A stretch of DNA of 64,000 nt from Candidatus Zixiibacteriota bacterium (GTDB taxonomy: Bacteria > Zixibacteria > MSB-5A5 > GN15 > FEB-12). The stretch is taken from the NCBI GenBank assembly GCA_028289585.1, contig JANQPI010000035.1, positions 218,717 through 282,716 on the forward strand, in the 5' to 3' direction. The position numbers and the translations under genes were made by a program. This document shows positions 1-64,000 of the stretch, one piece after another (positions within the stretch are counted from its first letter, which is position 1; each line of letters opens with the position of its first letter). The notes beneath the pieces are model-generated. The model worked only from the letters and a program-made list of their open reading frames with translations, was not told where the DNA came from and made no database searches.

Positions 1-1
1 T

Positions 2-268
2 TCGCCTGTATTAGATGCATCGACACGGAACGACTTCGGACTCCCTCCATCAGGATCGATCTGGCAACCCCGTTTCGACGACCTGATCGTTACGTCCGAC
101 AGACAGCTTCGCGTCAAGATGAACTATATCCACGAGAATCCGGTACGGGTGGGATTGGTATCGTTACCGACTGATTACCGTTTTTCAAGTGCTGTGGACT
201 GGATGAGCGGTCATGCGGGTCTGTTACCAGTTGACAAGAATTGGGAATGGCTGGATAGGGAGGAGTAA
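2..268 (+). CDS. REP-associated tyrosine transposase (Y1_Tnp/IS200-like), 3' part
   Basis: An open frame enters from the left edge and ends at TAA 266-268, giving about 88 C-terminal residues. It contains IWQPRFDDLIV, then MNYIHENPVRVGLV, then YRFSSAVDW. The IHxNPVRxGLV block followed by a YxxSS segment is typical of the C-terminal half of REP-associated tyrosine transposases (RAYTs), which nick single-stranded DNA at REP hairpins. The catalytic HUH motif and tyrosine lie outside the window, so completeness and activity cannot be judged. Two matching palindromes lie directly downstream, as expected for a RAYT. The family call is firm; the subclass is not. Confidence 0.8.
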   Translation, partial: SPVLDASTRNDFGLPPSGSIWQPRFDDLIVTSDRQLRVKMNYIHENPVRVGLVSLPTDYRFSSAVDWMSGHAGLLPVDKNWEWLDREE

Positions 269-270
269 GA

Positions 271-292
271 CGGCAGGTGAGGACACCTGCCG
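271..292. repeat. REP-like palindrome, copy 1
   Basis: CGGCAGGTG-AGGA-CACCTGCCG: a perfect 9-bp stem with a 4-nt loop, starting 2 nt after the transposase stop codon. The same core recurs at 333-352. This is the form of REP sequences recognised by RAYT transposases. Confidence 0.7.
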
Positions 293-332
293 CCCACAGG
301 ATGGCTAATCCAGTTCTTGTGCGGTGCAGACA

Positions 333-352
333 GGCAGGTGAGGACGCCTGCC
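333..352. repeat. REP-like palindrome, copy 2
   Basis: GGCAGGTG-AGGA-CGCCTGCC: an 8-bp stem (one G-T pair) with the same AGGA loop and the same orientation as copy 1, about 60 bp away. A second inverted repeat (GGCTAAC/GTTAGCC, 370-376 and 384-390) follows and may help end the minus-strand transcript arriving from 394. Confidence 0.65.
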
Positions 353-393
353 GGTTACGTTACTCGAACGGCTAACTTCTGACGTTAGCCTGC

Positions 394-837
394 CTACCGA
401 AAGACAACCGGTTCGGGGGCAGGGGGACGTGGCGCGTGGGGTTTCTTGGGAGCATCCATAAACGCCACAATCGGCTGCGCAAACCATGCCGTTAACGGGA
501 AGCCACACAGCACGCCCCAGACTTCGTCGTAACCTGCCTCTCTGATCGTATCGAGCCAGAGCAGGAAATTGATCACGAGATTCACGAACGGGATAAAGAG
601 CAGGACGATCCACCAGAGCGGGCGCTTCGCCGTCATCGTCAACAGGATCATGTTGAGAATCGGTACCCATGCCCACCAGGCGTTTTCTTCCTCGCCCGCT
701 TTGATCGCAATGCGGTAGTGGACGTAGCTGTAGAACGCCCACATGACGAGTGAGAAGATGATGATTCCCCAGATGAGCAGTGCGAGAAACGCCTCGACCT
801 CAGGATCAAGCGGCTGGTAGTAGGGATCGTCGTACAT
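394..837 (-). CDS. DUF5684-type membrane protein, paralogue 3
   Basis: 147 residues. The N-terminus is short and acidic (MYDDPYYQPLDPEVE). A first membrane segment lies at about 17-37, followed by a YRIAIKAGEEENAWWAWVP amphipathic stretch. Two closely spaced hydrophobic helices follow (ILNMILL; PLWWIVLLFIPFVNLVI), then another hydrophobic block and a Pro-rich tail ending EPVVFR. The order 'A.K.G...WWAWVPILN...PLWW..LL.IPFVN' matches the uncharacterised DUF5684 family as I recall it. It is the last of three tandem paralogues, 11 nt after the previous stop. The initiator ATG follows a weak GAGG. Function is unknown. Confidence 0.75.
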   Translation of the reverse strand: MYDDPYYQPLDPEVEAFLALLIWGIIIFSLVMWAFYSYVHYRIAIKAGEEENAWWAWVPILNMILLTMTAKRPLWWIVLLFIPFVNLVINFLLWLDTIREAGYDEVWGVLCGFPLTAWFAQPIVAFMDAPKKPHAPRPPAPEPVVFR

Positions 838-848
838 CGTAGACCTCG

Positions 849-1325
849 CTACTGGAAGATAACCGGTTCCGGCGGCTGCCGTCGCGGTCGTGGCGGTGGC
901 GGCGTACCGGTGGTGTCATCCGGGTAGGTGTAACGTGTCGCGCCGAACGCAATCATGATCAGCGCCAGAATGCTGAACGGCGGAATGAGTACCCAGAATC
1001 CCCAGAACATATTCGAACCGGCGTTTCTGGCCGCGATCATCCAGAGCGCAAAGAACACGATCGCGTTCACGAACGGAACGAGCAGCAGTGCAAACCACCA
1101 GAGCGGTTTGCCCGCCATCTGAATCAAGAGCAGCGTATTCAGGATCGGGACAAACGCCCACCAAGCGATATCTGAGTTGCCGGTCTTGTGGGCGATTCGG
1201 TACTGCATAATGGCGAAGAAGACGAGGTACCCGAGGATCATCCCGATCCCCCAGGCGCCGATCAAGGCATCACCCGTTGAACCAACCGTCTCGGGCTGCC
1301 CGTACATGCTGTAATCGTCGTACAT
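849..1325 (-). CDS. DUF5684-type membrane protein, paralogue 2
   Basis: About 158 residues from the ATG at 1323-1325 (MYDDYSMYGQPE). I prefer this start over one 8 codons upstream because GGAGGGAGACGAAT precedes it at good spacing and its N-terminus matches its neighbour. Membrane segments and the 'GNSDIAWWAFVPILN...PLWWFALLLVPFVN' core align with the flanking genes, and the tail ends EPVIFQ. An intrinsic terminator separates it from the upstream paralogue, so it is either reached by read-through or has a promoter inside the upstream gene. Function is unknown; tandem duplication is evident from the sequence. Confidence 0.77.
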   Translation of the reverse strand: MYDDYSMYGQPETVGSTGDALIGAWGIGMILGYLVFFAIMQYRIAHKTGNSDIAWWAFVPILNTLLLIQMAGKPLWWFALLLVPFVNAIVFFALWMIAARNAGSNMFWGFWVLIPPFSILALIMIAFGATRYTYPDDTTGTPPPPRPRRQPPEPVIFQ

Positions 1326-1347
1326 ATTCGTCTCCCTCCGTGAAGAC

Positions 1348-1380
1348 AAAAAAAGTCACCCCGACCTCGGCCGGGGTGAC
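1348..1380 (-). terminator. intrinsic terminator inside the DUF5684 gene cluster
   Basis: On the minus strand GTCACCCCG and CGGGGTGAC form a perfect 9-bp stem (1355-1363 with 1372-1380) followed by seven T residues (1354-1348). It begins 12 nt past the stop codon of the 1393-1845 gene and sits 22 nt before the start of the next paralogue, so it should attenuate expression of the two downstream copies. Confidence 0.85.
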
Positions 1381-1392
1381 GGTCAGAACGTC

Positions 1393-1845
1393 TTACTGGA
1401 AGACGACTGGTTCCTGCTGCGGCTTCTTGATCTTTGGCTGCTGGGTCGGCGACGGCGTCGACGGTCCGGAGCCGCCGGTGAACGCCATGATCGGGACGGT
1501 GACAAAGCCAAAGAGCGGAGTCAGATACCCGAGTACCGGAGAGTTGCCGGCATTCTCACTGATCGCGCCCCAGAGCGGGAAGAGCATGAAGAAGTTGATA
1601 ACCGGCACGAGGAAGAGGACAGCGAGCCACCACATCGGCTTCCTCGCCATCTGTACCATCTGCACCACGTTCAGGATCGGCACGAACGCGAACCACGCGG
1701 TCTCGCTGTTGCCCGTCTTCTGAGCGATCTTGAAAACGCAGAACGAATAGAAGAGGTAGACAGCGGCGATAAAGGCGATTACCCCAAAGCCCAGTCCGGG
1801 ATCGGCCGCCTGGCTGCCGTATTCGTACGCTCCAAAGTTGTCCAC
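1393..1845 (-). CDS. DUF5684-type membrane protein, paralogue 1
   Basis: 150 residues starting at GTG (1843-1845) behind AGGAGGGAATT, an excellent ribosome-binding site. N-terminus MDNFGAYEYGSQ, a membrane segment at about 22-38, the core 'KTGNSETAWFAFVPILN...PMWWLAVLFLVPVINFF', and a Pro-rich tail ending KPQQEPVVFQ. This is the promoter-proximal copy and has its own intrinsic terminator immediately after the stop. The conserved tail EPV(V/I)FQ/R in all three copies suggests a shared terminal signal. Function is unknown. Confidence 0.78.
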   Translation of the reverse strand: MDNFGAYEYGSQAADPGLGFGVIAFIAAVYLFYSFCVFKIAQKTGNSETAWFAFVPILNVVQMVQMARKPMWWLAVLFLVPVINFFMLFPLWGAISENAGNSPVLGYLTPLFGFVTVPIMAFTGGSGPSTPSPTQQPKIKKPQQEPVVFQ

Positions 1846-2037
1846 AATTCCCTCCTAAGAGATAGGGTACCTACAGTTCAGGTTATCCCGTCTGTCGGAG
1901 GTGGCGTTGAGGGAATTGACTGTCGACTCCCGAAACGTGCAGCCATCAGGCTATATCCGATGAAATAGTCCTAATTCTGCACAGGGGAGCAAGGTCTGGG
2001 CTGGCTCGGATAGCCACGAGATCTGATACCTGGCCGC

Positions 2038-2067
2038 TTGTCCGACGAACTCGGTTTTGCTTATCTT
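2038..2067 (+). promoter_or_regulatory. sigma70-type promoter for the DinB gene
   Basis: TTGTCC at 2038-2043, an 18-nt spacer, and TATCTT at 2062-2067. Transcription would start near 2074, leaving a leader of about 40 nt to the ATG at 2113, which is preceded by GAGG. Confidence 0.5.
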
Positions 2068-2112
2068 TAACGATGTCCCACCGAAGACAACCATCGAGAC
2101 CGCGAGGTACCC

Positions 2113-2625
2113 ATGTCGATTTCTTCTGCCGAAGCTATGCTGGGGGATATTGCTCCTGAGTTCGCCAGCACGCGACGCTTTCTGGAGCGTATACCCGACG
2201 ATAAACTTGAGTTCACGCCCCATGAGAAGTCGTGGACGGTAATCAAGCTAGCCACGCATATCGTGCATCTGTTGGCGTGGTTTGAGACAATGACCGATCT
2301 TGATGACTTCGACCTGGCGACCTTTGATCCGTCGCAGTTAGTCAATCCCAAGACTCGCGACGAGCTGCTTGCGGCCTGGGATGACAAAGCACAGACAGTC
2401 ATCGATAAGTGTCTGGCGCTCTCCAACGAACGGCTGACATCCAACTGGGTGATGCGTAAGGGTGATCAGGTGATGCTCGACCAGCCGCGCATTCATGCGA
2501 TCCGGCTTTGGGGGCTGAGCCATGTTTACCACCACCGCGCTCAGCTGGGTGTCTATTTGCGTCTGCTTGATGTTCCGGTACCGGCCGCGTATGGAGATTC
2601 GGCCGACGAGGGAAGCGGCTTTTAA
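2113..2625 (+). CDS. DinB/YfiT-like metal-dependent family protein
   Basis: 170 residues with the four-helix DinB fold signature. An early helix carries the first metal ligand (WTVIKLATHIVHLLAWFE, His near 46-49), and a C-terminal HVYHHRAQLGVYLR supplies the HxxxH pair. Family members bind a divalent metal; some are bacillithiol- or mycothiol-dependent transferases, and many have no known substrate. An ATG with GAGG 5 nt upstream sets the start. The DJ-1 family gene follows after 17 nt with its own strong ribosome-binding site, so the two are probably co-transcribed, perhaps in thiol or stress metabolism (inference). The exact reaction is unknown. Confidence 0.8.
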   Translation: MSISSAEAMLGDIAPEFASTRRFLERIPDDKLEFTPHEKSWTVIKLATHIVHLLAWFETMTDLDDFDLATFDPSQLVNPKTRDELLAAWDDKAQTVIDKCLALSNERLTSNWVMRKGDQVMLDQPRIHAIRLWGLSHVYHHRAQLGVYLRLLDVPVPAAYGDSADEGSGF

Positions 2626-2642
2626 CAGGTAGGGGATTGGAC

Positions 2643-3227
2643 ATGAGCGAGCAGAAACACGCCGTTATGTTACTGGCTGAGGGGTGTGAGGACGTCGAGA
2701 CGGTCGCACCGATCGATGTGCTTACTCGCTGCGGTGTCGGCGTCACGACGATTTCTCTGACCGAACCGCCGATTGCGATGGCCTACGGTGGACGGCTAAT
2801 GACCGACGGAACGATCGACTCGTTCGATCCGGAATCGCTGTATGACGCGATTATCTGTCCGGGGGGGCGGGTTAATGCCCGGTCACTGGCAGCTCACCCC
2901 AAAGTTATCACAGCTATCCGCCACCACTTTGCCAACGGTCGATTGGTCGCTGCAATCTGCGCGGCCCCGTCACATGTCCTCGGCGAAGCGGCGGGAGTCC
3001 TCCGGGGCCGGCGGGCGACTGGTGATCCCGGTTTCAACGATAAGCTCGCCGCCAGTGGCGCGAGTGTTACGAGGGAACGGGTCACCCGCGATGGCAATAT
3101 CATTACCGGCGATGGTCCGGGAGCAGCGCTGCCGTTTGGGTTGGCGATTGCTGCCTATCTTGTCGGTTCGGACGCGACGAGACCGTTTGCCGAGAAGTGG
3201 GGAATGCCGGAATTCGCGGAGATATAG
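2643..3227 (+). CDS. DJ-1/PfpI family protein
   Basis: 194 residues from the ATG at 2643, preceded by AGGGG with 7-nt spacing; an upstream TTG has no such support. It aligns with DJ-1 along its length: LLAEGCEDVETVAPIDVL carries the conserved Glu19, ICPGG lies at 71-75, the nucleophile-elbow Cys106 sits in AAICAAP, and ITGDGPG resembles the DJ-1 SRGPG loop. Relatives include deglycase/chaperone-like DJ-1 and ThiJ/YajL. The redox-reactive Cys and its partner Glu are both present, so it should be functional. It follows the DinB-family gene by 17 nt, which suggests one operon. Confidence 0.88.
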   Translation: MSEQKHAVMLLAEGCEDVETVAPIDVLTRCGVGVTTISLTEPPIAMAYGGRLMTDGTIDSFDPESLYDAIICPGGRVNARSLAAHPKVITAIRHHFANGRLVAAICAAPSHVLGEAAGVLRGRRATGDPGFNDKLAASGASVTRERVTRDGNIITGDGPGAALPFGLAIAAYLVGSDATRPFAEKWGMPEFAEI

Positions 3228-3244
3228 CTGCCGCAGAGTTCTTA

Positions 3245-3273
3245 TTGAAGGCCGAACGGAGAGCGTCGATACT
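3245..3273 (+). promoter_or_regulatory. promoter before the GlmU-like gene
   Basis: TTGAAG at 3245-3250, a 17-nt spacer, and GATACT at 3268-3273. The predicted start is near 3280, about 30 nt before the ATG at 3312. Confidence 0.5.
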
Positions 3274-3311
3274 CTCGTTGTAGTCGACGTGTAACCAAAG
3301 GATGTTCGGTC

Positions 3312-4586
3312 ATGCCTCTCTCGGTCTGCATCTACGAAGATGACACCGTTGCCAATTTCTATCCACTAACGTACTTCCGACCGGTGGCCGCAATGCGGGC
3401 CGGTATTCTCCCGCTGTGCATGCGAGCCCGGCGGCATTTCCCCGGGGCGGCGATTTCGTTGGGGACGCGAGCGTCCGTGGCGCGACTAACCGGCATGGCC
3501 TTTCCGGATTTTCCTGTCAATCTGGTTAAGCGAGGCGAAGAGGATGACTTGCTGTTCATCAACGGTCGCACTCGTGCCTTCGGCGATCTCGCTGAGCAGG
3601 TATCAGGAGCACTGACGTCGACAAAGTTCACGACCACCGACGGTGAAACGGTGGCGGTTCTCCTTCGTCCATCGGAGCTGTCTAAACGGCTGACAATCGC
3701 CGAACCGGCCTTGTTTGCTGAGCGCTTTACCGAACTTGAGGATGCATCTGCGATACCTGTCACGACAACGCTCTATCGTTACCCATGGGAGCTCGTCGAC
3801 GATATCGATTCCGAGATAGCTTCAGACTTTGAGTATCTCCGGGCTTCATTTACGCAACGAGAGCAGGCCACCATTCGCGATGGTGTGCATCTTATCAATG
3901 ACCGTGACATTTTCATTGAGGAATCAGCAGACATTCTCCCCGGGACCGTGATCGATGCACGGAGCGGTCCGGTGTACATCGGGGCGAATGTGACGGTTGA
4001 TAGTCAAGTAGCGATCTATGGTCCTTCGGCGATTAGCGCCAACTGTCGAATCCTGGCGGGGAAAATCAGTGGCTCGTCGTTCGGCCATACCTGTCGCGTT
4101 GGGGGAGAGGTCGAAGCGTCGGTCTTTCAAAGCTATGTAAACAAGTATCACGAGGGGTTTATCGGGCATAGCTATGTTGGCTCATGGGTCAATTTTGGCG
4201 CGATGACAACCAACTCTGATCTGAAGAACAACTATTCAACGATCCGCGTTACGGTTAATGGTGAGGCGGTTGATACCGAATCGATTAAGGTTGGCTCATT
4301 CGTCGGCGATCACAGCAAAACCGGGATTGGTACACTACTCAATACCGGTATTGTGATTGGAGCCGTCTGCAATCTCTTCGGTGGTGGGTTGATTTCGGAT
4401 AAATCAGTCGCTGATTTCAGCTGGGGGCAGACCGGGTCGTATGTCAGTTACGATCTCGAACGTGCGGTTGATACGGTACGTCGGACGATGGCTCGTCGCG
4501 ACGTCGAGCTGACTGAAGACGAAGAGAGAATCCTGCGGGCGCTTGCGGAGAGTCGTGTTGAGGATTCCGGTGTCCTCCGCTTCTGA
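3312..4586 (+). CDS. alternative-type GlmU-like sugar-1-phosphate nucleotidyltransferase/acetyltransferase
   Basis: 424 residues. The N-terminus (NFYPLTYFRPVAAMRAGI, residues 15-32) matches the divergent nucleotidyltransferase half of the 'alternative bacterial GlmU' family best known from Bacteroidetes. The C-terminal half is a left-handed beta-helix with WVNFGAMTTNSDLKNNY, GDHSKTGIGTLLNTG and a final GGGLISDKSVADFSWG segment. Family members are thought to make UDP-GlcNAc or a related activated sugar. Downstream come galT and glgA behind a separate promoter, giving a sugar-activation neighbourhood. The acceptor sugar cannot be read from the sequence. Confidence 0.82.
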   Translation: MPLSVCIYEDDTVANFYPLTYFRPVAAMRAGILPLCMRARRHFPGAAISLGTRASVARLTGMAFPDFPVNLVKRGEEDDLLFINGRTRAFGDLAEQVSGALTSTKFTTTDGETVAVLLRPSELSKRLTIAEPALFAERFTELEDASAIPVTTTLYRYPWELVDDIDSEIASDFEYLRASFTQREQATIRDGVHLINDRDIFIEESADILPGTVIDARSGPVYIGANVTVDSQVAIYGPSAISANCRILAGKISGSSFGHTCRVGGEVEASVFQSYVNKYHEGFIGHSYVGSWVNFGAMTTNSDLKNNYSTIRVTVNGEAVDTESIKVGSFVGDHSKTGIGTLLNTGIVIGAVCNLFGGGLISDKSVADFSWGQTGSYVSYDLERAVDTVRRTMARRDVELTEDEERILRALAESRVEDSGVLRF

Positions 4587-4625
4587 ATAGTAAGTCATTG
4601 ACGGACAACTTCTTAACTGACGCGG

Positions 4626-4655
4626 TTGACAATCTTGCTGGCGTCTGCCTATACT
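4626..4655 (+). promoter_or_regulatory. strong promoter for galT-glgA
   Basis: TTGACA at 4626-4631, an 18-nt spacer, and TATACT at 4650-4655. The start is expected near 4662, followed by GAAGGA 8 nt before the galT ATG. Confidence 0.7.
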
Positions 4656-4680
4656 GAATCGGGAATGAAGGACGCAACCT

Positions 4681-5721
4681 ATGCCTGAATTACGCAAGGA
4701 TCCGGTCGTCGGTCGCTGGGTTATTATCGCCTCCGAACGCGGCAAGCGACCCTCGTCGTTCACGTCGGTCGCCCGTACCCAGGAGGCGCGGATGTGTCCG
4801 TTCTGTCCGGGGAATGAGTCGGCCACGCCACCGGAAGTTATGGCCTATCGCCGCCCCGATTCGGAGCCCAACAAACCGGGTTGGCGCCTCCGCGTCTTTC
4901 CGAACAAATTTCCCGCACTGAAAATCGAGGGTAGTCTGAATCGTGAGCCCGAGGGTATCTACGATCGCATGAATGGGATCGGTGCGCACGAGGTGATTGT
5001 AGAGACGCCCGACCATGGCAAAGATATTGTCGACATGTCGATCGACGAAGTCCGCGACATTCTCTGGGCCTACCGTGAGCGACTCATCGACCTCGAACGG
5101 GACCGCCGTTTCAAATACATCATGATCTTCAAGAATCATGGGGAAGAGGCGGGGGCATCACTCGAGCATTCCCATTCGCAGCTCATTGCTACGCCGATCG
5201 TCCCCAAGCGTATTGTGGAGAAGATTGCGGGAGCTCGTCGTTACTTTGATTTTAAAGAGCGCTGTATCTTCTGTGACATTATTCGTCAAGAGATTCGTGA
5301 TGCCGAACGGTTAGTTTCCGATCACGATGCGTTTATCGCCTTTGAACCATTCGCGTCACGATTCCCGTTTGAAACGCACATCTTTCCCAAAACACACCAG
5401 TCAAGTTTCCTTGAGATGTCGGATTTCGAATACGGCAAGTTGGCCGCCTGTCTGAAGGACGTGTTGACCCGGTTGTATCTGGCCCTCAATGACCCGCCGT
5501 TCAACTTTGTTCTGCATACCCGGCCGGTGATCCGCGACCACCACGAGCACTTCCACTGGCACATCGAAGTAATTCCCAAGTTGACTAAGATGGCGGGCTT
5601 TGAGTGGGGATCGGGGTTTTTTATCAATCCGACCGCGCCTGAAGAAGCCGCGTCGTACCTTCGCGCCCTCGATGTTGAACGATTTCCGGAGATCCGTAGT
5701 CAGAAGGTCATGAGCGGCTAG
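4681..5721 (+). CDS. galT: galactose-1-phosphate uridylyltransferase family
   Basis: 346 residues of the HIT-superfamily GalT fold, which exchanges UMP between UDP-glucose and galactose-1-phosphate in the Leloir pathway. Visible features are a zinc pair C39-P-F-C42, the active-site loop H163-S-H165-S-Q (H165 matches the uridylylated His of GalT), and a C-terminal HFHWHIEVIP HIT-like block. A related activity, ADP-glucose phosphorylase, is possible because the next gene is a glycogen synthase. The stop TAG is followed directly by the glgA ATG with no intervening base, implying translational coupling. Confidence 0.86.
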   Translation: MPELRKDPVVGRWVIIASERGKRPSSFTSVARTQEARMCPFCPGNESATPPEVMAYRRPDSEPNKPGWRLRVFPNKFPALKIEGSLNREPEGIYDRMNGIGAHEVIVETPDHGKDIVDMSIDEVRDILWAYRERLIDLERDRRFKYIMIFKNHGEEAGASLEHSHSQLIATPIVPKRIVEKIAGARRYFDFKERCIFCDIIRQEIRDAERLVSDHDAFIAFEPFASRFPFETHIFPKTHQSSFLEMSDFEYGKLAACLKDVLTRLYLALNDPPFNFVLHTRPVIRDHHEHFHWHIEVIPKLTKMAGFEWGSGFFINPTAPEEAASYLRALDVERFPEIRSQKVMSG

Positions 5722-7185
5722 ATGGAGCACCTGCGGATTCTGATGATCGCTTCCGAGGCCGCACCGTTGCTTCGGACGGGTGGTCTTGGTGATGTCATGG
5801 GGGCGCTGCCGCAGGCGCTGACCGAAATCGGGCATGACGTCCAGATCGCATTGCCACTTTACTCGGCCATCGATACGTCGACGTACAGTTTTGAGTCGAC
5901 CGATATCACTTTCCCCGTCTCGGTGGGCGGGACACTGTATCCAACCGAATTGCTGCGGTACCGTGTTGGCGATGTCAGCTATCTGCTTCTCTACACCTCT
6001 CATTTTTGCGATCGACCGGGCGTTTACATCGATCCCGCGACGGGAACCGATTTCCCCGACAACGACGAACGATTTGTGTGGTTCTGCCGCGCTGCTTTAG
6101 AAGCGGTCATCCGGCTCGAATGGCCACCTCAGATTCTTCACTGTCACGACTGGCAGGCAGCTGTGCTCCCGGCTCTTCTACGGGATGTCTACGCTACCAC
6201 GCCGACCTTTCAGCAGAGCAAGACGATCCTCACAATCCACAATCTCGGTTATCAGGGACTCTTCCCGGGTAACCAGTTCGAGCGCTTGGGAATTTCGGAA
6301 GCGCTCAACGCTCCGATGGGGCCATTTGAATTCTTTGGTCAGGTCAACTTTCTGAAAGCTGGCATTGTTATGTCGGATGTCATCACCACCGTTTCGCCTC
6401 GCTATGCAGAGGAGATCATTTCATCGGAGGAGATGGGATTCGGACTCCAAGGTGTCTTGCAGAAGCGCGAGAAGAGTCTTCGCGGTATTCTCAATGGTGT
6501 CGACTATGCCGACTGGTCGCCTAATAAAGACCCATACCTGGCCTATCGATACACTGCTTCAAATCTCTCGCGGAAGCGAATGAACAAAGTCGAATTGATG
6601 AACGAGGCCAAGCTGCCCGTTCGCGAGAATGCGCCGCTCATTGGCATGATTACTCGACTGGCCGAGCAGAAAGGACTCGATATCCTTACCGATGCCGCAG
6701 ACGAGTTGTTCGCTCGGGATGTGCAGCTCGTCATCCTGGGATCCGGGGATGCTCGCTATGAAGCCTTGCTGCAGGAACTGGAAGACCAGTTTCCGGATCA
6801 GCTCAAGGTCTATCTTCGTTTTGACACGGCACTCTCGCATCGTATTGAAGCCGCCTCGGACATCTTTCTCATGCCGTCCCGATATGAGCCGTGCGGGTTG
6901 AATCAGATGTACTCGCTGCGCTACGGTGCCGTGCCGGTGGCGCGCAATGTTGGCGGTCTTGCCAATACGATTATTGACGTCGATGTCGACCCTGACAACG
7001 GCACTGGTTTCTTGTTCGATGCGTATACTGGTGAGGCAATGCTGGCTGCTCTCGATCGTGCAATCGCTCGTTTCCAGCGCAAGCGGGCCTGGACAAAAAT
7101 CGTTAAGACCGGCATGCGTCAAGATTTCTCCTGGGACCGCTCGGCTGAGCAATATGCCTCGCTCTACAGCGAGTTATTGAGTTAG
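5722..7185 (+). CDS. glgA: glycogen/starch synthase
   Basis: 487 residues, the usual length for bacterial GlgA (GT5). The N-terminal glucosyl-donor loop is RTGGL (18-22; KTGGL in many relatives). Further marks are [14 protein letters not shown], the GT-B hinge segment [12 protein letters not shown], and [25 protein letters not shown] near the C-terminus. It extends alpha-1,4-glucan from ADP- or UDP-glucose in the cytoplasm. It is zero-spaced after galT and 14 nt before the GT-C gene, so all three share the promoter at 4626. No glgB, glgC or glgP is present in the window. Confidence 0.92.
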
Positions 7186-7199
7186 ACCATTCGGCGCTA

Positions 7200-9140
7200 A
7201 TGCCCAAACGCCCCCCTCGCCAGCGTTCCCGGCCACCACGGTCGATACCTCCATTTATCGCCCAATCATGGCCGGTGGTAATAGCCCTTGCGGCCTATGC
7301 GTACTTCGTGAGCATCCTGTGGTTTCGCCAGGATGATGCCTACATCACGTTTCGGTATGTCGCTAACTGGCTGAATGGAGACGGTTTGGTCTTCAACATC
7401 GGGGAGCGCGTCGAGGGTTTCACCAATTTCGGGTGGACAGTTTATCTCGCTCTGTCGGGCGCACTCGGGCTTCCATACCAGGAGATTGCGCAGATAACCG
7501 GTCTGCTGTGTGGGGCTGGTGTCATCATCCTGGCGTGGCGGATCGCCCGGCTGATCTGGACAGAGATCGGTGCCTGGCAGGTGGCACTGGTGACGTTGCT
7601 TGTTGGTTCGACACAATCACTGGCTTACTGGTCTCCGGCCGGATTGGAGACCGCGGCCTTCGCGCTGATGACGACGTTGTCGGTCTACTGGTACCTAACG
7701 GGAAGTCGATGGATCGTCTGGTCAATCCTGATGGCGGTGTGGATTCGACCGGAGGGAGCTCTTGTTGCCGGGTTGCTTCTGATCGTCGACACCATTGTCC
7801 ATCGGCGCTTCCCCAGGCGCTTGGCATCGTTCATCGCGATCGCGTTCGTTCTCTCGCTCCCGTTTGTGGCGTTTAAGTTTGGGTATTACGGTTCGCTGTT
7901 ACCGAATCCGTTCTTTGCCAAGACTGGGTCAGATCTCGAGTCGTTTCGCGGTGGCTTGGTCTATATAGGAGAATTCTTTTCGCATTACGGCTTCTATGGA
8001 CTGCCGGTGGTCGTGACACTGTTCCTGTGGCGGTCGTTAACAGTAGCTCAGCGGACGATCTGGCTGTTTTCAGTTATCTATACGCTGTACATCGTAGCGG
8101 TTGGCGGTGACGTGCTAAAAGTACACCGCTTCTGGCTACCTCTGTTCGGGTGCTTCGCCATTCTGTTGGTGTCGGCTCTAACTCCGGGAATCGACCGCCT
8201 TCGTGGTCGAGTACACCGGTTGGTTGTTGTTGCCGTCGGATTTATTGCCATCGGACTCACGATCTGGCTGCCGTATGAAACGGTGTCGAGTTTCAATCGC
8301 ATCGAGAAGCTCTTTTTAGTCAAACAGCAGTTTACCGCTCAGCAGATTCGAGAGACGGCTCGCGGGCAGCAACTGACAGTAGCGACGCCAACGATTGGCA
8401 TCTTTGGGTTCGAGCTGGTAGGTCATACGGTCATCGATATGCTCGGACTGACCGATTCGACAATTGCCCGCCATCCGCAAGAACCGATTCCCGGACTCTC
8501 ATCGACGTGGCGCGAGAGAAATCTCAACACGCCGTATCTGTTATCGCGCGCTCCTGATTACATCGTTTTCTCAACGGGCAACAAACCATCGGCCCCCGCG
8601 GAACGGGCACTGTTTCTCTATCCGGACTTCCTCGACCGGTATCGTACCGTCGGATGGTACTACGTCGCCCCTCACCGCCGCGATCGTGTTGGTTCGATTG
8701 TGCCGGCCTTCAGAAAAATCAGCGAACCGGAGCCGCCGTTCGAACGCATCTATCCGATCGCGTGGGTGGAGGAGTACAAGCGTGGTTTAGAGGCGTTTGT
8801 CTCGCGACGCCACGACGAAGCGCTGAGTCGTTTCGAGACGGCTCGACAGATCGCCGACGGTGACCCCAGTCCCTATCTGACCTACCACTACGCGCAGGCT
8901 ATCATCGGCAGCGATCGTGAACGATTGCGCGAGGGGATAACGATGCTTGCCGAACTGGTGGCTGCTGATACGACAATCTGGGAAGCGAGTCGTGATCTTC
9001 ACCGCTATCTCGTGCTATCGGGTCGGGCTGGTCAGGCAGCGGTTTACCGCCGGTGGTTGGGGGCGGTTATGCCCTGGTATCTCAACCGCCATGATTCATT
9101 GGTCTCGGCAGACCTCGCGCGGGCTCGAAACCGCCGCTAG
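7200..9140 (+). CDS. GT-C membrane glycosyltransferase with C-terminal TPR-like region
   Basis: 646 residues. After a basic, Pro-rich start (1-22) comes a polytopic membrane region of about ten segments (23-375). The first loop is [16 protein letters not shown] ... [12 protein letters not shown] (42-79); this DD plus 'GERVEG(F/Y)TNF' signature is shared with the AftB-like mycobacterial arabinofuranosyltransferase group and many uncharacterised bacterial GT-C proteins using polyprenyl-phosphate sugars. The periplasmic C-terminus (about 530-640) has TPR-like helices ([19 protein letters not shown]). It is the third gene of the galT-glgA transcript. Donor and acceptor are unknown. Confidence 0.72.
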
Positions 9141-9169
9141 GGGCAGGAGTGAGCCTTTCGGCTGAGGGC

Positions 9170-9197
9170 TTGACAGTCCGAGCGCCCGGGCTATATT
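9170..9197 (+). promoter_or_regulatory. promoter for the tRNA-Gly/tRNA-Cys pair
   Basis: TTGACA at 9170-9175, a 16-nt spacer ending CCCGGGC, and TATATT at 9192-9197. The start falls near 9204. The GC-rich block joined to the -10 recurs at other promoters in this window. Confidence 0.75.
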
Positions 9198-9229
9198 CTT
9201 GATCGCTCCGTACTCGGGGTGTCTTGACA

Positions 9230-9302
9230 GCGGGAATAGCTCAGTTGGTAGAGCATCACCTTGCCAAGGTGGAGGTCGCGAGTTCGAGTCTCGTTTCCCG
9301 CT
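9230..9302 (+). tRNA. tRNA-Gly (GCC)
   Basis: 73-nt cloverleaf: acceptor GCGGGAA/TTCCCGC, D-arm AGCTCAGTTGGTAGAGC, anticodon loop TTGCCAA with anticodon GCC, and T-arm GTTCGAGTC. Discriminator base T is normal for Gly. CCA is not encoded (CTCA follows). Confidence 0.96.
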
Positions 9303-9309
9303 CATTCAT

Positions 9310-9384
9310 GGCGCCATAGCCAAGTGGTAAGGCAGGAGTCTGCAAAACTCCCATTCCCCAGTTCGAATCTGGGTGGCGCCTCCA
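9310..9384 (+). tRNA. tRNA-Cys (GCA), CCA encoded
   Basis: Acceptor GGCGCCA/TGGCGCC, D-loop CCAAGTGGTAAGGC, anticodon loop CTGCAAA with anticodon GCA, and T-loop GTTCGAATC. Discriminator T is the Cys identity base, followed by an encoded CCA (9382-9384). It lies 7 nt after tRNA-Gly, so both come from one transcript. Confidence 0.96.
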
Positions 9385-9723
9385 TTTCCGTACCGTCACG
9401 GTCTCGAACGACAACATCTCCAATGTGAGTTTAAATCCGTGCCTGAAAGTGACGGTTAATGTCATGTCTGACTCAGGCAAAAAAAGAGGGCGCTCGTCTG
9501 GTTGGGTAGAGGGGGCTAGGAAACTACCCAAGGACAGCAGAGAGACACCCTCAAATCTGCTCTAAAAATCTCCGCGTTCGAGGATATTGTCAAGATTATT
9601 ATCGACACGTACCCGTCAATTGCCCCGGCTTCAGACAAAAGATGGCGCAAAATCAGCTTTGTCTAGCCGCCGTTGAGAAAGCGTTTACCTTAAGTACCAC
9701 GCTGTCTAGCTTTATCGTCTGGC
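9385..9723. other. non-coding stretch between tRNA-Cys and the DUF1573 gene
   Basis: No credible gene on either strand. The only clear structure is the long minus-strand hairpin with T-run at 9479-9552. A TTGACA on the minus strand (9593-9588) precedes it but has no convincing -10. Confidence 0.6.
9479..9552 (-). terminator. long branched hairpin with T-run; operon terminator or small RNA
   Basis: Read on the minus strand, GAGGGTGT (9552-9545) pairs with GCGCCCTC (9493-9486, two G-T pairs). Inside is a second stem TTGGGTAG/CTACCCAA (9531-9524 with 9509-9502). Seven T residues follow (9485-9479). It ends the transcript coming from 9724 about 170 nt after the stop. The inner stem and large internal loop are more elaborate than a normal terminator, so an independent RNA is possible. 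Confidence 0.6.
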
Positions 9724-10407
9724 TCAGTATCGAACAATTTTAACCGGAATTGACATCCGAACGGGATCATCGAACCCATCGACACTCAGCGAGAGACGGA
9801 ACGAACCGTGGAATTCCCCTGGTCGCAGGCTGTCACGAGGTTTTACGCGAATCACTAGTTCATCGCCCGCGCCAACCGACGATGCATCCGGTGTCACAGT
9901 AAACAACGTGTCGTTGGTTGCTATCTCGGTAATCGTGACATCCCGATGAACGATGTTTCCAACTCGGACAGCGAGCTCCTTGTGGATCGGAAGGAAGAAG
10001 AGATTGATTGGGTTAGGGCGGAGTTGATGCCGCCACTGTTCAACATCGGCTGTGTAATCAACACGAACCGAATCAACGCGTGGCTTGAGGGTATACACCA
10101 CGATCGACTTGGACGTATGACCGTAGATGTTGGCGGTGTTGAACTTCACGGTAACCGCAAGGGTGTCGCCGGCAGCCACACTCGAATCAGTGAGACGCGC
10201 CACCGAACATTCACACGGAACATCGAGGGAATCGAGCACAATCGTTTCCGACGATTCATTGACAAAAAAGAAGGTGTGGAAAAAATCAAAGTCGATGCCG
10301 ACTTCGCCGAAGTCAAACTTCGGATTGACCGCTCGTAAACCAGCATTGGCCGATATCGAGAGTATAACCAGGGCAATCAGGGGTACAAAACCACTCGACC
10401 ACCTCAT
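9724..10407 (-). CDS. secreted DUF1573 domain protein
   Basis: 227 residues from the ATG at 10405-10407, chosen because it overlaps the upstream stop as ATGA and is followed at once by a signal peptide (MRWSSGFVPLIALVILSISANA). The mature part opens with FDFGEVGIDFDFFHTFFFVNE and a CECSVARL motif, the DUF1573 pattern (an HYDIN/ASH-like Ig fold with a conserved C-x-C). About two Ig-like domains fit in the length. It is probably periplasmic or surface-exposed. It is translationally coupled to the PLP enzyme, an unexpected partner that may reflect only shared transcription. Confidence 0.75.
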   Translation of the reverse strand: MRWSSGFVPLIALVILSISANAGLRAVNPKFDFGEVGIDFDFFHTFFFVNESSETIVLDSLDVPCECSVARLTDSSVAAGDTLAVTVKFNTANIYGHTSKSIVVYTLKPRVDSVRVDYTADVEQWRHQLRPNPINLFFLPIHKELAVRVGNIVHRDVTITEIATNDTLFTVTPDASSVGAGDELVIRVKPRDSLRPGEFHGSFRLSLSVDGFDDPVRMSIPVKIVRY

Positions 10408-11405
10408 GTGACCGTCTCCTTGGCGTGGGCGTAACCGTGTTCGGCTAGCCAATCGTCGTTGTAACATTTGCTCAGGTAGCGCAGCCCCGAGTCGGCAAAC
10501 ATCGCGATGACCAAATCTGACTCATGTAGCTCCGGCACTAACCGCTGGACAGCCGCGGCGATTGCTCCGGACGAACCCCCACCGCAGATTCCCTCGGTCC
10601 GTGCGATAATCCGCGCTGTCTGAAACGCCTCGGCGTCGGAAATCGTAACGATGCGATCAACGGTATCCGGATGAAAGGCCCCCGTCATTACGTCTGATCC
10701 GATTCCCTCAACGGCGTACGGTTGTCCCTCAACCTCGCGCCCCTCGGTAACGAACGGTGTGAAGACGGAGCCCTCAATGTCGACAGCGATATTGGCGATA
10801 TCCGCCCGCTGCTTTTTGAGATACCGCGCAACCCCCGAAAACGTTCCCCCGGAACCAATACCGCAGACGAAGTGGGTGATGCGTCCCTCGGTCTGACGCC
10901 AGATTTCCGGGCCGGTGGTCATGTAGTGGGCTTCCACATTGGACTGGCTATTGTATTGGTCGAGGTCGAACCAGCCGTTCTCCCGGGCGAGTCGGCGGGC
11001 TGTCTGGTAGGCCCCGCTGGGGTCGTCGTGATCCGCCTCGGTTGGTGTGACGATGACCTCGGCTCCGTAGGCCTTGACTAAGTCGATCTTTTCCCGGCTC
11101 GTCTTCTCGGGAGTAACGACGACGGCCCGCAGGCCGAGAACCGCACAGACCATTGCCAGTGCCGACCCGGTGTTCCCCGAGGTGTTGTCGACAACCGTTC
11201 CGCCGGGGGGGATCGTTCCCGCCGCCAGGGCACGCTGGATCACGTAGGCGGTCATCCGGTCCTTGACCGACCCGGTTGGATTATTCCACTCCAGCTTGGC
11301 CAGCACCTGTGGTCCGGGGTCCGGAACGCCATAGCGCAACGTAACCAGAGGCGTGTTGCCGATGAGATCGATAACCGATTGGGCAGCGGGTAGATGATTC
11401 TTCAT
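10404..11405 (-). CDS. PLP-dependent cysteine synthase / cystathionine beta-synthase-like enzyme
   Basis: 333 residues from the ATG at 11403-11405. Fold-type II PLP enzyme: IGNTPLVTL, the PLP lysine in NPTGSVKDRM, the substrate loop NTSGNTG, the phosphate loop GSGGTFSG, and GGGSSGA. The ending DSGLRYLSKCYNDDWLAEHGY resembles cystathionine beta-synthases more than CysK, but no CBS domains follow. It forms cysteine or cystathionine from an activated serine. Longer starts exist (ATG 11426, TTG 11429, behind GGGAG), but TATAAT at 11421-11416 would place transcription start almost at the ATG 11405. ATGA overlap with the DUF1573 gene. Confidence 0.84.
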   Translation of the reverse strand: MKNHLPAAQSVIDLIGNTPLVTLRYGVPDPGPQVLAKLEWNNPTGSVKDRMTAYVIQRALAAGTIPPGGTVVDNTSGNTGSALAMVCAVLGLRAVVVTPEKTSREKIDLVKAYGAEVIVTPTEADHDDPSGAYQTARRLARENGWFDLDQYNSQSNVEAHYMTTGPEIWRQTEGRITHFVCGIGSGGTFSGVARYLKKQRADIANIAVDIEGSVFTPFVTEGREVEGQPYAVEGIGSDVMTGAFHPDTVDRIVTISDAEAFQTARIIARTEGICGGGSSGAIAAAVQRLVPELHESDLVIAMFADSGLRYLSKCYNDDWLAEHGYAHAKETVT

Positions 11406-11415
11406 GAGCGTGTAG

Positions 11416-11421
11416 ATTATA
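11416..11421 (-). promoter_or_regulatory. candidate -10 element implying a leaderless start
   Basis: A perfect TATAAT on the minus strand ends 10 nt before the ATG at 11405, so the mRNA would start within about 4 nt of the initiation codon. The -35 is poor (TTGTTC at 15-nt spacing). If real, the upstream in-frame start codons are outside the transcript. Confidence 0.4.
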
Positions 11422-11534
11422 CGCATCAATCTCCCAGAACAACGCTTGAACTTCGGCCTCAGATAAAGGTTGACCGCTTTTCGTTACCGGTGTACCCGTG
11501 CCGCAACGTAGGGAAGACGGGAGTGAGGACGCTC

Positions 11535-12026
11535 ATGAAAAGACTGACGCTCGCGATGGTAGTTCTGGGCCTGGCCACACTTGGCTGGGGCTGTAAAGAT
11601 CGGCAGGAGGAGGCGCAACGCCTTCAGGACGAACTTGACGGTCAGACGGAGACCGTTGTCGATACCCCGGCAACCGACACGGCCGTGGATTTGGTCCCCG
11701 AGACCATCCCCGATCCGGCTACCACTCCGGAGGCCGAGGAAATGGGTGCGACCACGCCCGACCTGACCATGCCACCCCGAGATGATGCTCCAGGCTTCAC
11801 CGTACAGGTCTCGTCGACACTTTCGGCAGAGTACGCGGTGACCACCGAAGAGCTGTATCGCAATCGCGGTTACGAGCCGTTTACAGAAACGGCTTCCGTC
11901 GACGGAGAGACGTACTATCGGACACGGATCGGCTACTTCGACACTTTCGAAGAGGCGAAAGCGCTGCAGGCCGAACTTGTCGATCGCTACTCTGTCACGA
12001 CGTGGATTGATCGTATCGGCAACTGA
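11535..12026 (+). CDS. SPOR-domain lipoprotein
   Basis: 163 residues from the ATG at 11535 (GAGG upstream). A lipoprotein signal (MKRLTLAMVVLGLATLGWGC) has the lipobox Cys at 20. A Thr/Pro/Glu-rich linker of about 70 residues leads to a C-terminal SPOR domain (GFTVQVSSTLSAEYAVTTE ... YYRTRIGYFDTFEEAKAL). SPOR domains bind denuded peptidoglycan, usually at division sites. The protein is probably anchored in the outer membrane and reaches the cell wall through the linker. A long upstream extension of the open frame lacks a signal sequence and was not used. An intrinsic terminator follows. Confidence 0.85.
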   Translation: MKRLTLAMVVLGLATLGWGCKDRQEEAQRLQDELDGQTETVVDTPATDTAVDLVPETIPDPATTPEAEEMGATTPDLTMPPRDDAPGFTVQVSSTLSAEYAVTTEELYRNRGYEPFTETASVDGETYYRTRIGYFDTFEEAKALQAELVDRYSVTTWIDRIGN

Positions 12027-12052
12027 AGTCAATCGACCTCTAAGCCATAAAG

Positions 12053-12085
12053 AACGGGATGCCTGTCAGCAGGCATCCCGTTTCT
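12053..12085. terminator. bidirectional intrinsic terminator
   Basis: AACGGGATGCCTG-TCAG-CAGGCATCCCGTT: a near-perfect 13-bp stem with a 4-nt loop and a TTTCTG tail on the plus strand. It lies between the convergent SPOR lipoprotein and S9 peptidase genes and can serve both. Confidence 0.8.
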
Positions 12086-12110
12086 GTGTGGTCGCTTCGA
12101 TCTTCGACGA

Positions 12111-14042
12111 TCAGTTGTCTTCGTCCTTCACGGTCATCCCCATCAGGTGCTCTCTCAGAAATTGAACCTGCTTGCGGTACTCGGTGACCACGTTAACCGT
12201 CTTCGTTGTGCCGTGCCCCTCATCAGGGAAGATAAGGGAGTCGACGACCCCGCCGTTGGCGTTGACCGCGGCGATGATCTGCCGAGCCTCACCAACCGGA
12301 ACGCGCGGATCGTTTTCGCCGTGGATCACCAAGAGTGGCGTGCGAATGACATCCGCTTTGTGAATGGGCGAAATCGAGTGGAGAAACGCGCTGTCAGATA
12401 GCGGTCCGTACTCGGCTTCGCGGATGTGGCGACGGTAGTCGGCGGTATTCTCCAGGAACGTCTGGAAGTTGACGATGCCGACGATGTTGATGGCGGCTGC
12501 GAAGAGATCCGGATACTCGGTGATCATGCCCATCGTTACGTAGCCGCCATAGGAGCCACCGCGAACGGCGATCTGCCCGGGGCTGGTGTACGAATTCGCA
12601 ATCAGCCAATCGACCGAAGCTTTATAGTCTTTCAGCGAATTCTTCCGCAGCTTGTAATTGTCCAGTGCGAGGAACGTCCGACCATAGCCATCCGAACCAC
12701 GGGGGTTAACGGCCAAAACGCCAAACCCATTGAGGATGAGGTATTGGAAATTGCGAATGAATCCGGGCTGGAACTGACTTTCCGGACCACCATGCGCATG
12801 AACCACGAACGGAATCGGCGTTCCCTCCTGATAGTTGGGGGGAAGATACAAGAAAGCCGGGATCTCAAGGCCATCGAAACTCTCAAAACTAACTAATTGG
12901 GGCATTGAGAAGACGGAGCGGTCAATTCCGTTGTATGTCGCAAACGTGAGCTGCTCAAGGGATTCGCTCGACGGATCCCAGCGCCAGACATCGGGAGCAC
13001 GCGTCGGATCGGAGTGGCCAAAGACAATGCGGCCCTTGGTATCGAACCAGAAGTTGTTCTGCAAGCCTTGCAGGTCTGGTGCTGCGGCCGTCGCTCCTGA
13101 CTCCAGCTCCCGGATGCGCAGCTCCAGCCACCCATCAACGTTAATCTGAGCTGCCAGCCACTGATTGTCTCGTGACAGGACAAACGATTCGACCGTTTGG
13201 GTTGGTTCGACCCAACCATCGCCTACCCAGGTCAGTTCACCGGTCTCAATCGAGAGGCGTGCAAACTGCGGTATTCCTTCCGGATTGTCATTGCACGTAA
13301 GGAGGATCGTGCGGCGATCCGGCAGCAGATGCGGCGAACCATAAACGACATCGGCCGTATCCGAGTTAATCTGTCGCCAATCTCCAGTGAGCAGGTCGAC
13401 GAGATAGAGATTGTTGTTCGTGTTCGACGTCCATTGAGAGATGAGCAGTCGGGAACCGTCGGCCGAGATATCGGCCACCCCTTGCCAGGATCCATTCCCC
13501 TCAAATTCTTTGAATACCTCGCCGGTTACGATATCCATGCGATAGACAAAGAAGTCGCGTCCGTTCTCTTTGTTGCTGCTGTAGAAGAACGATTCGTCGT
13601 CGAGATCCCACGCCACAGCGAGATGACGCACGGAAGGATCATCAGTCAACTGCACGAGTTTGCCCGTAGCGGTCTCCATCAGGAAGAGCTGCGACTGCTC
13701 CGAGCCGCCGATCGACGCACCGACAATCGCGAGATTGCCACCCCAGGAGAGAGAGAAGAAATCGACCCCATCCTCGAAGGTGGTCAGCTGATAGGGCCAG
13801 CCGTTGCGAAGGTGATGGATTTGCGGCGCTCCTGACATGCTGGTCCGAATGAAGACGTTGTCACCATCCCACGAGACTCCCGCAGGGGTGGCAGATCCGA
13901 TCTTCATGAACGTGGCGATATCGGGGAGTTCGGCGGTAGTAATCAAGTTCGGCTCGGACTCGGCGTTGGCTAACGGTCCGATGAGGACCGCGCAGGCGAA
14001 CAGGGCAGCCAACCAGCGCCGACCAGTATTCGAGCTAGGCAT
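12111..14042 (-). CDS. S9 family prolyl oligopeptidase/acylaminoacyl-type peptidase, exported
   Basis: 643 residues with a signal peptide (ending near ANA, 27). The N-terminal part (about 35-385) is a WD/beta-propeller-like region, followed by the alpha/beta-hydrolase domain. Catalytic Ser497 is in RGGSYGGYVTMG, the Asp in HGENDPRVPVGEA and the His in PDEGHGT. Family members cut short peptides; the propeller limits substrate size. The signal peptide implies a periplasmic role in peptide scavenging. The start ATG follows AAGGAGAACGTCT. Its promoter lies at 14087-14115, so it is transcribed separately from the PEGA gene upstream. Confidence 0.88.
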   Translation of the reverse strand: MPSSNTGRRWLAALFACAVLIGPLANAESEPNLITTAELPDIATFMKIGSATPAGVSWDGDNVFIRTSMSGAPQIHHLRNGWPYQLTTFEDGVDFFSLSWGGNLAIVGASIGGSEQSQLFLMETATGKLVQLTDDPSVRHLAVAWDLDDESFFYSSNKENGRDFFVYRMDIVTGEVFKEFEGNGSWQGVADISADGSRLLISQWTSNTNNNLYLVDLLTGDWRQINSDTADVVYGSPHLLPDRRTILLTCNDNPEGIPQFARLSIETGELTWVGDGWVEPTQTVESFVLSRDNQWLAAQINVDGWLELRIRELESGATAAAPDLQGLQNNFWFDTKGRIVFGHSDPTRAPDVWRWDPSSESLEQLTFATYNGIDRSVFSMPQLVSFESFDGLEIPAFLYLPPNYQEGTPIPFVVHAHGGPESQFQPGFIRNFQYLILNGFGVLAVNPRGSDGYGRTFLALDNYKLRKNSLKDYKASVDWLIANSYTSPGQIAVRGGSYGGYVTMGMITEYPDLFAAAINIVGIVNFQTFLENTADYRRHIREAEYGPLSDSAFLHSISPIHKADVIRTPLLVIHGENDPRVPVGEARQIIAAVNANGGVVDSLIFPDEGHGTTKTVNVVTEYRKQVQFLREHLMGMTVKDEDN

Positions 14043-14086
14043 AGACGTTCTCCTTGGTTGTCATGACGTGTACAACGTCCGGAGAA

Positions 14087-14115
14087 AGCATAGCCCGGGA
14101 GGATGACCCGGGCAA
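14087..14115 (-). promoter_or_regulatory. promoter of the S9 peptidase with embedded perfect palindrome
   Basis: Minus strand: TTGCCC (14115-14110), 17-nt spacer, TATGCT (14092-14087). The spacer holds GCCCGGG-7nt-CCCGGGC (14093-14099/14107-14113), a perfect 7-bp inverted repeat. It could be an operator or double as the end of the upstream PEGA gene, whose stop is 41 nt away. Confidence 0.5.
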
Positions 14116-14154
14116 TGAGATTTCGAACTTGAGGTTAAGGGACCAGCTGGTGGC

Positions 14155-16338
14155 CTAGTTTGAGGCGTCGAGTGCTGCCACCACCGAAGAATACTCCGTG
14201 CGCTGACGGAACGTCGTAACGCGATCAGCGGTCGCAACGTTGACGTACTCGTCATAGGTTTTGCGCGCCCGTTTGACGTCGCTATTGGCGTAGTATGCAA
14301 GGATCAGATTTTCATAAATGATCGGGTCATCGCCACGCAATGACTTGGCGTCGCGCAGATGCTTAATCGCCCGTTTGTAGTTGCCCTGCATGTACCGTGC
14401 TTGTCCGAGACCAAGATAGGCCGAGGCGTTGCGGTTATCGTTGGAAAGAGCCAACTCGTAATCAGCAACGGCGGCGATTGTTTCACCCTTTTGCAGAAAG
14501 GCTGCGGCACGGCCAAGGAGGGCGTCCTGCGCGGTGCGATTGAGCTTCAGGGCCTCGTTATAGGCCGTGATCGCGAGTTTCGGCTGTGCCGACTGGCGCC
14601 ATAGATCGCCGGCCTTGATGTAATCATCAAGGGCAGCGGTCGGATTCAGCAAGTTGCGCCGAGCCTGAGCCCGCCCCGCGTACGCTGGCGCAGTGCTGGG
14701 GGCCGCCGTTATTACCTGACTGAACGCCTGCTCGGCTTCGTCCCAACGTTCACTCTCCAATGCCTGACGGCCGCGATCGTAGGCGGCACGCCACGCCGGC
14801 TGATCGGCCTTGCCCGACGATTTGGCCTTGGTCTTAGTGGCCCGCGAGGACGGACGAAGGGTCACTGCGATTTCAGCGGTCTGGCCCGGCCGAACGGTGA
14901 CCTTACCAGTAGCCGTTTCGTAGCCGGATGCCGAGACGGTGTACTTGTGGGTACCAGTCTTGATCCGATTGAAGCGAAGGTTACCGACGCCCACCGGCTT
15001 GTTATTCAACCGCAGCGATGCGTTGTCCACGTTGGCGGCGAGGAGAACGGACCCCAGTTTACTCTTCGTTGAGCCGGACGTAGAAGCGGACGATCCCTTG
15101 GTTGACTTCGACTTGGCCTTCGGTTTTGCTTCCGGTTGGGTCGGTTCATCGGCTACCGAAAACTCTTCAGAATCGGTTTCGGCCAGCATCTCCATATCCG
15201 GTTTCATTACCATCGTGGTGATTTCGCCGGCTGCGATGGTTGCATGCTCTACGGCGACAACCAAATCGCCAATCAGATACTCGATCTCGTGAGTACCAAC
15301 GGGGAGAGCTTCGGCAACGAATGATCCCTCAGCATTGGCAAGAATCGTACGATCGAGTTCGGGAAAGTGCAGCATCGCACCTTGGAGAAACGGCTGATTC
15401 AGATCATCCAGCACGACCCCAGCGATCGAACCATTGCGATTATCCGCGCCACCGGTAAGCATCATACCGACCATGAACATAACAAGAGCCACGACCGGTA
15501 TTGTGACGCCCAATACGAGCTTCTGATTGAATCTTCGTTTGCGCAGCGACCAGGTCGTGCCGCTAATTGACAGCTCGTCATGTTCGCGGAGATGCGGCTT
15601 GCCGCTCAGCTGAATAAAGCTCCCAGCAAAGTAAGCGAGCCGCCGAGGATCGCCATACCCTTCGGGTGGTTGGGGGGCATCGACCTGCGGACTGGCGATC
15701 GGAGTTGGGGGTATTGGTTGCGGGCTTGGTGCGTGTCCGCTCGGTGACGGCGGAGTGGCCATTGCCTGCGCGCTCTTCGGTGGCACGATCGGTGCGTTGT
15801 CAAACCCCGGTTTCTGCTTCGATTCTAAGTCCGCCATCAGCTTCTGCTTTTCGTCGGACGTCAGGTAACCAGCTTCGTCGTTTCGCTCCTGTGACTGATA
15901 CAGGTAGTTTTCGATCTCCTTGACCTCTTCCGGACTCAGCTTGCGAATACGTCCGGATGCGGTGAGAATCTCGTCGTTGCCCGGCTTCGCCGACGGTGGT
16001 TCGGTATTCGGGCGAGTTCCACGCGGAGCTTCGGGATCGGGGAATGAGGATGCGATCTCGTCACTTGGTTCTGTCCGGGGCTGAGGAGCCGGTGGTTCGG
16101 ACGAGGGGAGAAGGGAGCCTTCTCGCTGGAATTCAAGGCTATCGTCGTCAGCTGTCGGCTCGTTAGGAGCCGTCGACTCGGATTGCGCCGAGCTGCCCAG
16201 GGGATCCTCTCGAAGGAGATCATCGTCGCGATCTGAAACGGCCATGGGGTCCTTCCCACCAAAGGTTTTGAGCTTACTCGCTCTATCGTCGTCCGGCGCT
16301 TTTTCCTTAAGCAGATCGTGGCGCGAATCGTCACTCAA
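14155..16338 (-). CDS. membrane-anchored PEGA/TPR protein
   Basis: 727 residues. The first 230 are acidic and Pro-rich low-complexity sequence with a helical piece (LSPEEVKEIENYLYQSQE). One transmembrane segment lies near 275-298 (KLVLGVTIPVVALVMFMVGMM). A carboxypeptidase-regulatory-like beta domain follows (NGSIAGVVLDDLNQPFLQG), then a Lys/Ser linker, a PEGA domain (about 426-495, RLNNKPVGVGNLRFNRIKTG) and about five TPRs (515-690). The basic KRR before the membrane segment suggests the N-terminus is cytoplasmic and the PEGA/TPR part faces the cell wall. PEGA domains are proposed to contact surface polymers. No enzyme domain is visible; it is probably a scaffold. Confidence 0.75.
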   Translation of the reverse strand: MSDDSRHDLLKEKAPDDDRASKLKTFGGKDPMAVSDRDDDLLREDPLGSSAQSESTAPNEPTADDDSLEFQREGSLLPSSEPPAPQPRTEPSDEIASSFPDPEAPRGTRPNTEPPSAKPGNDEILTASGRIRKLSPEEVKEIENYLYQSQERNDEAGYLTSDEKQKLMADLESKQKPGFDNAPIVPPKSAQAMATPPSPSGHAPSPQPIPPTPIASPQVDAPQPPEGYGDPRRLAYFAGSFIQLSGKPHLREHDELSISGTTWSLRKRRFNQKLVLGVTIPVVALVMFMVGMMLTGGADNRNGSIAGVVLDDLNQPFLQGAMLHFPELDRTILANAEGSFVAEALPVGTHEIEYLIGDLVVAVEHATIAAGEITTMVMKPDMEMLAETDSEEFSVADEPTQPEAKPKAKSKSTKGSSASTSGSTKSKLGSVLLAANVDNASLRLNNKPVGVGNLRFNRIKTGTHKYTVSASGYETATGKVTVRPGQTAEIAVTLRPSSRATKTKAKSSGKADQPAWRAAYDRGRQALESERWDEAEQAFSQVITAAPSTAPAYAGRAQARRNLLNPTAALDDYIKAGDLWRQSAQPKLAITAYNEALKLNRTAQDALLGRAAAFLQKGETIAAVADYELALSNDNRNASAYLGLGQARYMQGNYKRAIKHLRDAKSLRGDDPIIYENLILAYYANSDVKRARKTYDEYVNVATADRVTTFRQRTEYSSVVAALDASN

Positions 16339-16376
16339 CCGGTTGTCTGCGTTGCGATTACTCGGGGGAATAGAGC

Positions 16377-16406
16377 TTGACAGCCTTTTTTTGGGGCGGT
16401 TATACT
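16377..16406 (+). promoter_or_regulatory. promoter for the 16466 lipoprotein gene
   Basis: TTGACA at 16377-16382, an 18-nt spacer, and TATACT at 16401-16406, with a leader of about 53 nt containing GGAGGAGG before the ATG at 16466. Confidence 0.7.
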
Positions 16407-16465
16407 GCCGCCTGCCTTGCGGGGTGGGAATTGTGTTCCGGTTGTGCCGGAGGAGGTTGCGTTAG

Positions 16466-18001
16466 ATGAAGTGGGCGAACCGCCGTATGACGGCGATTTC
16501 TGCATGTGCCCTGTCCGCCATTGTTCTTCTATTTTCGGGCTGTGCTCTTCCTGATGATGTCGCGACGACTGTTGCGAGAACTGATTTCAATCTTACGATC
16601 GAGCGACTTCCCGAGCCGCCCGAAGGCATGATCTACCAGCTGTGGGCATCGAAGAATGCCCCGATCAGCGGCCTCGGCGACGTCGGTACGATTGCTAGCG
16701 GCGACCTCGTCTCGATCGCTCGCTTCTCGTACCTGCGCAACGATACGATCGTCACGCTGCTCGATGAGGCGCTGCAGCCAATCGATCCGGAGATCACCTT
16801 CTCCGACGATCTCTTTATCTATCGTTCACTCTTCGTTTCGATCGAGCCCGTCGGCGCTGCCGATCCCGATCCCAACGCCCCCCAGAACATCATGCTGATC
16901 GATAACATTACCGGTCGGTCCGATCAGACGCTTCGTCTGGCGTTCCCACTAAGTGATGATCTGTGGCTGTCGACCGCTCGTTTCAATATGGAGTCGGTAA
17001 CGGATAAGAACGGTAGTGCCGGTGATGGCTTCGGAGTCTGGTTCTCCAGTTATCGCCAGGAAACTCGTGTCTTTCCGGATACGTTTGGTATCGTCAATAT
17101 CACCGTGGATACGGTAGAGATTACCCCGATTCTCAATCCCGCCGATCCGTCCGATACACTTAATCGTGACGAGCTCTATGCTCAGTATCTGCAGGAAATT
17201 ATCAACGTCCGTCCGGACTCAGTGCTGTCCTGGTTTGGTGGCGACTCCCTGGTACTCCAGCCCGACAGTTTCTGGCATGTCTTTGTACGCTTTGACTCTG
17301 TTCTCGATTCTAACTCAGGTCCGCCGTTTACCCGCCCAACGTTTGTCATTGAGTGGGATTCGACGTCACGTAACCAGACGCTCGAAATCTTCTCCCAGGA
17401 TAACTTCGGTCTGCCGAACTACTCCGACTTCGGCTGGCGCTGGCAGGGTTGGGTGGTTGCGACCGGTATCCCCAGCAGCTTCCTCGGCGCTTTGACTGAG
17501 CCGGGCTGGCCGGTTGAAACACTTAATCGGACGTGGATTACCGGATACACCGGCGGTCTTGTCTCGACCGGAACGTTTACTGATATCACCGGCCCGGATG
17601 ATGCCGATCCGTTTACGTTTGCGAACCTGATCGCACTGCGTGATACGCTGAATCCGCCGAGTCTGATCGGTGACACCGTTCGCAATCAGCCGGCGTTTCC
17701 GGGAGAGGACTTCCTCAATGGTGACTCGCTGCAAGCCTACTACGGAACGTCGAACCCAATCAACCTGCTTTCCGGCGAAGGCAGTGTTCTGATCACGCTT
17801 GAGCCGCAGGTAAAAATCGATCTTGGCCTCGGGGACACGACCAACTTCCCGCTGATCGCCTTTTCCGGTGAAATTCCGTCTTCGGGTGTGGTCAGCCAAT
17901 CACAGGTCTCGGTGGACATGCTCAATCAGACCGGTACGGTTCCAGGTACAATTGTAGGGACTGGTTTCCCACTGATTTCGATCACCTTCGATCGACGCTA
18001 A
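16466..18001 (+). CDS. large uncharacterised lipoprotein
   Basis: 511 residues. A lipoprotein signal (ALSAIVLLFSGC) has the lipobox Cys at 26. The mature N-terminus reads LTIERLPEPPEGMIYQLWAS, similar to the 'LP.PPEG..YQLW' strand of anti-sigma-K (RskA) C-terminal domains. The rest is Asp/Thr/Pro-rich beta-type sequence with no recognised catalytic motif. It is probably exposed in the periplasm or on the outer membrane. It is monocistronic, with a strong promoter and intrinsic terminator. I do not recognise the family beyond the short RskA-like segment. Confidence 0.7.
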   Translation: MKWANRRMTAISACALSAIVLLFSGCALPDDVATTVARTDFNLTIERLPEPPEGMIYQLWASKNAPISGLGDVGTIASGDLVSIARFSYLRNDTIVTLLDEALQPIDPEITFSDDLFIYRSLFVSIEPVGAADPDPNAPQNIMLIDNITGRSDQTLRLAFPLSDDLWLSTARFNMESVTDKNGSAGDGFGVWFSSYRQETRVFPDTFGIVNITVDTVEITPILNPADPSDTLNRDELYAQYLQEIINVRPDSVLSWFGGDSLVLQPDSFWHVFVRFDSVLDSNSGPPFTRPTFVIEWDSTSRNQTLEIFSQDNFGLPNYSDFGWRWQGWVVATGIPSSFLGALTEPGWPVETLNRTWITGYTGGLVSTGTFTDITGPDDADPFTFANLIALRDTLNPPSLIGDTVRNQPAFPGEDFLNGDSLQAYYGTSNPINLLSGEGSVLITLEPQVKIDLGLGDTTNFPLIAFSGEIPSSGVVSQSQVSVDMLNQTGTVPGTIVGTGFPLISITFDRR

Positions 18002-18024
18002 GACAGCTACAACCAGTTATTCAG

Positions 18025-18054
18025 AAGCCGCCCGGTTTTCCGGGCGGCTTTTCT
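18025..18054 (+). terminator. intrinsic terminator
   Basis: AAGCCGCCCGG-TTTT-CCGGGCGGCTT: a perfect 11-bp stem with a 4-nt loop, then TTCT. It starts 23 nt after the lipoprotein stop. Confidence 0.88.
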
Positions 18055-18138
18055 GTGTGGATCGGTATCCTGCAAGGTGCTGCATAATTGTTCAAGAAAC
18101 TGTCACACACAAAGTGATCCCAAATCCAGACGAGGTAA

Positions 18139-18167
18139 TTGCTAATGCTCGCCTGCCGGGCTATACT
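18139..18167 (+). promoter_or_regulatory. promoter of the candidate small RNA
   Basis: TTGCTA at 18139-18144, a 17-nt spacer ending CCGGGC, and TATACT at 18162-18167. The CCGGGCTATACT join matches the tRNA promoters at 9192 and 61656 and is followed by a GC-rich discriminator. Confidence 0.65.
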
Positions 18168-18173
18168 CGGCGC

Positions 18174-18337
18174 GAGGACCGAACGAATCAGACCGGCATA
18201 CCGATTGCAGATGTAGCCGGCAGACAACCACCGCAAGTACTCTCGATGATCTCATAAGATCAGGGAGTGGTGTGCGCTGGATTTCCAGCCACCTGACGTT
18301 AGAGTCGGGCATCCCCCCTCCACCACTCCCTATTTTT
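18174..18337 (+). ncRNA. candidate structured small RNA (about 160 nt)
   Basis: Bounded by the promoter at 18139 and a T-rich end (TATTTTTATG, 18331-18340). Visible helices are CCGGC/GCCGG (18193-18197 with 18216-18220), TGATCT/AGATCA with a CATA loop (18247-18262), and an 11-bp closing stem AGGGAGTGGTG/CACCACTCCCT (18262-18272 with 18321-18331). The last encloses two hairpins, GCTGG/CCAGC and CTGAC/GTCGG, forming a three-way junction. No convincing open reading frame with a ribosome-binding site exists. I do not recognise an Rfam class. The closing stem plus T-run acts as a terminator. A leader or riboswitch for the kinase at 18412 is the alternative. Confidence 0.55.
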
Positions 18338-18411
18338 ATGCGTACATGTGGGGGTCAGGATCACTTGGCTAAAACGTTGTTACCATTCGCGAGGGTCGCC
18401 TATGTTACACC

Positions 18412-20397
18412 GTGACCCGAACCAAACTTCCCATGCGCGAACGGTTCACGCCGCTGGTGCTGATTGCGGTCATCGCCTTTGCCATCATTGCCGTAACCTG
18501 GCTCTCGCTTACAGCCGGACGGAGCGAAACCTACTCACTGCTCATTGCCCAGGGTAAGTCATTCACCGAGGCACTCGCCGATGCGTCCGCTAACGCACTG
18601 GCTGCTGAGGACTACTACGATCAGTTGGTTCGCGAGCAATATCGCGAAACCGTCTCCCGATTTCGCCGGGAACAGCGAGCCGCTTTGGAGCCGAGCGCGG
18701 TCAGCGCGTTTCGCCTGACGAACGATCTGCTCGACCTCTGGGTCTTCGATACGACAGGAACAATACTCTTTCCACCCGCCAGTCCTGCAACAACCACTGT
18801 TCCTGACTTTTTGACCGACGAGCTATCGCGACTCGTTGCAAACCCTGATTCGAACTTCGTTCTGGTTCTCGCTGATGACGCCACGGGGCGGCCGGTTCAT
18901 TACTACCTCGAACTCTCGAATCAGCTTGATGAGGTCACGGTACTGCGAGCGTTGGCCGAAGACTACACTGAGGCTATCGCACAGACCGGTATCGCCACTC
19001 TTGCTGATCGACTGGTGGGGGAGAGTGATGTGGTCTACCTCGCTTACCAGACACCGGGAACGGTGGTCTTCACATCGATCCCTGAGATTCAACTTGGCAG
19101 GATCGACGATGACTCGTGGCTGCTGTCGGCACTTGATGCGGATACCATTCTTTACCGTGAGGTTACCCGCGACACGACAGTTGTTCTTGAGTTCGCCCGT
19201 CCCTTCTCGACCGGGCGCTATCCGTTCGGTCTGTTGCGAGTCGGATTGTCACTTGAGCGCTATCACGCCATCGTTCGTGAGTTCAACGTTCAAATGGGGG
19301 TGATGGGCGGTGCGCTGGCGCTCATCATGTCTCTCGGCTTGCTCTATCTCTCATCCCGCCAGAAGCGGCGTGAACTTGGTGCTGAGTTCTCGGAGATGAA
19401 GTCGCTTACGGAGTCGATCTTCGAGCAGATCGCCACCGGCGTAGCCGTTCTCTTATCGTCCGGCGAGATCACCATGGCAAATGCGTCTTTTCGTCGGCTT
19501 TTTCGTCTCGGTGAAAGCAGTCTCAACTGGCGGGACATCGATGACGTGAAGCTCTTGGATGTCGATGGCTTCCTTGCATCAGGCGACACGACTCAGGAGA
19601 CGGAGATTGATATCGATTCCCGTCGGCTGCTCGTGGGCCTCTCATCCGCTCCAACTGAGATCGCCACGGGAGTGGTTGTCGTCGCGTCCGATATCACTCG
19701 TCTCACCGAATTTGAACGTCAAGCGGCGCGGCGGGCTCGACTCTCGGAGATGGGCAATCTGGCGGCCGGGGTCGCCCATGAGATTCGCAATCCCTTGAAT
19801 ACGATCGCCATTGCGGCCCAGCGACTCGCGGCGGAGTTCCGTCCGGCCGAACGCTCCGACGAATACGCCGAGTTCACCAAGTCAATTCGCGCAGAAACGC
19901 GGCGGTTGAACGATATCATCTCGCGGTTCCTCGCGCTGACTCGTGATGATCACGGTCCGCAGTCAGCCCTCGACCTCGCGCCACTCCTACGTGACCTCAG
20001 TACCCTCTGGCGTTCAGAGCTCCAGGATCGGGGGGTGTCACTTGATGTTTCGGTTGAGGATGAGCTAGTTATCACAGCTAATGACAACAGAATACGTCAG
20101 CTCATTACTAATCTGCTTAGTAACGCGAGAGAGGCCACCCCGGCCGGAGGAACGGTGGCGATTGAGGGGTATCGCGATGGCGATCGGGTGGTCGTCCGGG
20201 TTTCCGACTCGGGACCCGGCGTTTCCGATGAGCTGAGAGAGTCGATCTTCGCTCCCTATTTTACAACCAAGGCGAGTGGAACTGGTTTGGGTTTGGCGAC
20301 CGTCCATCAGGTAGCGACCGAAAGCCGTGGCGATATACACGTGTCGACCGGAGAGCTCGGTGGGGCCACGTTCAGTGTTTCGTGGAAGGCGACCTAA
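18412..20397 (+). CDS. sensor histidine kinase
   Basis: 661 residues from GTG 18412; ATG 18433 is an alternative and neither has an ideal ribosome-binding site. TM1 at about 14-33, a periplasmic sensor region of about 260 residues, TM2 near 297-318, then a PAS-like domain (325-430). The HisKA motif has phospho-acceptor His456 in LAAGVAHEIRNPLN, and the HATPase domain shows NLLSNAREA (N box), DSGPGVSD (G1) and TGLGLATVHQV (G2). It should autophosphorylate in response to an envelope signal. No response regulator is adjacent, so its partner lies elsewhere. It converges on the citrate synthase gene. Confidence 0.9.
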   Translation: MTRTKLPMRERFTPLVLIAVIAFAIIAVTWLSLTAGRSETYSLLIAQGKSFTEALADASANALAAEDYYDQLVREQYRETVSRFRREQRAALEPSAVSAFRLTNDLLDLWVFDTTGTILFPPASPATTTVPDFLTDELSRLVANPDSNFVLVLADDATGRPVHYYLELSNQLDEVTVLRALAEDYTEAIAQTGIATLADRLVGESDVVYLAYQTPGTVVFTSIPEIQLGRIDDDSWLLSALDADTILYREVTRDTTVVLEFARPFSTGRYPFGLLRVGLSLERYHAIVREFNVQMGVMGGALALIMSLGLLYLSSRQKRRELGAEFSEMKSLTESIFEQIATGVAVLLSSGEITMANASFRRLFRLGESSLNWRDIDDVKLLDVDGFLASGDTTQETEIDIDSRRLLVGLSSAPTEIATGVVVVASDITRLTEFERQAARRARLSEMGNLAAGVAHEIRNPLNTIAIAAQRLAAEFRPAERSDEYAEFTKSIRAETRRLNDIISRFLALTRDDHGPQSALDLAPLLRDLSTLWRSELQDRGVSLDVSVEDELVITANDNRIRQLITNLLSNAREATPAGGTVAIEGYRDGDRVVVRVSDSGPGVSDELRESIFAPYFTTKASGTGLGLATVHQVATESRGDIHVSTGELGGATFSVSWKAT

Positions 20398-20400
20398 GCA

Positions 20401-20432
20401 CAAAGAAAGCGGTCGTCATACGACGACCGCTT
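20401..20432 (-). terminator. intrinsic terminator downstream of gltA
   Basis: AAGCGGTCGTC-ATAC-GACGACCGCTT (20407-20432), a perfect 11-bp stem. On the minus strand it is followed by TCTTTG, so it mainly ends citrate synthase transcripts; on the plus strand it may also stop kinase read-through. Confidence 0.7.
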
Positions 20433-20462
20433 GATTGATCGTATCGAACCGCTTAGCGCTGG

Positions 20463-21743
20463 CTAGCCGGCGTTGTTGCGCACCCATTCGGTACTGACCG
20501 ACTTCGGTCGCTCGATCGGCGATCCAACCGCCCGATTAAGGACGAGTTGCGCCAGCATGCCCAGAGCTCGGGAGACCGAGAAGACGACCGTGTAGTAGTC
20601 GAATTCTTTGAGCCCGTAATAGTGGAGCAACGAGCCGGAAACCGCGTCTACGTTCGGCCATGGGTTTTTCGCCTTACCGTGTTCCCGGAGCACATCCGGT
20701 ACGGTTTCATAGACGAGGTTTACTGTCTGGAAGACATCCGACGTCTTCAGATGCTCAAGTCCGAAGTTGCGGAGGGCGGTGAAGCGGGGATCGGTGACAC
20801 GCAGAACGGCGTGACCGTATCCGGGGATTACCTGTCCCGCGTTCAGCGTCTCCCAGGCGTAATCGCGAATCTGCTGCTGGCTCGGTCTGCCGCCGAACTT
20901 CTCCATCGTATCGAGGATCCAGCTTAGGCACTCCTGGTTGGCCAGGCCGTGCAGCGGGCCGGCGAGTGCGTTGAGTCCACCGGCAACCGACAGGAACGGA
21001 TCGGCTAGCGTAGAGCTGATAATGTGAGCCGTATGAGCGGAGGCATTGCCCCCTTCGTGGTCGGAGTGCAGCACGAGGTAGAGTTGCATCATGCGAGCGG
21101 CCTCACCCTTTTTGGGGGGCAGGCCGAGGAGCTTGATGAACTCCGCACCCATGTCGGTCTTACCACTCGGATCGACCAGATCACCTTTGCCGTAGCGCAT
21201 CCGGTAGACCCCTGCCGCGATCGTGTGGATTGTCGCGATGATGCGGAGCGCATCGTCGAGCGACGGATCCCAGAAATCAGCCTTGTCGAGTCCCTCGCTG
21301 TAGCGCGCCCGGAACGCGGACTCGTTGGACATTGCCGTCAGGGCAGCGGTCAGCATCGTCATCGGATGGGCCTTTTTGCCCATCGACTTGAGAAGCTTCC
21401 ACACGTAGTTGGGGACCTCAATGCGCTTCCGCAGATCCTTGCGCAATTCAGTGACTTCGGCTTCGGAAGCTTCTTCGCCCGTCAGCAGGAGCCAGAAGAT
21501 TTCCATGGGCAGCTTATCGACCAGATCGAGAATCGGTCGGCCGCGTATGATCAGGCCCTGATCTCCCTCGACAACCGACGTATCGCAGATAAGCATCTTG
21601 ACGCCGCGGGCGCCGCCAAATGCCTGTTGTACATTGACTGTCGAGATTTGCGTGTCGGCGTGTGCGGACAGCAGCTCGGTGCGTTCGGCTCGCAGTCGAG
21701 GGACAACTTCTCCGAACTTTTCATGGAGAACACTGGCAGGCAT
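20463..21743 (-). CDS. gltA: citrate synthase, eukaryote-like type
   Basis: 426 residues. Condenses acetyl-CoA and oxaloacetate in the TCA cycle. Catalytic His residues lie in GPLHGLANQECLSW and PGYGHAVLRVTDPRF, and the Asp loop near the C-terminus fits the family. The N-terminal extension (MPASVLHEKFGEVVPRLRAE) and block order resemble the mitochondrial-type synthases found in several bacterial phyla rather than the E. coli hexameric enzyme. The ATG follows AAGGAGCCATTC. It has its own promoter and terminator, so it is monocistronic. pckA and pta are nearby on the same strand. Confidence 0.93.
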   Translation of the reverse strand: MPASVLHEKFGEVVPRLRAERTELLSAHADTQISTVNVQQAFGGARGVKMLICDTSVVEGDQGLIIRGRPILDLVDKLPMEIFWLLLTGEEASEAEVTELRKDLRKRIEVPNYVWKLLKSMGKKAHPMTMLTAALTAMSNESAFRARYSEGLDKADFWDPSLDDALRIIATIHTIAAGVYRMRYGKGDLVDPSGKTDMGAEFIKLLGLPPKKGEAARMMQLYLVLHSDHEGGNASAHTAHIISSTLADPFLSVAGGLNALAGPLHGLANQECLSWILDTMEKFGGRPSQQQIRDYAWETLNAGQVIPGYGHAVLRVTDPRFTALRNFGLEHLKTSDVFQTVNLVYETVPDVLREHGKAKNPWPNVDAVSGSLLHYYGLKEFDYYTVVFSVSRALGMLAQLVLNRAVGSPIERPKSVSTEWVRNNAG

Positions 21744-21830
21744 GAATGGCTCCTTGTCGTATCCGCTCAGGGGATCAGCGTCGGCGCTCCGGCCAACGTG
21801 AATCGATTCACATGAGTCGCTTCGTATCGC

Positions 21831-21859
21831 ATGGTAGCGGCGGACGTTTTCATTGTCAA
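21831..21859 (-). promoter_or_regulatory. promoter of gltA
   Basis: Minus strand TTGACA (21859-21854), a 17-nt spacer, TACCAT (21836-21831). It lies just past the glcD stop and leaves a leader of about 80 nt. Confidence 0.55.
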
Positions 21860-21885
21860 GGCACGCCCGCCGACGAAGCGTCGTC

Positions 21886-23256
21886 TCAGAGGAAAATCTT
21901 GTCCGGATTCAGGCGATCATCGGGATCGAAGGTGGACTTCACGGATCGCATTGCCTGAAGCGTTGTCGTGTCGAATTCCCATGACAGATACTGGCGTTTG
22001 GCGATACCGATCCCATGTTCGCCGGAGAGCGTCCCACCGAGTCGAATCGTCTCCCGGAGAAGCTGTTCAACGAGGCGCTCCATCTCAAGGAGCGTCTGAG
22101 CCTCGGTGTTGTCGGCTAAGAATACGGCGTGGAGGTTGCCGTCACCCGCGTGACCAAATGAGACGACGCGTACTGGCGGTATCTTTGGCATCGCCGCGAC
22201 AACATCAACCGCTTCGGCGAAGCGAGAAAGGGGGAGGGCGACATCCTCCGACAGGTATGTTGCACACGTTGTCTTGATCGCTCGCGACAGCTCTCGTCGA
22301 ACCGCCCACAGCTGCGATACCTCCGCCGGATCGGATGCGATACGAATCCATTCGGCAGCGTGCGATACTGCTACCTCGTGTATTCGTTCGATTTGACCTG
22401 CTTGCGAGGCATTAGTCTCGATCAACAGGAGGCCACCGGTGGTGGCCGGCATGTCCACGTTACCGAGACTGCTTGATATCGCGGCGGCGTCGCGATCGAC
22501 AAACTCAAGTACTGTCGGATTGTCACCCTGTCGCTTGATTGCAGCGACCGCCTGGCCTGCGGCGGCCGCCGTTGGGAAGCTGATCAGAACCGTGGTTCCG
22601 CTTGGAGTGGTCGGAATAAGACGGAGCGAAACCTCGGTTATCGCGGCGAGTGTCCCTTCGGAGCCAACAATTACGTCGGTGAAATTGAAACCACGGTCGC
22701 CCACATAGCAACCGGTTTCGAGCAACGAACCGTCGGCAGTAACGCCACGAATCCCCAGGACATAGTCCGAGGTTACGCCGAACCGGGTGCAGGCAAGCCC
22801 TCCGGCGTTCTCAGCAACATTGCCGCCGATCGTCGATTCGGTATGTGAGGCGGGATCCGGAGGATAAGCGAGTCCCGCTGCCGCTGCCGCTCGCTGGATG
22901 TCATGGGTGATTGCACCAGCACCACAGACGGCTCGCCGGTGAGTCGGGTCGATCGAAATGTTCTGTAGGTCACTGAGGTCGACGACCAGAGAACGTTCGC
23001 TTGGCACCGCCCCACCGGAGAGCCCGGTTCCGGCCCCTCGCGGCACCACAGCCAGGTCATGCTGGCGTGCGAAGCGAATTGCATTGATGACATCAGCCGA
23101 GGACGCGGCAACGACCACGGCCTGAGGTTGCCCGGTCCAAGTTGTGGCATCTCCCCAGGCCCGTTCGTACACGTCCCCGGAGATATGCAAACGCTCCGGG
23201 CTACTCAGAGCATTCCGGAGCGCTGTCCAATCGGCTGACGTGATGACGACCGTCAT
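21886..23256 (-). CDS. glcD: FAD-linked oxidase, GlcD / D-lactate dehydrogenase type
   Basis: About 456 residues from the ATG at 23254-23256, preferred because AAAGG sits 6 nt upstream; an ATG two codons earlier is possible. FAD-binding PCMH domain: VVPRGAGTGLSGGAVP, VDLSDLQNI, and the PPDPAS...TIGGNVAENAGGL segment. The C-terminal cap includes HAGDGNLHAVFL and GTLSGEHGIG, the conserved His-rich flavin and substrate region. It oxidises glycolate, D-lactate or another 2-hydroxyacid; the sequence does not decide which. It follows the FmdB-type gene by 17 nt. No glcE or glcF partner is next to it. Confidence 0.88.
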   Translation of the reverse strand: MTVVITSADWTALRNALSSPERLHISGDVYERAWGDATTWTGQPQAVVVAASSADVINAIRFARQHDLAVVPRGAGTGLSGGAVPSERSLVVDLSDLQNISIDPTHRRAVCGAGAITHDIQRAAAAAGLAYPPDPASHTESTIGGNVAENAGGLACTRFGVTSDYVLGIRGVTADGSLLETGCYVGDRGFNFTDVIVGSEGTLAAITEVSLRLIPTTPSGTTVLISFPTAAAAGQAVAAIKRQGDNPTVLEFVDRDAAAISSSLGNVDMPATTGGLLLIETNASQAGQIERIHEVAVSHAAEWIRIASDPAEVSQLWAVRRELSRAIKTTCATYLSEDVALPLSRFAEAVDVVAAMPKIPPVRVVSFGHAGDGNLHAVFLADNTEAQTLLEMERLVEQLLRETIRLGGTLSGEHGIGIAKRQYLSWEFDTTTLQAMRSVKSTFDPDDRLNPDKIFL

Positions 23257-23273
23257 CCGCATCCTTTGGGGGT

Positions 23274-23519
23274 TCAGGACGGTGCAGGGCTGGCCGGCTT
23301 GGACGGCGCTTCGTCCTTTGCCTTGGCCTTGTAACTCTCAGATCGATAGTCAGTGGCGTAGAATCCGGACCCCTTGAACAGGAGACCGGCACCTCCCGAG
23401 ATTAGCCGCTGGGGCCGGCCGTCACACTCCGGACAATTCGCTATCGGGGAGGCCGATATCGACTGGAACGCTTCGAAGTGGTGGTCACAGCTGCTGCAGC
23501 GATACTCATAGGTGGGCAT
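23274..23519 (-). CDS. FmdB-family zinc-ribbon protein
   Basis: 81 residues from the ATG at 23517-23519 (AAAGGAG 9 nt upstream); the 21-codon upstream extension lacks support. It opens MPTYEYRCSSC and has a second CPEC, the four-Cys zinc ribbon of the FmdB 'putative regulatory protein' family. A GSGFYATDYR motif and an Ala/Pro/Lys tail follow. Family function is unclear: a transcriptional role was proposed for FmdB, and others propose ribosome association. It is the first gene of a short operon with glcD. Confidence 0.85.
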   Translation of the reverse strand: MPTYEYRCSSCDHHFEAFQSISASPIANCPECDGRPQRLISGGAGLLFKGSGFYATDYRSESYKAKAKDEAPSKPASPAPS

Positions 23520-23591
23520 GCTGTCAGACTCCTTTGTCGGTAGTGCATCGCAAACGTGGCGAAAGTACACCGTTATTCTCAATTCGCCAGT

Positions 23592-23625
23592 AGAAACCGC
23601 CCCGGAGGTGTGCTCCGAGGCGGTT
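23592..23625 (-). terminator. intrinsic terminator downstream of pckA
   Basis: AACCGCCCCGGAG-GTGTG-CTCCGAGGCGGTT, a 13-bp stem with one mismatch, followed on the minus strand by TCT. It lies 38 nt past the pckA stop. Confidence 0.7.
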
Positions 23626-23662
23626 GAGCAACGAAATCAAGCGATGTTCGGTTCCCGCAGTC

Positions 23663-25324
23663 TTACGCTCCGACCGCGGCGACTTCATCAACACGTGGAC
23701 CCGCTGCTTTCACTGCATCCGGGGTACCATCTTCAAACTTCTTGAAGTTGTTGATGAACTGTTCGGCGAGCCACGCATAGCGCTCCCGGAACTTGTCTTT
23801 GTCCGACCAGGTATTGATCGGATTCAGGATATCACTGGGAACGCCCTCACACGAAGTTGGGATCTCGAACCCGAACACCGGATCCTTGATGTACTCCACG
23901 TTGTCGAGTTTGCCTTCAAGGGCGGCGTTCAGCAGTGCCCGGGTGTACTTGATCGACATGCGTTCACCGACACCGAACGGTCCACCGGTCCAGCCGGTGT
24001 TGACCAACCATGCCTGTGCGTTGTGCTTTTTCATCCGCTCGGCCAGCATCCCGGCATACTTGGACGGGTGATGGACCATGAACGGTGCACCGAAGCAGGT
24101 TGAGAACGCCAGTTTCGGCTCTTTCCCCAGTCCAACTTCGGTCCCACCAACTTTGGACGTGTAACCGGAAATGAAGTGGTACATCGCCTGTTCCGGTGTC
24201 AGCCGAGAAATCGGAGGCATGACGCCAGAGGCGTCGCACGTCAGCATGATCACGTTTTTAGGGTGACCAGCCATCTTCTCGGGAACCGCGTTGCCAATGA
24301 ACTCCAGCGGATAGGCGGCACGTGTGTTTTCGGTGACGTCGTCGGCATCGAGATCAAGTTCACGCGTGACCGGATCAAAGACAACGTTCTCCAGAACCGT
24401 GCCGAAGCGCCGGGTCGTGGCGTAGATCTCCGGCTCAGCGGTTGGTGACAGACGGATCACTTTGGCGTAGCAGCCACCTTCGAAGTTGAAAACTCCGTTA
24501 TCGGTCCAGCCATGCTCGTCGTCGCCGATCAGATCTCGATGCGGATCAGCGGAGAGCGATGTCTTACCCGTACCGGAGAGACCAAAGAAGACCGCAACAT
24601 CGCCTGCTTTGCCCACGTTGGCCGAACAGTGCATGGTCATCACGTCGCGCAGGGGGAGAAGGTAGTTGAGCAGCGTGAACACCGACTTTTTGATCTCACC
24701 ACCATACCCGGAGTTGCCAATCAGACAGAGGCGCCGCTTGAAGTTGAGCAGGATGAACGTCTCAGTGCGTGTACCATCGAGTTCGACATCGGCTTTGAAG
24801 CCGGGAACATCGATGATCGTAAATCCGGGCTTAAACGAGCGGCGTTCGTCGGCCGACGGCTCGATCAGCACGTTCTGAGCAAACAGGGAGTGCCAGGCGA
24901 ACTCGGTAATGATGCGAACCGGGAGTCGGTACTCGGGATCCGCTCCGCCAAAGAGGTCTTGAACGAAGACATCGCGCTGCTGAAGGTAGCCTTTGATACG
25001 GTCGAAGATGCGATCAAACTTCTCTTCGGAAAACGCCTTATTGCCATCCCACCAGACGTGATCCTTCGATGTCTCTTCTTCGATAATGAACTTGTCCTGG
25101 GCGGCACGGGCGGTGTGATGACCCGTACTGACAATGATGGGGCCATGGGCGCCGATCGTCGCTTCACTGCGAAACGCAATCTCCTCGTAGAGAGCCGGGG
25201 CGCTAAGATTCCAGTAGGCCTTGCCAACATTCGTCAGACCAACGGCATCGAGTCCGGTCGTGCTCTTCAGCGACTCGGCCTGGGCTGCAGTTGGTGAGGC
25301 CATACCAAACGGTCGGGTGCTCAT
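23663..25324 (-). CDS. pckA: phosphoenolpyruvate carboxykinase (ATP)
   Basis: 553 residues. Converts oxaloacetate and ATP to PEP, CO2 and ADP in gluconeogenesis. Key marks are the kinase-1a P-loop GLSGTGKTSLSADP, the kinase-2 metal site DDEHGW, NFEGGCYAK, and the adenine region MSIKYTRALLNAAL. Length and block order are normal for the ATP-dependent enzyme. The ATG has GAGGAAT upstream and lies 17 nt after the aminotransferase stop, making pckA the last gene of the prfB-pta-aminotransferase-pckA run. A terminator follows. Confidence 0.96.
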   Translation of the reverse strand: MSTRPFGMASPTAAQAESLKSTTGLDAVGLTNVGKAYWNLSAPALYEEIAFRSEATIGAHGPIIVSTGHHTARAAQDKFIIEEETSKDHVWWDGNKAFSEEKFDRIFDRIKGYLQQRDVFVQDLFGGADPEYRLPVRIITEFAWHSLFAQNVLIEPSADERRSFKPGFTIIDVPGFKADVELDGTRTETFILLNFKRRLCLIGNSGYGGEIKKSVFTLLNYLLPLRDVMTMHCSANVGKAGDVAVFFGLSGTGKTSLSADPHRDLIGDDEHGWTDNGVFNFEGGCYAKVIRLSPTAEPEIYATTRRFGTVLENVVFDPVTRELDLDADDVTENTRAAYPLEFIGNAVPEKMAGHPKNVIMLTCDASGVMPPISRLTPEQAMYHFISGYTSKVGGTEVGLGKEPKLAFSTCFGAPFMVHHPSKYAGMLAERMKKHNAQAWLVNTGWTGGPFGVGERMSIKYTRALLNAALEGKLDNVEYIKDPVFGFEIPTSCEGVPSDILNPINTWSDKDKFRERYAWLAEQFINNFKKFEDGTPDAVKAAGPRVDEVAAVGA

Positions 25325-25341
25325 ATGCTATTCCTCATCGG

Positions 25342-26550
25342 CTATGTTTTGCGAAGTACTTCCGTTCCACATTCACGTTCCCGGGGGGCTGCCGGGTCAA
25401 GTGCCCAGCGGATGCGGCGAATTCCCTCGATCAGTTCATCGCGGTCGCCGCAGAAGCTCAAGCGAAGGTGCCCTTCCATACCGAACTCACGCCCCGGGAC
25501 CGTTACAACAAGCGCTTGTTCCAGGAGGTATTCAGCGAGCTGCGCTGAACTCTCATTGTAGGCGGAGAAATCAGGGAAGGCGTAAAACGTGCCTTCCGGC
25601 GGGATCAGCGTCAGCTCCGACAATGCCCCCAATTCGGCCAGAAGAGTATCGCGATTGCGCTCCAAAGTCAACCGCAAGTCCGTTACCGGGGCTTGGTCCC
25701 CGGTCAGCGCACCCAAGGCTCCCAGCTGCGTGAGATGCGATGCACAGGATACCGTTTGCGCGGCAATCTTCGAGGCACCCGACGAAACCTCTGAGTTAGC
25801 GATCAGCCACCCGATCCGAAACCCGGTCATGCCGTATGTCTTTGAGACACCATTGATGACAACCAGCTTTGAGCGCTCCAGCGGCTTGGCGGTGAAACCG
25901 AAAATTGAGGCTTGACGGCGATCATCGAAGATCTGCTGGTGATAGATATCGTCGAGAATCAGGAAGAGATCGTTGCGCTCGGCAAAGACGACCAATTCAC
26001 GGAGCAACTCATCCGGAAAGACCGCGCCCGACGGATTATTGGGGGAATTGACGATAATCCCTCGCGTTTGCGGCGTGATTGCTCGATGGAGCGCATCGAT
26101 GTCCGGGTAGAACGTCCCCCTGAGTGGTGGGACGGTTACCGGGCGGGCTCCAACTAGACGCGTGATGTCCGGGTAGCTCACCCAGTACGGCGCGGGAATC
26201 AGGACCTCATCGTGGTGGTTGAAGATCGCTGCGAACAGGTTAACAATAGCGTTCTTGGCTCCCGGACAAACGAGCAGGTTCTTGTGCGTGATATCGATAC
26301 CGTGATGGATCTTCGTTTCGCGCACGATGGCATCGAGTAGCTCGGGAATCCCTCGCGTCGCCGTGTAGTGAACCTCACCATGCTCGAGCAACTCTTCACA
26401 TGCTGTGATCGCACCTGGTGGGGTGGGGGTGAACGGTTCGCCGCTGCCGAGGTGAATGACCGGACGGCCGAGCGCCTTCAGTTCTTTGACTTTGGTGTTC
26501 AGCCGTAGCGTGGGAGGATCATGAAGGTGAGCAACGAGCTTGGAAAGCAT
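25342..26550 (-). CDS. PLP aminotransferase class I (aspartate aminotransferase-like)
   Basis: 402 residues. Fold-type I aminotransferase: the substrate-binding NNPSGAVFPDELL region, DDIYHQQIF, the PLP lysine in VVINGVSKTYGMTGFRIGW, and the terminal Arg in EGHLRLSFCGDRDEL. It most likely interconverts aspartate and oxaloacetate, which fits its position before pckA (oxaloacetate to PEP); other amino acids are possible in this subgroup. The ATG follows GAAAGG. Gaps of 14 nt (from pta) and 17 nt (to pckA) support one transcript. Confidence 0.87.
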   Translation of the reverse strand: MLSKLVAHLHDPPTLRLNTKVKELKALGRPVIHLGSGEPFTPTPPGAITACEELLEHGEVHYTATRGIPELLDAIVRETKIHHGIDITHKNLLVCPGAKNAIVNLFAAIFNHHDEVLIPAPYWVSYPDITRLVGARPVTVPPLRGTFYPDIDALHRAITPQTRGIIVNSPNNPSGAVFPDELLRELVVFAERNDLFLILDDIYHQQIFDDRRQASIFGFTAKPLERSKLVVINGVSKTYGMTGFRIGWLIANSEVSSGASKIAAQTVSCASHLTQLGALGALTGDQAPVTDLRLTLERNRDTLLAELGALSELTLIPPEGTFYAFPDFSAYNESSAQLAEYLLEQALVVTVPGREFGMEGHLRLSFCGDRDELIEGIRRIRWALDPAAPRERECGTEVLRKT

Positions 26551-26564
26551 GACGCGCCTTTCGA

Positions 26565-27557
26565 CTAATCGCGGAGGAGAGCAGCGATGGCAACAGTGTT
26601 TACGATATCGTCTACCGAGCAGCCGCGAGAAAGATCGTTGAATGGCTTCGCCAAGCCCTGGCTGACCGGTCCGGTTGCGGTTGCCCCGCCAAGGCGCTCA
26701 GTCAGTTTGTATCCGATGTTACCGGCGTCCAGGTCAGGGAAGACCAGCACATTGGCCTGACCGGCGATCTCTGACTCAGGCGCCTTTCGCTTACCAATGG
26801 CTGGCAGGATGGCGGCATCGAGCTGAAGCTCACCGTCGATTTTGAGTTCGGGCGCCTCTTTGCGAACGATGTCGAGAGCGGTCAGAACCTTGTCGACATC
26901 TTCATGCTGCGCCGAGCCTTTGGTGGAGAACGACAGCATCGCGACTCGGGGGTCCTCGCCCACCAGCTTCTGCATTGTCTGGGCGCAGCTGACAGCAATC
27001 GACGCCAGCTGTTCAGCTGTTGGATTCGGGATTACTGCACAGTCGCCAAACACAAAAGATTTATCACGTTCGCCATTGAATTCGGGCATCGTCATGATAA
27101 ACGACGACGAGATCGTGTTGCATCCGGGGGCGAGACCGATGCAATGTATTGATGCTCGCACGACATCTCCGGTCGTGTTTACCGCGCCGGCGACGGCTGC
27201 GTCGACGTCGTCGTGATGAACCATCATTGCCCCGAAATAGAGAGGATTCATCATCGTTGTCGCAGCATCCGTCTCCGAGAGGCCCTTCGCTTTCCGTTTT
27301 TCGTAGAGGGCCGACGCATACCGCTGGTGGTCGGGGGAATGAGCGGGATTAACGATATCAACTTTGCCGAGATTGAGATTGTACTCGTCGGCGAGCGGCT
27401 TGATCTCGTCGGGGTCGCCAAGCAGAATGATCTTCGCAATGCCTTCGGTCGTCAGCTTACGGGCGGCCTGAATCATGCGAGGTTCCGTACCCTCAGGAAG
27501 GGCAACCGTACGTTTGGCCGCTTTTGCTCGATCGCGAATCTTTGACACCGCATTCAT
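26565..27557 (-). CDS. pta: phosphate acetyltransferase
   Basis: 330 residues, the short PTA_PTB-only form without the N-terminal DRTGG extension. It exchanges phosphate and CoA between acetyl-CoA and acetyl phosphate. Blocks seen: [55 protein letters not shown], and [17 protein letters not shown]. The start ATG follows AGGAGGCATATC. It is 42 nt downstream of prfB and 14 nt before the aminotransferase. No ackA lies in the window. A phosphotransbutyrylase role is less likely. Confidence 0.9.
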
Positions 27558-27599
27558 GATATGCCTCCTGCTCCGGACGTTGGCCGGAGTACTATCACG

Positions 27600-28707
27600 C
27601 TATACAAATTGATCCCGGAGCTCCGGGTCGGAAAGATATGCCTCGATAAAACCATCGATATCGCCGTCCATGACGGCCTGGACATTGCCGGTCTCGTGAC
27701 TCGTCCGATGGTCTTTGACCATGGTGTACGGCTGAAAGACGTATGAACGAATCTGCGAACCCCATTCGATCTTCTTCTTCGCCTCGTCGAATTTCTCCAT
27801 CTTCTTTGCCTCTTCCTCGCGCTTGAGCTGGTAAAGGCGGGAGGTCAACACAGCCATGGCGGCTTCCTTGTTCTTGTGCTGACTTCGTTCCGACTGACAG
27901 GTGACGACAATACCGGTCGGTTCGTGAGTGAGTCGAATGGCTGATGATGTCTTGTTGACGTGTTGTCCCCCGGCGCCGGACGCGCGAAACGTATCGACTC
28001 GGACCTCATCCATATTGAGTTCGATCTCGGCCGTACCCTCGACTACGGGGTAGACATGCACCGAGACGAAAGACGTGTGCCGGCGAGCCTGGGAGTCGAA
28101 GGGAGAGATGCGGACAAGTCGATGGACACCGGATTCGGCCTTGAGATAGCCAAAGGCGTATTCCCCTTTTATTTCAAGGGTCGCCGATTTCAGGCCGGCT
28201 TCGTCGCCGGGCTGAAGGTCAAGGAGTTCGACATCGAAACCTCGTCGTTCCGCCCATCGGCCATACATACGGAAGAGCATGTCGGCCCAATCCTGAGATT
28301 CTGTGCCGCCGGCACCCGGGTGAATGGTGAGGATGGCCGGGCGTTCGTCATCCGGTCCTGAAAGCTGAGTGGTGAATTCGAGCTGAGCGAGTTCGCGAAC
28401 AGTCGTTTCAAGCGACCGCTCCAGGTCGGTTGCTTCCTCGGAATCTGGTTCCACCAGTTCTGCGAGTTCCGAAAGATCGGCGAGTTCGCCTTGGAGGTGG
28501 TCGAACGCGCTAACCCATCGCTTATGCCCGGAGATCTCCTTGAGAGTCGCCTGGGCAGCCTGGTTGTTATCCCAGAAGCCTGCTTCGGCCGACTGAGCTT
28601 CGAGAGTCGCTATCTGTTCACGCCGGTGGTCAATGTCAAAGATACCTCCCGAGTTTCGAGAGGCGTTCGGACAGCTCCGGAAGCTGATTGGCAATATCAG
28701 TAAGCAT
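27600..28707 (-). CDS. prfB: peptide chain release factor 2 with programmed +1 frameshift
   Basis: Full coding region from ATG 28705-28707: 23 codons (ending LGRYL) reach an in-frame TGA (28638-28636), and a +1 shift at CTT-TGA-C continues as DIDHRREQIATLEAQ... to 27600. The joined protein is about 368 residues. The GGQ motif (GGQHVNKTSSAIRL) triggers peptide release, and SPFDSQARRHTSF and the recognition region fit RF2 (UGA/UAA). Without the shift the main frame would begin inside domain 1 with no good start, so the fused gene is the correct model. It heads the minus-strand run to pckA. Confidence 0.95.
28635..28650 (-). promoter_or_regulatory. prfB recoding site (+1 frameshift, autoregulation)
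   Basis: Minus strand CGGGAGGTATCTTTGAC: a Shine-Dalgarno-like GGGAGG, a short spacer, then the slippery CTT followed by in-frame TGA and C. This matches the classical RF2 frameshift signal, where low RF2 lets the ribosome shift and make more RF2. Confidence 0.95.
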
Positions 28708-28744
28708 CGTTATTTGCGTCCTTTTTCACAAGCATCACCGACCA

Positions 28745-28773
28745 AGTATAGACCTGGCGGTACTTCTGATCAA
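28745..28773 (-). promoter_or_regulatory. promoter of prfB-pta-aminotransferase-pckA
   Basis: Minus strand TTGATC (28773-28768), a 17-nt spacer, TATACT (28750-28745). Leader about 30 nt to the prfB ATG, with AAGGA. Confidence 0.7.
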
Positions 28774-28810
28774 CCAGAACAACCATTTTTACACCAATCT
28801 CGGACTATGG

Positions 28811-28839
28811 TTGATTGCCTGCGCGGGGGCGTGTATCCT
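28811..28839 (+). promoter_or_regulatory. promoter of the 28847 operon, leaderless geometry
   Basis: TTGATT (28811-28816), a 17-nt spacer, TATCCT (28834-28839). The ATG at 28847 lies 8 nt past the -10, so the transcript should begin at or next to the start codon; no ribosome-binding site is present. Confidence 0.5.
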
Positions 28840-28846
28840 CGACGAA

Positions 28847-29491
28847 ATGCCTACGCCAACCCTCCTTACCGTCGGTCCCTTTCAGGAGAACTGCTACCTT
28901 CACGCTGATCCGGAGACGAGCGATGCGGTCGTCATCGACCCCGGGGAAGAAGCGGCCAGAATCATTGACGCCGTCCACGACTCCGAGCTGAACCCGCGAG
29001 CGATTCTGCTTACTCACGGTCACGTGGATCACATCGGCGCGGTCGATACGGTACGCACGGAGTTTTCGATCCCGGTCGCAATCGGAGCTGGCGAAGAGGT
29101 CCTGCTTGCAGATCCCACCCAGAATCTTTCGGCTTTGTCGGGTCAACCACTCATCGTCGAGCCTGCGGATCAGTTCCTGCATCACGGCGAGACTGTGTCG
29201 TTTGGATCGCTGTCTTTCGAGATTCGATCAGTCCCTGGTCATTCGCCGGCGTCCGTCGCTTTCTACGATCCAGCTCGGGGTATCTGTTTTGTGGGCGACG
29301 CCTTGTTTCGCGGTTCAATCGGCCGGACCGACTTCCCGGGTTGCAATCACGAACTTCTGCTTCGCTCGATCCGCGAGCAGCTCCTCACGCTACCCGATGA
29401 AACGCGTTGCTTCCCGGGCCACGGTCCCGAGACGACCGTAGGATATGAACGCGCAACGAACCCATTCCTTAACGGAGGGATCCTTGCCTAA
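28847..29491 (+). CDS. metallo-beta-lactamase-fold hydrolase, glyoxalase II-like
   Basis: 214 residues from ATG 28847; the open frame extends upstream, but the promoter and family N-terminus (LLTVGPFQENCYL) support this start. The two-metal site is complete: THGHVDHIG (HxHxDH), the His in VPGHSPAS, the Asp in FVGDALFRGSIGRTD, and the His in FPGHGPET. Related proteins hydrolyse S-lactoylglutathione or other thioesters; substrate unknown. The stop codon overlaps the next gene's TTG start. It heads an 11-gene co-directional run. Confidence 0.87.
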   Translation: MPTPTLLTVGPFQENCYLHADPETSDAVVIDPGEEAARIIDAVHDSELNPRAILLTHGHVDHIGAVDTVRTEFSIPVAIGAGEEVLLADPTQNLSALSGQPLIVEPADQFLHHGETVSFGSLSFEIRSVPGHSPASVAFYDPARGICFVGDALFRGSIGRTDFPGCNHELLLRSIREQLLTLPDETRCFPGHGPETTVGYERATNPFLNGGILA

Positions 29492-30317
29492 GTCCGGGCT
29501 TTACGACAACCATGTGCATTGTGATTTCTCAATCGATGCGGTCGGCAGCGTTGACGAGTATTGTGAGGCCGCGCTTGCCTTTGGTCTCGATGGACTGACC
29601 TTTACGACTCATTACGACACCAATCCCAACGCAAGGTACAACTATACGCTTATCCGCGTTGCCGGTGATGATCTTCCGGCCTCCATTGAGAGCTTCGCAG
29701 CCTATGCGAATACGGTTCTGGCCGCCCGAAAGCGCTTCGCTGGCCGTGGACTTGAGGTTCGGTTAGGGGTGGAATTCGGATGGTACGAAGGGGCCGAAGC
29801 GAAACTTCGAGAGTTGGTCGACGCGTTTCCGTTGGATTATGTGCTGGGGGGGATTCATGAAATCGACGGCTACAATTTTGCCGGTCGGCGAGGATTCGAG
29901 GCATGCTTTGAGCGATTGACCGTCGATCAGTTGATGAGCTCCATAGCGAACCAAATGATCGACTGCGCGCGCACTGGCCTTGTGGATACGATTGCTCACC
30001 TTGACTACCATCGCAAGTACGGTCTCGAATTCTACGGTTCCGAGCTAATCGCCGCCCAGAATCGTGTTTGGCCGGAAGTGTTTGCGGCTCTTCGTGACAC
30101 TGACACCGCTCTCGAGATCAACACGTCGGGTTGGCGGCGAGGGTTTAGCGACCCGTTCCCAACCTTTGAGATCGTTCGGGCTGCCCGCGATGCCGGGGTC
30201 CGCATTGCCCACCTTGGCTCCGATGCGCACGCGCCGGACCAGGTGGGTGACAGCTTCGCACGAGCTCGGCCGTACCTGTCCGAAGTGTCCACGTCTGATC
30301 CACGTCCAACTCGCTAG
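29484..30317 (+). CDS. PHP-domain phosphoesterase (HisJ-type histidinol-phosphatase-like)
   Basis: 277 residues from TTG 29484, chosen because GGAGGG lies 4-5 nt upstream and the start overlaps the previous stop; an upstream ATG (29445) would overlap by 47 nt. PHP metal motifs: DNHVHCDFS, THYD, GVEFGWYEG, GGIHEIDGYNF, AHLDYHRKYG and GSDAHAP. It hydrolyses a phosphate ester; histidinol phosphate is the best-known substrate, but no his genes are near. It is followed with no gap by the glycosylase gene. Confidence 0.82.
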   Translation: MPKSGLYDNHVHCDFSIDAVGSVDEYCEAALAFGLDGLTFTTHYDTNPNARYNYTLIRVAGDDLPASIESFAAYANTVLAARKRFAGRGLEVRLGVEFGWYEGAEAKLRELVDAFPLDYVLGGIHEIDGYNFAGRRGFEACFERLTVDQLMSSIANQMIDCARTGLVDTIAHLDYHRKYGLEFYGSELIAAQNRVWPEVFAALRDTDTALEINTSGWRRGFSDPFPTFEIVRAARDAGVRIAHLGSDAHAPDQVGDSFARARPYLSEVSTSDPRPTR

Positions 30318-30908
30318 ATGTTTGACCGGTCATTCTACTGTCGAAATGTGACTAAGGTTGCACGCGACCTGGTCGGTGCGCATATGCACTGGCGGGAGTC
30401 AACCGTGCGGATTGTCGAGACCGAAGCCTATGGTGGGGAGGGCGATGCGGCATCGCATGCGGCCCCCGGTCCGACCGAACGGAACCGGGTGATGTTTGGA
30501 CCGCCCGGAATTGTTTACGTCTATCTTATCTATGGCATGTACCACTGCCTTAATGTCGTTACTGAGGCTCCCGATTCGCCCTCGGCAGTGCTGATTCGAG
30601 CGGCTGAGCCGATTGACAGCCGACATGAGATGGGCGCACTGTCCGGACCGGGTCGCCTCTGTCGGGCACTTGAGATTGACCGTTCCCACACCGGGCTCGA
30701 TACGACGAACGGTCCACTGACATTCGAGGTCGGTCGCCCGCCGCAGCGACTTGCCGAATCCACACGAATTGGGATTCGCAAAGCTGCCGATCGGCAGTGG
30801 CGTTTCTTCGATCCCGATTCATCGGCTGTCTCTGGAACACGGTCGCAGAACGAGCACGCTCGTATAACGAGACATGAGTATGCCTGGTCCGCTGAGAGGT
30901 CGCATTAG
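30318..30908 (+). CDS. mpg: 3-methyladenine DNA glycosylase (AAG/MPG family)
   Basis: 196 residues. Removes alkylated purines to begin base-excision repair. Typical blocks: ARDLVGAHMHW, IVETEAYGGEGDAASHAAPGPTERN (with the catalytic Glu and minor-groove residues), MFGPPGIVYVYLIYGMYHCLNVV, and GPGRLCRALEI. Length fits the family. Its ATG directly follows the PHP gene's stop. The C-terminus (about 170-196) is basic and not conserved. Confidence 0.92.
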   Translation: MFDRSFYCRNVTKVARDLVGAHMHWRESTVRIVETEAYGGEGDAASHAAPGPTERNRVMFGPPGIVYVYLIYGMYHCLNVVTEAPDSPSAVLIRAAEPIDSRHEMGALSGPGRLCRALEIDRSHTGLDTTNGPLTFEVGRPPQRLAESTRIGIRKAADRQWRFFDPDSSAVSGTRSQNEHARITRHEYAWSAERSH

Positions 30909-30922
30909 TATCGGAAGCAACG

Positions 30923-31558
30923 ATGTTTGGTGAAGAATGGATTCAGCGTGCGATTCTTGCCGGGCCGGCTATTCTTTTTGCCCTTACGGTGCATGAGTAC
31001 TTTCATGCTTGGACCGCACTTCGTTTTGGCGACACAACAGCCCGGGATCAGGGGCGATTGACTCTCAACCCGCTTGTCCACCTCGATCTGATCGGGACAC
31101 TGATGTTTGTCGTGTCGAACTTCACGTTCGGGTGGGCCAAGCCGGTACCGTTCAATCCGGCCAATCTCCGCAATCGCCGCTTCGCTGAAATTTGGATCGC
31201 GCTCGCGGGTCCTCTGTCGAACATTGGATTGGCGATTCTCTTTGGGCTCTGTTATCGCCTCCTCGTATCGGGTGTCTTTTCACCTGATGCCGGATGGTAT
31301 CCGGCGGTTCGACAGTTCCTCAACTATTCGGTCTTCATCAATGTGGTGCTCGCTATCTTCAATATGATCCCGCTGTTTCCGCTCGATGGCTCCCACATTC
31401 TCCGCAATCTTGCACCCGTCGAATGGCAAGCCCGTATTGTCAATTTTGAGCGTATCGCACCGTGGGTTCTGCTAGCGCTGATCATCTTCGGTGGCACTCG
31501 CTACATCATCCTTCCGGCCGTCGCGATCCTGGTGCCACTCTTCCGGGGCCCCGCTTGA
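30923..31558 (+). CDS. site-2 protease family (M50) membrane metalloprotease
   Basis: 211 residues, about six membrane segments. The zinc motif is in TVHEYFHAWTALRFGD (HEYFH), and the second active-site block is PLFPLDGSHILRNL, with the Asp ligand. This is the compact YwhC/SpoIVFB-like group without a PDZ domain. It would cut membrane-embedded substrates. The start ATG is 14 nt after the glycosylase stop. Its TGA overlaps the next gene's TTG (TTGA), suggesting coupled translation with the lipoprotein. Confidence 0.9.
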   Translation: MFGEEWIQRAILAGPAILFALTVHEYFHAWTALRFGDTTARDQGRLTLNPLVHLDLIGTLMFVVSNFTFGWAKPVPFNPANLRNRRFAEIWIALAGPLSNIGLAILFGLCYRLLVSGVFSPDAGWYPAVRQFLNYSVFINVVLAIFNMIPLFPLDGSHILRNLAPVEWQARIVNFERIAPWVLLALIIFGGTRYIILPAVAILVPLFRGPA

Positions 31559-32229
31559 AGCTGGTACGAATCGTCAACTGCGTATCGCTGTTAGGGCTTA
31601 TTCTCCTGGCCACAGGTTGTGGGCAACAGGTCCAGCCCGGAGCGGAATCGGGAGTCGGATCACTTCAGGCCGATGCGTACCGGTTTTCGGCGCGCCTCTT
31701 TCGTGATGGATCCCCAACCACCCTTCGGCTTGAACTGTACCGCAGTGACTCGCTGGTGGGGCTGTACGGACGGGCGTACCTCGGTCGTACCGCACTCGTC
31801 GGCCGCGTGACTCCCGACTCGATTGTGATGTATTTTCCACCCACTGACGACGTGCTGATGGAACGGCTTGCTGATGCCCTGGAAGCGCTCGCTGGCCGGG
31901 GTGTCAGCCGTGTACCGTCGCTGTCCAGTCTGCTCTCCGGTTTACCAGATTCGGTCACGCTCCCACCGAGGCTGCTTCGAGTTCGCAATGACACCGATAA
32001 ACGGCGACCTCGCTATCTCTTCTATGACTCGGCCGCGACTTGGCAACTCGAACTTACGTATCGCGAGGAGCGAGACGTGTGGCGGCTCTATGCGTTTGAG
32101 TTCACGGCCGGAGAGAACAGCCTGCGGGGAACACGAGACCGCTTTCGCGCTGCGGCAACGGTGTCCCGGGAGCGGTTCTATCCGTCGATTCCCGTCGACG
32201 CTAGGCGGATCCTGGTCGCCGTCGACTAA
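31555..32229 (+). CDS. uncharacterised lipoprotein
   Basis: 224 residues from TTG 31555, which overlaps the previous stop as TTGA. This start gives a clean lipoprotein signal, MKLVRIVNCVSLLGLILLATGC (written as consecutive segments KLVRIVNC and LLGLILLATGC), with the lipobox Cys at 22. The mature part (AYRFSARLFRDGSPTTLRLE, YGRAYLGRTALVGRVTPDS) is beta-rich and reminiscent of LolA/DUF4292-like outer-membrane lipoprotein folds, but I cannot assign it. It lies between a site-2 protease and an MsbA-like exporter, consistent with an envelope role. Confidence 0.72.
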   Translation: MKLVRIVNCVSLLGLILLATGCGQQVQPGAESGVGSLQADAYRFSARLFRDGSPTTLRLELYRSDSLVGLYGRAYLGRTALVGRVTPDSIVMYFPPTDDVLMERLADALEALAGRGVSRVPSLSSLLSGLPDSVTLPPRLLRVRNDTDKRRPRYLFYDSAATWQLELTYREERDVWRLYAFEFTAGENSLRGTRDRFRAAATVSRERFYPSIPVDARRILVAVD

Positions 32230-32282
32230 CGCAAACAGAGCGTTTGACTTATCTCCTCAACGCCAAGATGTTATAAGGTTAT

Positions 32283-34160
32283 ATGAGAAGACCTGAACCA
32301 CCGGCCTCACGACTGCGCCGACTGTTTCGTGCGCTGATACCGTACTGGCCGCCAATCGCCCTGGCGTCGACGTTTGCCGCGCTCCATTCAGTGTTTAGCG
32401 GGATTCTTGTTTGGCTGTTCGGCCCCCTGATGATGACGCTCTTTCAGGTCGAAACGACGGGCGGTATGGGGAATCTGCCGGGGTCGGCAGGAGGCGCGGC
32501 CGCGCCGGTTGACTCCGCGATCGATCGTATCAAGGAAACTCTGCAGGGAGCGGTCGATGCCGTGGTGATGGCGCCGACGCGTGAAGAAACCCTGGTCAAT
32601 TTCTGTCTTACCGCAGTCGTTGTCGTTACGCTGGTCAATCTCTTCAGCTACAGTCAAAGCTGGTTCATGGCATTTGTTCAGCAGTCGGTCATGAAGCGAT
32701 TCCGGGACGGGCTTTTCGAGAAGTACCAGCGATTGTCGCTTGATTTCTTTCATCAGAACCGAACGGGCCGACTGATTTCTCGCATCACCAATGATGTCGT
32801 CGTACTTAACGACGCGATCGATACGGCATTCAATCGGCTCATTCGAGATTCGATGCTGACGCTGATCCTGGTGTCGTTCCTGGTTATCCTTAGCTGGCAG
32901 CTGACACTTCTCACGCTGATTGTGTTGCCAATCGGGTTCCTGCTAATCTGGTACATTGGTCGGCTCATCCGTCGCTATTCAGATCGTTCTCAAGAGCGGA
33001 TGGCAGATGTCTCCTCGGTCCTTGAGGAAAATGTCTCCAACATGCGGATCGTGAAGGCGTTTGGGACCGAACGCTACGAGACGAACAAGTTTGCGGCGGC
33101 CACCCACTCATACTTCCGCACGATGCTCAAGATGATTCGCATGCGGAATCTTGCCTCACCCGTTTCCGACATTCTGGCAACCGCGGCCGGAGCAATGATT
33201 CTCCTGTACGCTGGTCAGAAGATTCTCGCTGGCACCGGCGACCTCTCGGCTGGTGATTTCATGACTTACATTCTTGCCCTCTTTTCGCTGATCAAGCCGG
33301 TGAAATCGCTGACTCAGATACATGTCAAGCTGCAGGAGGGAATGGCGGCGGCCAACCGCGTCTATGATGTTCTCGACGAACCGGAAACAGTCACCGAAGT
33401 TGCTCAGCCGATCACTAAAGAGAGTTTCACCGATCTCATACGCTACGAGGACATTCACTTCCGCTACCAGGATGCTGAACCAGTCCTTGATGGCGTGTCG
33501 TTTGATGTCGCACGTGGTCAGGTTGTCGCAATCGTTGGCCCGTCGGGGGCAGGGAAGAGCACACTGGTTGATCTTCTTCCGCGCTTCTACGATCCGCAAC
33601 AGGGAGTAATCTCAGTCGACGGTATCAATGTTCGTCGACTGACACTGAAGTCGCTTCGTGGCATGATCGGCATGGTGACGCAGGAGACGCACCTGTTCAA
33701 CGATACGATCCGAAACAACATTGCTTATGGTCTGGGCGAGGTTCCGCAGCGAGAGATTGAAGCGGCGGCTGAGGCTGCGAATGCCCATGCGTTTATCACT
33801 CAGTTTGAGTACGGGTACGATACGGTCGTTAGCAATCGTGGGGCTCGACTCTCCGGTGGGCAGCGACAACGTCTTGCCATCGCTCGGGCTTTGCTGAAGA
33901 ACCCCGACATTCTCATTCTCGATGAGGCGACGTCTTCGCTCGACACGGAATCAGAAACTCTTGTTCAGCAGGCGATCGATCGGCTCGTTTCCAATCGCAC
34001 GGTTCTTGTCATCGCCCATCGGCTGTCGACCGTTCGCAATGCCGATCGCATTCTCGTTCTTGAGGGCGGCACGATTTCCGAGCACGGATCACACGACGAG
34101 CTCATCCGTCGCGAAGGCACATATGCTCGTCTCTATTCGCTTCAGTTTCGAGACGACTGA
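32283..34160 (+). CDS. ABC exporter, MsbA-like
   Basis: 625 residues, a half-transporter: membrane domain with six helices (about 20-370, including an inserted Gly/Ala-rich loop near 60-80), then the ATPase. Walker A GPSGAGKST begins at 419, signature LSGGQRQR at 523, Walker B ILILDEATSSLD, and the H-loop in IAHRLST. Neighbouring LPS-type glycosyltransferases suggest export of lipid A-core or another lipid-linked glycan; a multidrug role cannot be excluded. The start lacks a strong ribosome-binding site (AAGG). Its stop overlaps the next ATG by one base. Confidence 0.88.
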   Translation: MRRPEPPASRLRRLFRALIPYWPPIALASTFAALHSVFSGILVWLFGPLMMTLFQVETTGGMGNLPGSAGGAAAPVDSAIDRIKETLQGAVDAVVMAPTREETLVNFCLTAVVVVTLVNLFSYSQSWFMAFVQQSVMKRFRDGLFEKYQRLSLDFFHQNRTGRLISRITNDVVVLNDAIDTAFNRLIRDSMLTLILVSFLVILSWQLTLLTLIVLPIGFLLIWYIGRLIRRYSDRSQERMADVSSVLEENVSNMRIVKAFGTERYETNKFAAATHSYFRTMLKMIRMRNLASPVSDILATAAGAMILLYAGQKILAGTGDLSAGDFMTYILALFSLIKPVKSLTQIHVKLQEGMAAANRVYDVLDEPETVTEVAQPITKESFTDLIRYEDIHFRYQDAEPVLDGVSFDVARGQVVAIVGPSGAGKSTLVDLLPRFYDPQQGVISVDGINVRRLTLKSLRGMIGMVTQETHLFNDTIRNNIAYGLGEVPQREIEAAAEAANAHAFITQFEYGYDTVVSNRGARLSGGQRQRLAIARALLKNPDILILDEATSSLDTESETLVQQAIDRLVSNRTVLVIAHRLSTVRNADRILVLEGGTISEHGSHDELIRREGTYARLYSLQFRDD

Positions 34161-35281
34161 TGACCATTCTGTTTGTGAATTCGATCGCCGCTGAGACCTG
34201 GGGCGGTCGGGAAGAGTGGACCGGTCAGGTCGGGGTCGGGCTGGTGAACCGCGGGCACCGGGTCATTGCCGCCGGGCGTCGCAATTCTCGATTTCTCTCC
34301 ACGCTTGATGAGCAGTTTCCTGAGATCGAAACGTGGCCGTTGCCGATCAGTGGTGATTTTGATCCGATCCTGATAACTCGGCTCAAGTCACGTATCCGGG
34401 CAGAGCAGGTTGACCTGATCGTTGCCAATTTCAATAAGGACCTGCGGTTGGGTGGTCTGGCCGCCCGCTGGGATGGTGGCCCACGCGTTGTCTGGCGAGT
34501 CGGAGTCGACATCACAAGTGACAAAATGATTCACCGATTGCTGACGCCGAGGCTCATCGATGCGATCGTTGTTCCCTCGGAGTCATTGAAACGCCAGATG
34601 ACCCAGCGACCGTACTTGGACGCCGATTCGATCGTGGTTATTCCGAATGGTCTGCCTGACCAGCCAATCAGCGTTGGATCAGAGATACGAGATGCTGTCC
34701 GTCAGAGATTAGGAATTCCGGATGATGCTCTGGTTGCGCTTTCAGTTAGTCGACTGGTCGAGGAGAAAGGGCATAGCACCTATCTCGGTGCATTGCCGAC
34801 CGTTCTCAAGGCTGTTCCCAATCTGAATGTCGTGATTGTTGGTGATGGTCCGCTGGAGGAAACGATCCGCGCGCGAGTGCAGGAGTTAGAGATCGCGGAT
34901 TCGGTAGAGCTGGTCGGTTATCAGAAGATGACCTCGGAGTTTATGGCCGCAGCCGATCTGTTCGTTCATCCATCGCTCGCCGAATCATTCGGCATCGCCG
35001 TTCTCGAAGCAATGCGAGCCGGTTTGCCTGTTGTCGCAACGACAGCAGGAGGACTGCCCGAGGTTGTTGGTGAATCCGGTCGTCTTGTTCCACCCGATGA
35101 TTCAGAGGCACTCGCGAATGCCATCATCAGCGTGGCTACATCTGCGGAGACACGTCGAGGCCTTGGTAAGCTAGGACGTCAGCGGTTCGAGAACCACTTC
35201 ACCGCGACGCGCATGGTAGACCGCTTGGAGCGACTCTTTCTGCAGTTGCACTCGTCTGAGGTTACCCGTGGGCGTGCTTAA
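34160..35281 (+). CDS. glycosyltransferase family 4 (GT-B)
   Basis: 373 residues. N-terminal acceptor half with ETWGGREEWTGQVGVGLVNRGH; C-terminal nucleotide-sugar half with VSRLVEEKGHSTYLGAL, VIVGDGPLEETI, and the EX7E region HPSLAESFGIAVLEAMRAGLPVVAT. It transfers a sugar from an NDP donor with retention. Start ATG 34160 shares a base with the ABC exporter stop, and its end overlaps the next gene by 14 nt, so all are co-translated for the same glycan. Confidence 0.9.
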   Translation: MTILFVNSIAAETWGGREEWTGQVGVGLVNRGHRVIAAGRRNSRFLSTLDEQFPEIETWPLPISGDFDPILITRLKSRIRAEQVDLIVANFNKDLRLGGLAARWDGGPRVVWRVGVDITSDKMIHRLLTPRLIDAIVVPSESLKRQMTQRPYLDADSIVVIPNGLPDQPISVGSEIRDAVRQRLGIPDDALVALSVSRLVEEKGHSTYLGALPTVLKAVPNLNVVIVGDGPLEETIRARVQELEIADSVELVGYQKMTSEFMAAADLFVHPSLAESFGIAVLEAMRAGLPVVATTAGGLPEVVGESGRLVPPDDSEALANAIISVATSAETRRGLGKLGRQRFENHFTATRMVDRLERLFLQLHSSEVTRGRA

Positions 35282-36374
35282 GTCGATCGAGCACGGCTTC
35301 AAGCGTGTAGCCATCGGTGCCCTTTCACCATTACTGCGGCGGGGCCGGGAGGAGTTAGGCGTCATCGATCCAGCCAGGTTGAGTCGGTTGTTACTCATCC
35401 GACCTGAGAAGATCGGTGATATGATGGTTTCGTTGCCGACGGTTGATGGCATCCGATCGGCTTTCCCACACCTCAAGCTCGGTCTGGTCGCCTCTCCGTA
35501 CAATTACTCCTTGGTGAAAGATGATCCTCGGTTCGACGAAGTGTATTTGTACAAGAAGAAGCCGCAGCACGATTGGTCGACGTTTCGACGAATTCGGGCT
35601 GCTGGCTACGATGCCGTTGTCGATATGATTGCCAATGACTCCGTCACGGCGGTCTTCCTGACCCAATTGCTGGCGCCCGGCCAGCCGCGCATTGGCTTGG
35701 GAAAGATACGGTACGCTCGCTATTACGATTTTGTATTCGATATCCGACGCGGTGAAACCGGTCATATTATTGATAATACCAAGCTGCTTCTCACGGCCTT
35801 TGGAATCGATCCCGTGTCGGTCAGCGGGTTCGCTGAACCGTACGTTCCAGCTACGGCCCGCCAGCGTGCTCAACGGTTTGTTGCCGGCGTCCGATCGCCA
35901 TCTACGTTCTTGGTTGGTCTCAATCTTTCGGCGGGACAACCGTCGCGGTACTGGCCATTTCCCAAGTGGATTGCGTTGACCCAGGCCATCCTTGCCGAAG
36001 ACCCGCTTGTCCGGATCGTTGTGTTAACCACACCCGATGATCGTCAGTTGGCACTCGACCTCCAGGCGGCATGCGGAGATCGTGTCACCCCGGTAGAACC
36101 GGGTCTCTCGCTCGTGGAAGCTGCCGCTGTTATCGAACAGCTCGATCTGCTCATTTCGCCGGATACGTCACTCATTCATATTGCCCGTTCCTGGCAGAGA
36201 CCGGTTGTTGGTCTCTACTGCCAGTATCGTCACAACTACAAACTCTGGCAGCCTTACCAGCAGGGTGACGGAGGAGTTATTTCTGAATCGGTGTTTGACG
36301 TCTTTGGAATCGCCGTTGACGAAGTACTTGCAACCTACCAGCGGGTGCGTGCAACCAAGGTGCGAACGTCGTGA
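35268..36374 (+). CDS. glycosyltransferase family 9 (heptosyltransferase-like), copy 1
   Basis: 368 residues from GTG 35268, with GAGG just upstream. GT9 marks: LLIRPEKIGDMMVSLPTVDGIRSAFP at the N-terminus, LNLSAGQPSRYWPFPKWIALTQAI in the donor domain, and LLISPDTSLIHIARSWQRPVVGLY. GT9 enzymes add heptose to the lipid A inner core, so the block probably builds LPS core, though no heptose biosynthesis gene is present here. It overlaps both neighbours (14 nt and 4 nt). Confidence 0.9.
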   Translation: MGVLKSIEHGFKRVAIGALSPLLRRGREELGVIDPARLSRLLLIRPEKIGDMMVSLPTVDGIRSAFPHLKLGLVASPYNYSLVKDDPRFDEVYLYKKKPQHDWSTFRRIRAAGYDAVVDMIANDSVTAVFLTQLLAPGQPRIGLGKIRYARYYDFVFDIRRGETGHIIDNTKLLLTAFGIDPVSVSGFAEPYVPATARQRAQRFVAGVRSPSTFLVGLNLSAGQPSRYWPFPKWIALTQAILAEDPLVRIVVLTTPDDRQLALDLQAACGDRVTPVEPGLSLVEAAAVIEQLDLLISPDTSLIHIARSWQRPVVGLYCQYRHNYKLWQPYQQGDGGVISESVFDVFGIAVDEVLATYQRVRATKVRTS

Positions 36375-37132
36375 GCCTCTCAGTGGTGATGATAACTCGC
36401 AATGAAGCGTCAAACGTCGAACGGGCGTTACGCTCGGTCGCCTTTGCTGATGAGCTGATAGTTCTTGATACGGAATCAGAGGACGATACGGTTGCCCGTG
36501 CGCAGCGCTGTGGTGCTAACGTCACCGTGAAGCCATTTGCGGGTTTCGGGCCAACCAAGCAGGCGGCTCTCGAGCTCGCCACAAGTGACTGGGTACTGTC
36601 GCTGGACGCGGATGAAGAAGTGCCACGCGAACTGGCGACCGAGATTGCAGCAGCGACAACCCGCTCGGATGTTGATGGTTTCGAGCTCCCACGGCTGACA
36701 CTGTTTCTCGGGCGGTGGATTCGGCATGGCGGCTGGTATCCCGATTACGTACTTCGTCTGTTTCGGCGGGATCGTGGTCAGTTTACAAGTCATTCGGTTC
36801 ACGAGTCGATTACGGTGACTGGTTCGATCGATCGGCTCTCCGTTCCGCTGCGACACTACAGCTATCCGACAATGCACAGCTATGTGTCGAAATTCATTCA
36901 GTACACAGAGATTGCGGGGCGTACTGCCGCGGAGCAAGGTCGCCGCGGCTCGCTCTATGATCTCACGGCGCGGCCGGTCGCAAAGTTTATCAAGCAATAC
37001 CTGCTGAAGAGTGGGTGGCGCGATGGCCGGGAGGGGCTACTGTTGGCTTTTCTGTCCGCTGGGTACGTTTTTGCTAAATACGCTCGCGCTCGGGCGGTCT
37101 ACTATCAACTTTCGCGGAGGGCTCCTGCATGA
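36371..37132 (+). CDS. glycosyltransferase family 2 (LPS core, WaaE/KdtX-like)
   Basis: 253 residues from GTG 36371 (GTGA overlap). GT2 GT-A fold: SVVMITRNEASNVERALRSV, ADELIVLDTESEDDT, LSLDADEEVPREL (DxD-type), and RLFRRDRGQFTSHSVHESI, which is typical of the beta-1,4-glucosyltransferase KdtX/WaaE subgroup acting on the LPS inner core. The C-terminal part has an amphipathic, weakly hydrophobic segment for membrane association. ATGA overlap with the next GT9 gene. Confidence 0.9.
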   Translation: MSLSVVMITRNEASNVERALRSVAFADELIVLDTESEDDTVARAQRCGANVTVKPFAGFGPTKQAALELATSDWVLSLDADEEVPRELATEIAAATTRSDVDGFELPRLTLFLGRWIRHGGWYPDYVLRLFRRDRGQFTSHSVHESITVTGSIDRLSVPLRHYSYPTMHSYVSKFIQYTEIAGRTAAEQGRRGSLYDLTARPVAKFIKQYLLKSGWRDGREGLLLAFLSAGYVFAKYARARAVYYQLSRRAPA

Positions 37133-38160
37133 GTCGTCTCATCTCTCTCGATCCGGGAGATCGAATTCTTGTATCCCGGACCGATCGCTTGGGCGATTTG
37201 ATCCTTGCGTTGCCAGTTGTCGAATCACTCGCGCAGCGCTTCCCTGAAGTGTCGATTGACGTCATGGCGTCGCTGTATGCTTCGCCGGTACTCGATTATC
37301 AGCCGCATATTCGCAAGGTCTGGCGGCTTCAGTCGAGTCAGCTCCGTAAGTCGGGGGCATATCGTAAAGATCTGCTGGCTCGCATTCGCAGAGAGGAGTA
37401 CCGCGCGGTGCTCATACTCTATCCTCAACGACTCGTCGCAAAGCTCCTGTACGATGCCGAGATTCCTCTTCGCTTGGGAACCGCTGGCCGCTTTCACTCG
37501 GTATTCTTCAATGAGCATGTGTATCACAGTCGCAAAAAGAACCTCAAGCATGAAAGCGAGTACAATCTCGACTTTCTTGAGCTTTTTGCCGACGGTCCTA
37601 CCGTTACGGCACCGCGGCTGGTCACGACCGAACGAGAGCAGCGGTATGCCAGACGCGTCCTCGACGAAGCCGGCATTGGAGACAATTATCTCATCCTGCA
37701 TCCCGGCTCCGGAGGATCATCGGAAACCTGGCCGGTTGAGAAGTTTATCGAGTTGGCCGAACACTTGGACGATACGCAGATTGTGTTTACCGGCTCGCGA
37801 GACGATGCTCCGATCCAGGAGCTGCTTCCGGGGTCGCTGCGCAAACGGTCAGCAACCATGATTGGTACGACCGACATGAGAACGCTCTCAGCGATCATTG
37901 CCGGTGCTGAAACGGTCGTCGCTAACTCGACCGGACCTCTGCACCTTGCTGCTGCTCTTGGTCGCCGTGTTGTCGGACTGTACTCCGCCAAGCCGGGGAT
38001 GGCCCCGATCCGCTGGGGGCCACTGGGCACCGGACACGAAGTCTTAACGCCCATAGCTGCGGACGGTGAACCCGATCCGAGTCAGCCCTTGAGTGGTTTG
38101 GCAATCGAGAGAGTTCTCGAAGCAGTCAGCCGTATTCGTACGGGAACGGTCACGGCATGA
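37129..38160 (+). CDS. glycosyltransferase family 9 (heptosyltransferase-like), copy 2
   Basis: 343 residues. ILVSRTDRLGDLILALPVVESLAQRFP, LRLGTAGRFHSVFFNEHVYH, ILHPGSGGSSETWPVEKFIEL, and VVANSTGPLHLAAALGRRVVGLY are canonical GT9 blocks. It is not closely related to copy 1, so it probably adds a different residue or linkage. ATGA overlaps on both sides place it between the GT2 gene and relA. Confidence 0.91.
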   Translation: MSRLISLDPGDRILVSRTDRLGDLILALPVVESLAQRFPEVSIDVMASLYASPVLDYQPHIRKVWRLQSSQLRKSGAYRKDLLARIRREEYRAVLILYPQRLVAKLLYDAEIPLRLGTAGRFHSVFFNEHVYHSRKKNLKHESEYNLDFLELFADGPTVTAPRLVTTEREQRYARRVLDEAGIGDNYLILHPGSGGSSETWPVEKFIELAEHLDDTQIVFTGSRDDAPIQELLPGSLRKRSATMIGTTDMRTLSAIIAGAETVVANSTGPLHLAAALGRRVVGLYSAKPGMAPIRWGPLGTGHEVLTPIAADGEPDPSQPLSGLAIERVLEAVSRIRTGTVTA

Positions 38161-40295
38161 ACCTCGCTGAGTTTGTCATCAATATTGAAGCCAATAAGGC
38201 GAATGTTGATGTCGGACTCGTACGGCGTGCCTATGAGTTTGCCGACCGCGCTCACGTCGGACAAGTCAGGTCCTCGGGTGAGCCGTATGTACAACACTGT
38301 CTCGAAGTGGCAGTGATTCTGTCGGAATTGCATATGGATTCGACGACCATTGCAGCAGGACTTCTGCACGATGTTGTCGAGGATACCGAATTCACGCTTG
38401 AGCACCTCCGAACTGACTTCGGCGATGAGATCGCCGAGCTGGTTGATGGTGTCACGAAGCTCGGCAACGTCAAGTTCCAATCGTACGAGGAGCAGCAGGT
38501 TGAGTACTTCCGCAAGATGCTGCTTTCGATGGCGAAAGATATTCGCGTTATCCTCATCAAGCTGGCAGATCGGCTTCACAACATGCGGACGCTTGACCAT
38601 CTGCCGGAAAAGAAGCAACAGAGAATTGCCAAGGAGACACGGGAGGTCTATGCACCGCTCGCGCATCGCCTCGGCGTGAACAAAGCCAAGATTGAACTCG
38701 AAGATCTCACGCTTAAGTATCTCGAGCCGACGACATATCGCGAGCTGACTGAGAAAGTCAAAGAGCGACGGGAGGAACGTGAGGCGTACATTCGCGAGGT
38801 CAGCGGTCCAATCAAGGAGGCACTCGCCAAAGATGCCATCCCAGCTACAGTCTATGGCCGAGCCAAGCATCTCGAGTCGATCTTCCGCAAGGTTAATGTC
38901 CGCAAAGTTCCGTTTGAAGAGATTTACGACCTCTTTGCGATTCGTGTCATCGTAACTACCGAACGCGAGTGCTACCACACGATGGGTATTATCCACGCTA
39001 TGTGGAAACCGGTTATGGGGCGATTTCACGATTACATTGCCAACCCCAAGCCGAATGGCTACCGCTCGCTGCATACAACGGTTATTGGCCCGCGGGGGCG
39101 GATGGTTGAGATTCAGATTCGTACGCACCAGATGCACCACATCGCCGAAAATGGGATCGCCGCGCATTGGCTCTACAAAGAGGGTCGTCGTGAACTGTCA
39201 GAAGATGACCGTCAGATGATCTGGTTGCGCGACGTGCTTGAATGGCAGAAGGATATGACAAATCCGTCGGAGTTTCTTGAGTACCTCAAGATGGATCTCT
39301 ACTCCGATGACATTTTTGTCTACACCCCCATGGGACGAATCGTTCACCTGCCCAAGGGTGCCAAGCCGCTTGACTTCGCCTTTCAGATTCACACCGAGGT
39401 CGGATTGCATACCGCCGGTGCGAAGATTAATGGTCGATTGATGCCGCTGTCGACCGAGCTGGAATCGGGTGATACGGTTGAGATCATGACGAACGCGCAG
39501 CGAGTACCGTCGCACGATTGGCTTAAACTTGTTAAGACCTCCAATGCCCGGACCAAGATTCGTCGTTGGCTCAAGCAAGCGGGCTTCGAGCAATCGGTGA
39601 AGCTCGGTCGAGAGCTCCTTGAACGAAAGCTCCGCGATCTTCGTCGGGATTGGCCAGAGGATGACAAGCTCTTGGAAATTGCGGAGAAAGTCGATCGAAA
39701 GACGGTGGACGATCTCCTGGCCGCACTCGGTAACGGTTCACTCACCGTACCGCGAGTTATCTCGTTTTTAGAGCCGGTAGCGCCCGCCCCGCGGCCTACC
39801 GGCGTGGTGTCACGTGTCCTCGATCGGCTGCGGAAGACCAAAGGTGTGCGAATCGAAGGGGTCGACAGCCTTATGTTCCGCTTCGCCAACTGCTGTCAAC
39901 CGGTGCCGGGTGACGATATCGTCGGATTCATCACGCGAGGGCGAGGGGTGACGATTCATCAGTCGGGTTGCACCAATGCGATTGCCCTGGCTGAACGGGA
40001 ACCGGACCGACAGATCAACGTCTCCTGGGATGCCGCCGCAGACCAGGCGTTTGTTGTTCATCTGCAGGTCATTGTCGAGGATCGCCGCGGGATTCTCCGT
40101 GACGTTACCGAGGCGATAGCCGATTCCAACACGAACGTCAAAGGGGCCGAAATCCACGTTCGCGACCAGACGGGGGAAGGACACTTCGTTATCGAAGTCT
40201 CCAACCTCAGTCATCTTAATCGCGTCATCGAGAAAGTGCGCAAGGTCAAGGGTGTGATCGCAGTGAATCGAACAGAAAAACGCGGCGATGAGTGA
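38157..40295 (+). CDS. relA: RelA/SpoT-type (p)ppGpp synthetase/hydrolase
   Basis: 712 residues, full Rsh architecture. HD hydrolase domain with HCLEVAVILSEL and AAGLLHDVVEDTEF plus LADRLHNMRTLDHLP; synthetase domain with YDLFAIRVIV and NPKPNGYRSLHTTVIGP; TGS domain (IFVYTPMGRIVHLPKGAKPLDFAFQIH); a zinc-finger-like region (RFANCCQPVPGDDIVGFITRG); and a C-terminal ACT domain (VEDRRGILRDVTEAIADSNTN). An intact HD motif indicates a bifunctional enzyme. It overlaps the upstream glycosyltransferase by ATGA, so stringent-response control is co-expressed with LPS assembly. Confidence 0.95.
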   Translation: MNLAEFVINIEANKANVDVGLVRRAYEFADRAHVGQVRSSGEPYVQHCLEVAVILSELHMDSTTIAAGLLHDVVEDTEFTLEHLRTDFGDEIAELVDGVTKLGNVKFQSYEEQQVEYFRKMLLSMAKDIRVILIKLADRLHNMRTLDHLPEKKQQRIAKETREVYAPLAHRLGVNKAKIELEDLTLKYLEPTTYRELTEKVKERREEREAYIREVSGPIKEALAKDAIPATVYGRAKHLESIFRKVNVRKVPFEEIYDLFAIRVIVTTERECYHTMGIIHAMWKPVMGRFHDYIANPKPNGYRSLHTTVIGPRGRMVEIQIRTHQMHHIAENGIAAHWLYKEGRRELSEDDRQMIWLRDVLEWQKDMTNPSEFLEYLKMDLYSDDIFVYTPMGRIVHLPKGAKPLDFAFQIHTEVGLHTAGAKINGRLMPLSTELESGDTVEIMTNAQRVPSHDWLKLVKTSNARTKIRRWLKQAGFEQSVKLGRELLERKLRDLRRDWPEDDKLLEIAEKVDRKTVDDLLAALGNGSLTVPRVISFLEPVAPAPRPTGVVSRVLDRLRKTKGVRIEGVDSLMFRFANCCQPVPGDDIVGFITRGRGVTIHQSGCTNAIALAEREPDRQINVSWDAAADQAFVVHLQVIVEDRRGILRDVTEAIADSNTNVKGAEIHVRDQTGEGHFVIEVSNLSHLNRVIEKVRKVKGVIAVNRTEKRGDE

Positions 40296-40314
40296 GCTAT
40301 CACCGATCGCCGCG
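40281..40314. terminator. intrinsic terminator overlapping the relA stop
   Basis: CGCGGCGAT (40281-40289) pairs perfectly with ATCGCCGCG (40306-40314). On the minus strand five T residues follow, ending the M28 peptidase gene; on the plus strand CTTTCC follows. The left arm lies inside the last relA codons. Confidence 0.72.
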
Positions 40315-40335
40315 CTTTCCGGGGCTCTGCTCTAG

Positions 40336-42027
40336 CTATTTGAATTCAACCGTGACCGTCAACGTATCGGTACCACGCACAAGCGTCACCGGGGTGCTGT
40401 CACCCTTTCGGAACTTCCGCAAAGCAGCCATATACTCATAGATGTCGCCGACCGGCAGTTCCCCCATCGCGATCAGTATGTCTCCAGCAAGAATTCCGGC
40501 GCGTTCGGCTGGACGACCGCCCGACACACCGTCAATGCGCATTCCGTTTACCTCGGCAACGTAGTCCGGCATAACGCCGAGCGTCACTGAGAAACTGCCC
40601 ATGCCGCCACCGGGAGGGGAGCTCGATTGTACCTTCTGGAACGTCAGCCCTGTATGCTTGTCGTCGAAATTGGTTGCGACATCGGCAACGATGTTCACGA
40701 CTGTCGCCATACCCTCGGCGTTGATTAGTGACGCGTCATCCGATGGTTTATGATAATACTCATGCGCACCGGTAAAGAAGTGAAGGACGGGTGTCCCCGC
40801 ATTGTAGAATGACGTGTGGTCAGATGGCCCGATACCGTCATTCTTGAAGCGCAGATCGATACCTCCCGCGTCGTAATCGGCAAAGAACGGTTCGAACTCC
40901 TCGGCAGAACCGATGCCGAAGATCGCCAGACCGTGGGTCTCGTTTCGCAGATGGCCGATCATGTCCATGTTGACCATCAGCCGCCAGAAGCGTTGATCCA
41001 CCGTTGGGTTGCGGACATACCAGTTTGATCCAATCAACCCTGATTCCTCTCCCGAGAACCCGATGAACAGCAGTGAGTGATAGCGATTGGGTTGTGCTGC
41101 GAAGTAGCGAGCCAGTTCGAGAAGACCGGCTGTCCCCGAACCGTTGTCATCGGCGCCGTTATGAATCAGCGGCTCCTCACCCATGTATCGCGAACCATGG
41201 CCGCCATAACCGAGGTGATCGTAGTGAGCACCGATAACTGTCGTCTTCGGGCTCTGGCCAGGCAGGTAGGCAACGACGTTGAAGCCCGTGTCCCGCTTCC
41301 GGACGAGATCAACCGTTCCGGCAAAAGAGGACAGCTCGGGGTTATCGATATCCAGACCCAACCGTTCGATGCCGGCCCGACGGAGCCACACAATCGGGAA
41401 GTCCCGTGTGGCGACGCGCGCCGCGGTCATCCCGGGCAGAGTGTCGTCTTCGGAGCTTGGTGTTATGAAGATGATCGCACCGACGTCATGCTCATCGGCG
41501 ACGCGGATTTTGTCCACGAGGTATGCATAGCGGTCGAAATTGACGTGGGGGTTCGTTGACGGATCCGGGGCGAACCGTCGAATCAACACCGCCTTGCCAG
41601 CTACATCTTTGTCTTTGTAGTCGTCATGCATGCCCCCTTCAGTAGTGATGCCGTAGCCGACATCAACTACCTCGTCGAATGAGAAATCGCCACTTACCGA
41701 GTGGGGAAGGGGTCGGAACTCCTCCATCAACTCCAGGTCGGTGCCGTTGAGAGCGAGTCGGTTGTTCTCGCCCATTTCGGTTGCCCGAGTAAAGGTGAAC
41801 GGCTGGAGCCAACCGTCAGTCCCACGAGGCTGCAGGCCGGCTGATTCGAAGACGGAAATGAGGTAGTCGGCGGCCATCCGTTCTGATGCTTCACCCACCT
41901 TTCGCCCCTCCATAGAGTCAGCGGACAGCCGCTCCACATGGGCCATAAGAGAATCGGCGGAGAAATCGTACGCGGCTGCGGTGCCAGTCAGGACTGCTAA
42001 AGCCAGGCCGAAAAGAACGCGTCGCAC
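40336..42027 (-). CDS. secreted M28 aminopeptidase with C-terminal PDZ domain
   Basis: 563 residues with a signal peptide (FGLALAVLTGTAAA). A protease-associated domain (about 100-220) is inserted before the catalytic core. Two-zinc ligands: HYDHLGYG, GADDNGSGTAGLLELA, GFSGEESGLIGS, VNMDMIGHL, and HFFTGAHEYYHKPSDD. The PDZ domain at about 465-560 contains AERAGILAGDILIAMGE. Probably periplasmic or secreted aminopeptidase. Divergent from the TPR gene; its minus-strand upstream region has TATATAAT near 42075. Confidence 0.9.
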   Translation of the reverse strand: MRRVLFGLALAVLTGTAAAYDFSADSLMAHVERLSADSMEGRKVGEASERMAADYLISVFESAGLQPRGTDGWLQPFTFTRATEMGENNRLALNGTDLELMEEFRPLPHSVSGDFSFDEVVDVGYGITTEGGMHDDYKDKDVAGKAVLIRRFAPDPSTNPHVNFDRYAYLVDKIRVADEHDVGAIIFITPSSEDDTLPGMTAARVATRDFPIVWLRRAGIERLGLDIDNPELSSFAGTVDLVRKRDTGFNVVAYLPGQSPKTTVIGAHYDHLGYGGHGSRYMGEEPLIHNGADDNGSGTAGLLELARYFAAQPNRYHSLLFIGFSGEESGLIGSNWYVRNPTVDQRFWRLMVNMDMIGHLRNETHGLAIFGIGSAEEFEPFFADYDAGGIDLRFKNDGIGPSDHTSFYNAGTPVLHFFTGAHEYYHKPSDDASLINAEGMATVVNIVADVATNFDDKHTGLTFQKVQSSSPPGGGMGSFSVTLGVMPDYVAEVNGMRIDGVSGGRPAERAGILAGDILIAMGELPVGDIYEYMAALRKFRKGDSTPVTLVRGTDTLTVTVEFK

Positions 42028-42095
42028 AGTTTCAGCTCCCTTTGTTGTTGTGCTATCAGGTATTTTCGTTGCAATTATATAATATGCGATCAGAC

Positions 42096-42124
42096 TTGGC
42101 GGCTAGTCCATAACTGCGTATATG
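42096..42124 (+). promoter_or_regulatory. promoter of the TPR-comF-xer operon, leaderless geometry
   Basis: TTGGCG (42096-42101), a 17-nt spacer, TATATG (42119-42124). The ATG at 42133 lies 9 nt past the -10, leaving a leader of 0-3 nt and no ribosome-binding site. Confidence 0.5.
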
Positions 42125-42132
42125 ACAATGGT

Positions 42133-42771
42133 ATGACTGAGAAACAGAACTCTTATGATCGCCCCGATTCGGATGCGAGCATCCACGAGCAGGGCTTACT
42201 CGACGAAGAACCCGGTGCGGGCACAGAACAGGCGAGTACAGCCCCACCAGGGCCAATCCCTGACTGGGCTTGGATCCTGGGTGCCATGACGGTTGTCATG
42301 GTTGCCTTCCTGGTGTTCACCGATCCTGCGGTTATTCCGACTCCCGAGAACCCGCAGCCAGGCCTCGACCGCCAGGCGCAGGTACCACGTGAGTCCCTCG
42401 ATAACCTACCAACTGACTTTGCCGGACTGGCACGGCTCGGTCACCAGTACTATGATCAGCGGAATTTTGCCATGGCTGCCGAGATCTATTCCCGAGCCCT
42501 GGCGATGGAGCCTAATGCTCACGATGTTCGGGTCGACTACGGTGCCGCGCTCCATGCGATGGGATTACCGCAGCGCGCACTGAACGAGTTCCGTACGGTT
42601 CTGGCAGTTCACCCCGACCATCCGATCGCGATCTTTAACTCAGGGATTGTCCATCGTGATCTGACGGCCAATGATTCTGCCGCGTTCTATTGGAATCGCT
42701 ACCTCGAGCTTCAGCCAAGCGGTCCCGCGGCGCAACAAGCGCGTGCGCTGTTGGAGGAGATCAAAGGATAA
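42133..42771 (+). CDS. membrane-anchored TPR protein
   Basis: 212 residues. Hydrophilic N-terminus, one membrane segment (about 42-60, WAWILGAMTVVMVAFLVF), then a periplasmic TPR array (about 95-205; LARLGHQYYDQRNFAMAAEIYSRAL and two further repeats). Likely a protein-protein interaction module; partner unknown. It is the first gene of a run with comF, a Xer recombinase and a GGDEF-like gene. It has no visible ribosome-binding site. Confidence 0.78.
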   Translation: MTEKQNSYDRPDSDASIHEQGLLDEEPGAGTEQASTAPPGPIPDWAWILGAMTVVMVAFLVFTDPAVIPTPENPQPGLDRQAQVPRESLDNLPTDFAGLARLGHQYYDQRNFAMAAEIYSRALAMEPNAHDVRVDYGAALHAMGLPQRALNEFRTVLAVHPDHPIAIFNSGIVHRDLTANDSAAFYWNRYLELQPSGPAAQQARALLEEIKG

Positions 42772-43534
42772 CCAGCCGAGGAGGAGCGTTACGCCACGAC
42801 TCGCTGCCACTGCCCTTACCACCGCGGTCGACTTCTTGCTGCCCCGTCTCTGTTCGGGATGCGGTAGCATGCTCGCTACGGATCACCTGTGCGACCGTTG
42901 TGTTGCTGACCTCGCCGAGGAAACCCGACCCCGGTGTCTGACGTGCCATCGACCACTCGACAATGCCGTATGTCCCGACTGTGTCGATGGCAGGTGGCCG
43001 GTCTTCGCGGTGGCGCGTTACCGAGGCTCGTTGGCAGAGACGATCGTCCAACTCAAGTTCCACCATGTGCGCACGGCGATCCCTGATCTGATCGACCGCT
43101 GGTGGAAGCTGCATCAGGAATCCCTTCGTCAAACAGAGATTGATGCCCTGATTCCCGTCCCCCTGCACCGTTCTCGATACCACGCTCGTGGCTTCAATCA
43201 GGCGTCCTTCATCGCCGAACGGTTAGCGAAGCAGCTCCGGCTACCGGTTAGGGAGGACGTTGTTGTTCGACATCGCCGCACGCGATCACAGTCACGGCTC
43301 CCCCAGTCCGAGCGCAAGCGGAATGTCGCTTCGTCGTTTGATCTTGCGGCTAAGGACCTCGACCTTCGAGTCGCACGAACAGACGCGGAAGAACTCTCGT
43401 CGTGGCGAGTCGCGATCGTTGACGACGTTGTGACTACCGGTGCGACAGCACACGCTGTTGCCGACGTACTCGAAAGTCGAGGAGCGGAGGTTGTCGCTGT
43501 TTTCGCGCTGGCAAGTGCACTGGGAGAAGCATGA
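42743..43534 (+). CDS. comF: ComF family phosphoribosyltransferase-like protein
   Basis: Up to 263 residues. N-terminal zinc fingers (CSGCG, CDRC, CLTCHRP, CPDC) are followed by FHHVRTAIPDL, PVPLHRSRYHARGFNQASFIAERLA and the PRPP-binding VDDVVTTGATAHAVADVL. ComF proteins take part in DNA uptake or single-strand DNA handling. The start is uncertain: GTG 42743 lies inside the previous gene with no ribosome-binding site, whereas a very strong GAGGAGGAG (42778-42786) is followed only by GTT/ACG codons. The next conventional in-frame start (TTG near 42836) would cut close to the first zinc finger. Confidence 0.86.
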   Translation: MRCWRRSKDNQPRRSVTPRLAATALTTAVDFLLPRLCSGCGSMLATDHLCDRCVADLAEETRPRCLTCHRPLDNAVCPDCVDGRWPVFAVARYRGSLAETIVQLKFHHVRTAIPDLIDRWWKLHQESLRQTEIDALIPVPLHRSRYHARGFNQASFIAERLAKQLRLPVREDVVVRHRRTRSQSRLPQSERKRNVASSFDLAAKDLDLRVARTDAEELSSWRVAIVDDVVTTGATAHAVADVLESRGAEVVAVFALASALGEA

Positions 43535-44436
43535 GTCGAGCCGGATCCAGCGAAGCGCTGATTACTGACTATGAGCAGCACCTCTCCCTTGAGCGCGGGC
43601 TCTCTGCCAATACCGTTGCAGCCTATGCGTCGGACATTCGCCAACTGGTCAGGGAAGGTGCTGTTGAACTCCGCTCGGTGACAGCACGTGATTTGACCAC
43701 TCACATCTCACGACTCATTGCTGCCGGTCGTAAGCCATCGTCGGTGTCGCGATCAATATCAGCGTTTCGTCGCTTCTTTCGTTGGACGGTGGCGCGATCG
43801 ATTCGCACCGACAACCCCGCTGATTCCCTGCGAGCACCGCGATTAGCGCAATACCGTCCGGATACCCTGACGCCTGAGGAGATCGAGCGGGTTCTGACGG
43901 AGGCGACCAAGACCCGTTCTCCCCACCGTGACCGCGCGATCATCGAATTACTTTATGGTTCCGGTCTCCGGATTTCTGAGCTCCTGGCGTTACGACGTCA
44001 GGATTTCGAATTCGAAGCGGGATTCATTCGAGTGCTTGGCAAGGGGAACAAGCAGCGGTTGGTGCCGATGGGTGAGTATGCTCGAGCGGCGGTGCAGAGC
44101 TATTTGACTCGGCAGTCCGGATCATCTGCCTGGCTATTCGCCGGTCCGACCGGCCAACCGTACTCACGTGTTGCCATCTGGAAGTTGATACAGCGGCTGG
44201 TGACGAAGGCCGGAATAACGCGAGCGGTGTCACCTCATACATTTCGCCATTCGTTTGCCACGCATCTGCTCATTGGGGGGGCTGATCTCCGCGTTGTGCA
44301 GGAAATGCTCGGACATGCCGATATTACGACTACGGAGCGCTATACCCATTTAGACCGAGATTACCTTGTCGCCGAACACCGTCGATACCATCCACGAGAA
44401 CTGGCCGGACTTCGCGACCGCCGAGCGCGACGGTGA
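43531..44436 (+). CDS. Xer-type tyrosine recombinase
   Basis: 301 residues. N-terminal SAM-like core-binding domain (LSLERGLSANTVAAYASDIRQ) and C-terminal catalytic domain. Catalytic set: Arg147 in YGSGLRISELL, Lys in GKGNKQRLVPMG, HTFRHSFATHLL (HxxR), His in MLGHADITTTERYTH, and nucleophile Tyr271. Length and motifs fit chromosomal XerC/XerD, which resolve chromosome dimers at dif; no dif-like site was located. ATGA overlap with comF shows it is part of a host operon rather than a mobile element. Confidence 0.92.
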   Translation: MSRAGSSEALITDYEQHLSLERGLSANTVAAYASDIRQLVREGAVELRSVTARDLTTHISRLIAAGRKPSSVSRSISAFRRFFRWTVARSIRTDNPADSLRAPRLAQYRPDTLTPEEIERVLTEATKTRSPHRDRAIIELLYGSGLRISELLALRRQDFEFEAGFIRVLGKGNKQRLVPMGEYARAAVQSYLTRQSGSSAWLFAGPTGQPYSRVAIWKLIQRLVTKAGITRAVSPHTFRHSFATHLLIGGADLRVVQEMLGHADITTTERYTHLDRDYLVAEHRRYHPRELAGLRDRRARR

Positions 44437-45364
44437 GGGCGTCTACCATTTTGCCCTGCGCCGAAACGGTATCGATCTCGAGCATCACCTTCGGCAGTAC
44501 TTCCGACAGAAGCGCATCTCGTTTCACTACTTTTCAACGTTTCCTGAGTTACAGCGGCTGAGTCGACGCTATCCGCTCTCAGCCGTACTCTTGGCTAGTC
44601 GGGGTGACTTTTTCGGTGAGCTCGAGCTTGTCCACTCTATTCGTCAGAATATTCAGCTATCGATCATACCGGTGATCGCTCATCACCCGGACCCGCCACT
44701 GTCAACTATTGTCGCTGCCTATCAGAACGGTGTCGAGGACTTCATCTATGGCGAATGGATCGACACGCTGGCCGAGGTAAGAATTCGCCGTGTCATCGAG
44801 CGCTCGGAGCGTGATCTGTCGGTGAATCCGTCAACGCGGCTTCCCGGACCAGCGATGATTGAACAAGAAGTAACCCGCCAGCTGCAAATGGATGCGCCGT
44901 TTGCGCTGTGCTATGCCGATCTGGATAACTTCAAAGCGTACAACGATCACTACGGGTACGCATACGGTGATCGCATCATCAAATTGTGCGGACGAATCAT
45001 TAAGGACGTTGTCTTCGATCTTTGCCGGGAGGGATTCGTCGGTCATGTTGCCGGTGACGATTTCATCGCCGTCATTCAGCACGATCTTATCGACGATGTC
45101 TGTCAGTGGATCATCAAGATCTTCGACGCGCTCATTCCCAATTACTATGCGCCCGAAGATGTCGCTCGGGGCTACATTGAAGCGGTCTCGCGTCGCGGTG
45201 AGATGGAACAGTTCCCGTTGCTAACGATGTCACTTGCGGTCGTTTCGACGCGCCTGCGTCAGTTCACCCACCTTGGCGAAATGTCCAAGGTTCTCGCTGA
45301 GTTGAAGGGTCAGGCGAAGCGGCAACCCGGATCGAGCTACTTCGTCGATCGTCGGCGAGCCTGA
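44366..45364 (+). CDS. GGDEF-like protein with degenerate active site
   Basis: 332 residues from TTG 44366, overlapping the recombinase gene by 71 nt; a later CTG is possible. Residues 1-150 resemble a degenerate receiver-like alpha/beta domain (VHSIRQNIQLSIIPVIAHHP). The C-terminal half is a GGDEF-type cyclase fold: FALCYADLDNFKAYNDHYGYAYGD, then the signature loop at 229-233 as AGDDF instead of GG(D/E)EF, and a SLAVVS strand. The changed loop makes c-di-GMP synthesis doubtful; a nucleotide-sensing role is likely. It ends 1 nt from the convergent OPT gene. Confidence 0.75.
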   Translation: MSPNTVDTIHENWPDFATAERDGEGVYHFALRRNGIDLEHHLRQYFRQKRISFHYFSTFPELQRLSRRYPLSAVLLASRGDFFGELELVHSIRQNIQLSIIPVIAHHPDPPLSTIVAAYQNGVEDFIYGEWIDTLAEVRIRRVIERSERDLSVNPSTRLPGPAMIEQEVTRQLQMDAPFALCYADLDNFKAYNDHYGYAYGDRIIKLCGRIIKDVVFDLCREGFVGHVAGDDFIAVIQHDLIDDVCQWIIKIFDALIPNYYAPEDVARGYIEAVSRRGEMEQFPLLTMSLAVVSTRLRQFTHLGEMSKVLAELKGQAKRQPGSSYFVDRRRA

Positions 45365-45365
45365 C

Positions 45366-47378
45366 TTAGCTTTCAGCCTTCGGCAGCCTCCGAGCAATGC
45401 GCCAGAGGATAACCGCTACTCCCGCAAAGGCGGCGATCGCGAACGGATCCCCAAGCGAACCAAGTAACGACGGATATCCGTCCGGATGCGGGTTGCTGTA
45501 GAAGTTCCGGAACCATTCCCAGCTACCGATCAGGATTGCCGCGAACACGCCAATGAGCGCATCGCCGGCGACCATGCCGGAGGCGAACAGAATACCTCGG
45601 AACGAGCGCTGCTTTCCGTCCTGTTCACTCTTCGAGACCTTCTTGATACCCCAGGCGATCAGACCGCCGGCCATGATTGGTGTCGACAGTGTCAGCGGGA
45701 GGTAGAGACCAATGGCAAACGGGAGCGAACTGATGCCGAGCAGCTCGACAGCTGCGGCGATCATCGCGCCGACCAGAATCGGTGCCCAGGGAAGGTCAGC
45801 ATTCATGACTCCGGAAACGATCGTTGCCATAACGTTGGCCTGCGGTGCCAGCAACGGATCTGGCGTCTGCGGCGTCTGAACAAACCCAAACGCACCTTCC
45901 AGCCAATACAGCGTTGCGCCCATGGCGAGGGCGGGGAAGAGCAAGCCGATGAACTCGGTTGCCTGCTGCTTCCAGGGAGTTGCGCCGAGTAAGTACCCGG
46001 TCTTGAGATCCTGGGCGATATCACCCGACATGCAGACGGCGATGCAGACGACCGTACCCACCGACATCGTAGTAATCATGCCGGAGATGCCGGTTGTGCC
46101 GAAGTTGATGAGGATGAGCGCTGTTACCAACAATGTGGCGATCGTCATTCCCGAGACGGGTGACGACGATGACCCGACGATACCGACAATACGAGCAGCA
46201 ACAACGACGAAGAAGAACCCGAAGAGCGTCGCGATCAGGGCGCCAAGGAACCCGAGATCTGTCGCCGGGTAGATGACCAGCAGTAGGACGACGAGCAGTA
46301 CTCCCCCAAGAACGAGCGTCATTGAGAGATCTTTCTGCGTCCGGATAGCGGTCGTCGCTTCGGTGCTGCGTCCGGTGATCTGCTTAAAGCCGGCGCTGAA
46401 CGACGAGATAATCACCGGTAACGACTTGAAAAGCGATACAAAGCCGCCGACCGCGACAGCACCGACGCCGAGATACTTGATGTAGGCGCCACGCAGCGCA
46501 TTAGCGTCCATCGTATCCAGCGGCACTGTGCCTGGCGGGATGATCGTTCCGGGAATCGCGTTGCCAACAAACGACAATAGCGGCCCGATGCCAAGATAGC
46601 CGAGAACGGCGCCGGCAAACATGTACGATGCGATACGGGGGCCGATAATGAATCCGACACCGAGCAACGCCGGGGTCGCGTCGGCACCAAAGATGCCGCC
46701 TTTGAGGACACCCTTGAAATGATGCTCTACCGATTGCGGCCACACCTTGAATAGTTCGTAGCCGACCTTGTAAAGTGCGCCGAGACCGATTCCGCCAAAA
46801 ACGAGTTTTGCTTTCTGACCACCTTCATCACCGGCAACGATGATTTCGGCGCAGGCCGTTCCTTCGGGGAAGGTGAGATTCCCGTGTTCCCGGTGCACGA
46901 GGTATTTGCGCAAGGGGATCATCATGAGAATACCGAGTGTGCCGCCGAGCATCGAGAGGAAGAAGATCTGCGTGCGGGAGATCTGGTGATCATAACCCAT
47001 TGCCACTAGTTGATCATTGGCTGCCCAGATGAAGAAGGCAGGAATCGTAAAGATGATTCCCGCAGCGAGGGACTCGCCACACGATCCGATCGTCTGAACG
47101 ATGTTGTTTTCAAGAACGGTTGCTCGATTACGGCGAAAGAAGATCGTCAGAATCGCCATTGAGATGACAGCAGCCGGTATGGACGCTGAAACGGTCATCC
47201 CGAACTTGAGGCCGAGGTAGGCGTTCGCGACGCCGAAGACAACCGCAATAATTGCCCCGAGAATGATCGCACGCCAGGTAACCTCTTTGACCTGGACTCG
47301 CGCGGGGACTACCGGCGTATAGCCGTTTTCGTAGGTATCTTCGGGCTGAGTCTGATTTGCAGATTCCGGTCCGGTCAC
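45366..47378 (-). CDS. OPT family oligopeptide transporter
   Basis: 670 residues, about 16 membrane segments, GTG start behind GGAGGTGTT. OPT marks: NAYLGLKFGMTVSASIPAAVISMAIL, NIVQTIGSCGESLAAGIIFTIPAFF, and FPEGTACAEIIVAGDEGG. It matches the bacterial OPT group thought to import peptides or metal chelates. N-terminal cytoplasmic tail of about 25 residues. It has its own promoter and no visible terminator; its stop is 1 nt from the convergent gene, so transcripts must collide or run through. Confidence 0.93.
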   Translation of the reverse strand: MTGPESANQTQPEDTYENGYTPVVPARVQVKEVTWRAIILGAIIAVVFGVANAYLGLKFGMTVSASIPAAVISMAILTIFFRRNRATVLENNIVQTIGSCGESLAAGIIFTIPAFFIWAANDQLVAMGYDHQISRTQIFFLSMLGGTLGILMMIPLRKYLVHREHGNLTFPEGTACAEIIVAGDEGGQKAKLVFGGIGLGALYKVGYELFKVWPQSVEHHFKGVLKGGIFGADATPALLGVGFIIGPRIASYMFAGAVLGYLGIGPLLSFVGNAIPGTIIPPGTVPLDTMDANALRGAYIKYLGVGAVAVGGFVSLFKSLPVIISSFSAGFKQITGRSTEATTAIRTQKDLSMTLVLGGVLLVVLLLVIYPATDLGFLGALIATLFGFFFVVVAARIVGIVGSSSSPVSGMTIATLLVTALILINFGTTGISGMITTMSVGTVVCIAVCMSGDIAQDLKTGYLLGATPWKQQATEFIGLLFPALAMGATLYWLEGAFGFVQTPQTPDPLLAPQANVMATIVSGVMNADLPWAPILVGAMIAAAVELLGISSLPFAIGLYLPLTLSTPIMAGGLIAWGIKKVSKSEQDGKQRSFRGILFASGMVAGDALIGVFAAILIGSWEWFRNFYSNPHPDGYPSLLGSLGDPFAIAAFAGVAVILWRIARRLPKAES

Positions 47379-47408
47379 AACACCTCCATCACTCCAGCGT
47401 GCTGGGCG

Positions 47409-47437
47409 AATAGAGCCGCCAACTGCCGGGCTGTCAA
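47409..47437 (-). promoter_or_regulatory. promoter of the OPT transporter
   Basis: Minus strand TTGACA (47437-47432), a 17-nt spacer, TCTATT (47414-47409), leaving a leader of about 25 nt with GGAGGTG before the GTG start. Confidence 0.6.
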
Positions 47438-47888
47438 GGATTTACTCGGGGTGAACGATTCTGCGTTGGAATTCGTCGCTTAGGCAGGAGACTTGCATTT
47501 GCTCTATAGCGTAGATCGACGATAGCCCAATAACGCAGAACTTGCGACCCACGGCTTTCGGTTGTGGCTCGGAAAGAAAGTCGGTCGGGCTGTGTAGAAA
47601 GAGAGCAGGCGCAGGAAATGCTGCTGCCTGTACACACGGGAACTGGCTGTTGCTAACGAACATTTTACATGTTGTACTCGGGGATTGCCTTGACAACCAG
47701 TATCGATAGTTCGCATATTAGAGCATCACAGAAGACATGTCTGTCTTTTCGATTGCACCCCAGATACCGCACGCACTTTTCCGCACCTTTCGTTTTTCGA
47801 TGTATTGGAATCAGAATCGCGGCTAAGCTCTGATCAGGGAGACGGTTGGGCTTAGTCAGGGAAAAACCACAACCTGTGGGGTGAAATT
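47438..47888. other. intergenic region between OPT and the sorting-domain gene
   Basis: About 450 nt with no supported gene. Three overlapping minus-strand open frames (47434-47716) lack ribosome-binding sites and family resemblance. The only clear signal is the plus-strand promoter at 47690-47719, giving the next gene a leader of about 160 nt. Confidence 0.6.
47690..47719 (+). promoter_or_regulatory. promoter of the sorting-domain protein
   Basis: TTGACA (47690-47695), an 18-nt spacer, CATATT (47714-47719). The leader of about 160 nt is long for this window and could hold a regulatory structure. Confidence 0.5.
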
Positions 47889-48716
47889 TTGAAACGCATG
47901 ACAATCACATTGTTTGCCGCTCTCCTCGTTGCACCGGCTGTCGCGCTTGCCGGCAGCAAGTTTGCGCCGGTGCCGTCAGCGACTGCGTCCAATGACAACG
48001 TTGCCGAAGTCGTGGTCCCGCTTGAGATCACGAATCGCGACGGACTCATGGCGCTCGACATTCCGCTGACGTTTAGCGAGGGAGTGACACTGAAGGAAGT
48101 CACGTTCGCTGACACGCGAGCAGATTACTTCGATCTGCAGCTGACGAATATCAATAATCAGGAGCGTCAGGTGCTCATTGGCCTCGTGACCCAGGCGGGT
48201 CCCGAGCGGAAACCGGAACTCGAAGCGGGAAGCGGTCCGATCGCCAACCTCGTTTTCGAAGTGACCGATCCGACCGTCGAATCGATCACCATCGAGCCGT
48301 TCGTGATGGAGAATCCGAATCACGAACTGCAGTTTATCTATCGTGATGAGAACTACGATGGTGTGACGCACACGCAGGAATTCCCGGACTTCACCGGCAT
48401 TACGGTTGCCCTGTCCGGCACGGGTCCGGAGCTGCCGACGACCTTTGCTGTCGAGCAGAACTACCCGAATCCATTCAACCCAAGCACGACCATCGCGATG
48501 GCGATCCCAACCGCCGGGAACGTCTCGGTCGAGGTCTTCAATGTCCTCGGTCAGAAGGTTGCAACGGTTTTCGATGGATTCATGCCGGCCGGTGAGCAGA
48601 CCGTTACCTGGGATGGTCGGAATGAGAACGGCGGCTCCGTTTCGTCGGGCATCTACTTCTACCGTGTCCAGACCGGCAACGAGTCAGTCACCAAGAAGAT
48701 GATGCTTTTGAAGTAA
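47889..48716 (+). CDS. secreted cohesin-like protein with C-terminal sorting domain
   Basis: 275 residues from TTG 47889 (GGGGTGA 5-6 nt upstream; ATG 47898 is the alternative). Signal peptide ends near LAG. The middle (about 25-175) is a beta-sandwich resembling cohesin-type domains: VPLEITNRDGLMALDIPLTF and PIANLVFEVTD. The last 85 residues are a FlgD-like/type IX-type sorting domain: FAVEQNYPNPFNPSTTI, VEVFNVLGQKVATVF, SSGIYFYRVQTGNESVTKK. Such tails direct export and surface attachment in FCB bacteria, but no type IX secretion gene lies in this window. Monocistronic, with a terminator. Confidence 0.83.
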   Translation: MKRMTITLFAALLVAPAVALAGSKFAPVPSATASNDNVAEVVVPLEITNRDGLMALDIPLTFSEGVTLKEVTFADTRADYFDLQLTNINNQERQVLIGLVTQAGPERKPELEAGSGPIANLVFEVTDPTVESITIEPFVMENPNHELQFIYRDENYDGVTHTQEFPDFTGITVALSGTGPELPTTFAVEQNYPNPFNPSTTIAMAIPTAGNVSVEVFNVLGQKVATVFDGFMPAGEQTVTWDGRNENGGSVSSGIYFYRVQTGNESVTKKMMLLK

Positions 48717-48748
48717 GCGCGTTCACCTCGCACGTTTGTGAAGCTAGG

Positions 48749-48780
48749 ACCCCCGGTCGTATCCGGCCGGGGGTTTTTCT
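48749..48780 (+). terminator. intrinsic terminator
   Basis: CCCCCGG (48750-48756) pairs with CCGGGGG (48767-48773), followed by five T residues. It starts 33 nt after the sorting-domain gene. Confidence 0.85.
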
Positions 48781-49001
48781 GTGGTCTGCGTCGCAGGAAT
48801 TGGCTCTCGGCGCAGCCACCGCGCTCTGCGCTCTGGTTGGGCGGCTGCGAAAAGAACGAGATGGTTGTCATAAGTGGCTGCGCCATAGTGCCTTGACGCT
48901 TTCATCTGGGGTTCTCGAGGTGATTGGCACAGAGCTTGTTTCTCTTTAAGGCTGCCGGACGGTAGGATGTCGACACAGAGGGTCGATGTCCAAGGGCCAG
49001 C

Positions 49002-49007
49002 TATAAT
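49002..49007 (+). promoter_or_regulatory. -10 element of a candidate small RNA
   Basis: TATAAT preceded by GGCCAGC. No good -35 is visible at normal spacing, so this call rests on the consensus -10 and on the terminator 50 nt downstream. Confidence 0.4.
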
Positions 49008-49013
49008 TTGGCG

Positions 49014-49088
49014 GTTGAGTTGGCTCTGCAACGTCGTTCGGTAATTGTGAGGTGCAGAAGGTCCCGCGCAGCGGGGCCTTTTGTTTTG
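49014..49088 (+). ncRNA. candidate small RNA (about 75 nt) upstream of mlaE
   Basis: Between the -10 at 49002 and a terminator. Hairpin 1: TCTGCA/TGCAGA closing a loop of about 22 nt. Hairpin 2: AAGGTCCCGC-GCA-GCGGGGCCTT (49058-49080) followed by TTTGTTTTG. No open frame fits. The mla operon has its own promoter further downstream (49115), so this is not simply its leader. The rest of the stretch 48781-49013 holds no gene that I can support. Confidence 0.42.
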
Positions 49089-49114
49089 CCCGCAACTCAA
49101 TGTTACCTGCAAAC

Positions 49115-49143
49115 TTGACGCTCTCTCGGTGCGACCCTACTAT
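49115..49143 (+). promoter_or_regulatory. promoter of the mlaEFD operon
   Basis: TTGACG (49115-49120), a 17-nt spacer, TACTAT (49138-49143). The start is expected near 49150, followed by AGAGAGGA. Confidence 0.6.
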
Positions 49144-49190
49144 CGGCCCACACGAGAGAGGAACGTAGTCTGTTCGGCTTCCTAAATTGG

Positions 49191-49949
49191 TTGAAGAACT
49201 TCGCCGCTGAGTTTCAGGGGCTTTTCTTTTTTTCCGGACGCTCCCTGGCGGCGGTCTTCCGTCCACCCTTCTACTGGCGCGAACTCATTGACCAACTCTA
49301 TGTCAACGGGCTCGGGTCTCTCTGGCTGATTGTCCTGACCGGAGCGTTCGCGGGGCAGGGCTTTGCGCTCGCCTTCGCCAACGAACTCGCCGAGTTCGGC
49401 GCGAAAGACTACCTCGGTCGCATCATGGCGATCTCGATTATCCGTGAGCTCGGTCCCGTTCTTACCGGTCTGATGGTCGCGGCGCGTGTCGCCGCCGGTA
49501 TCACCGCCGAGATTGGCGCGATGAAATCCTCAAATCAGCTCGACGCGATGACGGCTTTTGGCATCGATCCGATGCGCAAACTGGTCGTCCCACGCCTCGT
49601 TGGACTGATCATTCTTGTCCCGGTGCTCACTATTGTCACTAACGTCATCGCTCTGGTAGGGGGGTGGGTGATCGCGGCATTTGTCGCCAAGATTTCGACG
49701 ACGTTCTACTGGTCAACGCTCATCGACCGGCTCGTCTTCGGCAATCTCTTCATCGGAATCATGAAGCCGTTCGTTTTCTCGTTCATCATCGCGTTCATCG
49801 CCTGCTACAAAGGGTTCAGTTCGGAAGGCGGGACGCGCGGTGTTGGCCGGGCAACAACCGAATCGGTCGTTCTGTCGTCGATCTCGGTCCTCATCATGAA
49901 TTTCTTCATCACCAGGTTTGTCTGGCAGGCAATTCGAGGCTTCGTATGA
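49191..49949 (+). CDS. mlaE: MlaE-type phospholipid ABC permease
   Basis: 252 residues from TTG 49191, the first conventional start; a CTG at 49170, seven codons upstream, is better placed behind AGAGAGGA and may be the true start. Inner-membrane permease of the Mla intermembrane lipid transport system: GAFAGQGFALAFANELAEFGA, ISIIRELGPVLTGLMVAARVAAGITAEIG, GIDPMRKLVVPRL, and YKGFSSEGGTRGVGRATTESVV. Five to six membrane helices. ATGA overlap with mlaF. It acts with MlaF and MlaD; MlaB and MlaC are not encoded here. Confidence 0.9.
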   Translation: MKNFAAEFQGLFFFSGRSLAAVFRPPFYWRELIDQLYVNGLGSLWLIVLTGAFAGQGFALAFANELAEFGAKDYLGRIMAISIIRELGPVLTGLMVAARVAAGITAEIGAMKSSNQLDAMTAFGIDPMRKLVVPRLVGLIILVPVLTIVTNVIALVGGWVIAAFVAKISTTFYWSTLIDRLVFGNLFIGIMKPFVFSFIIAFIACYKGFSSEGGTRGVGRATTESVVLSSISVLIMNFFITRFVWQAIRGFV

Positions 49950-50728
49950 TCGAGTTGCGCAATGTCACGTTTGGCTACGACGAACGAGTGATTCTCGAGG
50001 ATATCTCGTTCACGATCGGCGAGTCGGAATCGGCGATCATCATGGGGCCGTCGGGCTCCGGGAAATCGACGATTCTTCGGTTACTTCTTGGGCTCAACTA
50101 CCCGCAGCGGGGGGACGTGCTCATCGACGGCATGAATCTCAACCAGATCTCCGATCGGGATCTGGAGGAGGTGCGCAAGTCGATCGGAATGGTCTTTCAG
50201 GACGGAGCCCTGTTTGATTCGCTGACCGTGGGGGAGAATGTCGGCTACTATCTCTTTGAGCATACGAAACAGTCGACCGAGGAGATCGAGACCGCTGTGC
50301 GCGAGATGCTCGGCTTCGTGGGGCTCGATGCCGATCAGGTCGTCGACCAACTCCCCGAGCAGCTGTCCGGAGGCATGCAGCGGCGCGTTGCGATCGCCCG
50401 CGCGCTTCTGGCAACCAACCCGAAAATCATGCTGTACGACGAGCCGACAACGGGCCTCGACCCGCAGGCAACCGATCTCATTCTCCGTCTTGTGAACAAG
50501 CTGACCGAAGAGAAGGGGATTTCGACGATCGTCGTCACGCATCAGATTTCAGATGCCTTTTTCCTCGCTGACCGCTTCCTTGTCATCTTCGGCGGACGGT
50601 TGATATTCGACGGTACGATTGCCGAGTTGCGTGACAGCGACCAACCGCAGGTGCGCGCGTTTCTCGCCCCATACCGTCAGTCTCTCGAACTTGTCGAAAG
50701 CAAAGGATTTCGCCCGGCGCAACAGTAG
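49946..50728 (+). CDS. mlaF: MlaF-type ABC ATPase
   Basis: 260 residues from ATG 49946 (ATGA overlap with mlaE); a much longer open frame upstream is an artefact. Walker A GPSGSGKST starts at 34, GMVFQDGALFDSLTVGENV is the Mla-type Q-loop region, signature LSGGMQRRVAIARAL, Walker B IMLYDEPTTGLDP, and the H-loop in VVTHQISDAFF. It powers lipid movement between inner and outer membranes with MlaE. Confidence 0.94.
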   Translation: MIELRNVTFGYDERVILEDISFTIGESESAIIMGPSGSGKSTILRLLLGLNYPQRGDVLIDGMNLNQISDRDLEEVRKSIGMVFQDGALFDSLTVGENVGYYLFEHTKQSTEEIETAVREMLGFVGLDADQVVDQLPEQLSGGMQRRVAIARALLATNPKIMLYDEPTTGLDPQATDLILRLVNKLTEEKGISTIVVTHQISDAFFLADRFLVIFGGRLIFDGTIAELRDSDQPQVRAFLAPYRQSLELVESKGFRPAQQ

Positions 50729-50746
50729 CCCGGGTCATGATGTGAC

Positions 50747-51685
50747 ATGAAACGTTCGATTCCCACCGCCTGGAACAAACTCTGGGTCGGCCTCCTGCTG
50801 ACCTTTGCCCTCGCCGTTGCTCTCTGGGCATCGATCGCCGGCGGGGGACCGTCGTTCTTCGCCCCGCGTAATACGTTTGTCTGCTTCTTCTCGAATGTCA
50901 GCGGTCTGTTGCCCGGGGCGCCGGTCTGGATGGCCGGTATCGAAGTCGGCTCGGTCAAAGAGATTCGGTTCGTTAATCTCGACTCGCTGCGCCAGGTACG
51001 GGTCACTGTTTCAGTAGTTGAGGATTACTGGCCGATGATTACGAGCGAGTCGGGCGTCTCATTGGGGACGATCGGTTTCCTTGGCGACAAATTCGTCGAG
51101 GTGACGCCGCGAGTCGGACCGGGGGGAACCCCAATAAACTCTGGAGATACGCTCTTCACGATCGATGCCGGATCAGCCAATCGGGTCTTCAAAGAAGCAG
51201 AGGCGAGTTTAGAGACGGCCGGATCGATTCTGAACGGTGTCGACACGCTGTTGACGAGGATGAATCGCGGCGACGGTACCCTGGGGCGGATGGCGGTCGA
51301 TTCGACGCTCTATGTCGAGATGACAAGGCTGCTCGTGCGACTAACTGGGCTTACCGCCGATTTGCAGCGGAATCAGGAGCGCGTAATCGGATCAATCGAA
51401 GAAATGTCGCAATCTGTCTCGGACTTGACCGGCCAGGTGGCCGAGTCGCAGGGGACGTTGGGGCGGATGCTCAACGATCCGTCGTTGTACGACAATCTTG
51501 CCGCGAGCACGGCCAAGCTTGATACGATCCTGTTGAAGCTGAACAACGCCGAGGGTTCACTGGGGCTGATGGTCTCCGATACCGGTCTCTATGTCGAGAC
51601 GGTCAACACGCTGACGCGGTTAGGGAATATCCTTGAGGAGATCGAGAAGAATCCGAAGGACTACTTCAACTTCTCGATATTCTGA
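50747..51685 (+). CDS. mlaD: MlaD/MCE-domain lipid-binding protein
   Basis: 312 residues. One N-terminal membrane helix (about 10-30), then the MCE domain (about 38-120: FFSNVSGLLPGAPVWMAGIEVGSV, TIGFLGDKFVEVTP), then a long helical, partly coiled-coil tail (140-300) with two copies of the motif GTLGRM(A/L)xD and a GSLGLMVSD variant. It is larger than E. coli MlaD and resembles the extended MCE proteins that bridge the periplasm. The ATG is 18 nt after mlaF. It ends the Mla operon. Confidence 0.9.
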   Translation: MKRSIPTAWNKLWVGLLLTFALAVALWASIAGGGPSFFAPRNTFVCFFSNVSGLLPGAPVWMAGIEVGSVKEIRFVNLDSLRQVRVTVSVVEDYWPMITSESGVSLGTIGFLGDKFVEVTPRVGPGGTPINSGDTLFTIDAGSANRVFKEAEASLETAGSILNGVDTLLTRMNRGDGTLGRMAVDSTLYVEMTRLLVRLTGLTADLQRNQERVIGSIEEMSQSVSDLTGQVAESQGTLGRMLNDPSLYDNLAASTAKLDTILLKLNNAEGSLGLMVSDTGLYVETVNTLTRLGNILEEIEKNPKDYFNFSIF

Positions 51686-51727
51686 TCGTACTCGAGACCT
51701 ACTACGCTCCGGTGAGGGAAGTTCGAT

Positions 51728-52885
51728 TTGCAGATTAGAGACCAGTTAAGAGAGCTGATTAACGATCCTCTGCTAACGAAAATAGCTCTCATTCTTTCTG
51801 AACCGAATCTCTTCTATGTACTCAGACTCCAACGCCACGAGATCCGACACTCGAATTTCTTAGCCTGGCTACTCGATCCAAACGCCAGTCACGGACTTGG
51901 CGACAAGTTCCTTAGGATGTTCTTAAAGGATGTTGCGGTTCGAGCTTCGCTGAATGAGTTCGATGAGTTTCAGATGGATGCTTGTCCTCTCGAAGAGACC
52001 GTAGTCTTACGGGAGTGGAAAAACATCGACATCCTGATTCGTACAAGCTCGTTCGTCATTTGTATTGAGAATAAGGTCGATGCAAAGGAGTATTCGAACC
52101 AGCTATCGAGGTATCGACAGACGGTATCTTCTGCCTATCCTGACACGCCTGCCGCTCATGTCTTTTTAACACCAGATGAGGTGATGCCATCTGACCCCGA
52201 TGATGTAGAAGCTTTTGTTACCTATGGTTATGCTCGGATTTGTGAACACCTTGAAGTAATCATTCGACTTTTCTCGACTGCAATGTCGAGGAAGGTTGAA
52301 GGCTATATCGCTGAGTATAGTGAGTTATTGAGGCGTGAAGTTATGCAAAACGACGAAGCAAGTGACCTCGCCCGCCAGATTTATCAAACACACAGGCAGG
52401 CATTAGATTTCATTCTTGAGCATCGCCCGGACCGTCTTCGGGAGGTCGGTCCGATGCTGGAGTCAATGATAAGGGAGAGTGGATGGGTTTTATGCAGTTC
52501 GAGTAAGGGCCAAATCAGATTTTTAACCCAATCCCTTGTGAAATCCCTGCCGAAAACTGGTAACTCTAAAGGTTGGAAAGGCCGGGAAAGCTTCCTTTTC
52601 GAGTTTGATTTATACAGCGGTCGGATTGTGTTCAAGACCACCATTTCGCCCGGGGATGAATCGGTCAGGAGTCAATTACGTGGCGTTCTTGACAAGTTAG
52701 AAGATGCGAGAAAAAAATTGGGAAAGGAATGGGTTACTCATTTCATCCTGAGTTGGACTTTTGATGTAACTGACGAGAGTGAAGACCTCGATAAGGTCCA
52801 AAAGATGTTCGAGTCGATTTGGCCAGAAGTAAAAACCCTCGTGAGTACGGTGGATTCAGCACTGTCAGGACTCAGATTCACGTAA
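51728..52885 (+). CDS. PD-(D/E)XK nuclease superfamily protein
   Basis: 385 residues from TTG 51728 (GAGGGA upstream). It opens with a helical segment ending RHSNFLAWLLDPNASHGLG, typical of the PDDEXK_4 'PD-(D/E)XK nuclease' family. The catalytic core shows NIDILIR (Asp) and CIENKVDAKE (ExK-type), followed by a Gln in the next helix (NQLSRYRQTV). The C-terminal 200 residues are family-specific. Members occur with defence or repair genes but most are uncharacterised. Its base composition looks more A/T-rich than its neighbours, suggesting acquisition. It converges on the helicase gene. Confidence 0.78.
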   Translation: MQIRDQLRELINDPLLTKIALILSEPNLFYVLRLQRHEIRHSNFLAWLLDPNASHGLGDKFLRMFLKDVAVRASLNEFDEFQMDACPLEETVVLREWKNIDILIRTSSFVICIENKVDAKEYSNQLSRYRQTVSSAYPDTPAAHVFLTPDEVMPSDPDDVEAFVTYGYARICEHLEVIIRLFSTAMSRKVEGYIAEYSELLRREVMQNDEASDLARQIYQTHRQALDFILEHRPDRLREVGPMLESMIRESGWVLCSSSKGQIRFLTQSLVKSLPKTGNSKGWKGRESFLFEFDLYSGRIVFKTTISPGDESVRSQLRGVLDKLEDARKKLGKEWVTHFILSWTFDVTDESEDLDKVQKMFESIWPEVKTLVSTVDSALSGLRFT

Positions 52886-52992
52886 GCTTCAGGTAGAAGC
52901 GCTATCGATCTGCCACCTGCAGATGAATTGATTAGGCAGGGGGAGGCTGCGGGGCTACCGCTCACTCAATTCTATCAACCTGCTAGTCGAAG

Positions 52993-55272
52993 TTACGCTA
53001 CCGTCACGGCCAGCATGTATTCCAGCAGTCGGCGGGCGCCCTCTTTACCGTTCTCACCGACCTCCAGCGATGGCCCGACGCAACTCGGACAGCCTTTGTC
53101 ACAGGCGCACTGACGAATCTGCTCCAGGCAGGCATCGAATAGCGGCTCATGCTCGCGATACAGCTTGTCCGACAGACCAACGCCCCCCGGAATGTTTTCG
53201 TAGATATAGACCGTCGGCATTTCGGTAAACGGCGCCCGCACCTGGGAGATAGCTCGCAAGTCGCGTGTATCGCACATCACCCAGAGCGGGGCAATCTTGC
53301 CGAGAATATTGGCAAGCCCGCGTAGTGCACCACCGAACGTGCTCCCGTCGACATCAATCTTGTGCGCAATGTCGCCCGGGAACGCATACCAGAACGCGTG
53401 GGTGTGCATCTCCAGCTCAGGGAGCTTTAACTCTCCGGCACCGACGTTCTCGTGGGTCTCGAAGCGAATCTTCTTGAAGAGCACGGTTGTGCTCGCAATC
53501 GATACTTCACCGAGCGTAATGCGAGCTTGATCGACCGTTATTGTCTGATCGTTCTCGGCGATCACTTTCAGGTCGGTCTTCGTTTCGGCATCGGTGTAGT
53601 AGTCGACGTTGACTTCTTTGACGTACGCCTTCTTGCCGTCCCAATCGAGCTTCGTCACCTGATACTGTTCACCCCCATGAAGGTAAATCGCCTCTTCATG
53701 GAGAAAAACCGGCGCCGAGAACCAGTCGACTTTTCCAATCACGTCGTAGTTTCGTGACTCGTTGAGAATGACGAAGTTGTCCGGCGACGCCGCGCGCAGG
53801 GAGACCTGTTGGGCGGGATAGATATCCGACGACCAATGCCAGCGATCATTGGTACGTCGCATCACCTCCTGCTCGGCGAGATAGTCGAGGATCTCACCGG
53901 TGCCGGTCCGCTCACCCGCTTCATCGAGATCAAACGGCAGCTCGAATGTCGCGCACTTGAGATGATTGGTGCGGATGATCAGGTTTTCGGGGTCGATGAT
54001 GCCGTTCTCCGGCGTACGATCGAACACGAAACGGGGTTCGTTGACCAGGAACTGGTTGATCGCCGACGAATTGCAGACGAGGATTGAGAGCGACGTTCCC
54101 TGGCGACGCCCGGCCCGTCCGGCCTGCTGCCAGAGCGAGGCGATTGAGCCAGGATACCCAACGATAATCGAAACGTCGAGCGAGCCGATATCGATGCCGA
54201 GTTCGAGGGCATTGGTCGAAACCACACCGGTGATTGAACCGTCGCGGAGCCCCCGCTCGATGCGCCGCCGTTCATTTGGGAGATAGCCGCCACGGTACCC
54301 TTCGATCGTAATCCCCTGACCGAACTTCCCGGCCAGCTCCCGTCGCAGTTGGGTCAGAATCACTTCAACGTACAGTCGGGCGTGGGCGAAGACGATCGTC
54401 TGAATCCGTTGGCCAAGCAGCGTTGTGGCAAGGCGACATGCCTCGTTGACTGCCGATCGGCGAATGCCGAGTTCTTTGTTCACTACCGGCGGGTTGTACA
54501 TCAGGAAGTGCTTGTCACCCCGAGGGGCGCCGTTGTTGTCGATCAGGGTGACATCCCGCTCGGTAATGCGCGAGGCCAGCTCTTTCGGATTGGCGATTGT
54601 CGCCGAGCAGCAGATGAACTGCGGGCGTGAACCGTAGAACGCACAGATCCGCGACAGCCGACGCATGACGTTGGCAAGATGTGAACCGAACACGCCCCGG
54701 TACTGATGCACCTCATCAATGACGACGTACTGTAGATTCTCAAAGAGCTTGATCCACTTCGTATGATGGGGGAGAATCCCGGCATGCAGCATGTCGGGAT
54801 TGGTCATTACGATATGTCCGGCCGAGCGGATCGCCCGGCGGGCATCGGTCGGCGTATCACCGTCGAACGTGTATGTCTTGATGTCAGCCTCAAGGCGCTG
54901 GATAACGTCGTACAACTCAGCCATCTGATCCTGAGCAAGCGCCTTGGTCGGGAAGAGGTAGAGCGCCCGGGTATCACGATTCTTCAACACTGCATCAAGA
55001 ACGGGCAGGTTGTAGCAAAGCGTTTTGCCGGAAGCGGTGGGGGTGACGACAACGATATCCTCGCCGGCATGCGTACGTTCCAAGGCGTCGGCCTGATGAG
55101 AATAGAGTGTCTTGATCCCGCGTTCACTCAGGGAGCCGACGAGGCGCCGGTCGAGCCAGGCAGGGAACTCTGCCGTGACGGCATCGGTAGCCGCAAACGA
55201 CTTCCAATGCGTGACGTTAGCGTTTATCGACGGATCGTTTTTGAGGAGATCAAGGACTTGCTCGAGTGTCAT
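52993..55272 (-). CDS. DEVH-box helicase with C-terminal Cys cluster (MrfA/YprA-like)
   Basis: 759 residues, SF2 helicase. Motif I VVTPTASGKTLCY, Ia YLFPTKALAQDQ, Ib MTNPDMLHAGILPHH, II VIDEVHQYRG (DEVH), III CCSATIANP, IV-VI including TNALELGIDIGSL and QQAGRAGRRQG. The C-terminal DUF1998-type region ends CACDKGCPSCVG, a four-Cys metal cluster as in MrfA, which acts in mitomycin adduct repair in Bacillus. It is the third gene of a minus-strand run, 25 nt after the archaemetzincin-like gene. An MrfB-type exonuclease partner is absent. Confidence 0.88.
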   Translation of the reverse strand: MTLEQVLDLLKNDPSINANVTHWKSFAATDAVTAEFPAWLDRRLVGSLSERGIKTLYSHQADALERTHAGEDIVVVTPTASGKTLCYNLPVLDAVLKNRDTRALYLFPTKALAQDQMAELYDVIQRLEADIKTYTFDGDTPTDARRAIRSAGHIVMTNPDMLHAGILPHHTKWIKLFENLQYVVIDEVHQYRGVFGSHLANVMRRLSRICAFYGSRPQFICCSATIANPKELASRITERDVTLIDNNGAPRGDKHFLMYNPPVVNKELGIRRSAVNEACRLATTLLGQRIQTIVFAHARLYVEVILTQLRRELAGKFGQGITIEGYRGGYLPNERRRIERGLRDGSITGVVSTNALELGIDIGSLDVSIIVGYPGSIASLWQQAGRAGRRQGTSLSILVCNSSAINQFLVNEPRFVFDRTPENGIIDPENLIIRTNHLKCATFELPFDLDEAGERTGTGEILDYLAEQEVMRRTNDRWHWSSDIYPAQQVSLRAASPDNFVILNESRNYDVIGKVDWFSAPVFLHEEAIYLHGGEQYQVTKLDWDGKKAYVKEVNVDYYTDAETKTDLKVIAENDQTITVDQARITLGEVSIASTTVLFKKIRFETHENVGAGELKLPELEMHTHAFWYAFPGDIAHKIDVDGSTFGGALRGLANILGKIAPLWVMCDTRDLRAISQVRAPFTEMPTVYIYENIPGGVGLSDKLYREHEPLFDACLEQIRQCACDKGCPSCVGPSLEVGENGKEGARRLLEYMLAVTVA

Positions 55273-55297
55273 TCGACTACCCCGGTCGCGCGACGCG

Positions 55298-55861
55298 CTA
55301 GACAGGGGAGCGATTGAGCGAGCGGAGACAGATGTCGCAGAATTTCTCGCCCTTGCTATCGATGTCCAGCATGACGTCGCTGTAATAGTTTACGCAGCGC
55401 GGATTGCGGCACGACGGCATCTCGAAGAGCTGAGCCAATAAGCGCAGGGCTTCCTTGTAGAGCCGTGGATAGACCTGGCTTTCATCCTCCGGAAGACCAT
55501 AGAACTCCTGCCGGAGGTTGTGTAGCGAGAGAACCGCAGTGCCCGACAGCCGATCGACACAATGGGAGACCTGGCTGCTATTGGGCAGATAGAGGTCTTC
55601 CTCGCACACGGCAATCACTTTTTCTCGGCTGTTTGCCTTCGATCGCTCGATCTTGGACAGAACAACCTGGGCATAGTACTGATTGCGTAGAACGTTGAAC
55701 GCTTCCGTCGGCATCTTCATCCCCTTGAGGATATCGACGGAGCGGTTGAAGACGGGGCCGATATTTGACGCCAGCTTGTTGACCATCATAAAGTCAACCT
55801 CCCCCAGTGGCACGACCACGATCTTCGACTTGAGTATCGATACCTGGACAACGGGACTCAT
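55298..55861 (-). CDS. archaemetzincin homologue lacking the catalytic motif
   Basis: 187 residues from ATG 55859-55861, 7 nt after the small Cys protein. It aligns in order with archaemetzincins (M54): IVVVPLGEVDFMM, NVLRNQYYAQVVLSKIE, KVIAVCEEDLYLPNSS, AVLSLHNLRQEFYGLPED, then KEALRLLAQLFEMPSCRNPR and a C-V...FCDIC tail. The family motif HExxHxxGxxH becomes RLLAQLFEMPS: every zinc ligand (three His) and the catalytic Glu are replaced, while the structural-zinc cysteines (C-x4-C, C-x2-C) are kept. It is therefore a pseudo-protease, probably a zinc-stabilised binding protein. Role unknown. Confidence 0.8.
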   Translation of the reverse strand: MSPVVQVSILKSKIVVVPLGEVDFMMVNKLASNIGPVFNRSVDILKGMKMPTEAFNVLRNQYYAQVVLSKIERSKANSREKVIAVCEEDLYLPNSSQVSHCVDRLSGTAVLSLHNLRQEFYGLPEDESQVYPRLYKEALRLLAQLFEMPSCRNPRCVNYYSDVMLDIDSKGEKFCDICLRSLNRSPV

Positions 55862-55868
55862 TGCACGC

Positions 55869-56054
55869 TTACCCTGCACGATAGAAACGCGATTTGCTGC
55901 CGCCGGATTCGACGCGTACGCGAATTGGCGTGGCACACCGGGGACAGTGACCGGCAAAGGCGCGGCGATCGGCAGTCAGATAGACCCGGCCGTACACGCT
56001 GCAGCAGTTGAAATGGACGCCGATGAACGGTTTGTTGGTCTGGTGAGCTGGCAC
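55869..56054 (-). CDS. small Cys-rich zinc-ribbon-like protein
   Basis: 61 residues, GTG start (56052-56054). FIGVHFNCCSVYGRVY, then GHCPRCATPIRVRVES and GSKSRFYRAG: a CC pair and a CPRC pair with a basic C-terminus, consistent with a small zinc ribbon. I recall similar uncharacterised small proteins with 'GxCPRCxxPxxVxV...(R/K)FF' in other phyla. TATATT lies 5 nt before the GTG, implying a leaderless start. It heads the operon with the pseudo-archaemetzincin and helicase; its GCAGGG end serves as ribosome-binding site for the next gene. Confidence 0.72.
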   Translation of the reverse strand: MPAHQTNKPFIGVHFNCCSVYGRVYLTADRRAFAGHCPRCATPIRVRVESGGSKSRFYRAG

Positions 56055-56059
56055 GCCCC

Positions 56060-56065
56060 AATATA
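56060..56065 (-). promoter_or_regulatory. -10 element of the Cys-rich protein/pseudo-archaemetzincin/helicase operon
   Basis: TATATT on the minus strand, 5 nt before GTG 56054; the -35 region is weak (GTTTGC at 17-nt spacing). Transcription would start at or within the start codon. Confidence 0.4.
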
Positions 56066-56102
56066 GACGATTTCCAGCCGTCGCAAACGCTTTGTGCGGA
56101 CC

Positions 56103-56777
56103 CTAGTCGAGCAACTCGAAAGCTCGGGAGCTGCCAATCATGCGCGCTCCCGCGTCGAGCAGCGCCAATGCCTCCACGCGAGTACGAATCCCGCCAGCGG
56201 CTTTGATACCAATACCTTTCGGAAGTTCGTCGGCGAGTCGGCGGACGATGCTCAGGTGGCGTTCATGAGGAAGGGGATGATACCCCGTCCCGGTCTTGAT
56301 CACATCTGCGCCGGCGTTGGCCAGAGCGAGTGCGCTCGGCACGATCAGATTGTCGGCCAGGTGTGACATCTCGACGATCATCTTGAGCATCGTATCGGTG
56401 TTGACCTCGTGCCGAACCGATTCGACTTCCCGCTGCAATCCGTCGAAATCGCCGGCTAAAGCCATGTCGAGACGCGCGACAATATCGAGTTCGCTCGCGC
56501 CGGCGTCGATTGCGCTTCGGGCGGCGGCGACTTTTGTCATCGTCGAATCGGCGCCCAGCGGGAAACTGATGACCGTGACAAGGCGAAGTTCTTTGGCTGA
56601 GTGTCGAGACCGTACGAGTGGTATCCATGCCGGATTGATGCAGATTGCTCTAACCCGCGACTCCACACATCGCTCTGCCAATCTGATGATCTCATGCTCA
56701 GTTGCTTCAGGACGAAGGTCAGTTGCCTCCAATGACAACCGCAAACGTTTCGTATCGGGAGAGGGTGACGCCGTCAT
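56103..56777 (-). CDS. deoC: deoxyribose-phosphate aldolase
   Basis: 224 residues. Cleaves 2-deoxyribose-5-phosphate to glyceraldehyde-3-phosphate and acetaldehyde. Class I aldolase marks: AICINPAWIPLV, VTVISFPLGADSTMTK, ELDIVARLDMALAGD, the Schiff-base lysine in DVIKTGTGYHP, and the second lysine in GIKAAGGIRT. Its ATG overlaps the deoB stop as ATGA, and the two form a nucleoside-salvage pair. Confidence 0.94.
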   Translation of the reverse strand: MTASPSPDTKRLRLSLEATDLRPEATEHEIIRLAERCVESRVRAICINPAWIPLVRSRHSAKELRLVTVISFPLGADSTMTKVAAARSAIDAGASELDIVARLDMALAGDFDGLQREVESVRHEVNTDTMLKMIVEMSHLADNLIVPSALALANAGADVIKTGTGYHPLPHERHLSIVRRLADELPKGIGIKAAGGIRTRVEALALLDAGARMIGSSRAFELLD

Positions 56778-57964
56778 TTGCCCAGGAGCTCGCGACGGAA
56801 TGACAGGCCGGGGAGAGCGGCGTGATCGACAAAGAAGATATCAGCGATCGTCTTTGCCACATCTGCAAAGGTTGTTCGCGTGCCGAGATCGACGCCCGGT
56901 CGGACAGCCTTGCCGGTTGCGAGCAGCGGGACATATTCGCGGGTGTGGTCGGTGGAGTGGGTAAGTGTTGGGTCGCAGCCATGGTCGGCGGTGATCAGCA
57001 GCAGGTCGTGTGGACGGAGTTTCGGAAGCAGTTCGCCGAGAGACTCGTCAAACAACTCCAGCGCCGCGGCAAAGCCACGTACGTCATTGCGATGACCATA
57101 CGTTTGATCAAAATCGACACAGTTGGCGAACAGAAGGTGACTGTCGTGGTCGTTTTCGACGCGTTCGTGCAACGCACGAAGAACGGACGCATTATCGCCC
57201 GCCTTGACCGAATATGTTACCCCGCGTCCAGCAAAGAGGTCATAGACCTTGCCGATAGTTGTCACATCGCAGTTCCGCTTTACCAGGAGGTCGAGGACAG
57301 TATCGGTTGGAGGCAGGCGGGAGAAATCCTTGCGATTGACCGTACGGGAATAGCTTCCGGGTTCTCCGATGAATGGCCGCGCGATGACTCGACCAACATC
57401 GAATTCTCCCGAACAGAGGAGCCGCGCTGTTCGACAGATACGATAGAGATCAGGAATCGGATAGAGTTCTTCGTGTGCGGCGAGCTGAAAAACGGAATCG
57501 GCCGACGTATACAGGATCGGTTTGCGCGTCGCTAGGTGCTCCGCGCCGAGGCGGGCAATGATTTCCGTGCCGCTCGCGGTTTCGTTGCCCAGAACGCCCG
57601 GAATCCCCGTCTCAGCGACGAATCGATCCACCAGATCATCCGGAAAGCCATGTGGAAAGAGGGGGAGGGGTGTGGGCAGGATGTACCCCGCGAGTTCCCA
57701 GTGGCCGGTTGTCGAGTCTTTGCCCGGAGCTTGCTCCATCATTCGTCCGAACGCTCCGCTAGCTTCCATCTCGGACGACAGACCGGCGATATCGGCAAGG
57801 CGTCCGAGGCCGAGCTGCTCTAGATGGGTAAGAGACAGTCCGCCAACGGCAGCGGCAACATTGGGGATCGTCGCTGCCCCATCGTCATCGTACGCTGCGG
57901 CATCGGGCAGTTCCCCGATGCCGCAGGCATCGATAATCAGCAGAATGACTCGTTGGAATGACAC
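56774..57964 (-). CDS. deoB: phosphopentomutase
   Basis: 396 residues, GTG start. Interconverts (deoxy)ribose-1-phosphate and -5-phosphate. Alkaline-phosphatase-like metal sites: LLIIDACGIGELPDA, the phospho-Thr region KDSTTGHWELAG, DFDQTYGHRND, ITADHGCDPT and DHTREYVPLL. Upstream partner of deoC (ATGA overlap), together degrading deoxynucleosides. No phosphorylase or deoR-like regulator is adjacent. Confidence 0.95.
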   Translation of the reverse strand: MSFQRVILLIIDACGIGELPDAAAYDDDGAATIPNVAAAVGGLSLTHLEQLGLGRLADIAGLSSEMEASGAFGRMMEQAPGKDSTTGHWELAGYILPTPLPLFPHGFPDDLVDRFVAETGIPGVLGNETASGTEIIARLGAEHLATRKPILYTSADSVFQLAAHEELYPIPDLYRICRTARLLCSGEFDVGRVIARPFIGEPGSYSRTVNRKDFSRLPPTDTVLDLLVKRNCDVTTIGKVYDLFAGRGVTYSVKAGDNASVLRALHERVENDHDSHLLFANCVDFDQTYGHRNDVRGFAAALELFDESLGELLPKLRPHDLLLITADHGCDPTLTHSTDHTREYVPLLATGKAVRPGVDLGTRTTFADVAKTIADIFFVDHAALPGLSFRRELLGK

Positions 57965-57982
57965 GGAGGTCTCTCGCTGCGG

Positions 57983-58840
57983 TCAGCTATCTGTGGCCGC
58001 GACTACCTGATCCATCTCCACATGGAACGAGCCGATAAGGGTCGCTGGTCGCCAGACACCGTCGGGGTCGAGTCGTTCGCGTTCGCTAACCAGCTCCCGA
58101 TACTCTGTCTGGCGCACGAGAACGCCGTTGACGTAGTCGAAGTAGTAAGTGCCGGAAGTTGCGACAGTCGTCACCCCTCGCACAACAAGATCGGCAGTCG
58201 TATCGGGCAGTACGGGTAGGATCAGTGTGCCAGCATATTTAAGAATGATACAGTCGCGACCATCGTGGTTGCCAATCGACATGACCTCGAAAGTCGTGCG
58301 CGCCTCATGAGGCTCGCTGCCGATTGCAACTGTCTTGGTTTGGCTCCACGTATCACCAACCCGCAGCTCGCGACTCGGAAAGACCGGCCAGCTCTGCTCG
58401 ATCTGTTCGCGCATTGACTCTAGCTCAAGAGTCGATCCGGTATCCTCGGGAGCATACTGAATATCGACCAGCATCCCGTTCGGAGCGTAGTCAAAGTCGA
58501 GCATCGGCCCAGCGATTTCGGTGTGAGTCGTATCACCGGTCAGGAGGTCGATCCGACGAATCGAGTAGTCACTCGCCTGTCGCCAGCGGCCAATCGTGTC
58601 GTTGATAAGCTCCACGCACGCTTCGTCGAGCTGAAGGTCGATCGCGATATCTCGATGCCACAGGACTCCCGTGCTGTCCTCGAGAATTGATTCACCGATA
58701 TACGAGACCTGGAATGTATTAGTCTGCCCCGGCTCGAAAGTGAGCCGCATCGTAACTGAGGGTTCCTCAACCTGGTTGCAGCTCAAGAGGATGCCAACCA
58801 AGAGCGCGGCGGAGAGGCGACATGCGGTGCTTGTGATCAT
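57983..58840 (-). CDS. uncharacterised lipoprotein, beta-rich
   Basis: 285 residues. A lipoprotein signal (RLSAALLVGILLSC) has Cys at 21. The mature part contains AIDLQLDEACVELINDTIG, SMREQIEQSWPVFPSRELRVGDTW and CIILKYAGTLILPV; the spacing resembles a group of periplasmic proteins (DUF6263-like) found in FCB genomes, but I cannot confirm it. No catalytic motif. It lies 18 nt before deoB; co-transcription is possible without an obvious functional link. Confidence 0.7.
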   Translation of the reverse strand: MITSTACRLSAALLVGILLSCNQVEEPSVTMRLTFEPGQTNTFQVSYIGESILEDSTGVLWHRDIAIDLQLDEACVELINDTIGRWRQASDYSIRRIDLLTGDTTHTEIAGPMLDFDYAPNGMLVDIQYAPEDTGSTLELESMREQIEQSWPVFPSRELRVGDTWSQTKTVAIGSEPHEARTTFEVMSIGNHDGRDCIILKYAGTLILPVLPDTTADLVVRGVTTVATSGTYYFDYVNGVLVRQTEYRELVSERERLDPDGVWRPATLIGSFHVEMDQVVAATDS

Positions 58841-58893
58841 AGACGGTGCGGACTCCTGATCGGAATCCTATAGCAGTGGGAGCGCAGCCGCGA

Positions 58894-59430
58894 CTAAAAG
58901 TCCTCTCCTATCATCAAAGCAAGATCGACGCGACCGAGGCCTCCCGGCGGTGCCAGAGCGAGCATGCCGACAGCCAATTCACGATCTGACGCGACGAGGG
59001 CATCGACCGCTTCCGTGGAGAGAACAGTCGTGCTGGAGGGGGCTGTGGCACCGACCTGGCCATCCGGCTGACGGAGACCGACCCAGACCGCGACCGCGAA
59101 GATGGCGATCGATGCCACGAGGGAGAGGGCGGCTTTCAAGAGGCCGGCGCGAGCATCCGACAACTCCGCCTGGGCCGTTTCGCGTTCGACCGTCTGGGCC
59201 ATGATAAGTGACCGCCGCTCCGCCATAAAATCGTCGCTCGGCACCGGTGTCGACTGGCCAAGTTCACGGAGTAGGCGCACTACCGTCTCATGATCCCGGT
59301 GTTCCTCGCGGAACTCCGGATCCTCGGATAATCGTCGTCGCAAGCGTTCCTGCTCGGCGGCGGTCAACTCCCCGTCGATAGCTCGATCCAGGAGCAATCG
59401 GTCGGAGTCTGAGGGAGTGGAGGGTGTCAT
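58894..59430 (-). CDS. membrane anti-sigma factor
   Basis: 178 residues from ATG 59428-59430 behind GAGGAG. The N-terminal cytoplasmic helix bundle (LLLDRAIDGELTAAEQERLRRRL, EEHRDHETVVRLLRELGQ) resembles anti-sigma domains but lacks the HxxxCxxC zinc motif. One membrane segment (about 113-133), then a short periplasmic tail. It begins 2 nt after the ECF sigma gene's stop, the usual arrangement in which it holds the sigma factor inactive. Confidence 0.83.
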   Translation of the reverse strand: MTPSTPSDSDRLLLDRAIDGELTAAEQERLRRRLSEDPEFREEHRDHETVVRLLRELGQSTPVPSDDFMAERRSLIMAQTVERETAQAELSDARAGLLKAALSLVASIAIFAVAVWVGLRQPDGQVGATAPSSTTVLSTEAVDALVASDRELAVGMLALAPPGGLGRVDLALMIGEDF

Positions 59431-59432
59431 TT

Positions 59433-60008
59433 CTACTCCTCGGTTCTCAATCGCTTTCTCAATATCTTCTTCAGTTTCGTCCGCGCAATATGGAGATTCG
59501 AGCGAACCGTCGCCTCCGGACACTCAAGAATCTCCGCTACCTCCCGTTTGCTGTAGCCCTGTACGTCGTGCAGAATGGCGGTAAGGCGCTGCCTCGGCGG
59601 AAGGGTGTCGAGCGCGCGTATGATTTCGACCATAAGTCGTCGATCACGGAAATCGTCCCCCGGCGTGCGCACATCGGCGGAGAGAATCGTCTGTAACTGG
59701 GCCATCGCCGGGGTATCCTCCTCCGGCCAGCGGTCGTGGCTCCGTTGACGGCGATGCAGATCGATCGCATAGTTTGTCGCCACGCGGAGAAGAAACGACG
59801 TGAAACTGCTGACCTTTCCGAGTTCGTTACGTCGCTTGAAGATCCGGACAAACGTCTCCTGCACCACTTCGTCGGCATCGTAGTGGTTCCGAACGATCTG
59901 GAATGCCACCTGGTAGACTTTCCGTTCATATCGCGCAACAAGCTCCGCGAAGGCACTGTCGTCCCCCGCAACGAAGCGTTCGACCAGTGCTGCTATCTCC
60001 GAGTGCAT
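59433..60008 (-). CDS. ECF RNA polymerase sigma factor
   Basis: 191 residues. Sigma region 2 (FAELVARYERKVYQVAFQIV, DADEVVQETFVRIFKRR, FTSFLLRVATNYAIDLHRR) and region 4 (LDTLPPRQRLTAILHDVQGYSKREVAEILECPEATVRSNLHIAR, here listed as one continuous region 4 helix-turn-helix). It directs polymerase to a regulon controlled by the downstream anti-sigma factor. Divergent from the MFS gene. I saw no clear autoregulated promoter. The ATG is closely preceded by GGAG. Confidence 0.92.
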   Translation of the reverse strand: MHSEIAALVERFVAGDDSAFAELVARYERKVYQVAFQIVRNHYDADEVVQETFVRIFKRRNELGKVSSFTSFLLRVATNYAIDLHRRQRSHDRWPEEDTPAMAQLQTILSADVRTPGDDFRDRRLMVEIIRALDTLPPRQRLTAILHDVQGYSKREVAEILECPEATVRSNLHIARTKLKKILRKRLRTEE

Positions 60009-60065
60009 TAGCTCCGTACTGCTATCATGCTAAAAGACGTATCACCCGCCCGCCTGTTTAAGCCG

Positions 60066-60094
60066 TTGACATCCGACCCGCGCCAGCCTATCGA
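60066..60094 (+). promoter_or_regulatory. promoter of the MFS transporter
   Basis: TTGACA (60066-60071), a 17-nt spacer, TATCGA (60089-60094). The leader of about 55 nt contains a 14-codon open frame (60105-60149) ending 7 nt before the MFS ATG. Confidence 0.55.
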
Positions 60095-60156
60095 CCTCGG
60101 CGGTATGAGTCAATCTTTTCCTCGAACCGGCATTGCCGGATGGTGTTGATCCTGTC

Positions 60157-61542
60157 ATGACCCAACCGACTCGCAGCCCATATGTCTATTTCGGCGTCGG
60201 CGCCGTGGGCACGTTCATGGCGACCCTCGATGGGTCAATCGTCAACGTCGCCCTCCCGGAGATCGCCCGCGATTTCGGACTAGCGATCGACGATGTCGCC
60301 TGGGTGGTTCTGGCCTATTCGCTTACCCTGATTTCCTTGCTGCTTCTGTTTGGCGCCTGGGTCCAGCGTCGCGGCTATCGGTTTGGGTATCTGTTCGGGT
60401 TCAGTTGGGTGACTATCGGGTCGACCGTCTGCTCCCTGGCACCGTCGGTCGAGGTTCTCGTGGTTGGTCGCAGCGTGCAGGCGATCGGTACGGCCATGTT
60501 TGCCGCGATCGGTCCGGGGCTCGTAACGACCGTTTTTCCCGAGAACCAGCGGGGGAAGGGGCTCGGGTTGATGGTCATGATGGTGTCGCTTGGGTTCGTG
60601 ACCGGCTTTCCCCTTGGTGGCTTCCTGACGTCGATTGCTCACTGGTCGGTTATCTTCTGGATTAATATCCCGATTGGATTGATTGGCATCTTTGCGACGA
60701 CGCGTGTTTTCCGCGATTTCCCACTTCCTGAAGCGCGGAGCAAAATGCCCCTGGCAAGTGGAATCAGCGTCGCGCTGGGCTTAGTGCTGACAACCGTTGG
60801 AATCACCAACATCGCCGACTTCGGGCTGCTCGCACTTGAGGTCTGGTTGCCGTTTGTCGCCGCCGCTGTCGCGTTCGCGTCTTTCGGCTGGCTACAGAAA
60901 CAACCCGATCAGGTCCTGGTCGGCCCGGGTATGACGAACAACCCTCGTTTCCTGGTATCGCTTGGCGCTGCGACATGCCAGTTCATGGCAACGTCAGGCG
61001 TCCTTGTCCTGATGCCGTTCTATCTCTCTGAGATTCGTCTGCTGCCGCAAATGCAGGTCGGCCTGTATCTGTTGTCGATTCCATTGACGATGCTGGTATC
61101 CGCACCGCTGGCCGGAACACTGTCCGACAAACTCGGTGTGCGCGGGCTCTCGCTAACCGGAATGGTCGTCGTCATCGCCGCACTCGGACTGTTGAGTCAA
61201 CTCGCCGTGACCACTCCCGGGTGGTACGTCATTACGTCGTTCGTCGTACTCGGTATCGGCGTGGGGCTGTTCTCGACACCGAACTCGTCGGCGATCATGG
61301 GAGCGGTCGGTGAGGAGGATCGGGCGGTCAGCTCGGGGATACTCGCGACCAACCGCAATCTCGGGATGTCATTCGGTGTCGCGCTGGCGACAACGCTTTT
61401 TGGCTACCTCGAAACTCGCAATGCCGGACTTGGATCAGAGGCATTTGTCTTTCTAGCGAGCTACCAACCAGTTCTCTATACAGCGATTGGCCTGGCGCTC
61501 GTTGGCCTCGTGCTCGTCGCACTCCGACCAGCGGCGCGGTAG
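60157..61542 (+). CDS. MFS transporter, DHA2 (EmrB/QacA-like)
   Basis: 461 residues from ATG 60157, about 14 membrane helices. N-terminal motif D1-type TFMATLDGSIVNVALPEIARDFG is characteristic of the 14-TMS drug:H+ antiporter family. GRSVQAIGTAMFAAIGPGLV is the helix-4 motif B region, and the antiporter motif C is suggested by LGFVTGFPLGGFL. It probably exports drugs or metabolites. An earlier in-frame ATG (60133) is possible. No regulator of a typical efflux kind is adjacent, though an ECF sigma gene is divergent. Confidence 0.9.
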   Translation: MTQPTRSPYVYFGVGAVGTFMATLDGSIVNVALPEIARDFGLAIDDVAWVVLAYSLTLISLLLLFGAWVQRRGYRFGYLFGFSWVTIGSTVCSLAPSVEVLVVGRSVQAIGTAMFAAIGPGLVTTVFPENQRGKGLGLMVMMVSLGFVTGFPLGGFLTSIAHWSVIFWINIPIGLIGIFATTRVFRDFPLPEARSKMPLASGISVALGLVLTTVGITNIADFGLLALEVWLPFVAAAVAFASFGWLQKQPDQVLVGPGMTNNPRFLVSLGAATCQFMATSGVLVLMPFYLSEIRLLPQMQVGLYLLSIPLTMLVSAPLAGTLSDKLGVRGLSLTGMVVVIAALGLLSQLAVTTPGWYVITSFVVLGIGVGLFSTPNSSAIMGAVGEEDRAVSSGILATNRNLGMSFGVALATTLFGYLETRNAGLGSEAFVFLASYQPVLYTAIGLALVGLVLVALRPAAR

Positions 61543-61576
61543 CTAGTGCGCTTCACTAGCTGTCAGCTGTCTTTTT
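61541..61576 (+). terminator. probable intrinsic terminator of the MFS gene
   Basis: AGCTAGTG-CGCTT-CACTAGCT, a perfect 8-bp stem starting in the stop codon, with TTTTT about 10 nt downstream. The gap to the T-run makes it imperfect. Confidence 0.45.
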
Positions 61577-61632
61577 GAAGTTTGGCTGCGCTCTCCTTTT
61601 CAAGCCTAGCCACACGAGTTCAACATCGCGAT

Positions 61633-61661
61633 TGACAGCCGATCAAGGCCCGGCTATACTC
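61633..61661 (+). promoter_or_regulatory. promoter of tRNA-Ala
   Basis: TTGACA (61633-61638), a 17-nt spacer ending CCCGGC, TATACT (61656-61661), with the start near 61668, 13 nt before the tRNA. Confidence 0.8.
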
Positions 61662-61680
61662 GCCGATCATATCGATAGAC

Positions 61681-61756
<76 letters not shown>

Positions 61757-61951
61757 TTTTCCCGTCAGAAAGCCTTCAGGTAAGTCATTAAAGTCTATTG
61801 GTCTGTCTGCGATGATCTGGCGTGCACCGTATGTCGCTGTCGTTAAGTCGCTTACAAGTTTGGTGTAGTCAAAGTTCAACGCAACTCCGCCCATCGTCCT
61901 CCCGTATACCCCGGTAGAATTCACTGCTTGATGGTCACGGAGGGTACCACT

Positions 61952-63697
61952 GTGCGAAAACTTCCTCGAATAATCACCGCTGCGGCCGCAATGCTGATGC
62001 TCGCCGCCACACTACCGGCCAATGATCTTGTCGAATTGCGATCGCCCGAGCCGGATGAAATCCAGGCGATCGGGTTTGAGCTAACCCGCGGCGGCATGAT
62101 GACCGTCGACGCGGTCGGCATGCTCTCCGAACATGATGACGACGAGCTGACAGCCTATGCGTGGATTATTGATGCTGAAACACGCGAGCCGGTCTGGGTC
62201 ATGGACGAACGCAACACCGACCGGATGCGTCGCGGGATGCGTCGTGAGACGACCGACATCGAACTCGAAGCGGGGCGCTATGAAGTTTATCTCTTCGGCG
62301 GAACCCGCTGGGGCGGTAATGTCATCATCAACTGGTCGGACAAGGATGGGGACGGTTGGTTCGACGATCTCTTTGGCGGCTGGAGCGATGACGATCTGCG
62401 GCGTTTGCGTGACTGTGAAGTTGTGCTTTCGAGTGCCGAGATCTCTCCCAGCGCAGTAGAGACGTTTGATGTTACTGGAGAGTTTGGTGATCCCTTATTC
62501 CGTGCCGCGCGTGTCGGTGACGACGAGCGCATCGAATGGGCGTTTACCCTCGATAAACCGATGTCGGTTCGTATCTATGCGCTGCTCGAGCACCCCCGCG
62601 GCTACCGTACGCCGGTCGATGGAGGTTGGCTGGTTAACTCTCAGACCCGTGAGCGAGTCTGGGAGCTCGACCGCTGGGATTCAGATCGCGCCGGTGGCGA
62701 CCGTAAGAACCGCGTTTACAACGATGAGCTCCCGCTCGAAGCCGGTACGTATGTGCTGCACTATGTCACCGATGATTCCCATTCCTGGGAAGAGTTCAAC
62801 GCCCGGCCTCCGTACGACCCAATGAACTGGGGCGTGACTGTCTTCCCAGGCGAGAATTTCGATCGCGCCGCATTTTCCGAGTCGGAGATCCCCAGCAGCG
62901 CCCGGCCGCTTGTCGATCTGACCCGGGCACGAAATGACGAGTTCACCGAACAGGCGTTTCGAGTCGACCGCGATATGGATTTCCACGTTGTCGCGATTGG
63001 CGAGTATGCCACCGGTTCTCGTGAATTCGCCGACTACGGCTTCATTGAAAATGCGGCAACTGGACGCATCGTGTGGGAGATGACCTTCCGTAACACAGAG
63101 CATGCCGGCGGTGCCGAGAAGAATCGTATGTTCGACGGAACGGTCTTTCTTCCCAAGGGAGAATACATCGCATCGTACGTCACCGATGGATCCCACTCCT
63201 ACCGACGCTGGAATTCAGCGGCACCATGGGATCCAGCTGCCTGGGGAATGGCAATCTATGCCCTTAACGACTCCGACGGCGACGCACTGACGATGATTCG
63301 AGCCGACGAGATCACCCGCGATCAAGCGGTGCTTGCTGCCATCACCCGCGTGGGAAACAGCGAACGTCGCCGAGCGATCTTCACGCTGGAGGAAGAGGCC
63401 TCAGTCCGAGTTTATGCCATTGGCGAGGGTACAGGTGGTCGGATGTATGACTACGCCTGGATCGAAGATGATCGGAGTGGTCGGGTCGTCTGGGAAATGA
63501 TGTATGAAGACACTCGTAATGCCGGTGGTGCTCAGAAGAACCGGCTGTCGGATGATATCGTTACGCTTCGCCCGGGAACGTACCGGGTTTACTACGTCAC
63601 CGACGATTCTCACTCGTACAACTCATGGAACAGTACCCGTCCGCGCGACTTCCGCAACTGGGGGATAACGATTTCGCTGCTGGACGGGCAGCCTTAG
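61952..63697 (+). CDS. secreted protein of four unrecognised repeats
   Basis: 581 residues from GTG 61952, chosen because GGAGGG lies 7 nt upstream and a signal peptide follows at once (RKLPRIITAAAAMLMLAATLPAN); an ATG 8 codons earlier has no such support. Four units of about 120 residues: 'Y..G......W(I/L)....(T/S)GR.VWEM....T..AGG..KNR......L..G.Y...YVTDDSHSY..WN...P.D...WG'. Unit 1 is degenerate and followed by an acidic DKDGDGWFDD segment resembling a Ca-binding loop. The periodic Trp, Asp and His residues suggest a ligand-binding beta domain. I do not recognise the family. Confidence 0.78.
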   Translation: MRKLPRIITAAAAMLMLAATLPANDLVELRSPEPDEIQAIGFELTRGGMMTVDAVGMLSEHDDDELTAYAWIIDAETREPVWVMDERNTDRMRRGMRRETTDIELEAGRYEVYLFGGTRWGGNVIINWSDKDGDGWFDDLFGGWSDDDLRRLRDCEVVLSSAEISPSAVETFDVTGEFGDPLFRAARVGDDERIEWAFTLDKPMSVRIYALLEHPRGYRTPVDGGWLVNSQTRERVWELDRWDSDRAGGDRKNRVYNDELPLEAGTYVLHYVTDDSHSWEEFNARPPYDPMNWGVTVFPGENFDRAAFSESEIPSSARPLVDLTRARNDEFTEQAFRVDRDMDFHVVAIGEYATGSREFADYGFIENAATGRIVWEMTFRNTEHAGGAEKNRMFDGTVFLPKGEYIASYVTDGSHSYRRWNSAAPWDPAAWGMAIYALNDSDGDALTMIRADEITRDQAVLAAITRVGNSERRRAIFTLEEEASVRVYAIGEGTGGRMYDYAWIEDDRSGRVVWEMMYEDTRNAGGAQKNRLSDDIVTLRPGTYRVYYVTDDSHSYNSWNSTRPRDFRNWGITISLLDGQP

Positions 63698-63718
63698 TTG
63701 TCGAACAATCGCTGGCAT

Positions 63719-63754
63719 GAAAAAACACCCGCCGATTTGGCGGGTGTTTTTTTT
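63719..63754. terminator. bidirectional intrinsic terminator
   Basis: AACACCCGCC-GATTT-GGCGGGTGTT (63724-63748), a perfect 10-bp stem flanked by A and T runs on both sides, between the convergent repeat protein and the small membrane protein. Confidence 0.92.
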
Positions 63755-63771
63755 GTACGCTTCGGGGTGGG

Positions 63772-63996
63772 TTAGCTTGGTGTCACTGTCTGGTTGTTTC
63801 GATCTGTGACCACTCGATTGAGCTGCCGCCGGGCAATGACGTAGTACACGAGAAAAGCAACGCCAGCCGCGACCAGCATCAGGCCGATCAACGCTTCTTC
63901 CTGGGCCCGCCACCACCAGTCGAAATAGGTTCCGATCAGGGCCGCCAGGCCAACAGCGACAAGAATCATGCCCCACTTCAAATTGGACAAAGTCAT
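63772..63996 (-). CDS. small membrane protein, two TM helices
   Basis: 74 residues, complete (ATG 63994-63996). Two membrane segments (about 8-24 and 36-54) separated by a WWWRAQEEAL loop, then a short basic/polar tail. I do not recognise the family. Its promoter lies outside the window; the terminator at 63719 follows its stop. Confidence 0.6.
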   Translation of the reverse strand: MTLSNLKWGMILVAVGLAALIGTYFDWWWRAQEEALIGLMLVAAGVAFLVYYVIARRQLNRVVTDRNNQTVTPS

Positions 63997-64000
63997 CAGT

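Follow-up and report, generated by a model that had tools for sequence, protein, structure and literature searches.

What keeps a peptidase gene in a genome once the residues that made its product a peptidase are gone? This question is raised by an open reading frame in the window (the whole stretch of 64,000 nucleotides analyzed here). A sequence-only reading had described this frame as an intact gene within an operon, encoding a homologue of the archaemetzincins (M54) in which the catalytic HExxHxxGxxH is replaced by RLLAQLFEMPS while the cysteines of the second zinc site (C-x4-C and C-x2-C) are retained, and had proposed that it is maintained for a non-proteolytic role. The gene and those upstream and downstream of it are:

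52993..55272, minus strand: helicase of SF2 (MrfA/YprA family) containing an MZB zinc domain, 25 nt after M54
55298..55861, minus strand: M54 homologue (pseudo-archaemetzincin), 187 aa, RLLAQLFEMPS, Met-turn Met replaced by Asn, Cys4 present
55869..56054, minus strand: ZRP, 61 aa, resembling a zinc ribbon (CC...CPxC); begins with GTG and ends 7 nt ahead of the M54 gene
56103..56777, minus strand: deoC, deoxyribose-phosphate aldolase, 48 nt upstream of ZRP
56774..57964, minus strand: deoB, phosphopentomutase
57983..58840, minus strand: conserved protein, function unassigned (DUF6263-like, below cut-off; synteny)
58894..59523, minus strand: anti-sigma-factor-like protein (weak match; synteny)
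59433..60008, minus strand: ECF sigma factor (synteny), heading the conserved gene row of the order

The M54 frame is indeed intact, starting with ATG and encoding 187 aa, and it lies in a minus-strand row deoB-deoC-ZRP-M54-helicase, whose genes from deoC on are spaced 48, 7 and 25 nt apart, in line with the operon described earlier. Its product matched the Pfam family PF07998 (Peptidase_M54) with 43 bits (E 6.6e-11; cut-off 24.4) and reached 109 bits against the archaemetzincin model NF033823 of NCBIfam, under the cut-off of 145. Sequence matches in the PDB were the archaemetzincins 3lmc (1.4e-15), 2x7m and 4axq. An AlphaFold (AF2) model computed from 25 orthologues (pLDDT 88.8, pTM 0.85) could be superimposed on 3lmc with a TM-score of 0.79 and on AfAmzA (3zvs_B) with 0.76 (query length) or 0.88 (target length). 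As modeled, the window protein has the archaemetzincin fold, and a chance match or frame artefact was rejected on the Pfam match, the PDB sequence matches and the superposition. The alignment places RLLAQLFEMPS onto the HExxHxxGxxH of archaemetzincins, and the predicted structural zinc site is present with all four cysteines (C151-x4-C156 and C175-x2-C178), both as originally read. To this we add the loss of the Met-turn methionine, which had gone unmentioned; the protein has CVN instead of CVM, with Asn at position 158. The loss of the catalytic residues is consistent with a protein that has no protease activity. No second M54 was found in the window genome. A role in defence was rejected, as PADLOC returned no match for the M54 gene product.

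The gene is widespread among relatives. An M54 orthologue was detected in 56 of 61 relatives and in 38/38 of the good genomes among them (completeness of 90% or more, contamination of 5% or less), although a few of these matches are the more distant canonical paralogue alone, e.g. in G051. Across the phylum (Zixibacteria), some M54 occurs in 120/132 genomes and in 76 of the 78 good ones. A scan of genome contigs gave 24 confirmed loci, nearly all in records titled Zixiibacteriota, GN15, FCB group or unclassified. One record titled Ignavibacterium sp. holds an M54 locus (L017) nearly identical to L047 of the Zixibacteria genome G050; its name is probably wrong.

To follow the motif through the phylum, 132 M54 sequences were aligned, a tree was built without the motif columns, and the residues at each motif position were counted by clade. 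The canonical copies (n = 29) have kept all catalytic residues as well as the Met-turn Met (29/29). In five genomes (G051, G019, G003, G032 and G035), such canonical copies (L056-L060) have different neighbors, being located directly 3' of genes for a sensor kinase and a sigma-54-type response regulator. In the order clade that includes the window (n = 61), the catalytic Glu, the third zinc His and the Met-turn Met are each found in 0/61 sequences. His1 is retained in 52/61 and His2 in 49/61, and the third position is occupied by E in 27 and by D in 8 of the 61; both His are absent from five, the window protein being one of them. A further 21 sequences from other families, forming sister clades, are eroded differently (e.g. 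RVVGALFSIPY, KIVARLMGMRA, KHLGRILGLTL), with R, K, Q, Y or A at the helix positions and no residue in common, and a side clade (n = 13) displays HExxHxxGxxN or HQxxHxxGxxN. Stem copies with intact motif also exist (L085, HELGHTMNLHH; L083, HELGHLMGFKH). Throughout all of these, the Cys4 set is invariant (132/132).

The ancestor of the order had already lost the catalytic Glu, the third zinc His and the Met-turn Met. Since L027, to which the window copy is most closely related, retains HMLAHMYELIA, the double loss of His1 and His2 is recent and sits atop this older one. Relatives share the loss of Glu, third His and Met, and not that of the first two His, which only five of 61 sequences lack together. 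The motif was eroded by degrees, and its complete loss marks the last step, not the state of the family as the sequence-only reading had implied.

Is the eroded gene simply decaying? Close pairs yielded dN/dS values of 0.01-0.06 (NG86), including pairs from which the motif is entirely gone and pairs with KIVARLMGMRA and LQMAHIFEVSA; three pairs were uninformative due to saturated dS. The M54 gene is thus under strong purifying selection. Among 82 eroded sequences, 25 positions are conserved to at least 93% without that residue being fixed in the canonical copies, and eight were lost, half of them in the active site; because divergence is greater among canonical than among eroded sequences, the contrast of 'gained' positions is partly a sampling effect. 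Decay without function would account for the lost motif, but was rejected in view of the dN/dS values, the intact frames, the invariant Cys4 and the presence in every good genome of the order. Maintenance for a non-proteolytic role, as initially proposed, is well supported by the phylum-wide conservation, the low dN/dS, the new invariant positions and the invariant Cys4.

The old cleft might, however, still host an enzyme, working with another metal or another catalytic chemistry. Most orthologues have kept His1 and His2, often with E or D at the third position, which could form a two-His-one-carboxylate site, and regions flanking the helix, e.g. QEFYGLPED, are highly conserved. Constraint is equally strong, though, where both His are lost, as in the window protein, and the 21 sister-clade sequences share no helix residue at all, so that we consider a surviving enzymatic activity very improbable. 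For the many relatives with HxxxH and E/D at the third position, a metal site may nevertheless persist.

Another hint came from the gene directly upstream, which the sequence-only reading had overlooked and which is the most constant partner of M54. The apparent gap of 240 nt after deoC, in which no structural RNA or tRNA was found, contains the gene of a small protein whose family we here name ZRP. A profile built from relatives detected exactly one ZRP copy per genome in 93/132 genomes of the phylum, and in 91 of these 93 it immediately precedes an M54 gene of the same orientation. The two exceptions are G131, where both genes are at or near contig ends, and G038, where they are truly apart. 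ZRP matched no family above cut-off in Pfam or NCBIfam; these searches and a sequence search of the PDB returned only sub-threshold zinc-ribbon matches. The predicted structure is a small four-stranded sheet (pLDDT 84), for which a fold search against the PDB gave nothing at E <1, with a non-significant similarity to Elf1/ELOF1 ribbons. The CC...CPxC spacing together with the four predicted strands suggests that ZRP is a zinc ribbon.

ZRP is found with eroded M54 proteins and with the HExxHxxGxxN/HQxxHxxGxxN side clade, and never with canonical HExxHxxGxxH copies. In families f15 and f17, ZRP-linked M54 proteins (L153-L156, L086, L095, L147) carry HExxH, in one case YExxH, and the third ligand is always Asn, a likeness to human AMZ1. 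The window ZRP sequence is divergent. In G017, the nearest relative of the window genome and the source of L027, M54 and the helicase are kept and no ZRP was detectable in the genome; likewise, no ZRP match was obtained in several families with helicase-linked M54 (G070, G067, G069, G125, G127). These cases indicate that the ZRP-M54 pair is not obligatory. Mobile spread was rejected, as plasmid and viral collections gave no matches.

On the other side, M54 is followed by a helicase that matches YprA (6znp) over residues 10-753 with E 1.4e-263 and 879 bits, i.e. a full-length homologue, and contains PF00270, PF00271, WHD_HRQ1 and MZB (Pfam). Orthologues with at least 53% identity occur in 93 of the phylum's genomes; at least 76 of these, from many families, encode the helicase on the same strand within 2.5 kb downstream of M54, usually within 150 nt. 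In G070, the motif-intact copy L085 lies 126 nt upstream of the helicase, and the link between M54 and helicase must therefore be older than the loss of the active site. The pseudo-protease could, accordingly, be a dedicated accessory subunit of MrfA in the repair of DNA crosslinks or adducts, taking the place that MrfB has in Bacillus, with ZRP as a minor helper. Yet four genomes (G003, G031, G085 and G074) have kept the row deoB-deoC-ZRP-M54 and possess no helicase, and 18 genomes with ZRP, some of them incomplete assemblies, gave no helicase match. The helicase-free genomes that retain ZRP-M54 show that the helicase link is not obligatory. In addition, a strong MrfB-type match (frame of 406-480 aa) was present in 10/10 helicase-positive versus 2/12 helicase-negative genomes among 22 tested (Fisher p 1e-4, with kinship ignored and gene gaps possible in single incomplete assemblies), and M54 stays regardless. 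Loss of MrfA thus tends to go along with loss of MrfB, whereas ZRP-M54 persists, an argument for ZRP and M54 having work of their own. The window genome itself encodes an MrfB-like exonuclease domain (RNase_H_2, 485-aa frame, G000:C23:352971-353477) far from the mrfA-like helicase. We therefore regard a dedicated MrfA subunit as possible but doubtful.

Two neighbors deserve mention. On the opposite strand beside the helicase, 51728-52885(+) encodes a PD-(D/E)XK protein that strongly matches the PADLOC candidate defence family PDC-S26 with 376 bits. DeoC produces acetaldehyde, which reacts with DNA; a connection to a crosslink-repair helicase is an idea only.

That inactive archaemetzincins had no described function, as had been stated, does not hold. 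CarG of Myxococcus xanthus, the one inactive family member to have been characterized, is a non-proteolytic archaemetzincin homologue (HQxxH, Glu to Gln) that forms a tight complex with CarD, needs its Cys4 and does not bind DNA on its own (PMC3427221, PMC4374960, PMC8156234). Its gene lies just downstream of that of CarD, the CarD-CarG complex serves ECF sigma factors, and CarG is limited to myxobacteria (PMC8156234). The NCBIfam model for CarG, NF033824, was matched by 25/25 aligned members. The window protein might hence be a transcription cofactor of the CarG type that operates at ECF sigma factor promoters together with a partner bound to RNA polymerase. This would suit the ECF sigma and anti-sigma-like genes that open the conserved row in the order, as well as the non-significant likeness of the ZRP model to Elf1/ELOF1 ribbons. 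However, the window protein scored 70.5 bits against the CarG equivalog, far under its cut-off of 250, and outside the order ZRP-M54 is found but no sigma or anti-sigma gene was observed in the vicinity of M54. Moreover, no CarD or CdnL protein was detected in the window genome, the only CarD-type domain being part of a 1,172-aa frame that is probably Mfd. CarD itself was rejected as partner of M54, as there is no CarD-like protein beyond this Mfd-sized frame and the gene upstream is ZRP. Taken together, a cofactor of this type appears unlikely, and the sigma/anti-sigma start of the row fits both repair and transcription.

We lean, with slightly more confidence than doubt, towards a retired archaemetzincin that serves as a CarG-like, non-catalytic scaffold bound to ZRP and acts in a nucleic-acid transaction. 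Binding between the two proteins is suggested by gene adjacency and single-copy co-occurrence, and the nucleic-acid role by the ribbon and the helicase. M54 would hold ZRP, perhaps via the former substrate cleft, and bring it to a nucleic-acid process. The MrfA-type helicase encoded next would be a probable, though not indispensable, client and would put ZRP-M54 in either DNA repair or transcription. The line probably started from an active protease whose gene already adjoined that of the helicase. A wider scenario, which we offer tentatively and hold to be rather improbable as a whole, is that the pseudo-archaemetzincin and ZRP together make up a new nucleic-acid factor of two proteins, present across the phylum. 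This factor would descend from an active protease that assisted a repair helicase of the MrfA type, perhaps by clearing protein off damaged DNA, and that later became a non-catalytic module able to outlive the helicase.

Neither the fold, nor the helicase, nor the notion of a dead archaemetzincin is new. We found no account of the phylum-wide ZRP-M54 pair, of the stepwise erosion or of the link to the helicase in the open-access archaemetzincin literature, an absence that is no proof of novelty; the term 'pseudoprotease' does not occur in these papers. A 2025 survey of YprA helicases (PMC12458937) mentions neither metzincin nor peptidase nor protease. With our findings, inactive archaemetzincins no longer comprise a single regulator of myxobacteria but also what looks like a core gene of an entire phylum, in which the family tree has preserved the steps that lead from an intact protease site via HExxHxxGxxN and HQxxH to its disappearance. 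They also point to a possible binding partner, a family of small zinc-ribbon proteins not catalogued before, along with the link to an MrfA-type helicase. The function of dead archaemetzincins, and the reason why MrfA-type helicases keep different partners, hereby become directly testable.

How does the protein compare to known systems? With CarG it shares the M54 fold, the lost catalytic Glu, the retained Cys4 and a gene located directly downstream of that of its partner, which here is a candidate one. In contrast, CarG has three zinc His (HQx2Hx2Ex2H) and the Met, while the window protein has none of the three and no Met, and the partner of CarG, CarD, is without counterpart in the window genome. 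The window protein follows the logic of CarG but is not CarG. With AfAmzA, MkAmzA and 3lmc (MEROPS M54, NF033823) it has in common the fold, the Cys4 zinc finger and the conserved residues Q61, D89, S112, R133, K136, D168 and K170, and differs from them in lacking HExxHxxGxxH and the Met-turn Met. In human AMZ1 the third zinc His is replaced (PMC3427221), as in the 13 sequences of the HExxHxxGxxN side clade; AMZ1, however, keeps HExxH and is reported as an aminopeptidase. Finally, the mitomycin repair system MrfAB (YprAB) is mirrored in the downstream helicase, a full-length MrfA homologue, and in the MrfB-like gene elsewhere in the genome. In Bacillus, mrfA adjoins mrfB, whereas here the helicase adjoins ZRP-M54.
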